Part shown: one piece after another, positions 1 to 48,137 of the stretch
How positions within the stretch are numbered: position 1 is the stretch's first letter
Layout: each line of letters starts with the position of its first letter
DNA from: Paracoccaceae bacterium
GTDB lineage: Bacteria > Pseudomonadota > Alphaproteobacteria > Rhizobiales > Stappiaceae
Assembly (NCBI GenBank): GCA_013373445.1
Contig: JABXHV010000067.1
Coordinates: forward strand, 1-48,137
DNA length: 48,137 bases
Direction: 5' to 3'
Translations under genes and position numbers: made by a program
Notes under the pieces: generated by a model
What the model saw: the letters and a program-made list of their open reading frames with translations, nothing else
What the model was told of the DNA's origin: nothing
The model's database searches: none

Positions 1-117
1 GGTTTCGGCAAGCGTCATGGTAATCGCCGCTGTAAGAGTCGTCTTACCGTGGTCAACGTGGCCAATCGTGCCAATGTTGACGTGCGGTTTGTTACGCTCA
101 AATTTTTCCTTCGCCAT
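1..117 (-). CDS. tuf: Elongation factor Tu, N-terminal fragment
   Basis: The first 39 codons of EF-Tu run off the left edge of the window. EF-Tu is the GTPase that delivers aminoacyl-tRNA to the ribosome. The visible N-terminus starts [16 protein letters not shown] and contains the P-loop GHVDHGKTT at about residues 19-27, diagnostic for EF-Tu. The ATG start is the complement of 115-117. The gene lies 167 bp downstream of tRNA-Gly and is probably co-transcribed with tRNA-Tyr and tRNA-Gly, an arrangement common in alphaproteobacteria. Whether this is one of two tuf copies cannot be told from the fragment. Confidence 0.97.
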
Positions 118-284
118 CGCGTCGCTCTCTGTCCAATACGCGTTAAACCCATAAAGGCTCAAGGCGGGACGCTTTTCGCGCGTTGGACCAGGCCGCTACG
201 ACGAATTGCTTCCCGATTAAACTGTTCGAGATTTCCGGGCGAAAGGACCTTCCGTTCCGGACATTCCGGTCAACTTAACCCCGA

Positions 285-358
285 TGGAGCGGGTGAAGGG
301 AATCGAACCCTCGTCGTCAGCTTGGAAGGCTGCTGCTCTACCATTGAGCTACACCCGC
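285..358 (-). tRNA. tRNA-Gly (anticodon TCC)
   Basis: The reverse complement folds as a 74-nt tRNA with acceptor GCGGGTG/CACCCGC, D-arm, anticodon loop CTTCCAA (anticodon TCC), T-arm GGTTCGATTCC and an encoded CCA end. It lies 21 bp downstream of tRNA-Tyr and upstream of tuf on the same strand. Confidence 0.97.
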
Positions 359-379
359 ACACCAGACTTTAGTGGGCGA

Positions 380-464
380 TGGTGGAGGAGGTTGGATTCG
401 AACCAACGTAGGCATAGCCAACGGATTTACAGTCCGTCCCCTTTAGCCACTCGGGCACTCCTCC
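380..464 (-). tRNA. tRNA-Tyr (anticodon GTA)
   Basis: The reverse complement is an 85-nt class II tRNA: acceptor GGAGGAG, anticodon stem-loop with GTA in ACTGTAAAT, a long variable arm, T-loop GGTTCGAATCC and encoded CCA. It is the first gene of the tRNA-Tyr/tRNA-Gly/tuf group. Confidence 0.97.
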
Positions 465-867
465 ATCTCGTCCTGCTTCAGCCGAAGCGATCAGGATGGC
501 TAACCGGAAAGCCCGTCCGACAAGAACGAGCAATCCCGTGGCGCGTTTTATGCAGATACGGACTTTCCCTGTCAACGAGTTTTCATACGAAAGTTCAGAA
601 ATTTTCCATACGTCCCTTTTTCAAGCCTGTTTCAAGACATCATCAGGCATGAAAATTCGCAGTTTTCTAATATTTTTCAGCCACTTCTTACATTAACTAC
701 AGCGATAAACACTGATTGTGGATGAAGCTCAAAAGCACTTCATGACACAGCCTGAACAGCTTCAGGGACATAAAATGCATATGCAAACCGGATAATCGGA
801 CCCAGGCATCGCCGGGCATGCAACAAATATTCTTGCCGTCAGACTGACTTTGACAGTATCTGAACCC
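465..867. other. Divergent spacer between tRNA-Tyr and rlmB
   Basis: This 403-bp gap holds the minus-strand promoter at 547-575 and presumably the rlmB promoter. I found no convincing -35/-10 pair for rlmB. The short reading frames here overlap tRNAs or have no family features, and I do not call them genes. Confidence 0.6.
547..575 (-). promoter_or_regulatory. Sigma70-type promoter of the tRNA-Tyr/tRNA-Gly/tuf group
   Basis: On the minus strand a perfect -35 TTGACA (complement of 570-575) is followed by a 17-nt spacer and -10 CATAAA (complement of 547-552). The sequence after the -10 is GC-rich (ACGCGCC), a discriminator type usual for stringently controlled tRNA and translation genes. It sits about 80 nt upstream of the mature 5' end of tRNA-Tyr, leaving a leader to be processed. 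Transcription start and control are inferred. Confidence 0.75.
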
Positions 868-1692
868 ATGACTGACAAATCACCAGCTCCCAAGAAGCCA
901 TTTTACAAAGATGGTCGCAACAAGGGCAAATCCGGATCCTGGTCCAAACCAGGTCCCCGGCGCCCAGGCCTGCCACCCGAAGGGCCAGTGCTTCTGTATG
1001 GCCTCCATACGGTCGAGGCGGCTTTTGCCAATCCGGACCGCAAGCGTCTCAAGCTCTATGCGACCGAAAACGCCCAGCGTCGTTTGATCGAAGAACGCGG
1101 CGTGAAGATCGATGTGCCTGTTGAGACCATAATGCCGCGCGCGCTGGATCGTATGGTCACCAAGGACGCCGTGCATCAAGGCATGATCCTGGAGGCAGAT
1201 CCCCTGCCCGCTTATGGTCCAGAGCATCTTCATGGGGCCCGTCTGATCCTCGCCCTCGACCAGGTCACAGACCCGCACAACGTCGGCGCGATCCTGCGAT
1301 CTGCTGTCGCCTTGTCCGCCGATGCCGTGGTAACCACAGAACGCCATGCGCCAGAAGAAGGCTCTGTTCTGGCAAAATCCGCTTCCGGCGCACTCGACAT
1401 GATCAAGCATGTGCGGGTGAAGAACATGGCACGCTTCATCAATGAGATGAGCGATCAGGGTTTTGGCTGCGTCGCTCTAGATAGTGATGGACCGAACAGC
1501 CTTGAGGAAACCGAGTTCGGTGACCATACAGTGCTTGTGCTTGGCTCAGAGGGGAAAGGCGTCCGGCAGGGCGTGCGCGAAGCATGCGGTCAGTTGGCAC
1601 GCCTGGACATGCCCGGCGAGATCCGCTCCCTGAACGTGTCCAACGCAGCTGTATTGTCTCTGTACGTCGCAAGACAGAAGATGGGCCTTTAG
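868..1692 (+). CDS. rlmB: 23S rRNA (guanosine-2'-O)-methyltransferase RlmB (SpoU/TrmH family)
   Basis: This 274-aa protein is a SPOUT-class methyltransferase that 2'-O-methylates a conserved guanosine of 23S rRNA (G2251 in E. coli) with S-adenosylmethionine. The N-terminus is basic and disordered (Lys/Gly/Pro-rich, residues 1-40), followed by a substrate-binding domain beginning with LLYGLHTVEAAFANP. The C-terminal SpoU domain carries the three classic motifs: DPHNVGAILRSA, LGSEGKGVR and the knot region IRSLNVSNAAVLSLY. ATG 868 is chosen. An in-frame TTG at 850 would add six residues but neither start has a strong ribosome site. It is divergent from the tRNA/tuf group. Confidence 0.93.
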   Translation: MTDKSPAPKKPFYKDGRNKGKSGSWSKPGPRRPGLPPEGPVLLYGLHTVEAAFANPDRKRLKLYATENAQRRLIEERGVKIDVPVETIMPRALDRMVTKDAVHQGMILEADPLPAYGPEHLHGARLILALDQVTDPHNVGAILRSAVALSADAVVTTERHAPEEGSVLAKSASGALDMIKHVRVKNMARFINEMSDQGFGCVALDSDGPNSLEETEFGDHTVLVLGSEGKGVRQGVREACGQLARLDMPGEIRSLNVSNAAVLSLYVARQKMGL

Positions 1693-1797
1693 CAGCCCGA
1701 TCCCGCACACCACCTTATCAGGGCGCGCCGAACTCCTTAAAGGCGCTTCCTGCCACTCGTCTGCCTTGAGCCTTGCAACAAGGTTTTCCACACCGCT

Positions 1798-1831
1798 AAA
1801 AGGCAAAATCATACGGAATTTTTCGCCTTTT
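1798..1831 (+). terminator. Possible AT-rich terminator after rlmB
   Basis: AAAAGGC (1798-1804) pairs with GCCTTTT (1825-1831), with further A/T pairing inside, followed by GCATTTTAG. It lies about 105 bp after rlmB and 85 bp before tRNA-Thr. The stem is AT-rich and the tail short, so the call is weak. Confidence 0.35.
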
Positions 1832-1914
1832 GCATTTTAGCTCTTGCGAGTAGCAAAAAAATCGGACAAAAGGCGCTCCAACGCAGACGGCGTCTCAACG
1901 CCGATATGCAATGT

Positions 1915-1990
1915 GCCGGTATAGCTCAGCTGGTAGAGCACCTGATTTGTAATCAGGGGGTCGCGGGTTCGAATCCTGCTGCCGGCACCA
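1915..1990 (+). tRNA. tRNA-Thr (anticodon TGT)
   Basis: A 76-nt cloverleaf: acceptor GCCGGTA/TGCCGGC, D-arm AGCTCAGCTGGTAGAGC, anticodon loop TTTGTAA (TGT), T-arm GCGGGTTCGAATCCTGC and encoded CCA. A small perfect hairpin (CGGCGT/ACGCCG, 1888-1903) stands just upstream in the likely precursor leader. Confidence 0.97.
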
Positions 1991-2120
1991 CTTTTCTCCC
2001 CCCAAATGTTTGAATATTGTTGGCATCGACTCTACGGTCGAAGACGACCGCTACGTGCTCAACCTAATTTAATTCTGAGCTATGGTTACGCTTCATCTCC
2101 CGTTTCTTTAGAGTCACTCG

Positions 2121-2507
2121 ATGCAAATCAACATCCCGAGCGTAAAAACCGAAGTCGAAGCAGCTTTTGCTGAATACGAAAAAGCTCTGGTCACCAATGA
2201 TGTCGCCAGCCTGGACCGCCTGTTCCTGAACGCTCCCACCACAATTCGCTATGGCGGCGGCGAGAACCTTTACGGCTATGACGAAATCGCGGCCTTCCGG
2301 TCTTCCAGGCCGTCCGCCGGTCTTGAACGCACCCTAGACAAGACTGTGATAACGACCTACGGCACCGACTTCGCAACCGCCTCCACGCTCTTTTATCGAA
2401 AAACAGCACCGGGGAAAGTCGGCCGTCAGATGCAGACCTGGGTCAAAACGGGAGATGGCTGGCGCGTGGTTGCCGCTCACGTGAGCGTGGTTCCTGACGA
2501 GACCTAA
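2121..2507 (+). CDS. HpxZ/AtzH-like small NTF2-fold protein (DUF3225)
   Basis: A 128-aa protein of the SnoaL/NTF2-like fold, closest to the HpxZ (oxalurate catabolism) and AtzH family (DUF3225). The family signature includes a start such as MQINIPSVKTEVEAAFAEYEK, a central FRYGxxENLYGYDEI-type segment (here IRYGGGENLYGYDEI, about residues 42-56) and a C-terminal WVKTGDGWRVVAAHVS. In HpxZ-type loci the protein accompanies an amidase, but no hpx, amidase or transporter gene is adjacent here, so the role is not fixed by context. It stands alone between tRNA-Thr and ugd. Confidence 0.75.
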   Translation: MQINIPSVKTEVEAAFAEYEKALVTNDVASLDRLFLNAPTTIRYGGGENLYGYDEIAAFRSSRPSAGLERTLDKTVITTYGTDFATASTLFYRKTAPGKVGRQMQTWVKTGDGWRVVAAHVSVVPDET

Positions 2508-2583
2508 CTTTTGCCAGTGCGCTCGCGAGAAAATGCTCTCACTCACGCCGAGCAGCGCCCGCTGGCAAAACGGAGAACTTCGA

Positions 2584-2620
2584 GCCCGGCGATTCAGATC
2601 GCGGGCGCTTTCCCCTTTTT
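2584..2620 (+). terminator. Rho-independent terminator after the HpxZ-like gene
   Basis: GCCCG-g-CGAT (2584-2593) pairs with ATCG-CGGGC (2598-2606) around a TCAG loop, followed by a pyrimidine tract ending in T6 (to about 2621). A longer inverted repeat, TTTTGCCAG (2511-2519) with CTGGCAAAA (2562-2570), lies just before it. Confidence 0.65.
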
Positions 2621-2780
2621 TCCAACGCATTTTACGAGCGCCGTGACCACAGCTGTCATCTGCTTGATAAGTTAGCCCCCTAAATCGATGCCGACGAGTG
2701 CTGCTTGTTCTTGATCTTCAAAAGCGGCACCTATATGCCGACAGGCAGATCAATTTGAGATTGTGTGAAGGACGAACCGA

Positions 2781-4088
2781 ATGCGTGTTGCAATGATTGG
2801 AACAGGATACGTTGGACTCGTCTCCGGCACTTGTTTTGCCGACTTTGGCCATATCGTTACCTGCATCGACAAGGACAGCTCCAAGATCGACGCCTTGAAC
2901 AGCGGCGAAATCCCGATCTACGAGCCTGGTCTTCAGGAACTGGTTGCCGAGAATGTCGCCAATGACCGTTTGTTCTTCTCAACCGATGCATCCGATGCGA
3001 TCAAACAAGCCGATGCAGTTTTCATCGCGGTCGGCACACCGACCCGACGCGGAGACGGACACGCCGACCTGTCCTACGTCTATGCAGCTGCAGAAGAGAT
3101 CGCTGGCCTGATTGAAGGCTTTACGGTGATTGTCACCAAGTCGACGGTTCCTGTTGGAACCGGAGACGAGGTCGAGGCAATCATCAAAAAAACCAATCCG
3201 GACGCCAACTTTGCGGTCGTGTCGAACCCTGAGTTCCTGCGTGAAGGCGCCGCGATCAACGACTTCAAACGCCCGGACCGTGTCGTTGTCGGAACAGACA
3301 GCGAAGAAGCTGTCGAGGTCATGCGCGAGCTCTACCGCCCGCTATACCTCAATGAAACGCCGATCATTGTTACCCGCCGCCGCACGTCCGAGCTGATCAA
3401 ATATGCAGCCAACGCCTTTTTGGCAGTGAAGATCACCTTCATCAACGAGATTGCCGATCTGTGTGAAAAGGTTGGCGCCAACGTCCAGGAAGTATCTCGC
3501 GGCATTGGTTTGGACAATCGTATCGGTTCGAAGTTTCTCCATGCAGGGCCAGGTTATGGCGGCTCCTGCTTTCCCAAGGACACGCTGGCCCTGTCGCGCA
3601 TTGGGACAGAGGCCAATTCACCGCTCAAGATCGTTGACAGCGTGATCGAAGTAAATGCGGCCCGCAAGCGTCGAATGGCAGACAAGGTCATCAGCTTCAT
3701 GGGCGGAGACGTGAAAGGCAAAACCATCGCCCTTCTTGGTTTGGCGTTCAAACCAAACACCGACGACATGCGCGATGCACCAAGCATCGACATCGTCTCG
3801 AAGCTGCAGGAGGCTGGCGCCTCAATCCGCGCCTACGACCCTGCCGCAATGGGCGAAGCCGGTCACATCATGAAGGATGTACTGTTCTGTGATGGCCCCT
3901 ATCACGCAATTGAAAACTCAGACGTTCTGGTCATTGTAACCGAGTGGGACCAGTTCCGTGCGCTGGATCTGGAGCGCGTGAAGTCACTTCTCAACACTCC
4001 AAAAGTCGTCGATCTCAGGAATATCTACAAACCGGACTACATGAGCGAACGGGGCTTTGAGTACACCAGCATCGGCCGTGCCTACTAA
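2781..4088 (+). CDS. ugd: UDP-glucose 6-dehydrogenase
   Basis: This 435-aa cytosolic enzyme oxidises UDP-glucose twice with NAD+ to UDP-glucuronate, a precursor of uronic acid-containing exopolysaccharide and LPS sugars. The N-terminal Rossmann domain begins MRVAMIGTGYVGLVSG with the GxGxxG dinucleotide motif. The conserved FLREGxAxxDFxxPDRVVVG segment lies near residue 150. The catalytic cysteine is Cys263 in GPGYGGSCFPKD, and the C-terminal domain contains the AFKPNTDDMRDAPS signature. Length is normal. It is a single-gene unit here, with terminator-like hairpins on both sides and no polysaccharide cluster beside it. Confidence 0.96.
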   Translation: MRVAMIGTGYVGLVSGTCFADFGHIVTCIDKDSSKIDALNSGEIPIYEPGLQELVAENVANDRLFFSTDASDAIKQADAVFIAVGTPTRRGDGHADLSYVYAAAEEIAGLIEGFTVIVTKSTVPVGTGDEVEAIIKKTNPDANFAVVSNPEFLREGAAINDFKRPDRVVVGTDSEEAVEVMRELYRPLYLNETPIIVTRRRTSELIKYAANAFLAVKITFINEIADLCEKVGANVQEVSRGIGLDNRIGSKFLHAGPGYGGSCFPKDTLALSRIGTEANSPLKIVDSVIEVNAARKRRMADKVISFMGGDVKGKTIALLGLAFKPNTDDMRDAPSIDIVSKLQEAGASIRAYDPAAMGEAGHIMKDVLFCDGPYHAIENSDVLVIVTEWDQFRALDLERVKSLLNTPKVVDLRNIYKPDYMSERGFEYTSIGRAY

Positions 4089-4121
4089 GCGCAAAGGCCG
4101 TATCGAGAGCATAAAGACATA

Positions 4122-4155
4122 AATTCGGGCTGGAAGAGACCTTCCAGCCCGAATT
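4122..4155 (+). terminator. Perfect 15-bp hairpin after ugd
   Basis: AATTCGGGCTGGAAG (4122-4136) and its exact complement (4141-4155) enclose the loop AGAC, 34 bp after the ugd stop. There is no T-run after it, so it may stabilise the mRNA 3' end or terminate only weakly. Confidence 0.6.
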
Positions 4156-4279
4156 GTATCAGATCTCTCGATCCACTTTTACGCTCATTTAATAACCTAA
4201 CGTCACCCTGAACACATCATATCCGTCATTTGATGCTCTTGGCATTCAGATTATGGTGGGTTGGAAAGGGTTCGTGAGC

Positions 4280-5149
4280 ATGGCCTTTAAGGGCAACAAA
4301 GCAAAGACGCGCTGCTTGCGAGCAAGTTACGCATCTCCATTCCTCACCGCGATGGGCCATTTGTTGTTTGGTCTGTCGGAACCTGTGCACGCTTTTGATG
4401 CGGTACGCCCGGACCTCAACGCCCGGAAGACGCAGATCATTGATAGCGTTGCCGCACCTTGGCCGTCTGTTGGGCGGGTCAATGTTGCAGGCATCAGCAA
4501 GACATCCATGTGTACAGGAACGCTCATAGCTCCAAACCTCGTCCTGACAGCAGCCCATTGCCTGTTCGACAGGGTCACCGGACGACTCTTTCCGGTTGGC
4601 GATGTGAAATTTATCGCCGGGGTCAGACGCAATCTGTTTTCAGAACAAATGCAGGCGAGCTGCTTCCGTATTCCGGGCAACTACACCCCGTCCAGAAAAC
4701 CACACCTGAAGGATGTCAGGGAAGATGTGGCATTGATCGTGTTGTCAAAAGACAGCCTGCTTCCGAGCGTTGGGCAGGTGCCTGCAAAAGATCTCCTGAC
4801 ACCCCCAAGACATGCCAATCTGCAGGCAGCGGGATACCACAAGGATCGCAATTATCTTCCAACACTCGATCCTTCCTGCCAGATCGTCGATGAGGTCGAC
4901 GGCATCTGGCTAACCAATTGTGCCAGCAAACAAGGTGCTTCTGGCGGACCAATCTTCATGGAAGACAAGGGAAAGCTGCGCATCGCAGGCGTCTTGTCTG
5001 CGACAGCCGGCAAGAGTACCTCTGTTGTGGTTCCCCGCCCCCGCTGGCAAAAACTGCTGGACCACCCCTTCTGCACCTCGAGCACCAGACGCGCGGAGCC
5101 GGTCGACCTTACCGGCCAGTTTAACTGGACGAGTGATGTTCCCCAGTAG
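4280..5149 (+). CDS. Secreted trypsin-like serine protease
   Basis: About 289 aa with a long N-terminal targeting region ending near VHA, then a chymotrypsin-fold (S1) domain. Counting from the upstream ATG at 4253, the triad is His102 in LTAAHC, Asp158 in REDVALIVL and Ser230 in GASGGPIF. Cys residues near the His and Ser are positioned for the usual disulfides. I prefer ATG 4280 because AAAGGG lies 9 nt before it; ATG 4253 (nine more residues) has no visible ribosome site. Likely periplasmic or extracellular; the substrate is unknown. It is a stand-alone gene between ugd and nadK. Confidence 0.85.
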   Translation: MAFKGNKAKTRCLRASYASPFLTAMGHLLFGLSEPVHAFDAVRPDLNARKTQIIDSVAAPWPSVGRVNVAGISKTSMCTGTLIAPNLVLTAAHCLFDRVTGRLFPVGDVKFIAGVRRNLFSEQMQASCFRIPGNYTPSRKPHLKDVREDVALIVLSKDSLLPSVGQVPAKDLLTPPRHANLQAAGYHKDRNYLPTLDPSCQIVDEVDGIWLTNCASKQGASGGPIFMEDKGKLRIAGVLSATAGKSTSVVVPRPRWQKLLDHPFCTSSTRRAEPVDLTGQFNWTSDVPQ

Positions 5150-5331
5150 GCGTAAACATGCCCACCAAGGGTGTTTTGAAGACCACCGAAAATCCGAATA
5201 AGTCTCTTTCCTGATTGAAATTACAGGAAATTTCGCAAACAGGGCTTGGCGAGCGCGCCCTTGCTGCTGTTTAGTGATGGTCACAATTGGGCGAAGGCCT
5301 GCGATCAAAGCCAAACAAAGACGGCAATCCT

Positions 5332-6126
5332 ATGGTTCAAGATTCGGATCAAGTCAGCATCCGCACTGAAAAGCTTGCTTTTATAGCCAGTGATGCCCCC
5401 GGCGCGCAGACCGCTTTTGGCCGGCTGACAAGCTTGCACGGCAATGTTTCCCTCGACGAGGCAGATGTCGTTATCGCGCTTGGCGGTGACGGCCTCATGT
5501 TGAGCACCTTGCACACCTGCATGAATACCGGAAAACCGATCTACGGCATGAACTGCGGCTCGGTTGGTTTTCTGATGAATGATTACCGCGAGGACCGTCT
5601 CATAGAGCGTTTGCAGAACGCGGACGTCACGACAATCCATCCCCTCTTGATGGAAACAACAGACGTCAACGGGAACAAGCACTGTGCGCATGCCATCAAT
5701 GAAGTCTCCTTGCTTCGGCAAACGTCGCAGGCTGCTGCATTGAAAATATCCGTCGATGGACGGACTCGCCTTGAAGAGCTCGTTTGTGATGGCTGCCTGG
5801 TGGCAACGCCTGCAGGCAGCACCGCCTACAATCTGTCCGCACACGGCCCGATCCTGCCGATTTCGGCCACCTTGCTCGCCCTCACTCCGATCAGTGCCTT
5901 CCGCCCGCGTCGCTGGCGTGGCGCATTGCTGCCAAACCGCGTACGGGTCGACATTGAAGTGCTTGATTCCAAGAAACGGCCTGTGAGTGCGACAGCAGAT
6001 CACAAGGAGTTTCGGGAAGTGCAACATGTCACGGTACACGAGGACATAAACACCTCGGGCATCATCATGTTTGATCCTGACCATGGCTGGGACGAACGGG
6101 TTCTGACCGAGATGTTCCGCTACTGA
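5332..6126 (+). CDS. nadK: NAD kinase
   Basis: This 264-aa enzyme phosphorylates NAD to NADP, the only de novo route to NADP. The family GGDG motif lies at residues 51-54 (ALGGDGLML), followed by [12 protein letters not shown] and the NE motif (Asn123-Glu124, HAINEVSLL). A later [19 protein letters not shown] segment completes the active site. The ATG start at 5332 gives normal length; in-frame TTG at 5287 is less likely. It is followed by the Hpt gene on the same strand. Confidence 0.95.
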
Positions 6127-6236
6127 GACAATTGACGTTACGTGTTTTTAGATGGCAAGCTGAAATCGACGCGGGCCAATAACTGAACGCGATTCGGCTG
6201 CCGAACAGCTGGTCTGATCGAAATCGAGAGGGACTC

Positions 6237-6764
6237 ATGTCCACAGACCCATTTGAAGACGAACCAAGCGAAACCATCACACCACCTGACGACCTTCGCA
6301 AAAAGGTCCGTGTGATGAGCAAGAAAGAAGCGGCCAAATTCGATCCTATCGCAGCGGCTGAAGCGGCCCTCGAGCGGTTGTCGCAAAATTTTGACAACTG
6401 GATGAATTCCGAAAACGAAACTCTCCAGGAGGCATGGTCAGCTTCAGCGAAGCTTGAGCTCACCAAAACCAATCTCGATGCGGTCTACCAGGCGACTCAT
6501 AACATTAAGGGTCAGGCCGAAACTCTCGGATACCCTTTGGTTGGACGGGTCGCAGCAAATCTTTGCTATCTGTTCGAAAAACTGCCCGATGATGAAAAAC
6601 TCCCGCGCATGCTGGTGGATCAGCATGTCTCCGCTGTCAGAGCGATGATTGCGGAAGGTGCCAACGATGAGCAGAACGAACTTGGTGTTAATCTCGTCAA
6701 ACGCCTTGAAGAAGTCACCGACGACTATTTAGCACAGCACCAGGGCGAAATCTCGAAAGACTAA
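6237..6764 (+). CDS. Stand-alone histidine phosphotransfer (Hpt) domain protein
   Basis: A 175-aa protein whose C-terminal half is an Hpt four-helix bundle. His88 in the motif ATHNIKGQAETLGYP is the predicted phospho-acceptor, matching the family H-N-I/L-K-G consensus. The N-terminal 55 residues are acidic then basic, without a recognised domain. No histidine kinase or response regulator is adjacent, so it probably works as an orphan relay module. GAGAGG sits just upstream of ATG 6237. A 13-bp inverted repeat (TTCGGC-T-GCCGAA, 6193-6205) lies 31 bp before the start. Confidence 0.82.
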   Translation: MSTDPFEDEPSETITPPDDLRKKVRVMSKKEAAKFDPIAAAEAALERLSQNFDNWMNSENETLQEAWSASAKLELTKTNLDAVYQATHNIKGQAETLGYPLVGRVAANLCYLFEKLPDDEKLPRMLVDQHVSAVRAMIAEGANDEQNELGVNLVKRLEEVTDDYLAQHQGEISKD

Positions 6765-6788
6765 GTGTCTGACTTCAATAGTCCCTGA

Positions 6789-7241
6789 ATGGTGGTGGTT
6801 GTGAAGCTATCGCACATAAGTCTGACCGCGCGCGATGCCAATTCCTTATCCGCATTCTACAAGTATGTTTTCGGTTTTATCGATCGGCGAGCAGCAAAAC
6901 GCATCTCTGGCAAAGCAGTTTCGCGCGGCAATGGCCTAAACAATTCAAACATCTATTCAATCTGGCTGACTTTGCCAGATGACGAAGGACCATTCCTTGA
7001 AATAATGGAATACTCGGAAACCATTGAAAGGCGTTTGCCTATGGTCAATGAGCCAGGTTATGGCCACCTTGCCTTCGAGGTCCGCAACCTCAATGAGACC
7101 ATCAAAACGGTCCTGCAACATGGAGGGGCTCTGCAAGGTCAGATCACAAACTTCGGCACCGATGCCAAACCACACTTGTTGGTTTATGTGCGCGATAGTG
7201 AAGGCAACATCCTGGAATTGGAACAGGTCCGCGCAGAGTAA
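6789..7241 (+). CDS. VOC (glyoxalase/bleomycin-resistance fold) family protein
   Basis: A 150-aa protein with the paired beta-alpha-beta-beta-beta modules of the vicinal oxygen chelate superfamily. Candidate metal ligands are His in KLSHISLTARD, Glu in FLEIMEY, His in GYGHLAFEV and Glu in NILELEQ, the pattern of lactoylglutathione lyase-like enzymes. The substrate is not determinable. The start region is ambiguous: ATG 6789 is followed by three GTG codons within five positions, and no clear ribosome site is seen. It lies 24 bp after the Hpt gene and may share its transcript. Confidence 0.82.
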   Translation: MVVVVKLSHISLTARDANSLSAFYKYVFGFIDRRAAKRISGKAVSRGNGLNNSNIYSIWLTLPDDEGPFLEIMEYSETIERRLPMVNEPGYGHLAFEVRNLNETIKTVLQHGGALQGQITNFGTDAKPHLLVYVRDSEGNILELEQVRAE

Positions 7242-7265
7242 CATTCAGGCACCGCGCTCAATGCC

Positions 7266-8423
7266 TTAAGCGGCCGTCAAAACCTTTTGACTCATGGTAC
7301 GAACCTGAGCCCGTGCCTCCTGACGTGCGGTATCGATCACGAATTTCCGCATGAAGGATTTCAGATCACCATCAATGGCAAAGGTTTCATCCTGCACCTC
7401 GTCGAGCAAGGCTTCGCTGAGCAATCGCGCCTCTGCGAGCGCCAAATCCTTGCGAAAGGAGATCTCCGCCATGCGCACCATCTCGGCCACCAAAAGGAAG
7501 ATCTGCTGAGCACGCATCGGAATTCCCGCCTTCTTCAAGAGCGCCCGAACAGCAACCGCTCGCGCACTTGCCAAAATGTTATAAACACGCTCGCAGGAAA
7601 GCCCGGTCAAAAGCGACAACGACGTCGCCAGAAGACGGAAACGGCCGATACAGGCTGCCCTCAGCAACAAACGGGTATTGAGTTGTCCGGTCGCACGCAA
7701 GTGCTCGGCAAGCTTCAAGAGACAGGATTCTCCGACCTCTTGTGACAATCGCAGCGCAATTTTGTCTGACGCCTCAGCCAGCGAGCTTGGTGATTTTGTC
7801 TCGCCCGGCATGTCCGAGAGGGCTGGCAGATTGCTGTTGACGGCCAGCGCATGTTTTAACAACACGTCATGCCGGATATGAATGGCAAGCTCCGGCAAAT
7901 CCAGCAACGCACCGCGTATTTCGGCACACTCAACATGCCGCGACCAGATCTGCTCAACAGCATCTTCTGTCAATTGCTTCACATGAGAATGCAGCAAGAC
8001 AAGACAAGCTTCACGCGTTCCACTCTTCGCCAACGCAGAACAAACACGTGCTGATAAAACGCGTCTTTGCGCCAATGCGACTTGAACGATGGGTGCTGGA
8101 TGCTCAATGGCTTCGATCAACTCGTCATCGGTAAAAGCATTGGCGTGACGAAAAACAATCGATGCGACCTCACCGACATCTTCGGCGAGACTATAAAGAA
8201 TATGTCTCGGGGTATCCGGGCAAGGTGCAAGCACTTCCGCCAAAGCCATGCGGACTGGTGGAAAGGGATCATCCAGAAGGACAGTCAATGCCGCCGTCAC
8301 GTTCTGCTTCTCGGTCTCTGAAAATTCTGACGTTATCCAGGCACGCGCCAGTGCATGCGTAGCTTGGGAACGCAGAGGATCCGGCGCGGTTTCAGCCCAT
8401 GAGATGAAGTTTTGAATAATCAT
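7266..8423 (-). CDS. DUF2336 domain-containing protein
   Basis: A 385-aa protein of the alphaproteobacterial DUF2336 family, rich in short alpha-helical HEAT-like repeats with no signal peptide. ATG 8423 gives the family-typical beginning MIIQNFISWAETAP; a longer TTG start at 8468 seems unlikely. Helical repeats such as DPFPPVRMALAEVL and HPAPIVQVALAQ suggest a scaffold or protein-interaction role. No enzymatic motif is visible. It converges on the VOC gene and lies downstream of the lytic transglycosylase on the same strand. A half-conserved CtrA-like element (TTAA-N7-TTCA, 8473-8487) sits 50 bp upstream of the start. Confidence 0.82.
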   Translation of the reverse strand: MIIQNFISWAETAPDPLRSQATHALARAWITSEFSETEKQNVTAALTVLLDDPFPPVRMALAEVLAPCPDTPRHILYSLAEDVGEVASIVFRHANAFTDDELIEAIEHPAPIVQVALAQRRVLSARVCSALAKSGTREACLVLLHSHVKQLTEDAVEQIWSRHVECAEIRGALLDLPELAIHIRHDVLLKHALAVNSNLPALSDMPGETKSPSSLAEASDKIALRLSQEVGESCLLKLAEHLRATGQLNTRLLLRAACIGRFRLLATSLSLLTGLSCERVYNILASARAVAVRALLKKAGIPMRAQQIFLLVAEMVRMAEISFRKDLALAEARLLSEALLDEVQDETFAIDGDLKSFMRKFVIDTARQEARAQVRTMSQKVLTAA

Positions 8424-8515
8424 TTTACGCACTACTGTCTTCCGATACGGCGACAATAATGCATCCAAAGGCTTAACGATCGGTTCACCATAAAATTTTA
8501 GGCAAACTCAGCGCT

Positions 8516-9616
8516 TTAAGCAGGAGGAAGAATGTCCTTCTGGTCCTTGTTGAGATCAAAGGACAGGAACCGTCTCAGGTCCAAAGGGCCCTCTTTATGC
8601 TGCTGTCCGCCGATTTCCTGAACCGCAAGCTTGGCCTCGGAACCTTCGGAGGACGCAAAGAACTCAGTCTTTTCAGGAGCAGCGAAGGCAGTTGCGAGAT
8701 TAGCAGCAAGAAGATTTTCCCGCGAAGTTCCGTCATCCCTAAACAGCATCGAAAATGGGTCACTGGTTTCTGTTGCCTGGAAGGCATTCAAGACCCGCCG
8801 GGATGCCTTGTTCTGATCAAAAGGTCCAGGTGTGTCCGTTCCTGCAAATCCATCGGATCTCGCCTCGGCAGCCGCCACCGCGACGTCGAAAGCACCCAGC
8901 TCACCAAGCTGATCAATAGGCTTTTCTGTCTCAAGCCCCGCAATGAGATTCAGGGGCTTACCAACCGGTTTGACTGTCTCGGTCACCATTGTTGAGCGCA
9001 CGGCCACGTCATGTTGTTTTGCCAGTACGGCATATACTTCTGAAGTCGTTCTGGGATTGCCACCGGCTTCGTAAAAAATCGCCTTGTTGGCTTTCGCCTG
9101 CGACGGAAACAAATGATCTGCCCGCAAGTCACCCGTTTTCTCGGCCGCATCAATGAGCTTGCTCGCACCGCGCGCGCCCAAAAAATGCGCCATGTAGAGC
9201 TCACTCTCATTCGGTTCCCGGCCAAGCCGACGATTGAGATAAGCGCTGTTCTTCTGGGTCAGAGCTCCCGCCATAAGCGAGGAAACTTCGGGATTCTTCC
9301 GAAGGTCCAGAATTTGCTGCCGAACCTCAGGATCATTAACGACAAACCTGCCTTTGGAGGTCTTTTCAATTTGATCTGAAAACTTGCCAAGACCATGTTC
9401 AGGTCCGGCTTCCTTTACAGTTTCTAGCCAGGTCGCTTCGACAAACTGGAACAATCCGGTTGCACTGGAAGTGTTGGCCTTCGCTGCCGGGTTCATAGAG
9501 CTTTCGCGCGCAGCCGTCTTTACCAGATAGTCAAATGACGTCCCCGTTGATGTGCTGGCTGTCTGAAATGCTTGCTCTATACGAGACGCAATTGACGCAC
9601 TGTCTGTAACACGCAT
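8516..9616 (-). CDS. Lytic transglycosylase (SLT) domain protein without signal peptide
   Basis: A 366-aa protein. The N-terminal ~200 residues resemble a soluble lytic transglycosylase: candidate catalytic Glu38 in KTAARESSMNP, then the family pattern ATGLFQFVEATW and a later ELYMAHFLGARGASKL helix. Such enzymes cleave peptidoglycan to give anhydro-muropeptides. The C-terminal half is low-complexity and probably disordered. No N-terminal signal peptide is visible, unlike classical SLT enzymes, so export may be non-classical, as for assembly-associated transglycosylases. Two CtrA-type sites lie 22-68 bp upstream, suggesting cell-cycle or motility-linked expression (inference). Confidence 0.85.
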   Translation of the reverse strand: MRVTDSASIASRIEQAFQTASTSTGTSFDYLVKTAARESSMNPAAKANTSSATGLFQFVEATWLETVKEAGPEHGLGKFSDQIEKTSKGRFVVNDPEVRQQILDLRKNPEVSSLMAGALTQKNSAYLNRRLGREPNESELYMAHFLGARGASKLIDAAEKTGDLRADHLFPSQAKANKAIFYEAGGNPRTTSEVYAVLAKQHDVAVRSTMVTETVKPVGKPLNLIAGLETEKPIDQLGELGAFDVAVAAAEARSDGFAGTDTPGPFDQNKASRRVLNAFQATETSDPFSMLFRDDGTSRENLLAANLATAFAAPEKTEFFASSEGSEAKLAVQEIGGQQHKEGPLDLRRFLSFDLNKDQKDILPPA

Positions 9617-9637
9617 CTGATGCCCCCTAAGGACCGA

Positions 9638-9684
9638 TTAGGCTTCCGTTAACTTTTGAGCCTCAAAGGTTAATGAAACCTTAA
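9638..9684 (-). promoter_or_regulatory. Two CtrA-type sites upstream of the lytic transglycosylase
   Basis: A perfect TTAA-N7-TTAA (9670-9684; TTAATGAAACCTTAAC) and a one-mismatch copy, TTAG-N7-TTAAC (9638-9653), lie in the 70 bp before the minus-strand start at 9616. The spacing matches the CtrA consensus known from Caulobacter and its relatives. Binding is inferred from sequence only. Confidence 0.6.
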
Positions 9685-9754
9685 CATGTAGGAAGCTGCG
9701 CTTTTTCATGACGTTAGGTAGAAAGTCCTGAATCAGAACATGAACACGAATCAC

Positions 9755-9784
9755 AAAAAAGGCTCAAAGTTTCCTCTGAGCCTT
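9755..9784 (-). terminator. Terminator of the flavin reductase/nitroreductase pair
   Basis: Read on the minus strand, AAGGCTCA pairs with TGAGCCTT (9777-9784 and 9759-9766) around a 10-nt loop and is followed by a T-run (complement of 9755-9760). It lies about 40 bp after the stop of the flavin reductase gene. Confidence 0.85.
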
Positions 9785-9821
9785 CTGAAATTCTATTCTG
9801 TTTTGGCAGAACGATGTGCTG

Positions 9822-10424
9822 TCAAGCACCAGGCCGCTCGAGCTCAAAGACATCATCAACGACCGCATAATCCAGATATCCGAGACGAGACAAGGGACGC
9901 ACCTTGGTCACATCAAAACGCCCATCAACCAGTGCATCCTCGCGGATATGGACGCCAACCACTTGACCAATCGCCACCCAATTATTGGTCTCCTGACCGT
10001 TCAGACCTGTCAGGCGCCGCACGTCAATTACCTTACATTCAAGCGCGGCATAGGCTTTTGCCACACGCGGTGCGTCAACCAACTTGCAAGCAGCAGCTTC
10101 AAGTCCACTCGCCTCAAACTCGGAAACGCCCGACGCCAATGGAGCAGAGCTCTTGTTCATCTCATCCATGAGATCAAAACTGCACATGTTACAGACAAAC
10201 TCGCCCGTGCTTTCCGCGTTCGAAATGCTGTCTTTGTACTGAGAAGAAGAAAACATCACCATTGGCGGTGTATCGCACACCGCATTGAAGAAGCTGTAGG
10301 GCGCCAGATTGCTCCGGCCTTGGGCATCAACCGTCGACACCCAGCCAATGGGTCGCGGCGAAACAATGGCCTTGAAAGGATTGTGAGGAAGCCCATGGTC
10401 GTTCTTTGCGGTGTCGTAAAACAT
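9822..10424 (-). CDS. Flavin reductase-like / FMN-binding split-barrel protein
   Basis: A 200-aa protein of the flavin reductase-like family. The start MFYDTAKNDHGLPHNPFKAIVSPRPIGWVST is typical, with the PRPIGWV motif near residue 24 and the FMN-site pattern NLAPYSFFNAVCDTPPMVMFSS. Members use bound FMN to reduce free flavin or other substrates with NAD(P)H; the partner oxygenase is unknown. ATG 10424 is preferred over TTG 10445. The start lies 5 bp past the stop of the upstream nitroreductase gene, so the two are very probably one operon of flavoproteins. Confidence 0.87.
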   Translation of the reverse strand: MFYDTAKNDHGLPHNPFKAIVSPRPIGWVSTVDAQGRSNLAPYSFFNAVCDTPPMVMFSSSQYKDSISNAESTGEFVCNMCSFDLMDEMNKSSAPLASGVSEFEASGLEAAACKLVDAPRVAKAYAALECKVIDVRRLTGLNGQETNNWVAIGQVVGVHIREDALVDGRFDVTKVRPLSRLGYLDYAVVDDVFELERPGA

Positions 10425-10429
10425 ACTTT

Positions 10430-11023
10430 TCAACTTTCTGACCAAGTGGTGACGATATCATCCAAAAGCGGACGAGCACGCTCAAAGGGAGGTTCCGACG
10501 GAGTGCCAATATGGATAAAGCCTGCGAAACGTTCGTTTTCGCTGGCACCCAGATAGGCTGAAGCATCCTCATCAAAGGTGTACCACTCGGTGATCCATTG
10601 GGCGGCAAATCCCGCAGCGGTCGCCGCGTTCACAAGGTTCATACAACAAGCACCTGCTGAAAGCTCTTGCTCCCAGATCGGAATCTTTGGATGGACAGCG
10701 GCCGTACTGATCACACCAATCACCACGGGGCCACGCAAGAATCGCGTCAGCTCCTGAGTGCGGCGCGCTTCACTCTGCTCGCCATTCTTGGCCTCAAAAA
10801 TCTCAAGCAGCTTATGGCCAATAACCTCACCCTTCTCCTGCCGATAGACAACAAACCGCCAGGGGGCAAGCTTACCGTGATCCGGCACGCGGGAAGCTGC
10901 TGTCAAAATAGCATCCAATGTTTCCTGATTAGGACCGGGTGCGGTCATGGAAACGCTCGGATGGGAGCGACGGATAAGCAGGAAATCCAACACTTCCTGG
11001 TGGCGTGGCGCATAGGGAGACAT
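10430..11023 (-). CDS. Nitroreductase family protein (YdjA-like)
   Basis: A 197-aa FMN-dependent oxidoreductase. Motifs include RRSHPSVSM near residue 18 (FMN phosphate contact), the ASRVPDHGKLAPWRFVV segment near 44-60 and the C-terminal GFIHIGTPSEPP. The RVPDHGKLAPWRF wording is characteristic of YdjA-type nitroreductases rather than NfsB types. The natural substrate is unknown. It is the promoter-proximal gene of the pair with the flavin reductase and is divergent from the exported three-repeat protein. Confidence 0.9.
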   Translation of the reverse strand: MSPYAPRHQEVLDFLLIRRSHPSVSMTAPGPNQETLDAILTAASRVPDHGKLAPWRFVVYRQEKGEVIGHKLLEIFEAKNGEQSEARRTQELTRFLRGPVVIGVISTAAVHPKIPIWEQELSAGACCMNLVNAATAAGFAAQWITEWYTFDEDASAYLGASENERFAGFIHIGTPSEPPFERARPLLDDIVTTWSES

Positions 11024-11336
11024 GAACAGAGACTTCTCTTGAAAGAGGCATTGAAAGGCCTTCCTGATCTAGAACATCATGCAAATTTGTCAACTTTTAC
11101 ACCCGGCCACACTATGGCTATATTCCAAGCCGATCTAATAGCAGGCAGTTCAGTGAAAATGAGTGTCAAAGGACATCAAACGCGGGCGCTGGAAGACTGC
11201 TTGGGCGCATAGTTTTTCGGTGATCCACGGGTCCTTCGATAAAGATTGCGACCCACAACCGGATCAACCATGGTACAGAAAGTCTGATATCAGAATGATC
11301 GCTTACGAGAAGACGAGGCAAGGCGTGTTCGGCCAC
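11024..11336. other. Divergent spacer, nitroreductase / exported protein
   Basis: About 310 bp between two divergent genes. I see no convincing palindrome, riboswitch fold or perfect promoter hexamer pair. If the exported protein starts at ATG 11295 the spacer is shorter. Confidence 0.5.
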
Positions 11337-12386
11337 ATGAAAAGTGTATACGGATTTCTCGCTGTTGTGTTGATGGGCTGGACAACTGTGGCAACAGCCC
11401 AGACCACAACACCGCCCATGCCTTTGCCACGCCCCGAACATACGGAAGCAACAGCCGGCGACGGCGTTTCCAGCGGCAGTGATGAGGCAAGCCAATCTAT
11501 CGAGGACTTCGTTGGCGCCAAAAGTGACCCTTATTTCACCGACACGCTTGTGCCCTATGCCCCGCCCACGCATTCGGCGACCGGATCTGACGTCAACGTT
11601 GAACAGGGCGCCCTCTTCCTGATGGCGAAACTGACATCTGATTCCGAACCGCTCGACCAGGGACTGGTCTGGCGCATATACAGCGAGACGACTGGCGACG
11701 ATGGCCGCCTGGAGCTGATAGCCACCGCAGAAGGCGGCAATGCGGAATTCCGGCTCAATCCCGGCGCCTATCTGATTCACACATCCTATGGCTTTGCCTC
11801 GGCGACAAATCGCATTGTCATGCGACGCGACGTTGAATCGAAGATGGTGATCTTGAATGCCGGTGGCATCAAGATGGAAGCTGCCTTGGGAGAGAACCTG
11901 CCGCTTGAGGGCAGAAACGTCACCTTCTCGATCTACGGCATGGAATTCAACGCGCGCGGCGAACGCAACTTGATCGCGGGCGATATCTTACCCGGGCAGA
12001 TCATCCGGCTGAATGCGGAGACCTATCATGTCATCAGCCGCTATGGCCGCGCCAACGCAATTATCCGCGCTGATATTCAGGTTGTTGCCGGGAAGCTGAC
12101 GGAAGCCACCATGATCCACAAGGCCGCTGACATCACCTTGAAATTGGTAAGCAGCCCCGGCGGCGAGGCAATTGCCAACACGTCCTGGTCTGTACTCTCA
12201 CCGGGAGGTGACGTCATCGTCGAAGCGAATGGTGCTTTCCCCGACGTGGTTCTGGCAACGGGCGAATACGAGGTCGTCGCCAAAAACAACGGCGAGATCT
12301 ATACCAGCCTGCTGAATGTCGAAAATGGCGTGGATACAGAGTTTGAAGTTGTGACCGCAACGTCGCAGGCACAGGTCAGCAACTGA
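11337..12386 (+). CDS. Exported protein with three tandem beta-sandwich-like repeats
   Basis: A 349-aa protein with a signal peptide (hydrophobic core FLAVVLMGW, cleavage after ATA-Q near residue 22), then a Pro/Ser/Thr-rich linker to about residue 90. Three repeats of ~80-86 residues follow, at about 92-174, 178-260 and 265-340. Each contains a shared core: LNPGAYLIHTSYG, LNAETYHVISRYG and LATGEYEVVAKNNG, followed by a strand such as IVMRRDVESKMVILN. This looks like Ig- or carboxypeptidase-regulatory-like beta modules. No catalytic motif is visible; an envelope or surface role is inferred. ATG 11295 is an alternative start that would lengthen the N-terminal region. Confidence 0.75.
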   Translation: MKSVYGFLAVVLMGWTTVATAQTTTPPMPLPRPEHTEATAGDGVSSGSDEASQSIEDFVGAKSDPYFTDTLVPYAPPTHSATGSDVNVEQGALFLMAKLTSDSEPLDQGLVWRIYSETTGDDGRLELIATAEGGNAEFRLNPGAYLIHTSYGFASATNRIVMRRDVESKMVILNAGGIKMEAALGENLPLEGRNVTFSIYGMEFNARGERNLIAGDILPGQIIRLNAETYHVISRYGRANAIIRADIQVVAGKLTEATMIHKAADITLKLVSSPGGEAIANTSWSVLSPGGDVIVEANGAFPDVVLATGEYEVVAKNNGEIYTSLLNVENGVDTEFEVVTATSQAQVSN

Positions 12387-12425
12387 TCGCCGTCACTGAC
12401 TGTCTCGCAGCTAAGGCTTTAAAAT

Positions 12426-13262
12426 CTACTCTGCTTGATTCTGAAGTTCCGAGCGCATGCGCATGACTTCACTTTGAAGGAAGTCCATGATCTGCTTCTG
12501 ATCACTAAACTGGGACATCGTCTCGAATGTAATTGGTGCCCCTGCCCTCGCAGTGATCACAGAGCCGAGAATCCGCCTGAACTCACGCACATAAAGCGAC
12601 AAGCGCAAGGTCAGCGAGAAACGCGAGACCAAGTGAAACAGCCATGAGTTCTGCCCATCAAAGTAGATCGGCAGCACCGTTGCCTTGGAAGACCTGATCA
12701 TCTTGGCAGTGAACGTTTTCCACGGGAGCTCCTGCGCACGGCCGAAAGGCTTGGTAGCCGTGGCAACACCGCCGCCAGGAAACACGATAATCGTTGTCCC
12801 CTCCGCCAAGAGGCGCAGTGCCTCCTTACGGGTTTCCATGTTGGTTTTCAGAGCGTCCTTGGTCTCTTCAAAATCCACCGGCAGCGAATAAGGACGCACC
12901 TCCGGCATTTTCAGGAGTTCATTGTTTATGAGAATTTTGAAAGGTCGCCCGAGACTTTCCGCCAGCGACAGGATCGCCAGGCCATCACCAATGCCATAAG
13001 GGTGGTTGGCGATCATCACCAAAGGTCCCGCAGGCAGATCGCGTGGCGGCCACTCGCCCTCAGCAACGGATACATTCAGATTGATCATCGCCAGCAGATC
13101 GCTCCAGATATTGGGCGAAGATCCAACGAACGTATGTTTCCAGATTTCATAGAGATCGAGGAGTTGCTGCCTGCCCGACAAGGTTTCCACGACCCGTATA
13201 AGGCACCGCTTCATAAGCGGATGGTCCGGATTGGCGTAGGTAAACTCAGCGTAGTTTGGCAC
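12426..13262 (-). CDS. Lysophospholipid acyltransferase family protein (PlsC-like)
   Basis: A 278-aa member of the LPLAT superfamily, which transfers acyl chains to glycerolipid or related acceptors at the inner membrane. The catalytic HX4D-like block appears as MIANHPYGIGDG (His87 region), followed by FPGGGVATAT, the block that binds the phosphate or acyl acceptor. The start is GTG 13262, giving VPNYAEFTYANPDHPL; an in-frame stop lies just upstream and the next Met is 16 codons in. It lies downstream of thrS on the same strand but behind a strong terminator. The real acceptor cannot be told. Confidence 0.85.
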   Translation of the reverse strand: MPNYAEFTYANPDHPLMKRCLIRVVETLSGRQQLLDLYEIWKHTFVGSSPNIWSDLLAMINLNVSVAEGEWPPRDLPAGPLVMIANHPYGIGDGLAILSLAESLGRPFKILINNELLKMPEVRPYSLPVDFEETKDALKTNMETRKEALRLLAEGTTIIVFPGGGVATATKPFGRAQELPWKTFTAKMIRSSKATVLPIYFDGQNSWLFHLVSRFSLTLRLSLYVREFRRILGSVITARAGAPITFETMSQFSDQKQIMDFLQSEVMRMRSELQNQAE

Positions 13263-13321
13263 GGCTTAAGTCCAATGTAGGCGACGACGAATAAAGCCGG
13301 ATACCAGCCCGATCATTGCAG

Positions 13322-13352
13322 TTTCGTGACACTGATGACGACAGTCACGAAA
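13322..13352. repeat. 9-bp inverted repeat behind the thrS terminator
   Basis: TTTCGTGAC (13322-13330) and GTCACGAAA (13344-13352) are exact complements separated by 13 nt. It abuts the thrS terminator and lies 60 bp upstream of the acyltransferase start, so it may be a second 3'-end hairpin or an operator. Confidence 0.5.
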
Positions 13353-13375
13353 AAGTCGCGGGTTGCCCCGCGACT
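13350..13375 (-). terminator. Rho-independent terminator of thrS
   Basis: On the minus strand, AGTCGCGGG pairs perfectly with CCCGCGACT (13367-13375 and 13354-13362) around a 4-nt loop, followed by TTTT. It lies 31 bp after the thrS stop. Confidence 0.88.
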
Positions 13376-13406
13376 CTCCCAAGATTCCTCTAGACGATTA
13401 GGCGCC

Positions 13407-15377
13407 TCATTTCAAATCCGGAGGTGTCGCCTCTTCCTTGAATGCAGCTACGGCCTCATCCAAAGTCATGGCTGTTTGGTCTTTTGATCCCAGACGGCGC
13501 ACGTTGACTGTCCGCTCTTCCGCCTCACGCATGCCGCAAACGACGATCACAGGAACCTTGGCGAGCGAATGCTCGCGAACCTTGTAGTTGATCTTCTCAT
13601 TGCGGAAATCGGTTTCAACCGACAAACCGGCCTTGCGCAATTCATCGGCAACTTCCTGGCCATAATCATCTGCTTCCGTTGTGATGGTCGCTACCACCAC
13701 TTGTTGCGGAGCAAGCCATAGCGGGAAATGACCGGCAAAGTTTTCGATCAAAATGCCCAGGAAGCGTTCCATGGATCCGCAGATCGCCCGGTGAATCATG
13801 ACCGGTGTTTGCTTCTCGCCATTGTTGTCGACGTAAAATGCACCAAAACGTTCAGGCAGGTTGAAGTCGACCTGGGTCGTTCCGCACTGCCATTCACGCC
13901 CGATCGCATCGCGCAAGGTATACTCGAATTTGGGACCGTAGAAAGCTCCCTCACCCGGCAGGATGTCCGTCTTGATGCGACCGCCCGACTGCTGCTCAAT
14001 CAGCTTCAGAACTTCGGTCATAACCTTTTCCGCATGATCCCAAAGCTCGTCAGAGCCGACCCGCTTTTCAGGTCGAGTGGAGAGTTTGACAACGATTTCG
14101 CCAAAGCCGAAGTGCTCATAGACAGACAGGATCAGATCGTTGATCTTCAGGCATTCGGCCGCCATCTGTTCATCAGTACAGAAAATGTGAGCATCGTCCT
14201 GGGTAAACCCGCGTACACGCATCAGGCCGTGCATCGCACCAGATGGCTCATACCGATGCACAGCACCAAACTCAGCAAGGCGCAGCGGCAAGTCACGGTA
14301 ACTCTTGAGCCCATGCTTGAAGATCTGAACATGTCCAGGACAGTTCATGGGCTTCAAGGCATAAACGCGGTCATCTTCACTTTCAGGATCGGCACACTGA
14401 ACAGCAAACATGTTCTCTTTGTACCAACCCCAGTGACCTGAAGTTTCCCAAAGCGAGGTATGCAGAACCTGCGGCGCGTTGACTTCCTGATAGTCGCCAG
14501 CCAGGCGACGACGCATGTAGGACGTCAGGGTTTGGAACAAGCTCCAGCCCTTGCCGTGCCAAAAAACAACGCCAGGGCCCTCTTCCTGGAAGTGGAACAG
14601 GTCCATTTCACGGCCAAGCTTGCGGTGGTCGCGCTTTTCCGCTTCTTCCAGCATGGTCAGATAGGCTTTGAGATCCTTGTCATTCGCCCATGCAGTGGCG
14701 TAGATCCGGGTCAGCATTTCATTATTGCTGTCACCACGCCAGTAGGCACCAGCCACCTTCATCAATTTGAAGCTGTCGCCGATCTGGCGGGTGTTCGCCA
14801 TATGCGGACCGCGGCAAAGATCGAGCCATTCGCCTTGCTTATAGATCTTCAGATCCTGGTCAGCCGGGATCGCATCCACAAGCTCAACCTTGTAGTCCTC
14901 ACCTTTCGCCTTGAAGTAAGCCTTGGCTTCATCACGGCCCCAAAGCTCCTTGGTAAAGGCAGCACCACGCGAGATGATCTCGCGCATTTTCTTTTCAATG
15001 GTCGGCAAATCTTCAGGTGTGAAGGGCCAATCTTCGCGTGTATCCGGGTGAACACGCTTGAAGTCATAGTAAAAACCGTTCTCGATCACCGGACCAATGG
15101 TCACCTGAGTGCCCGGCCACAGTTCCTGAACCGCTTCTGCCATCACGTGCGCGGCGTCATGGCGGATCAACTCCAGCGCTCGCGGATCATCGCGCGTCAG
15201 GATCTCGATCGCGGAGTCATTTTTGATGGGATCTGAAAGGTCAGTCAGTTCGCCGTTCAAGGCGACAGCCACGGCCTTTTTCGCCAGAGACTTGGAAATT
15301 CCGGCAGCCACATCAGCGCCAGTTACTCCAGCTTCATACTCGCGAGTCGAATTGTCGGGGAAAGTCAGTTGGATCAT
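13407..15377 (-). CDS. thrS: Threonyl-tRNA synthetase
   Basis: A 656-aa class II synthetase that charges tRNA-Thr. It has an N-terminal TGS domain ([15 protein letters not shown] onward), an editing domain with [11 protein letters not shown] (zinc-type H-x3-H near residue 80) and the SAD motif, a catalytic core with motif 2 ([30 protein letters not shown]) and motif 3, and the anticodon-binding domain ([13 protein letters not shown]). ATG 15377 is preceded by AGGAGAAA, a strong ribosome site, so a longer TTG start is rejected. It lies upstream of the acyltransferase gene with a terminator between. Confidence 0.97.
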
Positions 15378-15541
15378 GTCTTTTCTCCTGCTCACTCCTG
15401 CGAACAAGGCAGGTAAGCTTTTGTCGTTTAAATGATGACATTCCCATAAGCGATTTGGCCAAAAGGGGCAACAGGAGCAAAGTGGCTGATCGCGGAAAAG
15501 CGGAGCCTATGACCCAAAAAGCTCAGCCTGGCTGCAAATAC

Positions 15542-15916
15542 TCAATCCAGACGATCTTCACGTGCGATGTGGTTGCCGTTCCAGCGCCCGTACCTCCAGG
15601 GCACATACCACCGCGCATCATCAGGCAAGTGCTCGGGGACCGGATCAAAGCCGGAAGCGCCAAAAGGATTGCATCTCAGGATACGCGACAAGCCAAGCCA
15701 GCCGCCACGCCAGAGCCCAAAGCGTTTGAGTGCATCAGCGGTATATTCTGAACAAGTTGGAGCGTAGCGACAGCTGCGACCCAAAAAAAGCGACACCGTA
15801 TGTCGATAGATCCATATCAAGACGAGACCTATCCGCGCCGGAAAAGAGATACGGCCAAATGTTTGCACACTTTCGTTGGAACGTGCCCTGCCGTGGTGGG
15901 AAACACCTGAGCACAT
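15542..15916 (-). CDS. yidD: Membrane protein insertion efficiency factor YidD
   Basis: A 124-aa protein, longer than the usual 70-90 aa because of an N-terminal extension (about 25 residues). The YidD core follows: IGLVLIWIYRHTVSLFLGRSCRYAPTCSEYTADALKRFG with conserved cysteines, then WRGGWLGLSRILRCNPFGASGFDPVP. YidD helps YidC insert inner-membrane proteins. The ATG at 15914-15916 overlaps the stop of the upstream scaffold gene as ATGA, implying translational coupling. The pairing with a NifU/IscU-like gene is common in alphaproteobacteria. Confidence 0.93.
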   Translation of the reverse strand: MCSGVSHHGRARSNESVQTFGRISFPARIGLVLIWIYRHTVSLFLGRSCRYAPTCSEYTADALKRFGLWRGGWLGLSRILRCNPFGASGFDPVPEHLPDDARWYVPWRYGRWNGNHIAREDRLD

Positions 15917-16368
15917 CAACCGGTCGCCTGCTCGCCGTCTTGGCTGGCATCAATCTGGTCAAGCGCGTCAACAACTGCGTCAAAAGTCAAAAGTGTCGAC
16001 GCCTGGCGTGCCTTGTAATCTTTGACAGGCTCAAGATACTTCAAATCTTCGAAGCGACCTTCGGGAGCAGGTCCATTGTCTTTGAGCATAGCGTACATAG
16101 TGGTCTTCAGGGACCGCAGGTCTTCAACAGGAGCACCTACCACATGCCGTGCCAGGATCGAGGAAGAGGCCTGCCCCAAGGCGCAAGCCTTGACATCATG
16201 AGCGAACTCTTTGACTTTCCCGTCCTCAACCACAAGATCAACAGTCACAGTCGAACCGCATAAACGAGAATGCGCCGTTGCACTTGCCTGAGGAGCATCA
16301 AGACGCCCGATGTGCGGAATATTCCCGGCAAATTCGAGAATTTTGGCGTTGTAGATATCATCGAGCAT
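15916..16368 (-). CDS. NifU/IscU-like iron-sulfur scaffold, degenerate in metal ligands
   Basis: A 150-aa protein of the IscU/SufU fold (starts MLDDIYNAKILEFAGN). Two of the three cluster cysteines are present: Cys37 (SRLCGSTV) and Cys62 (VKACALGQASSS). The conserved Asp next to the first cysteine is Ser39, and the third cysteine position (near 121-122 in DYKARQASTLL) is Arg/Gln. Such forms are annotated as iron-sulfur cluster assembly scaffolds in alphaproteobacteria, but classical cluster holding may be altered. ATG 16368 is preferred over an upstream TTG. It overlaps yidD. Confidence 0.85.
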   Translation of the reverse strand: MLDDIYNAKILEFAGNIPHIGRLDAPQASATAHSRLCGSTVTVDLVVEDGKVKEFAHDVKACALGQASSSILARHVVGAPVEDLRSLKTTMYAMLKDNGPAPEGRFEDLKYLEPVKDYKARQASTLLTFDAVVDALDQIDASQDGEQATG

Positions 16369-16716
16369 TTTCAAACCCGTTCCAAATTCGCGTCTGCGGA
16401 TGGGTAAAGCGCATCAAGGCTTTATGCACCAGACCACATTTCATCTTGTGACTCCATTGCAGCGCCTCCACTGTTACATATATAGAGAGAAGCAGGAAAC
16501 AAGTCGGCAGAACAAAATGTCACTCTCCCTGCTTCCGAAATCTGGAAGCTGGGTTGTTTCCGCCCTGTCACCCAGAACCTCTGGCTTTGTTTACCCCAAA
16601 CGATAGAGATTTTTGGTGATCCATTAGGAGAATATGGACGTATCCGTGTTCTAATGAGTTTGAATGCGAGCCAATGGCCGCTCTAACGCTGATCGAAAGT
16701 GATCAATGGGGTTCCG
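16369..16716. other. Divergent spacer, IscU-like gene / folE
   Basis: A 348-bp gap that should hold promoters for both the scaffold/yidD pair (minus) and folE (plus). A minus-strand candidate near 16475-16500 has TTGTTT and TATGTA about 16 nt apart, which is weak. A 6-7-6 inverted repeat (GCTTCC/GGAAGC, 16531-16549) is visible. No riboswitch recognised. Confidence 0.4.
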
Positions 16717-17343
16717 ATGGATGCAGTTATAAAGCCCGGCACCAACAAGGTTGCCCGCAAGGCTCAAAGTGATCTCGTGCGCCCTAGCCGCGAGGAAGCT
16801 GAAGCCGCCGTCAAGACACTGCTTGCCTGGGCGGGAGATGACTCTGATCGTGAAGGTCTGCTGGACACCCCAAAGCGCGTCGTGAAAGCCTATGAGGAAC
16901 TGTTCTCAGGCTACTTCGAAGATCCTGAAGAGCATCTGGAACGAACTTTCGACGACATCGGTGGCTATGAGGATCTGATCCTCGTGCGCAACATCGCGTT
17001 TCATTCCCACTGTGAACATCACATGCTGCCATTCATTGGGCAGGCGCACATTGCCTATTATCCCTCCGAAGGTGCAGTCGGCCTTTCAAAACTGGCCCGG
17101 GTTGTGGACATCTTCGCCAAACGTCTGCAAACCCAAGAAAACTTGACGGCGCAGATTGCATCGGCCATTGACGACAAACTTGCACCTCGTGGCCTTGCTC
17201 TGATGATCGAAGCCGAACATCAATGCATGACCATGCGCGGTGTGCAAAAACAGGGTGCATCAACAATAACCACCCAGTTTACGGGAATTTTCCAGGACGA
17301 CCCAGCCGAACAGGCTAAATTTATGTCCCTGGTACGCGGCTGA
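16717..17343 (+). CDS. folE: GTP cyclohydrolase I
   Basis: A 208-aa enzyme converting GTP to 7,8-dihydroneopterin triphosphate, the first step of tetrahydrofolate (and possibly queuosine) synthesis. Zinc ligands are in [11 protein letters not shown] (Cys and His) and [10 protein letters not shown] (Cys). The segments [21 protein letters not shown] and [20 protein letters not shown] are diagnostic for type IA. ATG 16717 is preferred to GTG 16699. Together with hisI 40 bp downstream it forms a pair often found in Hyphomicrobiales. Confidence 0.96.
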
Positions 17344-17383
17344 AGGCGGTGGGCCTTCGCCGATTTTGGGAAGGCCAGATCAG

Positions 17384-17839
17384 TTGACTGATACACTATT
17401 TGCCGAACGCGGATCAAAAGCCGAACTTGAAACCGGACACAAGCTGTCACCCAAATTCGACAAGGATGGCCTCATCGCAGCCGTCGTGACGGATGCGGTA
17501 ACCGGCGATCTGCTGATGGTCGGCTATATGAACGCCGAAGCGCTCAAGCGGACCATTGAAACCGGGGAAGCCTGGTACTGGAGCCGCTCACGCCAGGAAT
17601 ACTGGAAAAAAGGCGGCACCTCGGGTCAGGTTCAAAAGGTCTCCGAAATACTGACAGACTGCGATCAGGACGCCATCTGGCTGAAGGTTACCGTCGAAGG
17701 CAATGGCGCAACATGCCACGTCGGCTACAAGTCGTGCTTTTATCGCAAGGTCGAACTTTCGGACGCAGGCGAGATCACCCTGTCCGACCCAACCTCGGAC
17801 CGCGTGTATGACCCCAAGGATGTCTACGGCACCAAGTAG
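17384..17839 (+). CDS. hisI: Phosphoribosyl-AMP cyclohydrolase
   Basis: A 151-aa enzyme opening the adenine ring of PR-AMP in histidine synthesis. Motifs are LMVGYMNAEAL, the WYWSRSRQEYWKKGGTSG block, DCDQDAIWL and the zinc cysteines in GATCHVGYKSCFYR. It is the stand-alone form without HisE. TTG 17384 is chosen because GGAAGG lies 9 nt upstream; TTG 17366 would place that sequence inside the gene. It lies 40 bp after folE and is likely co-transcribed. Confidence 0.93.
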   Translation: MTDTLFAERGSKAELETGHKLSPKFDKDGLIAAVVTDAVTGDLLMVGYMNAEALKRTIETGEAWYWSRSRQEYWKKGGTSGQVQKVSEILTDCDQDAIWLKVTVEGNGATCHVGYKSCFYRKVELSDAGEITLSDPTSDRVYDPKDVYGTK

Positions 17840-17947
17840 AGCGCCATACCGCTGCGCTTCCAGGATCAATTGGCACAACAAGAACGCTGCGCGACACAGT
17901 CAACATAGTTCGCGCCGGAACCGGGTGACCGGAACCGAGGTCGCCGT

Positions 17948-18379
17948 TCAAGCCATCGCGATATAGGAGCGCAGATCTTCGGCTTCCATCTCGACCTGTG
18001 CAATTCGGTATTTGACGGCATCGCCGATAGAAATCATGCCAACCAGACGGTTGCCGCGAACAACAGGCATATGCCGGAAACGTCCTTGGCTCATCTGACC
18101 AAGCGCATCCAGAACACTGTCACGCTCTTGACAGGTAATGACATTCTGGGTCATGACTTCAGACACATGCATGGAGAGCGCCTCACTACCAGTTCGGCCG
18201 AGGGTCTTGACCACATCTCGCTCCGAGATAATGCCCAACAATTCCCCTGATGACCCGGTGACAGGTACTGCGCCAATTTTATGCTCGGCCAAAAGGACAC
18301 AAATATCGCTCAGGGTCACATCAACGGTTGTTGAAATAACCTCAGATCCCTTTTGGTTCAAAATAGATTCCACACTCAT
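17948..18379 (-). CDS. Two-CBS-domain protein
   Basis: A 143-aa cytosolic protein made of two CBS motifs forming one Bateman module (about residues 10-65 and 75-130). Signature segments are HKIGAVPVTGSSGELLGIISERDVVK and GRFRHMPVVRGNRLVGMISIGDAVK. Such modules bind adenine nucleotides and act as energy sensors or regulators of partner proteins; the partner here is unknown. ATG 18379 has GGAGGAAAA upstream, which fixes the start. It follows the rhomboid gene on the same strand by about 75 bp and may share its transcript. Confidence 0.92.
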   Translation of the reverse strand: MSVESILNQKGSEVISTTVDVTLSDICVLLAEHKIGAVPVTGSSGELLGIISERDVVKTLGRTGSEALSMHVSEVMTQNVITCQERDSVLDALGQMSQGRFRHMPVVRGNRLVGMISIGDAVKYRIAQVEMEAEDLRSYIAMA

Positions 18380-18453
18380 CGTCTTTTCCTCCCGTGAAGA
18401 CAGCAAGTTTGCCTCATGATGGAAGAATGACGCAGGCGTTGGAGGGCGAGAAG

Positions 18454-19218
18454 TCACTTTCCGTTACGGATTCTGTCCATGGAAGGAACGGGATCGAAAA
18501 GGGAGAACAACAGAAGCCCTGCGAGGAAACCTCCGATGTGTGCTTGCCAGGCAATATTGGTTGCGCCGCCGCCAGACCCCAGACCAAGCCCCGCGAAAAC
18601 GTTCATCACGCCCCAAATGACGATAAACGTTAGGGTTTGTTTCTCCGCCAGAGATTTAAACAGACCTTCGGCAGGCACTCTATAGGCATCCACATTGCGC
18701 AAACGAACCGCCCCGAGCGGGCCACCCAATTGCCAGATAAACCGCACTGCAGCTCCCATATGACCAGAGATTGCGGCAGATGCCCCAATCACTGGAATCG
18801 TCTCTCCGAAGTGAAAAACCAGGTGCATAAGTGCGCCAGCCGCCGCGCATACGGCGGAAAGCAAAAGGAATCGCAGAGTTCCGAACCGCCTTGCAACCAC
18901 ACTTCCGAAGATCGCCATCCAAACCATGTTGAGCATCAAATGCGTCGCGCTGCCATGCAGGAACGCGTAAGTCACGAAGGATGACAGATCTACGAACAGG
19001 CCGCCCGGCCCTGTTCCCAGTCCCAACTCCGACGGATCAAAGCGTACGGGCCAGAAGGCAAAATAAATCAGCAGCTGCAAATCCATATCAGCGCTCAGCA
19101 TGTATGTCCGCACAAGTTGGATCAGAACCATGATCAACGTCAGCACCAACACGACAGTCGGCACATTGAACATAGGCTGCTTTGCCTGCCGGACTTGAGC
19201 CGTAATCTCTTCATTCAT
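18454..19218 (-). CDS. Rhomboid family intramembrane serine protease
   Basis: A 254-aa polytopic inner-membrane protease with about six membrane helices. The catalytic Ser lies in GASAAISGHMGA and the His in AWQAHIGGFLAGLL, and the fold signature HGSATHLMLNMVWMAIFG is clear. Compared with GlpG-like enzymes the GxSG motif reads GASAAISG, the alphaproteobacterial form. Substrates are unknown. The start is ATG 19218. Upstream, at 19435-19665, lies the structured RNA candidate described separately, whose terminator is about 220 nt before this gene. Confidence 0.92.
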   Translation of the reverse strand: MNEEITAQVRQAKQPMFNVPTVVLVLTLIMVLIQLVRTYMLSADMDLQLLIYFAFWPVRFDPSELGLGTGPGGLFVDLSSFVTYAFLHGSATHLMLNMVWMAIFGSVVARRFGTLRFLLLSAVCAAAGALMHLVFHFGETIPVIGASAAISGHMGAAVRFIWQLGGPLGAVRLRNVDAYRVPAEGLFKSLAEKQTLTFIVIWGVMNVFAGLGLGSGGGATNIAWQAHIGGFLAGLLLFSLFDPVPSMDRIRNGK

Positions 19219-19434
19219 TTCAAATCATCCTATCAGGCAGCAAGCTTCATCATACCACTCCGTGCTGTCATCTATCTGGCAATGCCAAAGCCACAAAACA
19301 AGGCTTCATACGCTGCGAGACACTTTCAGCATCGGCTGTGTCATTCCGGCACGATCCTTTGATGAGAATCCCATTTCAAAATGACTGCGCCGCCTTTTGA
19401 GCGCGCGTCAATCAATGCCAAGAAGACCAAAAAA

Positions 19435-19482
19435 CAAAAAAATGCACCTGCCTGGACGTTTTGAAGTCCAGACAGGTGCATT
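19435..19482 (-). terminator. Strong orphan rho-independent terminator
   Basis: A 17-bp stem with one mismatch (19441-19457 with 19466-19482, 8-nt loop) is followed on the minus strand by a T5-G-T6 tail. This is the strongest terminator in the window and has no upstream protein gene. Confidence 0.88.
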
Positions 19483-19665
19483 GGTCGCGCCCCCACGCTT
19501 TCCCACATTCAGAACCTGAAAGTTCCGTCAGCTAGACCATCCACCGGACGACGGAAATCGTTTGCAACATTCCGCAATTCTGCGTTTTGAACGCTTCTGT
19601 ACCCCGCTGCGAAACGCCAAATGGTGGCTTCAGTTGGCCACCTCCCCCCTGATCTTTCAAGCGCT
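19435..19665 (-). ncRNA. Candidate structured small RNA (unknown family)
   Basis: On the minus strand four short perfect stems precede a strong terminator: GGTGGC/GCCACC (19623-19642), GCGTT/AACGC (19582-19594), TTCCGTC/GACGGAA (19523-19556) and TTCAG/CTGAA (19508-19520). No gene on this strand explains the terminator, since rhomboid starts 220 nt beyond it and the next gene upstream is on the other strand. I checked it against tmRNA (no GGTTCRA T-arm or resume-codon context), SRP RNA (no GGAAGGAAG core) and RNase P and recognise none. The 5' end and promoter are uncertain. Confidence 0.5.
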
Positions 19666-19844
19666 AGACAAACTTAACCTTAACCGGGTGTAAACCGGCA
19701 CCTCCTTTGTCCCACCGGCTGAAACTGGCACGGAGCCTGCAATTTGAAGGGCAGAACAGAGCAACACACAGGGATCTGTCCCAAATCAGGACAGAGCTTT
19801 CCAGACCAGGTCACCTGGCGGGACATGAAAAGAAGGCGTTTCAA

Positions 19845-20510
19845 ATGAAACACGGTGTCACCCAAACGCTTTATAACTACTGGGACGAACTACGGAACGG
19901 GCGTCCTGCGCCCAATCGCAGCGAAATCGACCCAGGAAGCATTCGCGGACTTTTAGGCGACACATTCATCTTGGAAGTCTCCAATCCCAATGCGGTACGT
20001 TATAGGCTCGCCGGAACGCGTCTCTGCTCGGCCCATTGCCGTGAACTGAAGGGCCGCAACTTCCTGCGCGGATGGAACGACAAGGATCGTGAAGCATTGG
20101 TCAGCCTCGTCGCTGCGATCACGGAAGACGCTGCAGCTGCCGTTGTCGGCATTTCAGGTCACACTGAACGGGGCCAAACACTTCCCATGGAAATGCTGTT
20201 GTTGCCGCTGAACGTTCCAGGCGAAGGTCGCGTCCGGGTTTTGGGATGCAGCACACCAATGGAGCGCCCCTACTGGCTTGGTCTTCATCCGATCCTGAAG
20301 CAATCCATCACCAGCTTGCGGCTTGTATGGCCCGATGAACGTCCGTTCTTCTTGAACAATCAGGATACAGACAACCTCAGCGTCAACCGGGTTTTGCCCC
20401 GCTTTACGGCCGAAGGGATCCCCTTGTCCGCAACGCCGGTGAGCCAGATCCCTCAGGGAGCGGAAAAACGCGTAGGTCACCTGACCGTTTATCAAGGTGG
20501 CAAAGCCTGA
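19845..20510 (+). CDS. PAS_5 domain protein (DUF1388-type)
   Basis: A 221-aa cytosolic protein of the PAS_5 family common in alphaproteobacteria. It begins MKHGVTQTLYNYWDELRNGR with the typical WDxLRxGRxxPxRxxIDP motif (here NRSEIDPGSI) and continues with FILEVSNPNAVRYRLAGTRLC, a PAS-like ligand fold. No effector domain is attached. Members are often found near PilZ genes, as here, where the tandem PilZ gene follows by 100 bp. The function is unknown; a sensory role is inferred from the fold. Confidence 0.85.
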   Translation: MKHGVTQTLYNYWDELRNGRPAPNRSEIDPGSIRGLLGDTFILEVSNPNAVRYRLAGTRLCSAHCRELKGRNFLRGWNDKDREALVSLVAAITEDAAAAVVGISGHTERGQTLPMEMLLLPLNVPGEGRVRVLGCSTPMERPYWLGLHPILKQSITSLRLVWPDERPFFLNNQDTDNLSVNRVLPRFTAEGIPLSATPVSQIPQGAEKRVGHLTVYQGGKA

Positions 20511-20517
20511 TTTTATA

Positions 20518-20610
20518 GACTGCCCTTACTGATCGTTAACTTACCCGTTCTAGTTTATCACTCGTTCATTGCGTTCTTCTGAGCGCATTTCCGAGTGAGA
20601 ATAGGCAGTC
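20518..20610 (+). promoter_or_regulatory. Nested inverted repeats before the PilZ gene
   Basis: Three nested complementary pairs fit one extended hairpin: GACTGCC/GGCAGTC (20518-20524 and 20604-20610), CACTCG/CGAGTG (20559-20564 and 20592-20597) and TGCG/CGCA (20570-20573 and 20584-20587). The outer right arm covers the region where the ribosome would bind, 2 nt before the ATG. This could be a translational control element or chance. Confidence 0.35.
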
Positions 20611-20612
20611 AT

Positions 20613-21260
20613 ATGACGACCGGCTTGGCGACATCCGTTGGCGAAAACGTCCAGCAGCCCAAGAGTGACCGACGCCGCCATCAGCGGGTCTCGATCAACA
20701 TCCTTGGCCGTTTTATGCTTGAAGACAGGCATGAGTACCCGTGTCAGGTGATTGACATGTCTCCAGGAGGCATGGCCGTCATTTCACCTGTCACCGGTCG
20801 TGTTGGTGAGCGTATTGTCGCTTATCTTGATCACATCAGCCGTATCGAAGGCCGTATCGTTCGTCATATTGATGGTGGATTTGCGGTGGCCCTGCAGAAC
20901 ACACCCCGCAAACGAGATAAATTAGCAAGCATTTTGACCTGGCTTGCCAACCGTGATGCCCTCAATTTGCCTGAAGACCGGCGCTACGACCGCTTTGTTC
21001 CCAAAAATCCGCTCACCAAGATCGTGCTTGCGGATGGGTCAGAACATGTCGGCCGCATCATTGACGTGTCCTTGTCCGGCGCTGCTATCGCCACAGACAT
21101 CATTCCGGAAATGGGTGAGAGCATTGCTCTTGGCAAAATGCGGGCCCGTGTTGTTCGCCGCATCGGTGACGGCATTGCCGTTGAGTTTGCGGCCATTCAA
21201 AATCGGGAACTTCTGGAACGCCATATTACCGGTGGGCTGGAAGAGGCCCTGAACAGCTAA
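20613..21260 (+). CDS. Tandem PilZ-domain protein
   Basis: A 215-aa cytosolic protein with two PilZ-like domains. The first starts at about residue 20 with the c-di-GMP motif RRRHQRV and contains DMSPGGMAV (D/NxSxxG). The second starts at about 120 with RRYDRF and contains DVSLSGAAI. Both have the RxxxR plus D/NxSxxG arrangement that binds c-di-GMP, so two ligand sites are possible. The output is unknown. It lies downstream of a PAS_5 gene and is followed by a good terminator. The ATG 20613 start lacks a strong ribosome site. Confidence 0.88.
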   Translation: MTTGLATSVGENVQQPKSDRRRHQRVSINILGRFMLEDRHEYPCQVIDMSPGGMAVISPVTGRVGERIVAYLDHISRIEGRIVRHIDGGFAVALQNTPRKRDKLASILTWLANRDALNLPEDRRYDRFVPKNPLTKIVLADGSEHVGRIIDVSLSGAAIATDIIPEMGESIALGKMRARVVRRIGDGIAVEFAAIQNRELLERHITGGLEEALNS

Positions 21261-21292
21261 CGCTGTATCCACTTTATCAGTCAAAATCTCCG

Positions 21293-21319
21293 CACCGCCG
21301 CTTTCGGCGGTGTTTTTAT
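21293..21319 (+). terminator. Terminator of the PilZ gene
   Basis: CACCGCCG (21293-21300) pairs with CGGCGGTG (21305-21312) around CTTT, followed by TTTTTATTT. It starts 33 bp after the PilZ stop. Confidence 0.9.
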
Positions 21320-21772
21320 TTCTATGACGTGCCTTCCAGTCAAATCAGTCTAGACGGGTCGTAGACCTCAGGTCCTTGTATCACTTTTGCCTTGCCTCAC
21401 ATGCCGTTAGGGCATCCAAAGCCTATAGCAGCATAGTGGCAGACGATTTTTTCGCACAAATATCAACTTTTTTTCAGTCCCCGAAGCGGGCGGTCCTTGC
21501 GTCCTTTCCGTGCAGCATCAAACTCTTAGCGCGATCACCTCACTCCAGTAACGCAGCCTAATTGGCCTAAAAATACGTTTAAAATCATAGGATTACTGGA
21601 TATCGGTAAAGTTTTACGAAAAATATCTTCAAGTTTTCATAAAATAAAATTCAAATAAAAAACAAATACAATTCAAATAATACTAAAGTATATATAGTTT
21701 TTTACTTCAGGAATTACAGTAGAATAAAAAGCAGTATGAGAGCGTGTTGTCAGCCTTGGGGAGGGCAATACG
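21320..21772. other. Spacer with AT-rich island before the BTLCP gene
   Basis: A 450-bp gap. From about 21590 to 21735 it is strongly AT-rich, unlike the rest of the window, with a direct repeat (ATTCAAATA twice, about 30 bp apart) and TATATATAG. The island probably contains the promoter of the next gene and may bind a nucleoid protein. No coding region with family features is seen. Confidence 0.5.
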
Positions 21773-22396
21773 ATGAAACTACTGAAGACTATTCAATACT
21801 GGCCTGCAATCGCTGGCATCATGATGTTCACATACGCTGGAACGGCAAATGCAGATCCAGTGCGTTACATGGCAATGAGCAAGTCGGTAAAAGCTCCGAT
21901 TGGTCACGTCCAGTTCTGTAGGGAGAACAGGAAGGCCTGCACGTTGCAAACCGCTAAACCAGTCGTCGTGAAGCTTACAGAAGCACGGTGGAATGAGTTG
22001 GTTGCGCTCAATGATGCGATCAACAAGCGCATACGACCCGTAACGGACATGGAACTCTATGGTCGCGAAGAATACTGGACATATCCAGTCGGCAATGCCG
22101 GGGATTGTGAAGAATATGTGCTCGAAAAGCAGCGTGCTCTCCTGAAGGCCGGTTGGCCCAGCAGCACCCTTTTGATCACCGTGGTGAAAGACACCCAAAA
22201 CGCCGGTCATGCAGTTCTCACTGTACGGACTGATCAGGGAGATATCGTTCTCGACAATCAAATAGCCGCCGTTCTGCCGTGGTATTCGACGCCCTACCGC
22301 TTTGTGAAGCGTCAGTCACCGAAGAACTACGCAAAATGGACTGGCATTTCCGACACACGTGTCGCAGCAGTGGGCGCTGTCAGGGCGCTTAACTAG
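21773..22396 (+). CDS. Transglutaminase-like cysteine peptidase (BTLCP, LapG-like)
   Basis: A 207-aa protein with a signal peptide (hydrophobic IAGIMMFTYAG, cleavage near residue 27, ANA-D) and a BTLCP domain. The triad is predicted as Cys112 (NAGDCEEYVLEK), His146 (QNAGHAVLTVRT) and Asp161 (DIVLDNQ). The best known member, LapG, is a periplasmic protease that releases surface adhesins when c-di-GMP falls. No LapD or adhesin is adjacent. GGGGAGGG before ATG 21773 marks the start. The AT-rich upstream DNA is unlike its neighbours. Confidence 0.88.
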   Translation: MKLLKTIQYWPAIAGIMMFTYAGTANADPVRYMAMSKSVKAPIGHVQFCRENRKACTLQTAKPVVVKLTEARWNELVALNDAINKRIRPVTDMELYGREEYWTYPVGNAGDCEEYVLEKQRALLKAGWPSSTLLITVVKDTQNAGHAVLTVRTDQGDIVLDNQIAAVLPWYSTPYRFVKRQSPKNYAKWTGISDTRVAAVGAVRALN

Positions 22397-22487
22397 CGCA
22401 ACAGTTGGGATATGAGGTTTGCCGAAAGGCAAAATGGACGATCCGGTCGCGTCCCCACCCTCCCCATCCCTACCACGACCGGATCCA

Positions 22488-22525
22488 GGGAGTCGGCTGC
22501 CCCCGCAAGCCGGCTCCCGCTTTCT
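22488..22525 (+). terminator. Terminator of the BTLCP gene
   Basis: GGGAGTCGGCT (22488-22498) pairs, with one wobble, with AGCCGGCTCCC (22508-22518) and is followed by GCTTTCTTT. It lies about 90 bp after the stop. Confidence 0.7.
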
Positions 22526-22616
22526 TTAGCTGGATCAAGTTGATCTGGATGTGGAACGGCGGAAACTTGCCTGAAGAGACTTCTCTGAAGAAGACACGCA
22601 GGTCTGAAGCGTCCCG

Positions 22617-23144
22617 TTAAAGGGCTCTAAGGCTGTCCAGGTAGCGCTTCCAGTTGGTCACGTAGCGATCTGCAGAGCTCGCATTTGCGGCTTCAGCATC
22701 AGCGTCCAATTTACGCGTAACACGACCAGGCACCCCGACGACCAGAGAATTATCCGGGATGTCCTTGCCTTCGGGAACCAAGGCCATTGCCCCAATCACA
22801 CAGTTCTTGCCGATTTTTGCACCGTTGAGAACAGTCGCTCCCATGCCGATCAATGTGTTGTCGCCAATGGTACAGCCGTGAAGGATGGCCCGGTGGCCAA
22901 TCGTACAGCCTTCCCCAATGGTTAGGGGATACCCCATATCTGTGTGAAGAACAGCGCCATCCTGAATGTTGGACCGTGCACCAACGTGGATCAGCTCATT
23001 GTCACCACGCAGGACGGCCCCAAACCAGACGCTCGCATCCACGTCTAATCTGACACGCCCAATCAAAAAAGCGCCCTCAGCAACCCAACAGGTTCGCTCT
23101 GCGCTACAATCGGGGCGAATGCCATCCAGTTCATAAAGTGTCAT
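22617..23144 (-). CDS. Gamma-class carbonic anhydrase family protein (YrdA/PaaY type)
   Basis: A 175-aa left-handed beta-helix protein with hexapeptide repeats such as [21 protein letters not shown]. Zinc ligand candidates are the three His in VLHTD, IGHRA and ILHGC, the pattern of gamma-carbonic anhydrases. Related proteins act as carbonic anhydrases or acyl thioesterase-like factors, and the substrate is not settled. The family segments [18 protein letters not shown] and [12 protein letters not shown] are present. ATG 23144. It lies downstream of a small membrane protein gene on the same strand. Confidence 0.92.
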
Positions 23145-23240
23145 CAGAAGTTTCCGCTTTCGATGCCCTCGCCTGCCTCAACCTCAGTCGATGCAGAGAC
23201 ACCAGACATGAGCGTCGCCGCCGCTTTAAAAGTCAGCAAT

Positions 23241-23567
23241 TCAGAAGGTCGAAGAAACCGAAATAGCCACTTGAACGACAAACAGGCCAGAAATAATGCT
23301 CCACATACCTGCAATCGTTGAAGAGGCAACCAGCCAGCCGATCGGACGCCCTTCGATTCGGCGCCCGCGAATGGCATTGCGCATGATGATGAAAGGTCCG
23401 GCCAAAAGCATCAACGCCATTGCCATCAAAGATCCGAACAGGCTTTCCACGTCAAACTGGAATTTTGGCGGCTTGTTCGTCAAAAGTTGATAAAGGCTGC
23501 CGATAACACCCGCGCAGCAAAAACCGGCACAGCCAATATAAAGAGCTATAAGCAATTCCCGAAGCAC
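23241..23567 (-). CDS. Small inner-membrane protein (resembles DUF6949)
   Basis: A 108-aa protein with three to four hydrophobic segments (about 5-28, 44-62 and 78-103) separated by a basic loop RNAIRGRRIEGRP. The segment LAGPFIIMRNAIRGRRIEGRPIGW resembles small alphaproteobacterial membrane proteins I associate with DUF6949; that assignment is tentative. The GTG start at 23567 has AAAGG upstream. A perfect CtrA-type site covers the same region (23572-23586). The function is unknown. Confidence 0.7.
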   Translation of the reverse strand: MLRELLIALYIGCAGFCCAGVIGSLYQLLTNKPPKFQFDVESLFGSLMAMALMLLAGPFIIMRNAIRGRRIEGRPIGWLVASSTIAGMWSIISGLFVVQVAISVSSTF

Positions 23568-23571
23568 GTCA

Positions 23572-23587
23572 TTAACCTTTCGTTAAC
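23572..23587. promoter_or_regulatory. CtrA-type site TTAA-N7-TTAAC
   Basis: TTAA (23572-23575), seven bases, TTAA (23583-23586) with the following C matches the CtrA consensus exactly. It lies in the divergent spacer, 5 bp from the start of the small membrane protein gene and about 180 bp from the plus-strand gene. Its proximity to the start codon would suit repression of the minus gene or control of the plus one. Confidence 0.5.
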
Positions 23588-23761
23588 CTTTTAAGGTCGA
23601 GATAGACATTAAACATTTGTTAGGCATAGAGCAATTGCCATGCCGATTCGCTTTTTTGGCCAAAACCCTCGGGCTCAATTCAATATGACGGCTACTTGTC
23701 AGATCCCTCCATCTCAAATTGGGACATATGTTCCGCGTTGGGACAGATCTGCCAGTGACCT

Positions 23762-24541
23762 GTGTCCAGTGATGAGCCAAGGCAGCAGAGTGGCGGAACA
23801 AAACGGCGGAGCAGTCCAGTGACGCCGTTCGAGCTGCATCAGACGCCACAATTCCAGAAGAACCACTTCATGATGCTCACCATCCTGTTGACCATTTTGG
23901 GTCTGGGATACGTGACCTATACAGTCAGCAACTGGTTTGGATACTGGCAACCAAGCGTCTTCTGGACGGTCGACAACAGCGTTGTCGAGGTCAACATAGG
24001 CAAGTCGTCTTTCACCATCCCAAAAGGGTATGTTACGCGTCTCAAAGGTGCTGACAAAGACGGCGGGCAGCTTCATCGCGGCGGCGAGGTCAAGCTGGCC
24101 ATCCAGTGGCCGACCTTCCAGGTCCCACCGCGCCTGCGCGCTCTCCAAGGTCCGGTAACAGACCTTCCCGCGGATATCTTGTCGATCTCACTCAGTCCCG
24201 CATCCCGCGAAGACAGGATTTACGCCAACCAGACACCGGCCTACCAATCGCTGGCACAAGGACCAGGCTCCGATGGTCCAAGGGGTCTGAAAGCCGTAAC
24301 AGTGTCCTCACCGCTCGCCCTTGCCATCACGGAAGTGTACTTCGACCCCACCGGGGAAACTGGTTTTGCAGCCCGCTGCACGCAGCTACGCAACACGGCA
24401 ACGTGGTGCTCAAGAAAATTCATGACCAGCGACGGCCTGACGGTGATCTATAACTTCGCAGAACCACGCCTTCGCGACTGGCCAAAGATGGATTTCAATA
24501 TGCGCAGCTTTGTGGATGCAATCAGAACGCAGGACCACTGA
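23762..24541 (+). CDS. Hypothetical single-pass membrane protein
   Basis: A 259-aa protein, not recognised. The N-terminus is polar and basic (residues 1-36), followed by one membrane helix at about 37-57 (MMLTILLTILGLGYVTYTV) and a ~200-residue exported domain containing TIPKGYVTRLKGA and a late TVIYNFAEPRLRDWPKMDF. Two cysteines (RCTQLRNTATWCSRKF) are spaced as if for a disulfide. The GTG start at 23762 is uncertain; GTG 23819 and ATG 23870 are alternatives. A signal-anchor periplasmic protein is the most that can be said. Its 3' end shares a bidirectional terminator with the convergent DUF3126 gene. Confidence 0.65.
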   Translation: MSSDEPRQQSGGTKRRSSPVTPFELHQTPQFQKNHFMMLTILLTILGLGYVTYTVSNWFGYWQPSVFWTVDNSVVEVNIGKSSFTIPKGYVTRLKGADKDGGQLHRGGEVKLAIQWPTFQVPPRLRALQGPVTDLPADILSISLSPASREDRIYANQTPAYQSLAQGPGSDGPRGLKAVTVSSPLALAITEVYFDPTGETGFAARCTQLRNTATWCSRKFMTSDGLTVIYNFAEPRLRDWPKMDFNMRSFVDAIRTQDH

Positions 24542-24563
24542 GTTTGTCCAAAAGCATTTAGGA

Positions 24564-24603
24564 CAAAAAAAGACCCGCGGAGATGCTCCAGCGGGTCTTT
24601 TGC
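24564..24603. terminator. Bidirectional terminator
   Basis: AGACCCGC (24571-24578) pairs with GCGGGTCT (24591-24598), with A7 before and TTTT after it, so it works on both strands. It ends the hypothetical gene (+) and the DUF3126 gene (-). Confidence 0.88.
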
Positions 24604-24624
24604 TATTCCATCGAATACAACGGC

Positions 24625-24852
24625 TTAGATATCGGCGTCTTCTTCAAGATCAAACTCCAGAATCGCCATCTGGAAGTTCCAGCTCAAATCGTCGTCATCT
24701 TCATCATCACGGTAGATAACGCCAATAAACTCATCGCCGATGTAAACTTCTGCACTGTCATCCTTTTTTGGACGCGCCTTGACCTTCAAGGCATCCAGAG
24801 AGAATTTTCTGCGCAGGTAGGCTTCTAGCTTGGCAATTTCTTCTGGATTCAC
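24625..24852 (-). CDS. DUF3126 family protein
   Basis: A 75-aa acidic protein matching the alphaproteobacterial DUF3126 family: MNPEEIAKLEAYLRRKFSL, then VKARPKKDDSAEVYIGDEFIGVIYRDDEDDDDLSWNFQMAILEFDL. The function is unknown. The GTG start at 24852 is supported by GGAG seven nt upstream and by matching the family N-terminus. It lies downstream of cysE on the same strand, a conserved neighbourhood in this lineage. Confidence 0.9.
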   Translation of the reverse strand: MNPEEIAKLEAYLRRKFSLDALKVKARPKKDDSAEVYIGDEFIGVIYRDDEDDDDLSWNFQMAILEFDLEEDADI

Positions 24853-24977
24853 GTTTCAACTCCTACTGGACGATGTCTTAGACTTGATGTTCGGCAACCG
24901 TATAACAAAGTCATCGGCAGGTTCCAATTCTCTTGGAAGCTATCCCCGGGTTCCTGAACAAAGGCCTGCGTTCAGCT

Positions 24978-25799
24978 TTATTCAGCACCAAGCAGTTGGT
25001 TCATTGTGCGCGCGGGCTCCGAACACCCTGCTTCACCAACAACACGCGCAGGCACACCTGCCACTGTCGACCCTTCAGGCACTGGTTTTAAGACAACCGA
25101 CCCGGCTGCTATGCGCGAGCATTGTCCAATCTCGATGTTGCCAAGGATTTTGGCGCCAGCCCCAATCAGCACGCCATTGCGGATTTTTGGATGTCGGTCG
25201 CCGCCTTCCTTGCCTGTACCGCCAAGGGTGACGCCTTGAAGAATGGAAACGTCATCGCCGACCTCCGCGGTCGCGCCAACGACAATCCCGGTTCCGTGGT
25301 CAATGAAGATCCCTTTTCCGAATGGTACAGCAGGATGAATATCGACTTGAAACACTTCCGAAGACCGACTTTGCAAATACAGCGCAAAATCATTGCGCCC
25401 CTGCCGCCACAGCCAGTTGGCCAAACGGTGTGTCTGCAAGGCGTGGAACCCTTTGAAATACAGCAATGGTTCAAGAAGGCGGTCGCTGACCGGATCGCGG
25501 TCCTGCACGGCGACAATGTCGACCCTCAAAGTTTCTGAAAGACTGGGATCACTGGCCAAAGCCTCAAGATAGGTTTGACGGATCAAGGACGGCGAAACCA
25601 CGTCACGGCCGAGACGGTCACCGATGCGATGAACAACAGCTTCTTCAAAGGTCCCGTGGTTGAGGACAGTCTCATAGACGAACGAGGAGAGCGCCGGCTC
25701 GCCAACGACCATCGCCTCTGCTTCTTCACGCAGCTGTCGCCACACAGGGTCATGGAGCGCGATACTCGCGGCACTCTGGCGAGGGGTCAATTTGGACAT
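24978..25799 (-). CDS. cysE: Serine O-acetyltransferase
   Basis: A 273-aa enzyme that acetylates L-serine with acetyl-CoA, giving O-acetylserine for cysteine synthesis. It has an N-terminal helical domain (DPVWRQLREEAEAMV) and a left-handed beta-helix with hexapeptide repeats. The catalytic pair is Asp167-His168 in GIFIDHGTGIVVG, followed by ILQGVTLGGTGKEGGDRHPKI and the C-terminal GVPARVVG. AAAGGAG precedes ATG 25799. It is followed by DUF3126, probably in one transcript. Confidence 0.96.
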   Translation of the reverse strand: MSKLTPRQSAASIALHDPVWRQLREEAEAMVVGEPALSSFVYETVLNHGTFEEAVVHRIGDRLGRDVVSPSLIRQTYLEALASDPSLSETLRVDIVAVQDRDPVSDRLLEPLLYFKGFHALQTHRLANWLWRQGRNDFALYLQSRSSEVFQVDIHPAVPFGKGIFIDHGTGIVVGATAEVGDDVSILQGVTLGGTGKEGGDRHPKIRNGVLIGAGAKILGNIEIGQCSRIAAGSVVLKPVPEGSTVAGVPARVVGEAGCSEPARTMNQLLGAE

Positions 25800-26044
25800 G
25801 GCTCGGCTCCTTTACCGCCTCATCACGACTTCAGTTGTGCGTCCAAGATAAGGACGCGCTTATGAATTAAAAGTCAAACTTGTAGAAAACTTGAAGTGCA
25901 TTGCCTAACAAAGTTTGAGGAACCACCGCACTTCAGCCAGTTCAAGATGGCTTCCTCACCAGCTGAAACAAGAAACAACTTACGAGCAAATACCGACAAC
26001 CTGCTCTACAAAAGGCGTTTTCAAGAAGTTACACTTCACCTTCT

Positions 26045-26800
26045 TCAGGCAATATCACTTTGCAAGAATTCCAGAACGCCCTGCTTATAGACCTTGTCAC
26101 CAACCGCAATCATATGATCCCGGCCAGGGATTTCCAGCACCTGAGCATTTTGCATCAGCGCTGCAAGTTTGTCCGGAGAGCCCGCGATCTCGTCTTTGGT
26201 ACCAACTGCGATCAACGCCGGGCGGGAGATCTTGGCTACATCTTCTTCTGAAATCCGTTGCCGAGACGACCGCATACACGCAGCCAAGGCAAAACGATCC
26301 GAGTTGGTTTGTTCGGCAAAAGCGCGGAACATGCGCCCAACCCGATCCTTAACGTCTTGAATACTGTCAGCTTCCAATGCTTCAGAGACAGGCTCTGGGT
26401 CGCCAATACCGGTTATCATGCCATAGCCAAGACCACCGAAGATCACGCGTTTCACCCGCTCGGGGTATTTGAGCGTCAAAAAGGCCGAGATCCTTGCGCC
26501 CATGGAATAGCCCATGACGTCAGCACTTTCGATCTCCAGATGATCAAGCAGGCGACGTGCATCTTCCGCCATAGCCGGAGCACCGTAGTCCTCCGGTTCA
26601 TAAAACTTCTGACTTTCGCCGTGACCACGATTGTCGATAGCTATCACACGGCGCCCATCGCCGACCAAAAGATCGACCCATCCAGGGCCTTTCCAGTTGA
26701 TTGACTTATTTGAACCAAAACCGTGGATCAGCAGGATCGGGTCGCCCTCTCCTTCATCCAGATAAGAAATTTCGATTCCGTCCATTTCAAACTTCGGCAT
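26045..26800 (-). CDS. Alpha/beta hydrolase
   Basis: A 251-aa cytosolic alpha/beta-fold hydrolase. The oxyanion-hole segment is LLIHGFGS (25-30), the nucleophile is Ser99 in GYSMGA, the acid is in VGTKDEIAG and the catalytic His is in GRDHMIAVGD near the C-terminus. It resembles the 3-oxoadipate enol-lactonase/haloperoxidase-like group, but no pathway genes are adjacent, so the substrate is unknown. ATG 26800 gives the typical start MPKFEMDGIEISYLDEG. It is divergent from the zinc-finger gene. Confidence 0.9.
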   Translation of the reverse strand: MPKFEMDGIEISYLDEGEGDPILLIHGFGSNKSINWKGPGWVDLLVGDGRRVIAIDNRGHGESQKFYEPEDYGAPAMAEDARRLLDHLEIESADVMGYSMGARISAFLTLKYPERVKRVIFGGLGYGMITGIGDPEPVSEALEADSIQDVKDRVGRMFRAFAEQTNSDRFALAACMRSSRQRISEEDVAKISRPALIAVGTKDEIAGSPDKLAALMQNAQVLEIPGRDHMIAVGDKVYKQGVLEFLQSDIA

Positions 26801-26945
26801 CGTCCTATGGGTCCTTGTCTCACGGCTACTGGCAGATGACTGGCATTTGGTGCAGCTTTTACTGTGATTAGCTCGAACAGGAAAGGCGCATTCCTCTTCC
26901 TTAAAAAATTCTACGGTCGCATACTGCTCCAAAGCATGGACCGGA

Positions 26946-26959
26946 AGCGTTGCAACGCT
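26946..26959. promoter_or_regulatory. Perfect 14-bp palindrome in divergent spacer
   Basis: AGCGTTGCAACGCT is its own reverse complement and lies between the alpha/beta hydrolase (-) and the zinc-finger gene (+). It may be an operator for an unknown regulator. Confidence 0.3.
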
Positions 26960-27088
26960 CATTGTAAGGGCGCGTCAACCTGTCAGGGGACTGCTGGCGC
27001 AAAACATGCCTTTTCCTCTGTTCAACCCAGCGACAAATGGGTATGGTCCGGCTCAATTCGAACGACTTTCAAAAGTGGATAGAACCCC

Positions 27089-27334
27089 ATGGCGGATCAT
27101 ATCGTCCCACATTTCCAGAACAGCAATGGTCACGATTCCATCGCGATTGGTGTCTCTGAATTCATGTGCATTGGTGCAAACCCACCCTTCGACCATCCGC
27201 ATGTCTTCCTGGATATGGGATCCGACACCGAAGTCGTTTGCCCTTACTGTTCGACACTTTACAAGCTCGACAAGACGCTTTCACCGATTGAAAGCTCTCC
27301 TGCCGACTGCCTCTGGAAACCAGAAGCCGCTTGA
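27089..27334 (+). CDS. Zinc-finger domain protein (CHCC type)
   Basis: An 81-aa protein of the zf-CHCC family related to the mitochondrial complex I subunit NDUFS6/NUMM. The ligand set is Cys in EFMCIGANPPFDHPHVFL, His in the same segment and the pair CPYC in EVVCPYCSTLYKL. In alphaproteobacteria such proteins are linked with complex I or zinc delivery, but that role is inferred. It lies 44 bp upstream of the FAD monooxygenase gene and may share its transcript. Confidence 0.9.
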   Translation: MADHIVPHFQNSNGHDSIAIGVSEFMCIGANPPFDHPHVFLDMGSDTEVVCPYCSTLYKLDKTLSPIESSPADCLWKPEAA

Positions 27335-27378
27335 AGCCCTAACAGGTTCCCCTAAACGACCGAAGGCAGTGCCTTACC

Positions 27379-28563
27379 ATGCCGGAGAGCTCCCAGATCA
27401 TTGTTGTGGGTGCCGGTGTCGGCGGCCTCACCACGGCCCTCGCGCTAGCGCAAGCTGGCAAAAAGGTCCTGCTATTGGAAAAGAGCAGGAAACTTGAGGA
27501 AGTCGGGGCAGGCCTGCAGCTCTCGGCGAATGCCTCTGCATGCCTCGAAAGTCTCGGACTGCTACCCGCACTGACTGAGGTAAGCTTCCAACCGGACAAC
27601 GTGCGTATTTCATCCGGTTATTCGGGAAGGAAACTCGCAGATGTTCCTTTGGGAGACACAGTGCGCAAGCGCTATGGTGCCCCTCACCTCGTCATCCATC
27701 GCGCCGATCTGCAAACGGTCCTGTTGGAAAAGGTTCTTGCAGAACCTGCCATCACACTCGCCCTGGGACAAGGGTTCGAGAGTTACGCAGAAGACCCATC
27801 TGGCAAGATTAGTGTTACCTGCAAGACAACAAACGGCGACATAAAAACCTACCAGGCTGATGCCCTGATCGGAGCTGATGGCGTCAGATCCCAGGTACGC
27901 AAACAGGTCCGCGACACCTGGCAAGCCAACTATTCCGGACGTACAGCCTATCGAACCACAATTGCGGCAAGCCAGATCCCCGAGAATTTGCTGACAAACA
28001 CCGGCCTGTGGTTTGGCGCAAACGCCCATATTGTTCATTACCCGGTGAATGGACGTGAGAACTTCAACATTGTGATTCTGGTTGAAGAAGACTGGCGAAC
28101 GGAAGGCTGGTCCGAACCGGCAGACCGACAAGCTTTGATGGCGCATTTCAAGGATTGGCATCCATCTATCAGGAACGTAATCGAAATCCCGCAAAGATGG
28201 ACGAGATGGGCCTTGTGCGCCGCAGACGGCAATCTGCCCTGGGTCAAAGGCCGGATCGCGCTTTTGGGCGATGCCGCTCACGCGATGCTGCCTTTTGCAG
28301 CCCAAGGTGCCGGCTGCGCCATCGAAGATGCAATCGTGTTGGCAAAATGTCTGAGCACAAATGAAGATACCTCCGCAGCACTGCTGGAATATCAGAGCTT
28401 GCGTCAGGCCCGTGCGGTCAAAATACAAGACTCAGCAGCAAAGAATGGCAAGATCTACCACATGCACGGACCTCTTGCCTTTGCTCGCGATACAGTCCTG
28501 CGGCTATCGTCCCCGGAAAGCCTGATCTCCCGTATGGACTGGATATACGACTGGAAGCCGTAA
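27379..28563 (+). CDS. FAD-dependent monooxygenase (salicylate hydroxylase-like)
   Basis: A 394-aa class A flavoprotein monooxygenase. The N-terminal FAD-binding motif is VVGAGVGGLTTALALAQAG, followed by the GADGVRSQVRK (DG) motif and the second FAD motif GDAAHAMLPFAAQGAGCAIED near residue 300. These features match the salicylate 1-monooxygenase/UbiH-like superfamily, which hydroxylates aromatic rings with NAD(P)H and O2. The substrate is not fixed and no aromatic degradation genes are adjacent. It is preceded by the zinc-finger gene and followed by the CinA-type gene. Confidence 0.92.
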   Translation: MPESSQIIVVGAGVGGLTTALALAQAGKKVLLLEKSRKLEEVGAGLQLSANASACLESLGLLPALTEVSFQPDNVRISSGYSGRKLADVPLGDTVRKRYGAPHLVIHRADLQTVLLEKVLAEPAITLALGQGFESYAEDPSGKISVTCKTTNGDIKTYQADALIGADGVRSQVRKQVRDTWQANYSGRTAYRTTIAASQIPENLLTNTGLWFGANAHIVHYPVNGRENFNIVILVEEDWRTEGWSEPADRQALMAHFKDWHPSIRNVIEIPQRWTRWALCAADGNLPWVKGRIALLGDAAHAMLPFAAQGAGCAIEDAIVLAKCLSTNEDTSAALLEYQSLRQARAVKIQDSAAKNGKIYHMHGPLAFARDTVLRLSSPESLISRMDWIYDWKP

Positions 28564-28650
28564 TCAGAATGACCGCAAGGCCGCATAAAGCCTTGAGCGC
28601 AGCCCCTTCATAGGCTATGGCACTGGCCAACATTTATGGAGGTGTCCTCA

Positions 28651-29391
28651 ATGAGCGGGCAACAGAACGAGATCGTAACAGCGGCATTCATTGTCATCGG
28701 CGACGAAGTTCTGTCTGGACGCACCAAGGACAAGAACATTGGTTTCCTCGCCGATTACATGACCAACGTTGGCATTGACCTTGCCGAAGTGCGCATTGTT
28801 CCAGACATCGAAGACCGTATTGTCGAGGCTGTGAACGAGCTTCGGGCGAAATACACCTATGTTTTCACGTCGGGAGGCATCGGTCCGACGCACGACGACA
28901 TAACAGCGGACAGCATCGCGAAAGCATTCGGTGTGTCCATAGACATCGATCCGCGCGCGCGTCAAATCCTGGAAGATTACTATCCTAACGGCGAAGTTAC
29001 CGAGGCGCGTCTGCGTATGGCGAGAATTCCATCCGGAGCGGGGCTGATCGCCAATCCAGTATCCGGCGCTCCCGGATTTGTCATGGAAAACGTCCACGTT
29101 ATGGCCGGCGTGCCCAAGATCATGCAGGCCATGGTTGATGAGATCGTCCCGACTTTGAAAACGGGCCAGAAGATGCTGTCACGACACGTCGATGCAGACC
29201 TGCCTGAAAGCCGCATCGCAGCCGCACTTGGAGACCTCCAATCCGCACATCCGGATGTGATGATCGGCTCCTATCCAAAAAACGACGATGGGCGCTTCAC
29301 GACGCAGATTGTGGTCCGCAGCCGCGACCCACAACAAATCGACACCGTAATCGCGGCGGTCGAGCAGATCGTTTCCAACACCAAGATTTGA
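28651..29391 (+). CDS. CinA-type molybdopterin-binding-domain protein
   Basis: A 246-aa protein containing the MoCF_biosynth (CinA N-terminal) domain: FIVIGDEVLSGRTKDKNIGFLA, FTSGGIGPTHDDITAD and PGFVMENVHVMAGVPKIM. The deamidase domain of full CinA is missing, which is common in this lineage. The exact activity (related to NMN/ADP-ribose processing in CinA) is unresolved. ATG 28651 has GGAGGTG six nt upstream, ruling out ATG 28636. It lies 30 bp before the xanthine phosphoribosyltransferase gene. Confidence 0.9.
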   Translation: MSGQQNEIVTAAFIVIGDEVLSGRTKDKNIGFLADYMTNVGIDLAEVRIVPDIEDRIVEAVNELRAKYTYVFTSGGIGPTHDDITADSIAKAFGVSIDIDPRARQILEDYYPNGEVTEARLRMARIPSGAGLIANPVSGAPGFVMENVHVMAGVPKIMQAMVDEIVPTLKTGQKMLSRHVDADLPESRIAAALGDLQSAHPDVMIGSYPKNDDGRFTTQIVVRSRDPQQIDTVIAAVEQIVSNTKI

Positions 29392-29421
29392 CGCTTTAAC
29401 GAGATTTACGAAGGATTGCAC

Positions 29422-29931
29422 ATGGAACATAACGAACAGAACAAGGCATTCCCTGTTTCTTGGGACATGTTTCATCGCGATGCCAGGGCTCTTGCCTGGC
29501 GCCTGTCCAGCCAGGGCGAGTGGAAGGCCATTGTCTGCATCACCCGGGGCGGTCTGGTTCCCGCGGCAATCGTTGCACGCGAACTCGGTCTGCGCACCAT
29601 TGATACAGTCTGCATCGCGTCATACCACGACTACGAAAATCAGGGCCAACTCCAGGTCATCAAGCCGGTCGATCCCAAGCTGATCGATCTTGAAGACGGT
29701 GAAGGCAGTGGCGTTCTGGTGATCGATGATCTCGTTGATACCGGAAAAACTGCCAGCGTCGTCCGCGAGATGTTGCCCAAAGCGCACTTTGCAACAGTTT
29801 ATGCCAAGCCAAGCGGTCGTCCAATGGTCGACACCTTTATCACCGAGGTATCCCAGGACACCTGGATTTATTTTCCATGGGACATGGGATGGCAGTTCCA
29901 GCCACCGCTTGCGAAAGACAGCGCAGGCTGA
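29422..29931 (+). CDS. gpt: Xanthine phosphoribosyltransferase
   Basis: A 169-aa purine salvage enzyme converting xanthine (and guanine) with PRPP to the nucleotide. The type I PRT signature [17 protein letters not shown] lies near residue 100. The segments [22 protein letters not shown] and YFPWDMGWQ are typical of bacterial Gpt. ATG 29422 has AAGGA seven nt upstream; the earlier TTG is rejected. It forms a two-gene unit with the CinA-type gene and ends at a bidirectional terminator. Confidence 0.94.
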
Positions 29932-29953
29932 AACTTCATAGTCACAAGCGATC

Positions 29954-29993
29954 AAAAAAAGCCCGCGCAAACAATATTTTGCGCGGGCTTTTT
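29954..29993. terminator. Bidirectional terminator between gpt and sfsA
   Basis: GCCCGCGCAAA (29961-29971) pairs perfectly with TTTGCGCGGGC (29978-29988), with an A-run before and T5 after it. It serves the gpt unit (+) and the trkH/sfsA unit (-). Confidence 0.92.
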
Positions 29994-30024
29994 GAATCAA
30001 ATAACGAATTTCAACAACCGCTGT

Positions 30025-30729
30025 TCAAACCAACAGCTTGACCTGCTTGTCGACGACAATTTCTTCCGGTGTGATTGCGCATCCAACCGCATAAGTTTCA
30101 ACGCCAGCAACCTTGGCCGCAGCAAAAGCAGCCGCATAGACAGGGTCTATATCAGCGGCGAGAGCCAACTCATTGCAATCAGTTCTTTGAACCAGAAACA
30201 CCATAACGGCCCGGTGTCCATCACGCACCATATCCGCTAGTTCACCCAGGTGCTTTGCACCACGAGCCGTCACACTGTCGGGAAACTCAGCCAAACCGGG
30301 CTGACGCATCAGATGAGCATTCTTGACCTCGACATAGGTCTTTGCGCCGTCTTTTCCCTCAAGCAGAATATCAATGCGGGAATTCTTGCCGTATTTGACC
30401 TCCCGTCGAAGGCTGGCAAAACCGGCAAGGTCAGGAATCATCCCCGAATTTAGCGCCTCTTCCACCAGCCGATTTGGATGGCTGGTGTTAATGCCAACCA
30501 AAGCGCCATCGGCTTCCATAATTTCCCAGGAATATTTCAGCTTACGGTTCGGATTATCGGAAATCGATAACCAGACCCGCGAACCCGGGTCTTTCAGACC
30601 CAGCATTGAGCCTGGATTCGCGCAATGCGCTGTTACCTCAGAGCCATCGCTGTCCAGGATGACGTCTGCCAGAAACCGCTTGTATCGTTTGACCAATCGC
30701 CCTGTGACGAGCGGCGCTGAAAACTTCAT
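30025..30729 (-). CDS. sfsA: DNA/RNA nuclease SfsA
   Basis: A 234-aa protein of the SfsA family, which contains a PD-(D/E)XK-like nuclease fold. Motifs are FLADVILDSDGSEVTAHCANPGSM, the SRIDILLE segment and TYVEVKNAHL (ExK), then FPDSVTARGAKHLGEL. It was first described as a sugar fermentation stimulation factor; nuclease activity is known for homologues. Its ATG (30727-30729) overlaps the trkH stop as ATGA, so the two are translationally coupled. Ends at the bidirectional terminator. Confidence 0.94.
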   Translation of the reverse strand: MKFSAPLVTGRLVKRYKRFLADVILDSDGSEVTAHCANPGSMLGLKDPGSRVWLSISDNPNRKLKYSWEIMEADGALVGINTSHPNRLVEEALNSGMIPDLAGFASLRREVKYGKNSRIDILLEGKDGAKTYVEVKNAHLMRQPGLAEFPDSVTARGAKHLGELADMVRDGHRAVMVFLVQRTDCNELALAADIDPVYAAAFAAAKVAGVETYAVGCAITPEEIVVDKQVKLLV

Positions 30730-32171
30730 CGCGACCAGAAATCCGGATCGAGCAGCACGAGAACAGTGAACAACTCAAGGCGTCCAAGAAGCATGGCAAA
30801 AGACAGCAGCCATTTGGCGCCGTCAGGCAAAGGTGCAAAATTGCCGGAAGGGCCAATAATCGGACCAAGACCCGGACCAACATTGCCGACAGAGGTTGCT
30901 GCTGCCGAAATCGCGGTCAACAGATCAAGATCGAAGAAAGACAGAGCCAAAGTGATCATGCCAACCGAGCCGAGGTAGACCACCAGAAAAGCCAGCACCG
31001 AAAACGAAAGCTCCGGTGTCAGGCGCGTCCCACCATATTCCTCAGACATCACGCGGCTTGGTCGCACCATCCGGCGCAGGTGGGCACGCACAGTGCCGAA
31101 AAACACCAGGAATCGAAACACCTTGATGCCTCCGGTTGTCGAACCGGTGCAGCCGCCGACAAATTTGAGCAGCAGCGCAAGGCCGACGACTGGCGGGCCC
31201 CATTGGGTGTAATCGCCATAAGCATAGCCAGTGCCGGTTACGACAGAGACCACATTGAAGGTTGCCTTCAACAGCGCTTCAGGGAACGGGAAATGCATGT
31301 GAACGCCAAGATAGACGGTCAGTCCCAAAGACACGATCACCAGGAAGGTAATCAAAGCCCGGACCTGCGGGTCACGCCATAGAAGAAGCGGTTGTCCGCG
31401 GAGCGCCTGGATGATCAGAACAAATGGCATTGCACCAATGATCATGAAGAAGACCGCAACCCAGCCAGCGGCGAGATTGTCGAAATAGCCAAACGAGAGG
31501 TCATGGGTCGAATATCCACCCGTCGCGATCGTGGTCAGGGCGTGATTGAAGGCGTCAAACAGTTCCATCCCTGTGGCCAGAAACGCAATGATGCAGAGAA
31601 CCGTGAGGAAAACATAGGCCAAGCCAAGCAAGCGGATCAGTTCGACCGAGCGGCTGACAATTTTCTGGGATCGATCAGAGTTTTCGCTTTGGAACAATTG
31701 CATCCCGCCGATACCCAGAAAGGGCAGCAGAACAATAGCCATAACGACAATACCGACACCGCCCATCCACTGCATGATCGACCGCCAGACCAGCAATCCC
31801 GGCGGCAGGCCGTCAAGACCGGACAAAACCGTGGAGCCCGTCGTTGTGAACCCGGAAACAGCTTCAAACACGGCATCTGCATAACCGACACCAAGCCACA
31901 GAAACGGGACCGCACCGAAAGCCGGCAATGTTGTCCAGGCAAGCGTTGTCAGAATGAACGTCTGGCGCGTGTCGAGCCCTTTCGACAGCGACCCGCCCAT
32001 GGCCAGCGAGAGCAGCAGACCAAAGAGGCCTGTGATCAGCGCAGAGAACACGAACGCCTGCCAATCAGCATTCTTCGCGATCACATCCACAATGGCTGGA
32101 ATCAGCATTGCAGTTGCCAGACCGACATAAAGAAAACCTAGCACGCTTAAGACTGGGCGAAGTGAGATCAA
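30726..32171 (-). CDS. trkH: Trk-type potassium uptake membrane subunit TrkH
   Basis: A 481-aa inner-membrane K+ translocating subunit. Four pore-loop selectivity segments are visible, including FTTTGSTV, TIATGGYST, VTGTGYAYG and TSVGNVGPGLG, with about ten or more membrane helices. TrkH needs the cytosolic NAD-binding TrkA for gating; no trkA is in the window. The start is TTG 32171, preceded by CCAGGA about ten nt upstream; no ATG or GTG lies further upstream in frame. It overlaps sfsA at its 3' end. Confidence 0.95.
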   Translation of the reverse strand: MISLRPVLSVLGFLYVGLATAMLIPAIVDVIAKNADWQAFVFSALITGLFGLLLSLAMGGSLSKGLDTRQTFILTTLAWTTLPAFGAVPFLWLGVGYADAVFEAVSGFTTTGSTVLSGLDGLPPGLLVWRSIMQWMGGVGIVVMAIVLLPFLGIGGMQLFQSENSDRSQKIVSRSVELIRLLGLAYVFLTVLCIIAFLATGMELFDAFNHALTTIATGGYSTHDLSFGYFDNLAAGWVAVFFMIIGAMPFVLIIQALRGQPLLLWRDPQVRALITFLVIVSLGLTVYLGVHMHFPFPEALLKATFNVVSVVTGTGYAYGDYTQWGPPVVGLALLLKFVGGCTGSTTGGIKVFRFLVFFGTVRAHLRRMVRPSRVMSEEYGGTRLTPELSFSVLAFLVVYLGSVGMITLALSFFDLDLLTAISAAATSVGNVGPGLGPIIGPSGNFAPLPDGAKWLLSFAMLLGRLELFTVLVLLDPDFWSR

Positions 32172-32361
32172 AAAGCTAAATCCTGGATGCTCTGTTGTTC
32201 GAAATGGATACGATCCACCTCAGATCACGAACCTTGCCGACTTCCAGCAAAAAACGATGCGCTTCAGCCTTTTCACTACACTGAAGCGCGCGCTTTGCCA
32301 ATTCCTGTCCGGAAAACAGATCTCAAAGCACTGGGAAAACTTGAGGGGGAGACGGAGAACT

Positions 32362-32447
32362 TGGTGCGGGCAGCCGGACTCGAACCGGCACGACCTAGGG
32401 TCGAGGGATTTTAAGTCCCTTGCGTCTACCAATTCCGCCATGCCCGC
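32362..32447 (-). tRNA. tRNA-Leu (anticodon TAA)
   Basis: The reverse complement is an 86-nt class II tRNA: acceptor GCGGGCA, D-arm with GGTAGACGC, anticodon loop CTTAAAA (TAA), a long variable arm (TCGACCCTAGGTCGT), T-arm CCGGTTCGAGTCCGG and encoded CCA. It lies between trkH and map. Confidence 0.97.
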
Positions 32448-32679
32448 GTTGGATCCTGCCTATCGCCTCACTTGCAAAATCGCAAGTCAGAAAGTCGCTA
32501 TCAAAAAGCTTTTGAAGCCAAAATCACACTGCGACGCTGACAGCACTGGAAATGTTGCCCTTAACGCGATATCTGAACGAATAATGTTTCAATTCGGCTC
32601 CGCTGGCCGTTTCTGCAGGCCAATGCCTCGGAAACCCGTCCCTTCCAAAGGGTGAGCCTTCCAACGAGATCGCAGGTTT

Positions 32680-33501
32680 ATGGTCACATATATTGATGCC
32701 GCCGATGCGCCGATGAAGAACACCGGCCAAATTCGCCTCTATACACCAGACGATTTCGCTGGAATGAAGAAAGCCAGTCAGATCACTGCTGGCTGCCTCG
32801 ATGAATTGGCAGACTTCGTGAAACCCGGCGTGACAACACAAGCGATCGACGATTTCGTCTTCAACTACGGCGAAGAACGCGGCGTATACGCCGCTACCTT
32901 GAATTACCGCGGCTACACAAAGTCGTGCTGTACATCCATCAATCACGTCGTGTGTCACGGCATTCCGAACGAAAAGCCGCTCCGCGAAGGTGATATTGTC
33001 AACATTGATGTGACTTACATTGTCGATGGTTGGCACGGCGATTCAAGCCGCATGTATCCGGTCGGAGCGATCAACCGCAAAGCAGAACGCCTGCTGGAAG
33101 TCACATATGATTCGCTGATGCTCGGCATTGAAGCCGCCAAGCCTGGCAACACAACCGGAGACATCGGCGCTGCCATTCAAACCCTCGTGGAAAGCAATCG
33201 TTTTTCCGTTGTGCGCGATTTCTGCGGTCACGGCGTCGGCAAATTGTTCCACGACACACCAAACATTCTGCACTATGGCCATCCGGGTGAAGGCATCGAA
33301 TTAAAGCCGGGCATGATTTTCACTATCGAACCGATGGTCAACACTGGCCGTCCGAATGTGAAAGTACTAAGCGATGGCTGGACGGCAGTGACACGGGATA
33401 GATCCTTGTCGGCTCAGTATGAGCATTCAATCGGCATCACGGACGATGGCTGCGAAATCTTCACACTGTCACCTGGCGGGATACACAAGCCTGGATTGTG
33501 A
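32680..33501 (+). CDS. map: Type I methionine aminopeptidase
   Basis: A 273-aa metalloprotease that removes the N-terminal Met of nascent proteins. All five metal ligands can be assigned: Asp in NIDVTYIVDG, Asp in GDSSRMYP, His in LFHDTPNI/GHGVGKLFH, Glu in FTIEPM and Glu in QYEHSIGIT. The conserved NHVVCHGIPN segment is present. Length fits bacterial MetAP1 with a short N-terminal extension. It lies 64 bp before radC, a pairing common in alphaproteobacteria. Confidence 0.97.
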   Translation: MVTYIDAADAPMKNTGQIRLYTPDDFAGMKKASQITAGCLDELADFVKPGVTTQAIDDFVFNYGEERGVYAATLNYRGYTKSCCTSINHVVCHGIPNEKPLREGDIVNIDVTYIVDGWHGDSSRMYPVGAINRKAERLLEVTYDSLMLGIEAAKPGNTTGDIGAAIQTLVESNRFSVVRDFCGHGVGKLFHDTPNILHYGHPGEGIELKPGMIFTIEPMVNTGRPNVKVLSDGWTAVTRDRSLSAQYEHSIGITDDGCEIFTLSPGGIHKPGL

Positions 33502-33565
33502 ATAGACACAAACACACGCTTTTACTACTATGTCCCCGAGCGGGAGACACAAGGTAAAAGAGTAA

Positions 33566-34276
33566 ATGTCGGACCTAACTCTGGGGTTTGAAGAAAAGCA
33601 CAGCGATCCGGACCACATTGGCCATCGGGATCGCATGCGCGAACGCTTCAGAGCCCATGGAGAGGCCGCTCTGCAGGATTATGAGCTGCTGGAAATGCTG
33701 CTCTATTCCGCCCTTCCCCGCCAGGATACCAAGCCGATTTCCAAGGCATTGATGAAACGCTTTGGTTCATTCTCGGCGGTTTTGGCAGCCCCTCGGCCAC
33801 GGCTCAAGGAAATCAAGGGTGTCGGCGACAAGGTCGTCGACACAATCAAGATCGCCCAGGCAGCCGCTCTGCGCTTCACCCGTGGAAAAGTGAACACGCG
33901 CGAACCACTGTCTTCCTGGTCCAAGGTTATCGATTACATTCACACCGCCATGGCCTTTGCCGAAATCGAAGAATTCCGCATCTTGTTCCTGGACAAACGA
34001 AATGGGTTGATTGCGGATGAGGTACAGCAAACAGGCACCGTCGACCACACGCCGGTTTATCCGCGTGAGGTGATCCGAAGAGCACTCGAACTCTCTGCGA
34101 CCGCGATCATTCTGGTGCACAATCACCCCTCAGGCGACCCAACGCCTTCCCAGGCTGATATCCGCATGACCAGACAGATCATTGACATCGCAAAACCGCT
34201 CGGCGTCGAAGTACATGATCACATTATCGTCGGACGTGACGGACAGGTCAGTTTTCGCGGACTTCGACTTATCTAG
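33566..34276 (+). CDS. radC: RadC family (JAB/MPN-domain) protein
   Basis: A 236-aa protein with an N-terminal helix-hairpin-helix-like region ([18 protein letters not shown]) and a C-terminal JAMM/MPN domain. The metal motif is [14 protein letters not shown] with an upstream Glu ([10 protein letters not shown]). A role in DNA repair was proposed originally but is not supported for E. coli; the biochemical function is uncertain. AAGG precedes ATG 33566. It follows map on the same strand. Confidence 0.93.
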
Positions 34277-34416
34277 GGTTGTCGAAACGGCATTGTAATC
34301 CAAGAATTCCCTAGCGCCGGTAAGAGTTTATAAGCTCAAATTTATCTAAATTAACCACGCTCATCCGGTATTCATTAAGAGCTTTCAGGCATAGTCTCCC
34401 GGAACCGGGGGTATTT

Positions 34417-36708
34417 ATGGACGCCACAAGCAACAATTCCAGTCAACGCTTAGCCAGCGCAATCATCATTCCGATGATCGCTGTCGTTGTGCTGTCTGTT
34501 GCTTGCGTGTCTGGGTTGATGATCTGGTCTGCTCATGTATCCGATGAGAATTCCATCCACAGTCAGGAAAAACTGCTTACCGGAGCAATTGAACTGGTCG
34601 AAAGCCAGATCGCGGACCAGCAGCGAGCAACAGCTGTTTGGGACAAAGCCTATTTCAAGACCTTGCCGGAATCGTTCGACCAAGACTGGCTGTCACAAAA
34701 TGTCGGTGAATGGCTTCACCGAACATATGGCTTCACTAGGCAAGTTATTTACGACACAGAAGGCAAACCAGCCTTCATCTATGACGCCAATGACGAAAAT
34801 GCTTGGTTCAATAAAGATGTAAGAAACAATCTGAAAGCCGCTGTAGCCAAGGCGCGCGCGAAAAATTTGCAGCGTTTTGAACGCACCTATTCGGGTCTAT
34901 ATGTGTACAGAGCGCATGACGATGAATATGCCCAGCACAGTACTGAGGGCGGGATCGTTCGCATGGGCGACGATTTTTATATCTACAGCGCTACTCCAAT
35001 TTCGCCAGAAGCACATACAGTCACGCTCGAACGCACGATGGCAGCGGTGTTGGTCAGCTTTAACAGGATCGATAAACATATCATCAATAAGCTGATGCAG
35101 GTGTCCGGCTTGACCGACCTGAAACTTATGAAGGCCTATTTCCCTAGGAGCGAAGACGCAAGCCTGGAAATATACACGGCACGCAATGACCTCAGTGGCA
35201 TATTTGTCTGGCCAGCCAACTTACCCGGAACCGATATGCTCAGCCGGGTTGCTCCGGTTCTGTTGGTCCTGGCTTTGTCCATCGGCGGTTTGACCGTTGG
35301 CGTGGTCGGTCTCATCAAGAACAGCACCCGCCGTCTTGCTCAAAGTAGAGCAAGGGCAATTTACAGTGCGCGGCACGATGCGCTTTCGGGACTGCCGAAC
35401 AGATCTTACTTCTCGATCCTTCTGCAAGAGGCTCTGGATGAAGGCAAGGTTTTCGAAACATCAACCGCGGTCATTTACATTGATCTTGATCATTTCAAGG
35501 ACATCAATGACACGCTCGGCCACGGTGCCGGCGATACGGTGATTTGCGAGGTTGCCAGACGTCTGGAGCAGGCAATACAGGAAGACGGCTGCGTTGCCCG
35601 TATCAGCGGCGATGAGTTTGCGATGTTCCTGCCAAACTGTAGCGACCAGCAGTGGGTGGAGCATACACTCACGAAAGTCCAGGATGCGATGATCCCCCCG
35701 ATCCGGGCAGAGAACACCGACATCCACGTCAGCCTGTCCATGGGCGCAACACTTGCTCCGCGCGATGGCCTGTCAATTGATGAGCTGGTCCGCAAGTCTG
35801 ACATCGCGTTGTATGATGCAAAGGATAGCGGTCGCGGTCGCTGGTCCTTCTACGACAACTCGATGCAACAGGAAGTTCTCGCCAAGGATTCAATGTCGCG
35901 TGAGCTGCGCAGCGCGATTGACAACGGTGAATTGACCATCGTCTACCAACCTCAAGCATCTGCCGCCGCAGACCGCATTACTGCGATCGAAGTGCTGGCA
36001 CGTTGGCAGCACCCGAAACTGGGTGAAATCAAACCAAGTGTGTTTATTCCACTGGCCGAAAACACCGGGCTAATCAACGACCTTGGACTTGCGATCTTGG
36101 AGACTGCCTGCCGGGACGCGCACCGCTGGCCAGATCTTTTGATCTCCGTGAATGTCTCGACAACTCAGTTCAAGCATCCGCAGTTCGTTGAAAAGGTGGT
36201 TGCCATTCTTGAGCGTCACAACATGCGACCGGATCGCCTCGAACTGGAAGTTACCGAAAGTGTCTTCGCCGGGCGTCACAAGTCTATCCTCTCTTCGCTC
36301 CAGCGACTGAAGGATCTGGGTATCAAGGTCGCACTGGACGATTTTGGCACTGGCTATTCAAGCCTCAGCTACTTGCGACAGTTCCCCTTCGACACACTGA
36401 AAGTCGATCAGGACTTCATTTCCAATGTGCATGAGAGTGAGGAAGCCCGCGCAATTCTGAAAACCATTTTGCAACTTGGCCATGCACTTAACCTGACGCT
36501 TGTTGCAGAGGGCATTGAAACGCAAGAACAATTTGATTTTGTTGCCCGGAATGGCTGCCACAGAATGCAAGGCTACATGATTTCGCGGCCATTAACCTGC
36601 GAAGATCTGGCCAGCTTCATTGAAGACCATGAAATGCAACAAGCCATGAGCGACCAGGAACAGCTCCTCGCGCCGGCCATCATACACCCATTGCCAAAAG
36701 CAAATTAG
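34417..36708 (+). CDS. CHASE4-like membrane sensor with GGDEF and EAL domains
   Basis: A 763-aa bifunctional c-di-GMP enzyme. It has a membrane helix at about 15-36, a periplasmic CHASE4-like region (about 40-275, with ATAVWDKAYF near 70), and a second helix near 285-305. A GGDEF domain follows with S397-G398-D399-E400-F401, one substitution from the consensus, and no RxxD inhibition site before it. The EAL domain (from about 505) has Glu525-Val-Leu at the signature and keeps DDFGTGYSSL, KVDQDFI and AEGIET, so phosphodiesterase activity looks intact. The net activity is not predictable. It is transcribed alone. Confidence 0.93.
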   Translation: MDATSNNSSQRLASAIIIPMIAVVVLSVACVSGLMIWSAHVSDENSIHSQEKLLTGAIELVESQIADQQRATAVWDKAYFKTLPESFDQDWLSQNVGEWLHRTYGFTRQVIYDTEGKPAFIYDANDENAWFNKDVRNNLKAAVAKARAKNLQRFERTYSGLYVYRAHDDEYAQHSTEGGIVRMGDDFYIYSATPISPEAHTVTLERTMAAVLVSFNRIDKHIINKLMQVSGLTDLKLMKAYFPRSEDASLEIYTARNDLSGIFVWPANLPGTDMLSRVAPVLLVLALSIGGLTVGVVGLIKNSTRRLAQSRARAIYSARHDALSGLPNRSYFSILLQEALDEGKVFETSTAVIYIDLDHFKDINDTLGHGAGDTVICEVARRLEQAIQEDGCVARISGDEFAMFLPNCSDQQWVEHTLTKVQDAMIPPIRAENTDIHVSLSMGATLAPRDGLSIDELVRKSDIALYDAKDSGRGRWSFYDNSMQQEVLAKDSMSRELRSAIDNGELTIVYQPQASAAADRITAIEVLARWQHPKLGEIKPSVFIPLAENTGLINDLGLAILETACRDAHRWPDLLISVNVSTTQFKHPQFVEKVVAILERHNMRPDRLELEVTESVFAGRHKSILSSLQRLKDLGIKVALDDFGTGYSSLSYLRQFPFDTLKVDQDFISNVHESEEARAILKTILQLGHALNLTLVAEGIETQEQFDFVARNGCHRMQGYMISRPLTCEDLASFIEDHEMQQAMSDQEQLLAPAIIHPLPKAN

Positions 36709-36754
36709 GATCTCAAACGAGTAGGCGCTCTAGGAAGCAATGTCAGTGCGACTG

Positions 36755-39469
36755 CTAGGAAGTTTTCCTGGCACGCAGAACTGCCTGCGCCGCTGCAAGC
36801 CGCGCAGTTGGTACGCGGAATGGCGAACAAGACACATAATCCAGGCCAATAGCTTCACAAAAGGCAATTGAGGCCGGATCGCCCGCATGTTCTCCGCAAA
36901 TACCCAACTTCAATTCCGGCCGTGTGGCCCGACCACGTTCTACGGCAATCTTCATCAACTCGCCGACCCCCTCCTGATCGAGGGTCACAAAAGGATCTGC
37001 ATCCATCAAGCCCTTGGCCTGATAGGTCGAAAGGAATGCTGCCGCATCATCTCGGGAAATCCCGAATGTGGTTTGCGTCAGGTCATTGGTTCCAAACGAA
37101 AAGAACTCTGCACTCTTGGCAATCTCACCGGCGCGCAAGGCTGCACGCGGCAGCTCCACCATCGTGCCGATGGAATAATACAGCGTTTCTCCGGTTTCCT
37201 TCATGACGTCATTGGCCGTCGCATCAATAATGCTGCGCACCAGCACCAACTCGCGCTTCAAGCTAACCAGCGGCACCATTATTTCAGTCAGAACCGGTTC
37301 ACCAGTTAAGCGCCCAGCCTCAATTGCAGCCTCGAAAATCGCCCTTGCCTGCATTTCGGCAATGCCCGGGTAAGACACAAGCAATCGGCACCCTCGGTGG
37401 CCCAACATCGGATTGAACTCGTCCAGAGAAGCCGCAAGCTTGATGAGCTTTTCCGGACTGACTCCCATTGCAGTTGCGACCTCTGCGCTTTCACGCTCAC
37501 CTTTAGGCAGAAATTCATGCAATGGCGGATCCAGCAATCGGATGGTCACCGGCGAGCCACGCATGGTCGTAAAAAGCTTGATGAAGTCACCGCGCTGCAT
37601 TTCCAGCAACTTCGCGATAGCTTCCTTACGCCCTTCATCGTCTTCGGCCAGGATCATTTCGCGAACAGTCACGATACGCTCGGAATCAAAGAACATATGC
37701 TCCGTGCGGCAAAGGCCGATACCTTCGGCTCCGAACTCCCGCGCGACAATTGCATCACTTGCCTGCTCGGCATTCGAACGCACTTCCAAGCGTCGATATT
37801 TATCGGCCCATCCCAACAAGGTCCCGAAGTCGCCGGACAGATCGGAACGCTGCAAAGGCACTTCACCAACCAGGATCTGTCCGGATGTTCCGTCGATGGT
37901 GATCAGATCCCCCTCACCGAACACCCGGTCTCCAACAACAAGTGATTTCTCAGCAGCATCAATGCTCAAGGTCCATGCCCCGGAGACGCAAGGTTTGCCC
38001 ATGCCGCGTGCCACTACGGCCGCGTGAGATGTCATCCCGCCCCGGCTCGTCAAAATACCTTCTGCAACGTGCATGCCGTGAACATCTTCAGGCGTCGTGT
38101 CGTTGCGAACCAGAATGACCTTCTTGCCGTCAGCCTTTGCAACTTCAGCATCTTCACAGCTGAAAACGATAAGGCCACACGCAGCCCCGGGAGAGGCCGG
38201 AAGACCGCGCGCGAGTTCATCTCGCGCAGCTGAAGGGTCAATTGTTGAATGGAGCAGCTGATCGAGCATTGCGGGGTCAATGCGCAAAACCGCTTCTTCT
38301 TCGGAAATCAGCCCCTCTTGTACCAAATCAACGACAATCTTGAGCGCTGCCTTGCCCTGCCCCGTCACCTCGCGGCTTTGCAGAAGCCACAAGGTGCCCG
38401 CTTCAACAGTAAACTCAAATTCCTGTGGGCCGCAAAAGGCGCGTTCAAGCTGGCAGGCAATCTGTTGCAGGGCCTCAACAAGTGCAGGCGCGACATCTGC
38501 GGTGTCTTCAGGCTCAGAGCTCTCCCGAATTGATGAATTGAAACCGGTCGGACAACCGGATTGAGCCAATGCCTCGACGCGAATACTGCTTGCTTTACGA
38601 GTCCCAGCAACAAGTTCATTACCTTGGCTGTCGTTCAGGAACTCGCCAACAAGGGTCTTTTCACCTGTTGTTGCATCGCGTGTACACAAGACACCGGTTG
38701 AACTTGCCTTGCCCCGGTTGCCAAACACCATTGTTTGCACGACGACGGCCATGCCTGCATCCGACGGCAAACCATGAGCTTGGCGGTGCAAGATTGCACG
38801 ACGACCGTTCCATGACTTGTAGGCAGCCCCGACGGCTCCCCACAGCTGTTCCATCGGATCATCAGGAAAAGGTTCGCCCAGCTCATCTTCGACAAACGCC
38901 AGAAAAGCGCGGATGATCTGGCGACCGACATCGGCGGACGGCTTTATTCCATCTGGGACACAGGCCTCTGCGCGCAGCTCCTCAAGAATGTCTTCAAGAT
39001 CTTGCGGATCAATGCCGAGAACAACATCGCAATAGCTCTGAACGAAGCGACGATAGCAATCGTAGGCAAAAGCGGCGTCGCCTGATTGCTCCGCCAAGCC
39101 CTCGACAGTTGACGCGTTCAGCCCGATGTTGAGAAGTCCGTCCATCAATCCGGGAACAGAATGAGCAGCACTCGGCCTGAGAGAAACAATCAGAGGATTA
39201 GTTGGAGAACCAAACGTTCGGCCAGTCGTGTTCGCAAGTGCAGCAAGCGCATATTCGACCTCACGCCGCAGGGCCCCGGTTGAACTGCTTTCAGGTCCGC
39301 CCCACCAGCTACAAACATCGCTCGAGATCGTAAAACCCGGTGGCACTGGGAGCCTTAAACGGCTCATTTCGGCAAGACTTTGCCCTTTCCAGCCAAGAGC
39401 CTGAAGAGTCCCAGACGCTTGATCGGAAGTGCCGTCTCCAAACCGAAATATCCAGTTGGCCGTCAACAA
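36755..39469 (-). CDS. ppdK: Pyruvate, phosphate dikinase
   Basis: A 904-aa PEP-utilising enzyme interconverting pyruvate, ATP and phosphate with PEP, AMP and pyrophosphate, important in gluconeogenic growth. It starts with the nucleotide-binding domain (FRFGDGTSDQA), followed by the phospho-His domain with the TSHAAVVARGMGKPCVSG motif (His in GGMTSHAA), and the TIM-barrel pyruvate/PEP domain with SFGTNDLTQTTFG and catalytic Cys in LGICGEHAGDP. The start is a tandem TTG-TTG (39469 or 39466), with AGAGGTGA upstream and no better ATG. Confidence 0.94.
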   Translation of the reverse strand: MLTANWIFRFGDGTSDQASGTLQALGWKGQSLAEMSRLRLPVPPGFTISSDVCSWWGGPESSSTGALRREVEYALAALANTTGRTFGSPTNPLIVSLRPSAAHSVPGLMDGLLNIGLNASTVEGLAEQSGDAAFAYDCYRRFVQSYCDVVLGIDPQDLEDILEELRAEACVPDGIKPSADVGRQIIRAFLAFVEDELGEPFPDDPMEQLWGAVGAAYKSWNGRRAILHRQAHGLPSDAGMAVVVQTMVFGNRGKASSTGVLCTRDATTGEKTLVGEFLNDSQGNELVAGTRKASSIRVEALAQSGCPTGFNSSIRESSEPEDTADVAPALVEALQQIACQLERAFCGPQEFEFTVEAGTLWLLQSREVTGQGKAALKIVVDLVQEGLISEEEAVLRIDPAMLDQLLHSTIDPSAARDELARGLPASPGAACGLIVFSCEDAEVAKADGKKVILVRNDTTPEDVHGMHVAEGILTSRGGMTSHAAVVARGMGKPCVSGAWTLSIDAAEKSLVVGDRVFGEGDLITIDGTSGQILVGEVPLQRSDLSGDFGTLLGWADKYRRLEVRSNAEQASDAIVAREFGAEGIGLCRTEHMFFDSERIVTVREMILAEDDEGRKEAIAKLLEMQRGDFIKLFTTMRGSPVTIRLLDPPLHEFLPKGERESAEVATAMGVSPEKLIKLAASLDEFNPMLGHRGCRLLVSYPGIAEMQARAIFEAAIEAGRLTGEPVLTEIMVPLVSLKRELVLVRSIIDATANDVMKETGETLYYSIGTMVELPRAALRAGEIAKSAEFFSFGTNDLTQTTFGISRDDAAAFLSTYQAKGLMDADPFVTLDQEGVGELMKIAVERGRATRPELKLGICGEHAGDPASIAFCEAIGLDYVSCSPFRVPTARLAAAQAVLRARKTS

Positions 39470-39516
39470 CCCAGCTCACCTCTTAAGTGTATAAATCATA
39501 CATTATGTTGCACCGC

Positions 39517-39546
39517 ACATAAGATGCCTTTTTGTCAAAACGTCAA
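39517..39546 (-). promoter_or_regulatory. Possible promoter of ppdK
   Basis: On the minus strand TTGACG (complement of 39541-39546) is 18 nt from TTATGT (complement of 39517-39522). A second TTGACA (complement of 39533-39538) lies between but lacks a suitably spaced -10. Weak evidence. Confidence 0.3.
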
Positions 39547-39735
39547 GTATTTCCTTAAATGCCTAACCCAATATGCCTAATAAAACAGCAAACACGGTTT
39601 CTAATACCCTTCTTATCCCCTGTGAAGAGGCCAGCAGCAACGTCAAAGATGCTCAATCGCTTGCCCCTATGCCTCAAAGAAGCCATTGTCGCACGCGAGT
39701 ATCAATGTTGACTGTAATGAGGAAAACAAGGCGAC

Positions 39736-41532
39736 ATGAACACTGCAGCACGCAACCAGATCAGATCAATTTCAACTCTGGCTCGCGTCGCGCGAAACGC
39801 ACTTGCTGCGACGTGTCTGGCAAGCACACTTCATCTAGGCTTGGCAGCAAATGCGCACGCAGATACAGCCCCTCTGGATACACCACACCTCGGGACACCT
39901 CTTGATCTTCCAATCACCCTCGCGGGCTCCTATCTCGCCGCGCGTCTGGCTGATATGGAAAAGGACTTTGCCCAATCGGCAGCCTTCTATCAGGAAGCCC
40001 TAAGCACAGATCCCGACAACAATATGTTGCTGGACCGCGCGTTCATGCTGAGCTTGGCGAATGGAGAAATCTTCGTTGCTCTCAACTACGCAGAAGAATT
40101 GAAGTCTCTCAACGCAGAGACATTCGTCGGCCCGCTGACAAGGGCCGCAAATGAAATCACTCTCGAGAACTACTCTGAAGCCGCCGAGATTCTGGCTCCG
40201 GTCAACGTCGGGCCCCTTGCCCAGCTTACAGTCGACATCAGTCGTGCTTGGGCACTCTATGGCACCGGCCAGGTTGATGAAGCGCTAAACACAATTGAAG
40301 AGCTTGATGGCCCCGAGTGGTTTGATGTCTTCAAGAGCACTCACAAGGCTTACATTGCGTTTGCAGCGGGCCGAACCAAACAGGCGCTCAAGGAAATCGA
40401 GAAGGCCTATAATCAGGACAACGGCGCCCTGCGTGTCATCGATACATACGCTCGCATTCTGGCCGCAAACGACAAGACCGACGTCGCGCTGAGTGTTTTG
40501 AATGACTACGAGCAGCTCATTCCTGGACATCCATTGATCGCTGCGACGCGTGCGGAAGTTGAGGCGGGTACGGCAGGACATCCCTATGTCACCACACCGC
40601 AACAAGGTGTTTCCGAGATTCTCTATGGTCTGGGTGCAGCCATTGGCCGTGAAGGCGCGCAAGAACTGTCCACCGTCTACCTGCAACTTGCGCTCTATCT
40701 CAATCCACGTGCGGAATTCGCGGCGCTTGCCTTGGCCGGTCAGTTCGAATTGATGGACCAGACCCAACGCTCCATCGATACATTGTCTATGATCCCGGAC
40801 GATTCTCCGCTCAAGCGGGATGCCGAGATTCAAATCGGCATGAACTACGATGCAATTGACGACCTTGAACAGGCACGAGAGCACCTTGAGAATCTGATCA
40901 AACAAGACCCAGACGATCTGGAAGCAATTGTTTCTCTCGGCAACATCCTCCGCTCTCGCGAAATCTATGATGAAGCCTACGATATTTACAGCATGGCCAT
41001 CGACAAGGTTTCGGAGCCAAGTGCCGAACATTGGACCATGTTTTACTTCCGCGGCATTTGTCTGGAGCGGCTAGATCGCTGGTCCGAAGCCGAGGCTGAT
41101 TTGCGAAAAGCCCTCGAGCTGCAAGAAGACCAACCACTTGTACTCAATTATCTTGGCTACTCTCTGGTAGATCAGGGTTTCAAGCTTCCCGAAGCTCTTG
41201 AAATGATTGAGCGTGCAGTCGAACTACGCCCTCGCGATGGCTACATAGTCGATAGTCTTGGATGGGCTTACTACCGCCTTGGCCGCTACGAAGAAGCTGT
41301 CGTTGAACTGGAAAGGGCAATCGAGCTTCGATCTTCCGATCCTGTGATCAACGATCACTTGGGCGATGCCTATTGGAAAGTTGGTCGGCGCATTGAGGCG
41401 CGTTTCCAGTGGAACCATGCGCGCGATCTGGAGCCAGCTGAAAAAGACCTGCCCATCATTCTTGAAAAAATCAAAAACGGCATGCCCACGGAGGATGCCG
41501 GCAAGGTATCAATCGAACAGTCCGACGGTTAA
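39736..41532 (+). CDS. Exported tetratricopeptide-repeat protein
   Basis: A 598-aa protein with an N-terminal signal segment (hydrophobic ALAATCLASTLHLGLAANAHA, cleavage near residue 43) followed by about ten TPR units to near residue 585. Clear copies include AEADLRKALELQEDQPLVLNYLGYS and EAVVELERAIELRSSDPVINDHLGD. TPRs are protein-interaction scaffolds; a periplasmic or outer-membrane-associated role is inferred. ACAAGG precedes ATG 39736. The gene is 18 bp upstream of ispE, and this pairing is frequent in alphaproteobacteria, though the link in function is not established. Confidence 0.9.
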   Translation: MNTAARNQIRSISTLARVARNALAATCLASTLHLGLAANAHADTAPLDTPHLGTPLDLPITLAGSYLAARLADMEKDFAQSAAFYQEALSTDPDNNMLLDRAFMLSLANGEIFVALNYAEELKSLNAETFVGPLTRAANEITLENYSEAAEILAPVNVGPLAQLTVDISRAWALYGTGQVDEALNTIEELDGPEWFDVFKSTHKAYIAFAAGRTKQALKEIEKAYNQDNGALRVIDTYARILAANDKTDVALSVLNDYEQLIPGHPLIAATRAEVEAGTAGHPYVTTPQQGVSEILYGLGAAIGREGAQELSTVYLQLALYLNPRAEFAALALAGQFELMDQTQRSIDTLSMIPDDSPLKRDAEIQIGMNYDAIDDLEQAREHLENLIKQDPDDLEAIVSLGNILRSREIYDEAYDIYSMAIDKVSEPSAEHWTMFYFRGICLERLDRWSEAEADLRKALELQEDQPLVLNYLGYSLVDQGFKLPEALEMIERAVELRPRDGYIVDSLGWAYYRLGRYEEAVVELERAIELRSSDPVINDHLGDAYWKVGRRIEARFQWNHARDLEPAEKDLPIILEKIKNGMPTEDAGKVSIEQSDG

Positions 41533-41550
41533 GCCCGGGCGTAACAGGCG

Positions 41551-42447
41551 ATGATTGCTCCCTCTTCCAACGACGAGCACCTTACGGACTTGGCGCGCGC
41601 GAAAGTCAATCTCGCGCTCCATATCACCGGGCAGCGTGCGGACGGTTACCACCTCCTGGACTCACTGGTGGTTTTCCCCGCCATCGCAGATGAATTGAAA
41701 GCCAGGCGATCTTCAGAGATGGGTTTTGCTGTCTCGGGGGATCAGGCCTCTGCCCTCAACACGGGCAACGACAATGACAATCTCGTCGTGAAGGCCTTGA
41801 GAGCATTCCAACAAGCGACAAACCAACCCGATCTTCAGATTGACTTTGAGCTCAACAAGGCACTCCCTGTAGCCTCCGGCATTGGCGGTGGTTCTGCCGA
41901 TGCCGCTGCAGCTCTGCGGCTTATCGAAGAGTTGAGCACAGCCAAATTGACAGCTCAAGAACGGCAGGAACTTGCCTTGTCATTGGGAGCAGATGTTCCC
42001 GTGTGCCTCGCCCAAGCACCTCGCCGCATGGAAGGTATAGGCGAATTGCTGTCTCCTCTGCCAAAACTTCCGAGCTGCGGAATGGTTTTGGTCAATCCGG
42101 GCATCAGCGTATCAACACCGGCAATTTTCAACTCTCTGGCATGCCGAGACAATCCGCCCCTTCCTGAGTTACCACCCAGCTTTAACACTTTGTCGGAATT
42201 AATTGATTATTTGGCGGCAACACGGAACGACATGCAGGCGGTAGCCGAAACAATTTGCCCCGAAATCACGCATGTGATCTCAGCACTTTCCGTACAACCC
42301 GAGTGTAAGCTTGCTCGCATGTCCGGGTCTGGCGCGACTTGCTTTGCCCTCTGCACTCCAGGCGAAGAACAGACGCTCACAAACAAGATACAAAAAAGCC
42401 ACCCAAGCTGGTGGGTGGCTTCTTCAAAGACATTGCAGCCTGACTAA
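41551..42447 (+). CDS. ispE: 4-diphosphocytidyl-2-C-methyl-D-erythritol kinase
   Basis: A 298-aa GHMP kinase of the MEP isoprenoid pathway that phosphorylates CDP-ME. It begins ARAKVNLALHITGQRADGYH with the catalytic Lys, contains the GHMP ATP loop PVASGIGGGSADAAAALRL near residue 108 and the acidic catalytic segment LGADVPVCL, and ends with RMSGSGATCFAL. It converges on the polyprenyl diphosphate synthase gene, also an isoprenoid step, with only 34 bp between stops. A terminator for that gene lies inside its last codons. Confidence 0.94.
   Translation: MIAPSSNDEHLTDLARAKVNLALHITGQRADGYHLLDSLVVFPAIADELKARRSSEMGFAVSGDQASALNTGNDNDNLVVKALRAFQQATNQPDLQIDFELNKALPVASGIGGGSADAAAALRLIEELSTAKLTAQERQELALSLGADVPVCLAQAPRRMEGIGELLSPLPKLPSCGMVLVNPGISVSTPAIFNSLACRDNPPLPELPPSFNTLSELIDYLAATRNDMQAVAETICPEITHVISALSVQPECKLARMSGSGATCFALCTPGEEQTLTNKIQKSHPSWWVASSKTLQPD
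42392..42419 (-). terminator. Terminator of the polyprenyl synthase gene, inside ispE
   Basis: On the minus strand GCCACCC pairs with GGGTGGC (42413-42419 and 42398-42404) around 8 nt, followed by TTTTTT (complement of 42392-42397). It lies 60-90 bp after the stop of the polyprenyl synthase gene and within the C-terminal codons of ispE. Confidence 0.8.
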
Positions 42448-42481
42448 AACATCTTCTGCCGAACCGGCTCATAGGACCCTG

Positions 42482-43498
42482 TCAGCTTACGCGTGAGATA
42501 CAAAACTCAACCGCATCGGCCATCGCGTCAACATGCGCGCCTGCCGGCAGTTTTTCCAGAGCCTTGAGCGCACCGGCACCAAAGGTGCGTGCCCGTACCA
42601 CAGTCTCTGCGATCGCGTCGTACTTGCGCATCAACTCAATCGCATGATCGAGATCGCCATCCTCGATATCATTACCTTCCAGGCAACGCTTCCAGAAAGC
42701 ACGGTCCTCATCGGTTCCACGCTGAACGGACAAGACCACAGGCAATGTGATTTTGCCTTCGCGGAAATCATCGCCGACATCCTTGCCAAGATCCGCACTG
42801 GTGCCGCCATAGTCGAGGGCATCATCGACCAACTGGAAGGCAAGCCCCAACTCCATGCCATAGGTGCGCGCCGCAAGCTTCATTTCATCGTTCTGATTGG
42901 CAATCACCGGTCCGACTTCGGCAGCAGCTGCAAAGAGCGCGGCTGTTTTTGCTTCGATCACGCGCATGTAGTCAGCTTCACTGGTCGCAAGGTTTTGCGC
43001 AGCGCCAAGCTGGAGCACCTCGCCTTCCGCGATAACCGCAGAGGCACCAGACAAGATGCGTAGTGCCTCGAGCGAGCCTACGTCCACCATCATCTTGAAA
43101 GACTGGCCGAGCAAATAGTCCCCTACCAGAACACTTGCCTGATTGCCCCAGACCTTGCGCGCAGCCAGCTTGCCGCGCCGCATGTCACTTTCATCAACCA
43201 CATCATCATGAAGAAGCGTGGCAGTGTGCATGAACTCCACGCTCGCCGCCAACACTTCATGACCATCGCCCTGATAGCCAAACATGTCGGCACAAGCCAA
43301 CGTCAGCATTGGCCGCAACCGCTTGCCGCCAGAAGAGATCAGATGCTTGGCAATCTCGGGAATCAAATCGACATTCGATCCGGCCTTGGACAAAATGATC
43401 TGGTTGACCTTTTCCATTCCGGTTTCAGTCAGATCAAGAAGAGCCTGGATTGACGCTTGCGGCTTTGTGTTGTTCGAAACTGCTGTGACCAGAGCCAC
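42482..43498 (-). CDS. ispB: Polyprenyl diphosphate synthase (ubiquinone side chain)
   Basis: A 338-aa trans-prenyltransferase that builds the long side chain of ubiquinone (decaprenyl type expected in alphaproteobacteria; chain length is not provable here). The first Asp-rich motif is LLHDDVVDESD (about 90-100) and the second is LVDDALDYGG. GGKRLRP and the GKxTLPV-type EGKITLPVVL are conserved. GTG 43498 is chosen because AGGAG lies 8 nt upstream. It is divergent from DUF2007 and convergent with ispE. Confidence 0.93.
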   Translation of the reverse strand: MALVTAVSNNTKPQASIQALLDLTETGMEKVNQIILSKAGSNVDLIPEIAKHLISSGGKRLRPMLTLACADMFGYQGDGHEVLAASVEFMHTATLLHDDVVDESDMRRGKLAARKVWGNQASVLVGDYLLGQSFKMMVDVGSLEALRILSGASAVIAEGEVLQLGAAQNLATSEADYMRVIEAKTAALFAAAAEVGPVIANQNDEMKLAARTYGMELGLAFQLVDDALDYGGTSADLGKDVGDDFREGKITLPVVLSVQRGTDEDRAFWKRCLEGNDIEDGDLDHAIELMRKYDAIAETVVRARTFGAGALKALEKLPAGAHVDAMADAVEFCISRVS

Positions 43499-43675
43499 TC
43501 GGCACACTCCTGTTTGAATTTGCAGGCCTGTTAGAATTTGTCAGGACAATATTGTGCTCTTGAGCATGGGGCAAGCACACAATAGGTTGAGATAGCATCG
43601 ATAGCGGCGAAACCAACCCTTTAGGCGTTCTATCGACAGATTTTGAAACGCCGTTCGACGTCCAGGAGAGGTCAT

Positions 43676-43921
43676 TTGGAAGAATTGCTTAGAACGAATG
43701 ATCCCGTCCTGATCTCATTGCTGGAATCGATCCTCAGCGAAGAAGATATCGCGTATTTTATCGCCGACAGCAATATGAGCATTCTTGAAGGCTCCATAGG
43801 CCTTATGCCGCGGCGCATACTCGTCGACAGCGAAAAGATTTTCAAAGCAAGACGTTTGCTGATAGAGGCCGATCTCGGGCATGAACTTGTTGACGGCCCA
43901 ACGTCGTCGTCTGCCCAATAA
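43676..43921 (+). CDS. DUF2007 domain protein
   Basis: An 81-aa protein of the DUF2007 family (putative signal-transducing protein), typically encoded before a TrmN6-like methyltransferase as here. It begins with MEELLRTNDPVLISLLESILSEEDI and contains GLMPRRILVDSEKIFKARRLLIEADL. The start is TTG 43676 with AGGAG seven nt upstream; ATG is absent in frame. No catalytic motif is visible. It is 30 bp before the methyltransferase gene. Confidence 0.9.
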   Translation: MEELLRTNDPVLISLLESILSEEDIAYFIADSNMSILEGSIGLMPRRILVDSEKIFKARRLLIEADLGHELVDGPTSSSAQ

Positions 43922-43951
43922 CACCAACAGCCGTCGGATGAGACCAACCCC

Positions 43952-44749
43952 GTGCCTGCGACAATAGACCCCACCGCAAAGACCTATGATGCCTTCCTCG
44001 GGGGCGCAGTTTACGTGCATCAACCGGAACGCGGCAGACATCGCGCCGGTCTCGATGCAGTTTTCCTGGCCGCTGCGTTGCCTGATGGAGTTTCTGGTGA
44101 CGTCATGGATCTGGGATCAGGCGTTGGAACGGCTGGTCTATGCGCCGCGGCCCGTCTCTCTGAAATCTCCGTTACGCTGGTCGACATCGATCAACTCATA
44201 TTGGATCTCGCGCGCGACAACCTCAAGGATCCGGGTAATGCGACGTTTGCCGGTCGTGTAAGAATTCTGGATGCCGACATTACCGCCAAGGGTGATGTGC
44301 GCCATGCAGCAGGTCTCCTGCCTGACATGACCGACCATGTCATCATGAACCCTCCCTACTACGGAGCTGACAAGTTCCGCGCATCGCCCGACGCCGCGCG
44401 TGCAGAAGCGCACATGCTGGACGAACGCGGCCTGGATCCCTGGATCAGGACGGCATCGGATGTGCTGAAACCCGGCGGAACACTGACAATTGTTTTTCGC
44501 GCAGACGGTTTGCCTGAAATCCTTGAAACCCTGAAAGGTCGTTTCGGGGCGATCCAGGTGCTCCCGCTTTTCCCGCATCCGGGCGCCGCGGCGACACGCA
44601 TTCTGGTGCGCGCGGTCAGAGGCAGCAAGGCTCCCATGCAACTCTTGCCCGGTGTAACACTCCATGCGTCAGCTGGCGGCACTTACACTGACTTGGCAGA
44701 AAGCGTATTGCGTCACGGCAAAGGACTAAACCTGTTCAAGAATGGCTAG
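43952..44749 (+). CDS. tRNA1(Val) (adenine(37)-N6)-methyltransferase-like protein
   Basis: A 265-aa SAM-dependent methyltransferase of the TrmN6/YfiC family. Motif I is DLGSGVGTAGL and the catalytic NPPY motif is MNPPYYGADKFR, which marks N6-adenine or related amino methylation. The start is GTG 43952. The tRNA substrate is inferred from the family. It follows DUF2007 and converges on the Nudix gene, with a 44-bp space and no clear terminator. Confidence 0.9.
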   Translation: MPATIDPTAKTYDAFLGGAVYVHQPERGRHRAGLDAVFLAAALPDGVSGDVMDLGSGVGTAGLCAAARLSEISVTLVDIDQLILDLARDNLKDPGNATFAGRVRILDADITAKGDVRHAAGLLPDMTDHVIMNPPYYGADKFRASPDAARAEAHMLDERGLDPWIRTASDVLKPGGTLTIVFRADGLPEILETLKGRFGAIQVLPLFPHPGAAATRILVRAVRGSKAPMQLLPGVTLHASAGGTYTDLAESVLRHGKGLNLFKNG

Positions 44750-44793
44750 AAGGCTCGTGTTTGTAGAGAAGCGCCTTCAAAAGCCTGGCAATT

Positions 44794-45336
44794 TTATGAT
44801 TTTCCCGAATCCAGATGAGCGAGCGCCAAGTGAAGGCAGGCGACATGGAAACTCTGCTCCAGCGCGCCGGGTTTGCGAACCTCAGCCAATGGCTTCGTGA
44901 CGACATCAATTTCTTCGGTATCATCAAGGTTTTGATCGGAAATGAAGCGCAAGTCCGTTGCCAAAAAGTAATGGATACGGTTGCCCAGCGTTCCCCAGTT
45001 CGAATAAAGCGCTCCAAGCGCTGTCCATTCTCCCTCCCCGTAGCCCGTCTCTTCCAGAAGCTCGCGTTTGGCTGCCTCCAAAGGTGCCTCATCATCGACA
45101 ACACCACCGCAAAGGCCTGTGACGACTTTGCCAACCGCATGCCGGTACTCGGTGACCAACACCACGTCTCCACTTTGGGTGACAGGAAAAACACACACCC
45201 AGTCACGCGATTCCTGGACGTAGAACGGCTCAATGATCATGCCGTCATCACGTTCGCAAACATCAGCGCGAAGACGCATCCAACGATCATCTACAAGAAG
45301 TTGGCTAGAGAGGGTTTTCCAGGGTTTGACAGTCAT
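44794..45336 (-). CDS. Nudix hydrolase (ADP-ribose pyrophosphatase-like)
   Basis: A 180-aa enzyme of the Nudix family. The Nudix box GGVVDDEAPLEAAKRELLEETGY (G-x5-E-x7-REUxEExGU) is complete at about residues 78-100. The preceding VVLVTEYRHAVGKVVTGLCGG resembles NudF-type ADP-sugar diphosphatases. The actual substrate is not determined. ATG 45336. It lies downstream of the cytochrome c gene on the same strand with about 50 bp between. Confidence 0.9.
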   Translation of the reverse strand: MTVKPWKTLSSQLLVDDRWMRLRADVCERDDGMIIEPFYVQESRDWVCVFPVTQSGDVVLVTEYRHAVGKVVTGLCGGVVDDEAPLEAAKRELLEETGYGEGEWTALGALYSNWGTLGNRIHYFLATDLRFISDQNLDDTEEIDVVTKPLAEVRKPGALEQSFHVACLHLALAHLDSGKS

Positions 45337-45386
45337 AGGGTCTCAAAACTCTCTGCCTTGCCGATTGTCACAGCAAGGAACCAGGC

Positions 45387-45734
45387 TCAATGGTCCTGGA
45401 TGGACCCAAGATAGGCCAATAACGCGGTGACATCCTTACTCGCGAAAGAGAATTCCGGCATATCCTCGTGAGCGGTCACAATGCCTTCTGCAAGGCTTTC
45501 TTCAAGAGCTTCGAGTGGATAGTGCTTGGCCAGATCACGAAATGCAGGAGCCTCGTCGAGGACACTTTCATCGTCCACGCCGACCGCATGGCATCTTGAA
45601 CATTGAGTCTCGGCCAACTCTTTGCCAATTGCAATGTCACGAGGATCCTTGGAGAGACCTTCAGCATTCACAGCAGTGCCTGCCAACAACAAACCGGCAA
45701 TCATCAAACCAGCAGATTTTGAATTTAGCCGCAT
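45387..45734 (-). CDS. Small periplasmic c-type cytochrome
   Basis: A 115-aa protein with a signal peptide (hydrophobic GLMIAGLLLAGTAV, cleavage near residue 24) and one covalent haem site CSRCH at residues 45-49. A likely distal ligand is Met in HEDMPEFSF. The length fits monohaem cytochrome c of class I. Electron partners are unknown; no oxidase or dehydrogenase is adjacent. ATG 45734 is preceded by GGAGAGGG. It is upstream of the Nudix gene. Confidence 0.93.
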   Translation of the reverse strand: MRLNSKSAGLMIAGLLLAGTAVNAEGLSKDPRDIAIGKELAETQCSRCHAVGVDDESVLDEAPAFRDLAKHYPLEALEESLAEGIVTAHEDMPEFSFASKDVTALLAYLGSIQDH

Positions 45735-45891
45735 CAAACCCTCTCCGTCATTTGCGTTCCTCTGTTGGTTATAGGAAAGGATTGGACGAATTTCCACTCG
45801 TGGCACAATGCGATGCTCAAAAGACTGTGCACGCTTTCAAGTGCTTTAGCCATTTGAACAGAGACCCAACACTAAATCCCTGTGGCAAAGA

Positions 45892-46308
45892 TCAAGTGAG
45901 CCTGCCGGGCAAAGCACCTGAAGCAAATTCAAGCCCCTCGTCTTCCCAACCTGTAATTCCGCCTATCATCAATTTGACCTTACGCCCAAGACGCGACAGC
46001 TTCATCGCCGCCTTGTCAGCGCCGTTGCAATGCGGTCCGGCGCAGTAAACAACGAACAGGGTATCATCCGGCCACTCCTCCATACGTTCTGCAGAAATTT
46101 CCTTGTGAGGCAGATGGAGCGCTCCAGGAACATGACGGCGAGCATAGGCTTCCGGCGTTCCAACGACATGCAAGAGAACAAAATCCGGGTCACCGCCCCG
46201 AAGGACAGTCGCCACGTCATCGCAATCCGTCTCAAAAGCAAGCTTGGATGAAAAATGCTCATAGGCCCTGGAGCTATCAGCCGCAGGCGTTTCAGAAACG
46301 ATGCTCAT
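45892..46308 (-). CDS. Rhodanese-like domain protein (FtrB-type)
   Basis: A 138-aa single-domain rhodanese. The catalytic loop is VVYCAGPHCNGADKAAMKL, with the active-site Cys in VVYC, and the fold ends in MIGGITGWEDEGLEFA. Such proteins transfer sulfane sulfur; in this lineage the gene is usually divergent from an FtrA-type regulator, as here. ATG 46308 is chosen because AAGGA is 8 nt upstream (ATG 46314 is too close). A perfect palindrome lies 28-48 bp upstream. Confidence 0.9.
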   Translation of the reverse strand: MSIVSETPAADSSRAYEHFSSKLAFETDCDDVATVLRGGDPDFVLLHVVGTPEAYARRHVPGALHLPHKEISAERMEEWPDDTLFVVYCAGPHCNGADKAAMKLSRLGRKVKLMIGGITGWEDEGLEFASGALPGRLT

Positions 46309-46335
46309 CGTCATAATCCTTGTTTTCGTTCGTAG

Positions 46336-46356
46336 TGTTCGGCAAATCACCGAACA
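46336..46356. promoter_or_regulatory. Operator-like palindrome between rhodanese gene and ftrA
   Basis: TGTTCGG (46336-46342), CAAATCA (46343-46349) and CCGAACA (46350-46356) form a perfect 7-7-7 inverted repeat. It is 28 bp from the rhodanese start and 69 bp from the ftrA start, so it is placed for a regulator controlling both. FtrA is the obvious candidate; this is inferred. Confidence 0.65.
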
Positions 46357-46387
46357 TCTTGGATCAACATCAGCCATCTCCAGACCC

Positions 46388-46417
46388 TTGACGATTGGCA
46401 TGAATAGCAACTATCGT
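46388..46417 (+). promoter_or_regulatory. Promoter of ftrA, implying a leaderless mRNA
   Basis: TTGACG (46388-46393), 18 nt, TATCGT (46412-46417). The expected transcription start lies at about 46423-46425, on the ATG itself, and no ribosome site precedes ATG 46425. The -35 matches 5 of 6 and the -10 4 of 6 consensus bases. Confidence 0.5.
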
Positions 46418-46424
46418 AAATATC

Positions 46425-47438
46425 ATGCCAAAAGATACTGCCTCTACCCTCTGCCCACCTCCCAACTCGCTTGTCGTCGCATTGGCTTATGATGGTCTGT
46501 GCCTGTTTGAGTTTGGTGTAGCTGTAGAACTTTTCGGTCTTCCACGACCGGAAATGGGATCTGATTGGTACGATTTTGCCATCGCTAGCGCCGATCCTGG
46601 GGTCATTCGCTCAACGGCCGGTCTGCGGATGGAAGTCGATGGTGGTCTTGACCTCTTGCAACGGGCAGGCACAATCATAGTGCCTGGCTGGCGCGGTGCA
46701 GACACTCCCGTCCCCAAGGATCTGATTGACACTCTAAGATGCGCTCACGCCAACGGCGCACGACTCTTGTCCATTTGCTCCGGCGTTTTCGTCCTGGCAG
46801 CGACGGGCCTGTTGGACGGTCAACAGGCAACAACCCACTGGCGCTACACTGACAAGTTGTCTCAAATGTATCCGCGCATTCAGGTCGTTCCCGACGTGCT
46901 CTACATTGACACTGGCCAAATTCTGACATCTGCAGGCAGTGCAGCCGGAATCGACCTTGGCTTACATTTGATCCGGCGTGACAAAGGCACGGCGGCCGCC
47001 AACACGGTCGCACGGCGGCTTGTGGTGCCCGCTCACCGCAATGGAGGTCAGGCGCAATTCATCGAGGCAAGCGTGCCCAAACCTCATGAAAGCGAGCGGC
47101 TCAGCCCGATTTTTGATCATATGCGCCAAGATCTGGGTGGTGCACATAGCATTGAGGCACTCGCCGCCCGCACAGGTATGAGCCGCAGGACGTTTTTGCG
47201 CCGGTTCAAAACAGCAACCGGCACCACGCCGGCAAAATGGCTTCTGGCGGAGCGCCTGCGTATCGCGCGTGAACACCTTGAGCGCTCTGAACGTAGCATC
47301 GATGACATCGCGCATCTTTGTGGTTTCGGTTCGCCGACCAATTTCCGGCACCATTTCCGCAAGGAACTCAAAACGTCACCAACCGCATACCGCCGCCAGT
47401 TTGGTCGATCCGAGCAGCAAACAAGTCGGGTTTTATGA
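46425..47438 (+). CDS. ftrA: GlxA/FtrA family AraC-type transcriptional regulator
   Basis: A 337-aa regulator with an N-terminal DJ-1/PfpI-like sensor domain (LVVALAYDGLCLFEFGVAVELFGL to about residue 195; nucleophile-elbow-like LLSICSGVFVLAATGLL) and a C-terminal AraC domain with two helix-turn-helix motifs: SIEALAARTGMSRRTFLRRFKTATG and SIDDIAHLCGFGSPTNFRHHFRKE. It matches the FtrA group linked to adjacent rhodanese genes. It is divergent from the rhodanese gene, with a palindrome between. The ligand is unknown. Confidence 0.92.
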   Translation: MPKDTASTLCPPPNSLVVALAYDGLCLFEFGVAVELFGLPRPEMGSDWYDFAIASADPGVIRSTAGLRMEVDGGLDLLQRAGTIIVPGWRGADTPVPKDLIDTLRCAHANGARLLSICSGVFVLAATGLLDGQQATTHWRYTDKLSQMYPRIQVVPDVLYIDTGQILTSAGSAAGIDLGLHLIRRDKGTAAANTVARRLVVPAHRNGGQAQFIEASVPKPHESERLSPIFDHMRQDLGGAHSIEALAARTGMSRRTFLRRFKTATGTTPAKWLLAERLRIAREHLERSERSIDDIAHLCGFGSPTNFRHHFRKELKTSPTAYRRQFGRSEQQTSRVL

Positions 47439-47523
47439 AATTCCACGGGCAAAAGGTGTTTTTCGCGATATAGTGCACCAACAACAAAAGATCCGTTTTC
47501 AGAGATCCGGTATTGGGCAGGAC

Positions 47524-48137
47524 ATGACTTCACAACAACTTCCCGCTTCCATTGACGAAACCCTGCAGCTGCTCATTGGCTCCGGCTACATCGCCGACCG
47601 GTCTCTGGCCACAGTCCTGCATTTGGCATTGAAGATGAAGCGCCCGTTGTTCCTGGAAGGGGAAGCAGGCGTCGGAAAGACCGAAATCGCAAAAGTCCTA
47701 GCAAAGACCTTCAACCGGGACCTCATCCGCCTGCAATGCTATGAAGGTCTCGACGTTGCCTCCGCAGTCTACGAATGGAATTATGCTGCGCAGATGGTTG
47801 AAATCCGCATCGCGGAAGCCTCCGGAGATCTGAAGCACGAAGATATGTCCAAGTCGATCTTCGATGAACGCTTTTTGATCCGTCGCCCGGTCCTTCAGGC
47901 CCTCGCCCCTTCACTGAAAGGCCCGCCAATCTTTCTGATTGATGAGCTGGACCGAGCCGATGAGGCCTTCGAGGCTTTCCTGCTTGAGGTCCTTTCAGAC
48001 AATCAGGTGACCATTCCCGAACTTGGCCCGATCCGCGCCGAAGAGCCGCCAATTGTGATCATCACAACGAACAGAACTCGTGAGATCCACGATGCGCTGA
48101 AGCGCCGGTGCCTCTACCACTGGGTCGACTACCCGGA
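47524..48137 (+). CDS. MoxR family AAA+ ATPase, partial
   Basis: The first ~204 residues of a MoxR-type AAA+ ATPase run off the right edge. Walker A is GEAGVGKTE (about residue 44), Walker B is IFLIDELDRAD, and sensor-1 ITTNRTREIHDALKRRC follows. The visible part resembles the CoxD/NorQ-like group that works with a VWA partner (CoxE) in metal-enzyme maturation or protein assembly; that partner would be just outside the window. GGCAGGAC precedes ATG 47524. Confidence 0.93.
   Translation, partial: MTSQQLPASIDETLQLLIGSGYIADRSLATVLHLALKMKRPLFLEGEAGVGKTEIAKVLAKTFNRDLIRLQCYEGLDVASAVYEWNYAAQMVEIRIAEASGDLKHEDMSKSIFDERFLIRRPVLQALAPSLKGPPIFLIDELDRADEAFEAFLLEVLSDNQVTIPELGPIRAEEPPIVIITTNRTREIHDALKRRCLYHWVDYP

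Follow-up and report, generated by a model that had tools for sequence, protein, structure and literature searches.

We propose that the gene of a small RNA, sRNA1, lies with a predicted promoter and a terminator of its own on the minus strand at 19625-19430 of the window, by which we mean the whole 48,137-nucleotide stretch of DNA analysed here (contig C30 of a 3.64-Mb draft genome). sRNA1 is complementary to a second and more widespread RNA, sRNA2, and therefore probably captures and silences it, as an anti-sRNA or sponge. The gene position, the terminators, the promoter-like block, the complementarity and the co-variation are results of sequence comparison, with Roseibium (Labrenzia included) as the genus-level comparison set; from these we infer transcription and the sponge effect. 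Taken as a whole, we regard this as the best explanation of the locus and a probable one.

A predicted small RNA gene between rhomboid and PAS_5

The features of the sRNA1 locus are as follows.

18454-19218, minus strand: rhomboid gene (Pfam PF01694), flanking sRNA1
19430-19625, minus strand: sRNA1, predicted transcript of about 190-200 nt (from promoter, terminator and model R1; the 5' end is deduced from the promoter)
19441-19482, minus strand: intrinsic terminator stem-loop of sRNA1, with U tail at 19440-19429 (terminator scan and covariation)
19483-19496, minus strand: sRNA1 core, GUGGGGGCGCGACC, antisense to sRNA2 at 22445-22458 by 13 Watson-Crick pairs and one G-U pair
19487-19498, minus strand: hairpin GCGU-GGGG-GCGC, presenting a GGGG loop (sRNA1 alignment and model R1)
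19632-19660, minus strand: predicted sRNA1 promoter, with -35 TTGAAA at 19660-19655, a 17-nt spacer and -10 CCAACT at 19637-19632 (conservation; the -10 is CAnnTT in many relatives)
19674-19683, minus strand: TTAAGGTTAA box upstream of sRNA1 (TTAA-N7-TAAA, CtrA-like, in many relatives), kept in 46 dereplicated promoter segments
19845-20510, plus strand: PAS_5 gene (Pfam PF07310), flanking sRNA1

A preliminary description of this DNA singled out the terminator as the strongest of the window, standing behind a gene-free region. A scan of both strands (at least five T in seven, -12 kcal/mol or better) bears this out: the minus-strand stem ranks first of 44 hairpins at -30.8 kcal/mol, with the next at -24.4. 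The stem, AATGCACCTGTCTGGACTTCAAAACGTCCAGGCAGGTGCATT, has 17 pairs and is followed by TTTTTGTTTTTT. As also described, the minus strand upstream of it holds no recognisable protein-coding gene, the PAS_5 gene being on the plus strand, and the rhomboid gene starts 222 nt beyond the stem, close to the 220 nt first given. The same description saw no match to tmRNA, SRP RNA or RNase P by key motifs and proposed an Rfam scan as a check. Four tRNAs proved to be the only gathering matches in the window, the best intergenic match, at 23.1 bits, fell short of its gathering score of 80, and neither tmRNA, RNase P, SRP RNA, 6S nor any other Rfam family gave a gathering match at sRNA1 or sRNA2 in the window or in two sets of 20 loci.

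Other parts of that description fared less well. The four short stems that it listed are present in the sequence, with no counterpart seen in aligned relatives; they are not the conserved part, and the hairpin that is conserved, GCGU-GGGG-GCGC, is absent from the list. The 12-codon frame, MLQTISVVRWMV, exists, and nothing similar occurs among the frames, up to five each, printed for 27 relatives. Neither the listed stems nor the micro-frame look like functional parts. A conserved micro-protein was considered and dropped, as the frames vary in length and sequence and the MGTRP at the core is the motif read as codons. The minus strand of the 231-nt stretch folds better than shuffles (z -3.2, 1/200); the plus strand does so too (z -4.5, 0/200), so the fold alone says little.

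Conservation of sRNA1

The neighbourhood is stable. The rhomboid gene was matched in 45 of 45 genomes, and the two flanking genes diverge across 488-722 bp in all 29 relatives fetched first. We read 44 intergenic regions (the window, these 29 and 14 further relatives), leaving out G023, where rhomboid is a fragment at a contig end. On the rhomboid strand the aligned regions have three conserved blocks in common: a promoter-like block, a core with the consensus GUGGGGACGCGACC and, directly after the core, the terminator. The core is present in 42 of the 44 regions, 39 by pattern and three more (L039, L041 and L044) by the covariance model R1; neither pattern nor model found it in L013 and L014. 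In Roseibium suaedae and R. litorale (L128 and L133) sRNA2 is kept, but neither an sRNA1 core nor a strong terminator could be found; these are putative natural losses of the putative sponge.

The promoter-like block reads TTAAGGTTAA-N7-TAAA-GCTTG, with CAnnTT 17 nt past the -35. Box and TTG occur together in 57 of 79 named or window regions. With near-duplicates removed, the -10 letters are C in 27, A in 32, T in 28 and T in 31 of 46 segments, the TTG being fixed by anchoring. We take the CtrA consensus to be TTAA-N7-TTAA; the TTAA-N7-TAAA common upstream of sRNA1 is then a candidate CtrA box, and sRNA1 may be under CtrA control.

Model R1 was built from 28 sequences with the window left out, and the held-out window matches it at 19437-19508 with 28.4 bits. 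In the covariation check, of the kind advised in the preliminary description, 13 of the 17 terminator pairs in the R1 alignment are changed on both sides with pairing kept. None of 500 shuffles reached the covariation score, and when the terminator is slid the paired share drops from 89% to 37-48%. The core hairpin behaves differently. In alignment A3 only one pair has a two-sided change; the 3' strand is nearly invariant and the 5' strand drifts, which suggests that the 3' strand has a partner elsewhere. sRNA1 has an intrinsic terminator, conservation as RNA and no conserved coding frame, which are marks of an intrinsically terminated, trans-encoded small RNA. Direct DNA search found no match to it in 60 relatives; the upstream part changes too fast. 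R1 matches 55 of 397 genomes of the order (E up to 0.01), and its matches are weak, and were not used, outside Roseibium and Pannonibacter.

The PAS_5/rhomboid pair is also kept in other families, with rhomboid in place in 78 of 80 named loci. Counting hairpins of -18 kcal/mol or better that carry a U tail, 250-470 nt from the PAS_5 start, we find one on the rhomboid strand in 59 of these 78 (30 of 32 in Roseibium, 29 of 46 elsewhere), against 10 of 78 on the opposite strand. In the other families many regions have a terminator of varied sequence at the expected place and others have none.

The intergenic region holds further elements on the PAS_5 side. An element resembling what we take to be the sigma-54 -24/-12 consensus precedes PAS_5 in the window, at 19725-19741 of the plus strand, and in loci L003-L031; it reads CTGGCAC-N5-CTGC in the window and TTGGCAC-N5-TGC in many relatives. 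Between it and the PAS_5 start lies a TGTCC..GGGACA-like palindrome. We considered pairing of sRNA1 with the TGTCCC palindrome in the 5' region of PAS_5 and rejected it on inspecting the alignment, because L008 and L009 change the palindrome with no matching change. Elsewhere in the window, a hairpin at 29958-29991 has T runs on both strands and is a possible two-way terminator.

A second, more widespread RNA

The second locus comprises the following features.

21773-22396, plus strand: C93 transglutaminase-like peptidase gene (Pfam PF06035), 5' neighbour of sRNA2
22438-22526, plus strand: sRNA2, a C-rich-loop hairpin and terminator (model R2, 94.8 bits in the window)
22440-22485, plus strand: sRNA2 hairpin, GAUCCGGUCG-CGUCCCCACCCUCCCCAUCCCUACCA-CGACCGGAUC, with the second of these as loop (4 of 9 modelled pairs changed on both sides; the loop is strongly conserved)
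22445-22458, plus strand: sRNA2 segment GGUCGCGUCCCCAC, complementary to the sRNA1 core (sequence comparison)
22488-22526, plus strand: sRNA2 terminator, GGGAGUCGGCU..AGCCGGCUCCC, and U-rich tail (7 of 10 modelled pairs changed on both sides)
22617-23144, minus strand: hexapeptide-repeat, gamma-carbonic-anhydrase-like gene (Pfam Hexapep), convergent neighbour of sRNA2

A search of nine genomes for the complement of the sRNA1 core gave 76 matches against 79 for the reversed control, so most of them are chance. One match, at window position 22448, recurs 2.9-4.1 kb from sRNA1 on the same strand in all nine genomes. We rejected chance for this copy (at 22445), which has one mismatch in its own genome but the same place in nine of nine.

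The element around it is strongly conserved in 14 of 14 Roseibium genomes (13 by pattern, the window included, and G032 by BLAST). The likely transcript is the plus strand, with a hairpin carrying the loop CGUCCCCACCCUCCCCAUCCCUACCA, a terminator hairpin and a U-rich tail; over the whole RNA 11 of 19 pairs have two-sided changes, and the loop holds CCUCC in 20 of the 21 rows of alignment A5. Model R2, built from A5 with the window outside and close relatives inside, finds sRNA2 in 13 of 13 fetched Roseibium loci. Among 33 named Roseibium loci, 25 have sRNA2, three have the sRNA1 complement alone and five have nothing; these loci extend some 2.5 kb beyond PAS_5, and in the three and the five sRNA2 may therefore lie outside. 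Across the order R2 matches 129 of 397 genomes and 55 of 141 genera, and across a sample of the class three of 385 genomes, all of the same order. No Rfam family matched sRNA2 in the window or in the further loci searched.

In 22 loci of this and other families, those neighbours of sRNA2 that were found are the C93 gene to one side and the hexapeptide gene to the other. The window's hexapeptide gene scores 151.7 bits with the NCBIfam gamma carbonic anhydrase model, below the cut-off of 250. In four regions with no C93 match (L288, L289, L290 and L293) sRNA2 follows PAS_5 at some distance. Just before sRNA2, at 22400-22437 of the plus strand, is a small hairpin of changing sequence and kept stem, by eye TTTGCC..GGCAAA in several relatives. 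sRNA2 may be cut from the C93 mRNA.

Complementarity and matched changes

The consensus core of sRNA1, GUGGGGACGCGACC, is the exact antisense of GGUCGCGUCCCCAC in sRNA2. The loci are about 3 kb apart in the window, and sRNA2 lies outside the stretch singled out in the preliminary description. The window core has one A to G change, giving a G-U pair and a duplex of -30.2 instead of -30.8 kcal/mol. Several variants keep the pairing by G-U in this way (A24 to G, C22 to U); L008, L039 and L041 do not. The longest contiguous pairing is 14-17 in 8 of 12 Roseibium compared, the window included, and 12, 10, 9 and 8 in the other four (L134, L133, L128 and L127).

Across lineages the two RNAs change together. 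The matched pairs are listed below, with families given by our f numbers.

GGUCGCGUCCCC with GGGGACGCGACC
f24: GGUCGAGUCCCC with GGGGACUCGACC
f22 and f42: GGUCACGUCCCC with GGGGAUGUGACC and GGGGGCGUGACC
f13 (G048): GGUCACGUCCCC with GGGGGCGUGAC
f20: GGUCACGUC with GACGUGACC
f16 (G051): GUCACGUCCC with GGGACGUGAC
S. albiluteola: CCGCGUCCCC with GGGGACGCGG
f43: GGUCGCAUCCCA with UGGGAUGCGACC
f36: GUAUCCCCACCCC with GGGGUGGGGAUAC
f36, g40 (G260, G424): ACAUCCCCACCCCUCCCCGU with GCGGGGAGGGGUGGGGAUGU, about 20 nt

In G260 the match is kept with the two loci nearly 12 kb apart. G051 has two tandem sRNA2 copies (L261, 1764-1844 and 1856-1937) with the seed letters GGUCGCG and GGUCACG; it is the second copy to which its sRNA1 forms Watson-Crick pairs.

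A sponge should show long complementarity to a second small RNA, maintained by compensating changes; we find this here, though not in all lineages. We saw no convincing sRNA1 site in Pannonibacter indicus, most Stappia examined, Cohaesibacter, families f14, f21, f23, f29, f30, f37, f38, f39 and f44, and part of f28. In G141 and L287 (f13) the sRNA1 core does not follow the sRNA2 change, and in G079 (f36) the 5.3 kb fetched yielded neither such a site nor a PAS_5 gene. For several lineages the best 12-nt site does not stand out from those of shuffled intergenic DNA. Whole-transcript duplex energies were often no better than those of dinucleotide shuffles; they do not discriminate, because both RNAs are G/C-rich, and we therefore used ungapped partner tests instead.

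These tests compare the best ungapped pairing of an intergenic region with its own sRNA2 and with the sRNA2 of other lineages. Over 71 pairs, failures included, we observed 719 against 633 (sd 11), and none of 20,000 shuffles was as good. The set leaves out loci with no sRNA2 match, such as those of Pseudovibrio, and near-identical relatives that have both RNAs (for example L106, L107, L110, L111, L114 and L116, and further L117, L119, L122, L130-L132, L137, L141, L152, L160 and L165). With one random member from each of 28 groups (family f1 entering as three genera, and five groups being named lineages with no established family number), the median p over 300 draws was 0.002, which is the floor of 500 shuffles, and the 90th percentile 0.006. 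Treating f1 as a single group (26 groups) gave 0.004 and 0.016.

Two earlier subsets, of 24 and of 33 lineages, agree. A 12-nt seed test on 24 lineages, which took in 24 of 44 rows, was equalled by 2 of 20,000 shuffles; with one lineage per family the counts were 118 of 20,000 (n=8, families with a site) and 130 of 20,000 (n=13), and a local score on 33 chosen lineages gave 1 of 20,000. Taking the first-listed lineage of each family gave 0 of 20,000, a choice made in the knowledge that G048 and L285 had sites and since replaced by the random representatives over the 71 pairs. Ten lineages of families new to the pairing test gave 760 of 20,000 on their own, resting on two of the ten; they came from a step in which 20 regions were fetched, 14 with both flanking genes and six with no usable interval. 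The lineages are related by descent, so the shuffles overstate independence and none of these figures is a strict probability.

Alternative explanations

The pairing is symmetrical, which raises the possibility that both RNAs are real but their roles are reversed or shared, with sRNA2 capturing an mRNA-regulating sRNA1 or the pair being degraded together. A further G-rich stretch in sRNA1, GGGUGGGAGGA in one Roseibium clade, could have partners of its own. That said, sRNA2 is the more conserved and widespread of the two, and two Roseibium species keep it with no sRNA1 core, as a regulator of several targets would be expected to behave; its loop nearly always carries CCUCC; we think reversed roles unlikely. 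There is little chance that sRNA1 acts independently on C-rich mRNA sites and matches sRNA2 by common descent, as an old inverted copy. The core does also fold as a hairpin, and L044 keeps this hairpin with a two-sided change, but matched changes in separate families are not what shared ancestry predicts. In A3, moreover, the hairpin strand that pairs with sRNA2 is nearly invariant while the other drifts.

The remaining two readings dispense with a separate small RNA. The preliminary description left open a trans-acting RNA or a long leader of the rhomboid/CBS unit, in which the terminator would be an attenuator or insulator. It does stand on the same strand before rhomboid, at 222 nt from its start. 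We nevertheless find a leader very improbable: by eye, much of the genus has a -35/-10-like pair in the stretch from the terminator to rhomboid, the core beside the terminator co-varies with a distant RNA, and no Rfam leader class matches. The covarying terminator, the conserved promoter-like block and the near-invariant core antisense to sRNA2 make the trans-acting RNA the better of the two options. The least probable reading is a conserved DNA element, or chance, with no transcription at all. The sRNA2 site has a G-rich strand that, by what we take to be the motif, might form a G-quadruplex; the U tails, the strand bias of the terminators and the covarying stems fit RNA instead.

Relation to known RNAs

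Plasmid-type antisense pairs such as RNAI/RNAII and CopA/CopT pair by loop-loop contact followed by helix spreading and are encoded on opposite strands of one site, whereas sRNA1 and sRNA2 occupy two separate loci. C-rich, anti-Shine-Dalgarno-like loops are a feature of the alpha-r14 or cuckoo RNAs of alphaproteobacteria, which we take to be the family RF02344 with the motif CCUCCUCCC. The RF02344 covariance model gives sRNA2 12.0 bits, against its gathering score of 58.8. BjrC68 (RF02353) scores 12.1 bits in the window against a gathering score of 39 and has no match in 10 further loci with E up to 0.5.

Two systems of Caulobacter crescentus are analogues, with no kinship implied. CrfA is an RNA sponge of SisA-D, as the available part of its description has it (PMC12559287); there too, in an alphaproteobacterium, one small RNA uses a G-rich stem-loop to pair with a pyrimidine-rich stretch in a second, and the genes are separately transcribed, as is predicted here. 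The same part assigns SisA-D to the alpha-R8 family, with the core UUUCCUCCCU and usually beside an FGase gene (PMC12559287). This core is absent from the sRNA2 sequences compared, which have the loop CCCCACCCUCCCC and sit between the C93 and hexapeptide genes, not beside an FGase gene; sRNA2 is thus no member of alpha-R8 (SisA/MmgR) on these marks. CcnA, likened to sRNA2 by description, has a CCCC loop that binds GGGG in mRNA 5' UTRs, and its transcription is presumed CtrA-dependent; it differs in lying at the origin of replication, and no antisense partner is described in the available part of the source (PMC8959179). GspR and EcpR1 lie in other neighbourhoods, as the available parts of their descriptions place them (PMC5928217, PMC4414408).

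The alpha-R8 core TTTCCTCCCT has seven exact sites (L297-L303) elsewhere in the own genome, against one for the reversed control, and none on the window's contig; judged by this motif, they are possible alpha-R8 RNAs. In one Roseibium clade (L016-L021, L024 and L026) the 5' half of sRNA1 contains a GGGUGGGAGGA-like stretch, complementary over up to about 8 nt to the published core UUUCCUCCCU, by which sRNA1 might also touch an alpha-R8 RNA.

Titles and abstract openings in a literature search confined to the main texts of open papers point to nothing at the sRNA1/sRNA2 locus, and within the same scope six sequence strings do not occur in the searched paper texts. The text of PMC3927594 mentions neither rhomboid nor Stappia.

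A model and its implications

We envisage that the working part of sRNA1 is the GGGG-loop hairpin followed by ACGCGACC, directly before the terminator. The GGGG loop would touch the UCCCC part of the sRNA2 loop in a kissing contact, from which pairing would spread into both stems to 12-20 base pairs, opening the sRNA2 stem and hiding its loop. Otherwise that loop, usually with CCUCC, would bind Shine-Dalgarno or other G-rich mRNA sites, the candidate targets being mRNAs with GGGGAGGG-like leaders. Hfq may serve as the chaperone.

In many lineages with sRNA2 no sRNA1 site can be recognised, so the putative sponge has been repeatedly lost or replaced, or else has had more than one origin. On balance we favour the view that a C-rich regulator and a dedicated, linked antisense sponge have been kept through much of the Hyphomicrobiales, their 12-20 nt site re-tuned in step, so that each lineage has a private code.

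The matched changes between families, in two RNAs with no Rfam match and a conserved neighbourhood, are evidence for RNA-RNA pairing from genomes alone, and the lineage variants provide a ready series of natural compensatory mutants. Other sponges are, to our knowledge, mostly known from single species. sRNA2 is an unstudied regulator in about a third of the order genomes sampled. If the sponge role is true, the alphaproteobacteria would have in sRNA1 a second sponge system next to that of CrfA (PMC12559287), one whose partner belongs to a different family.
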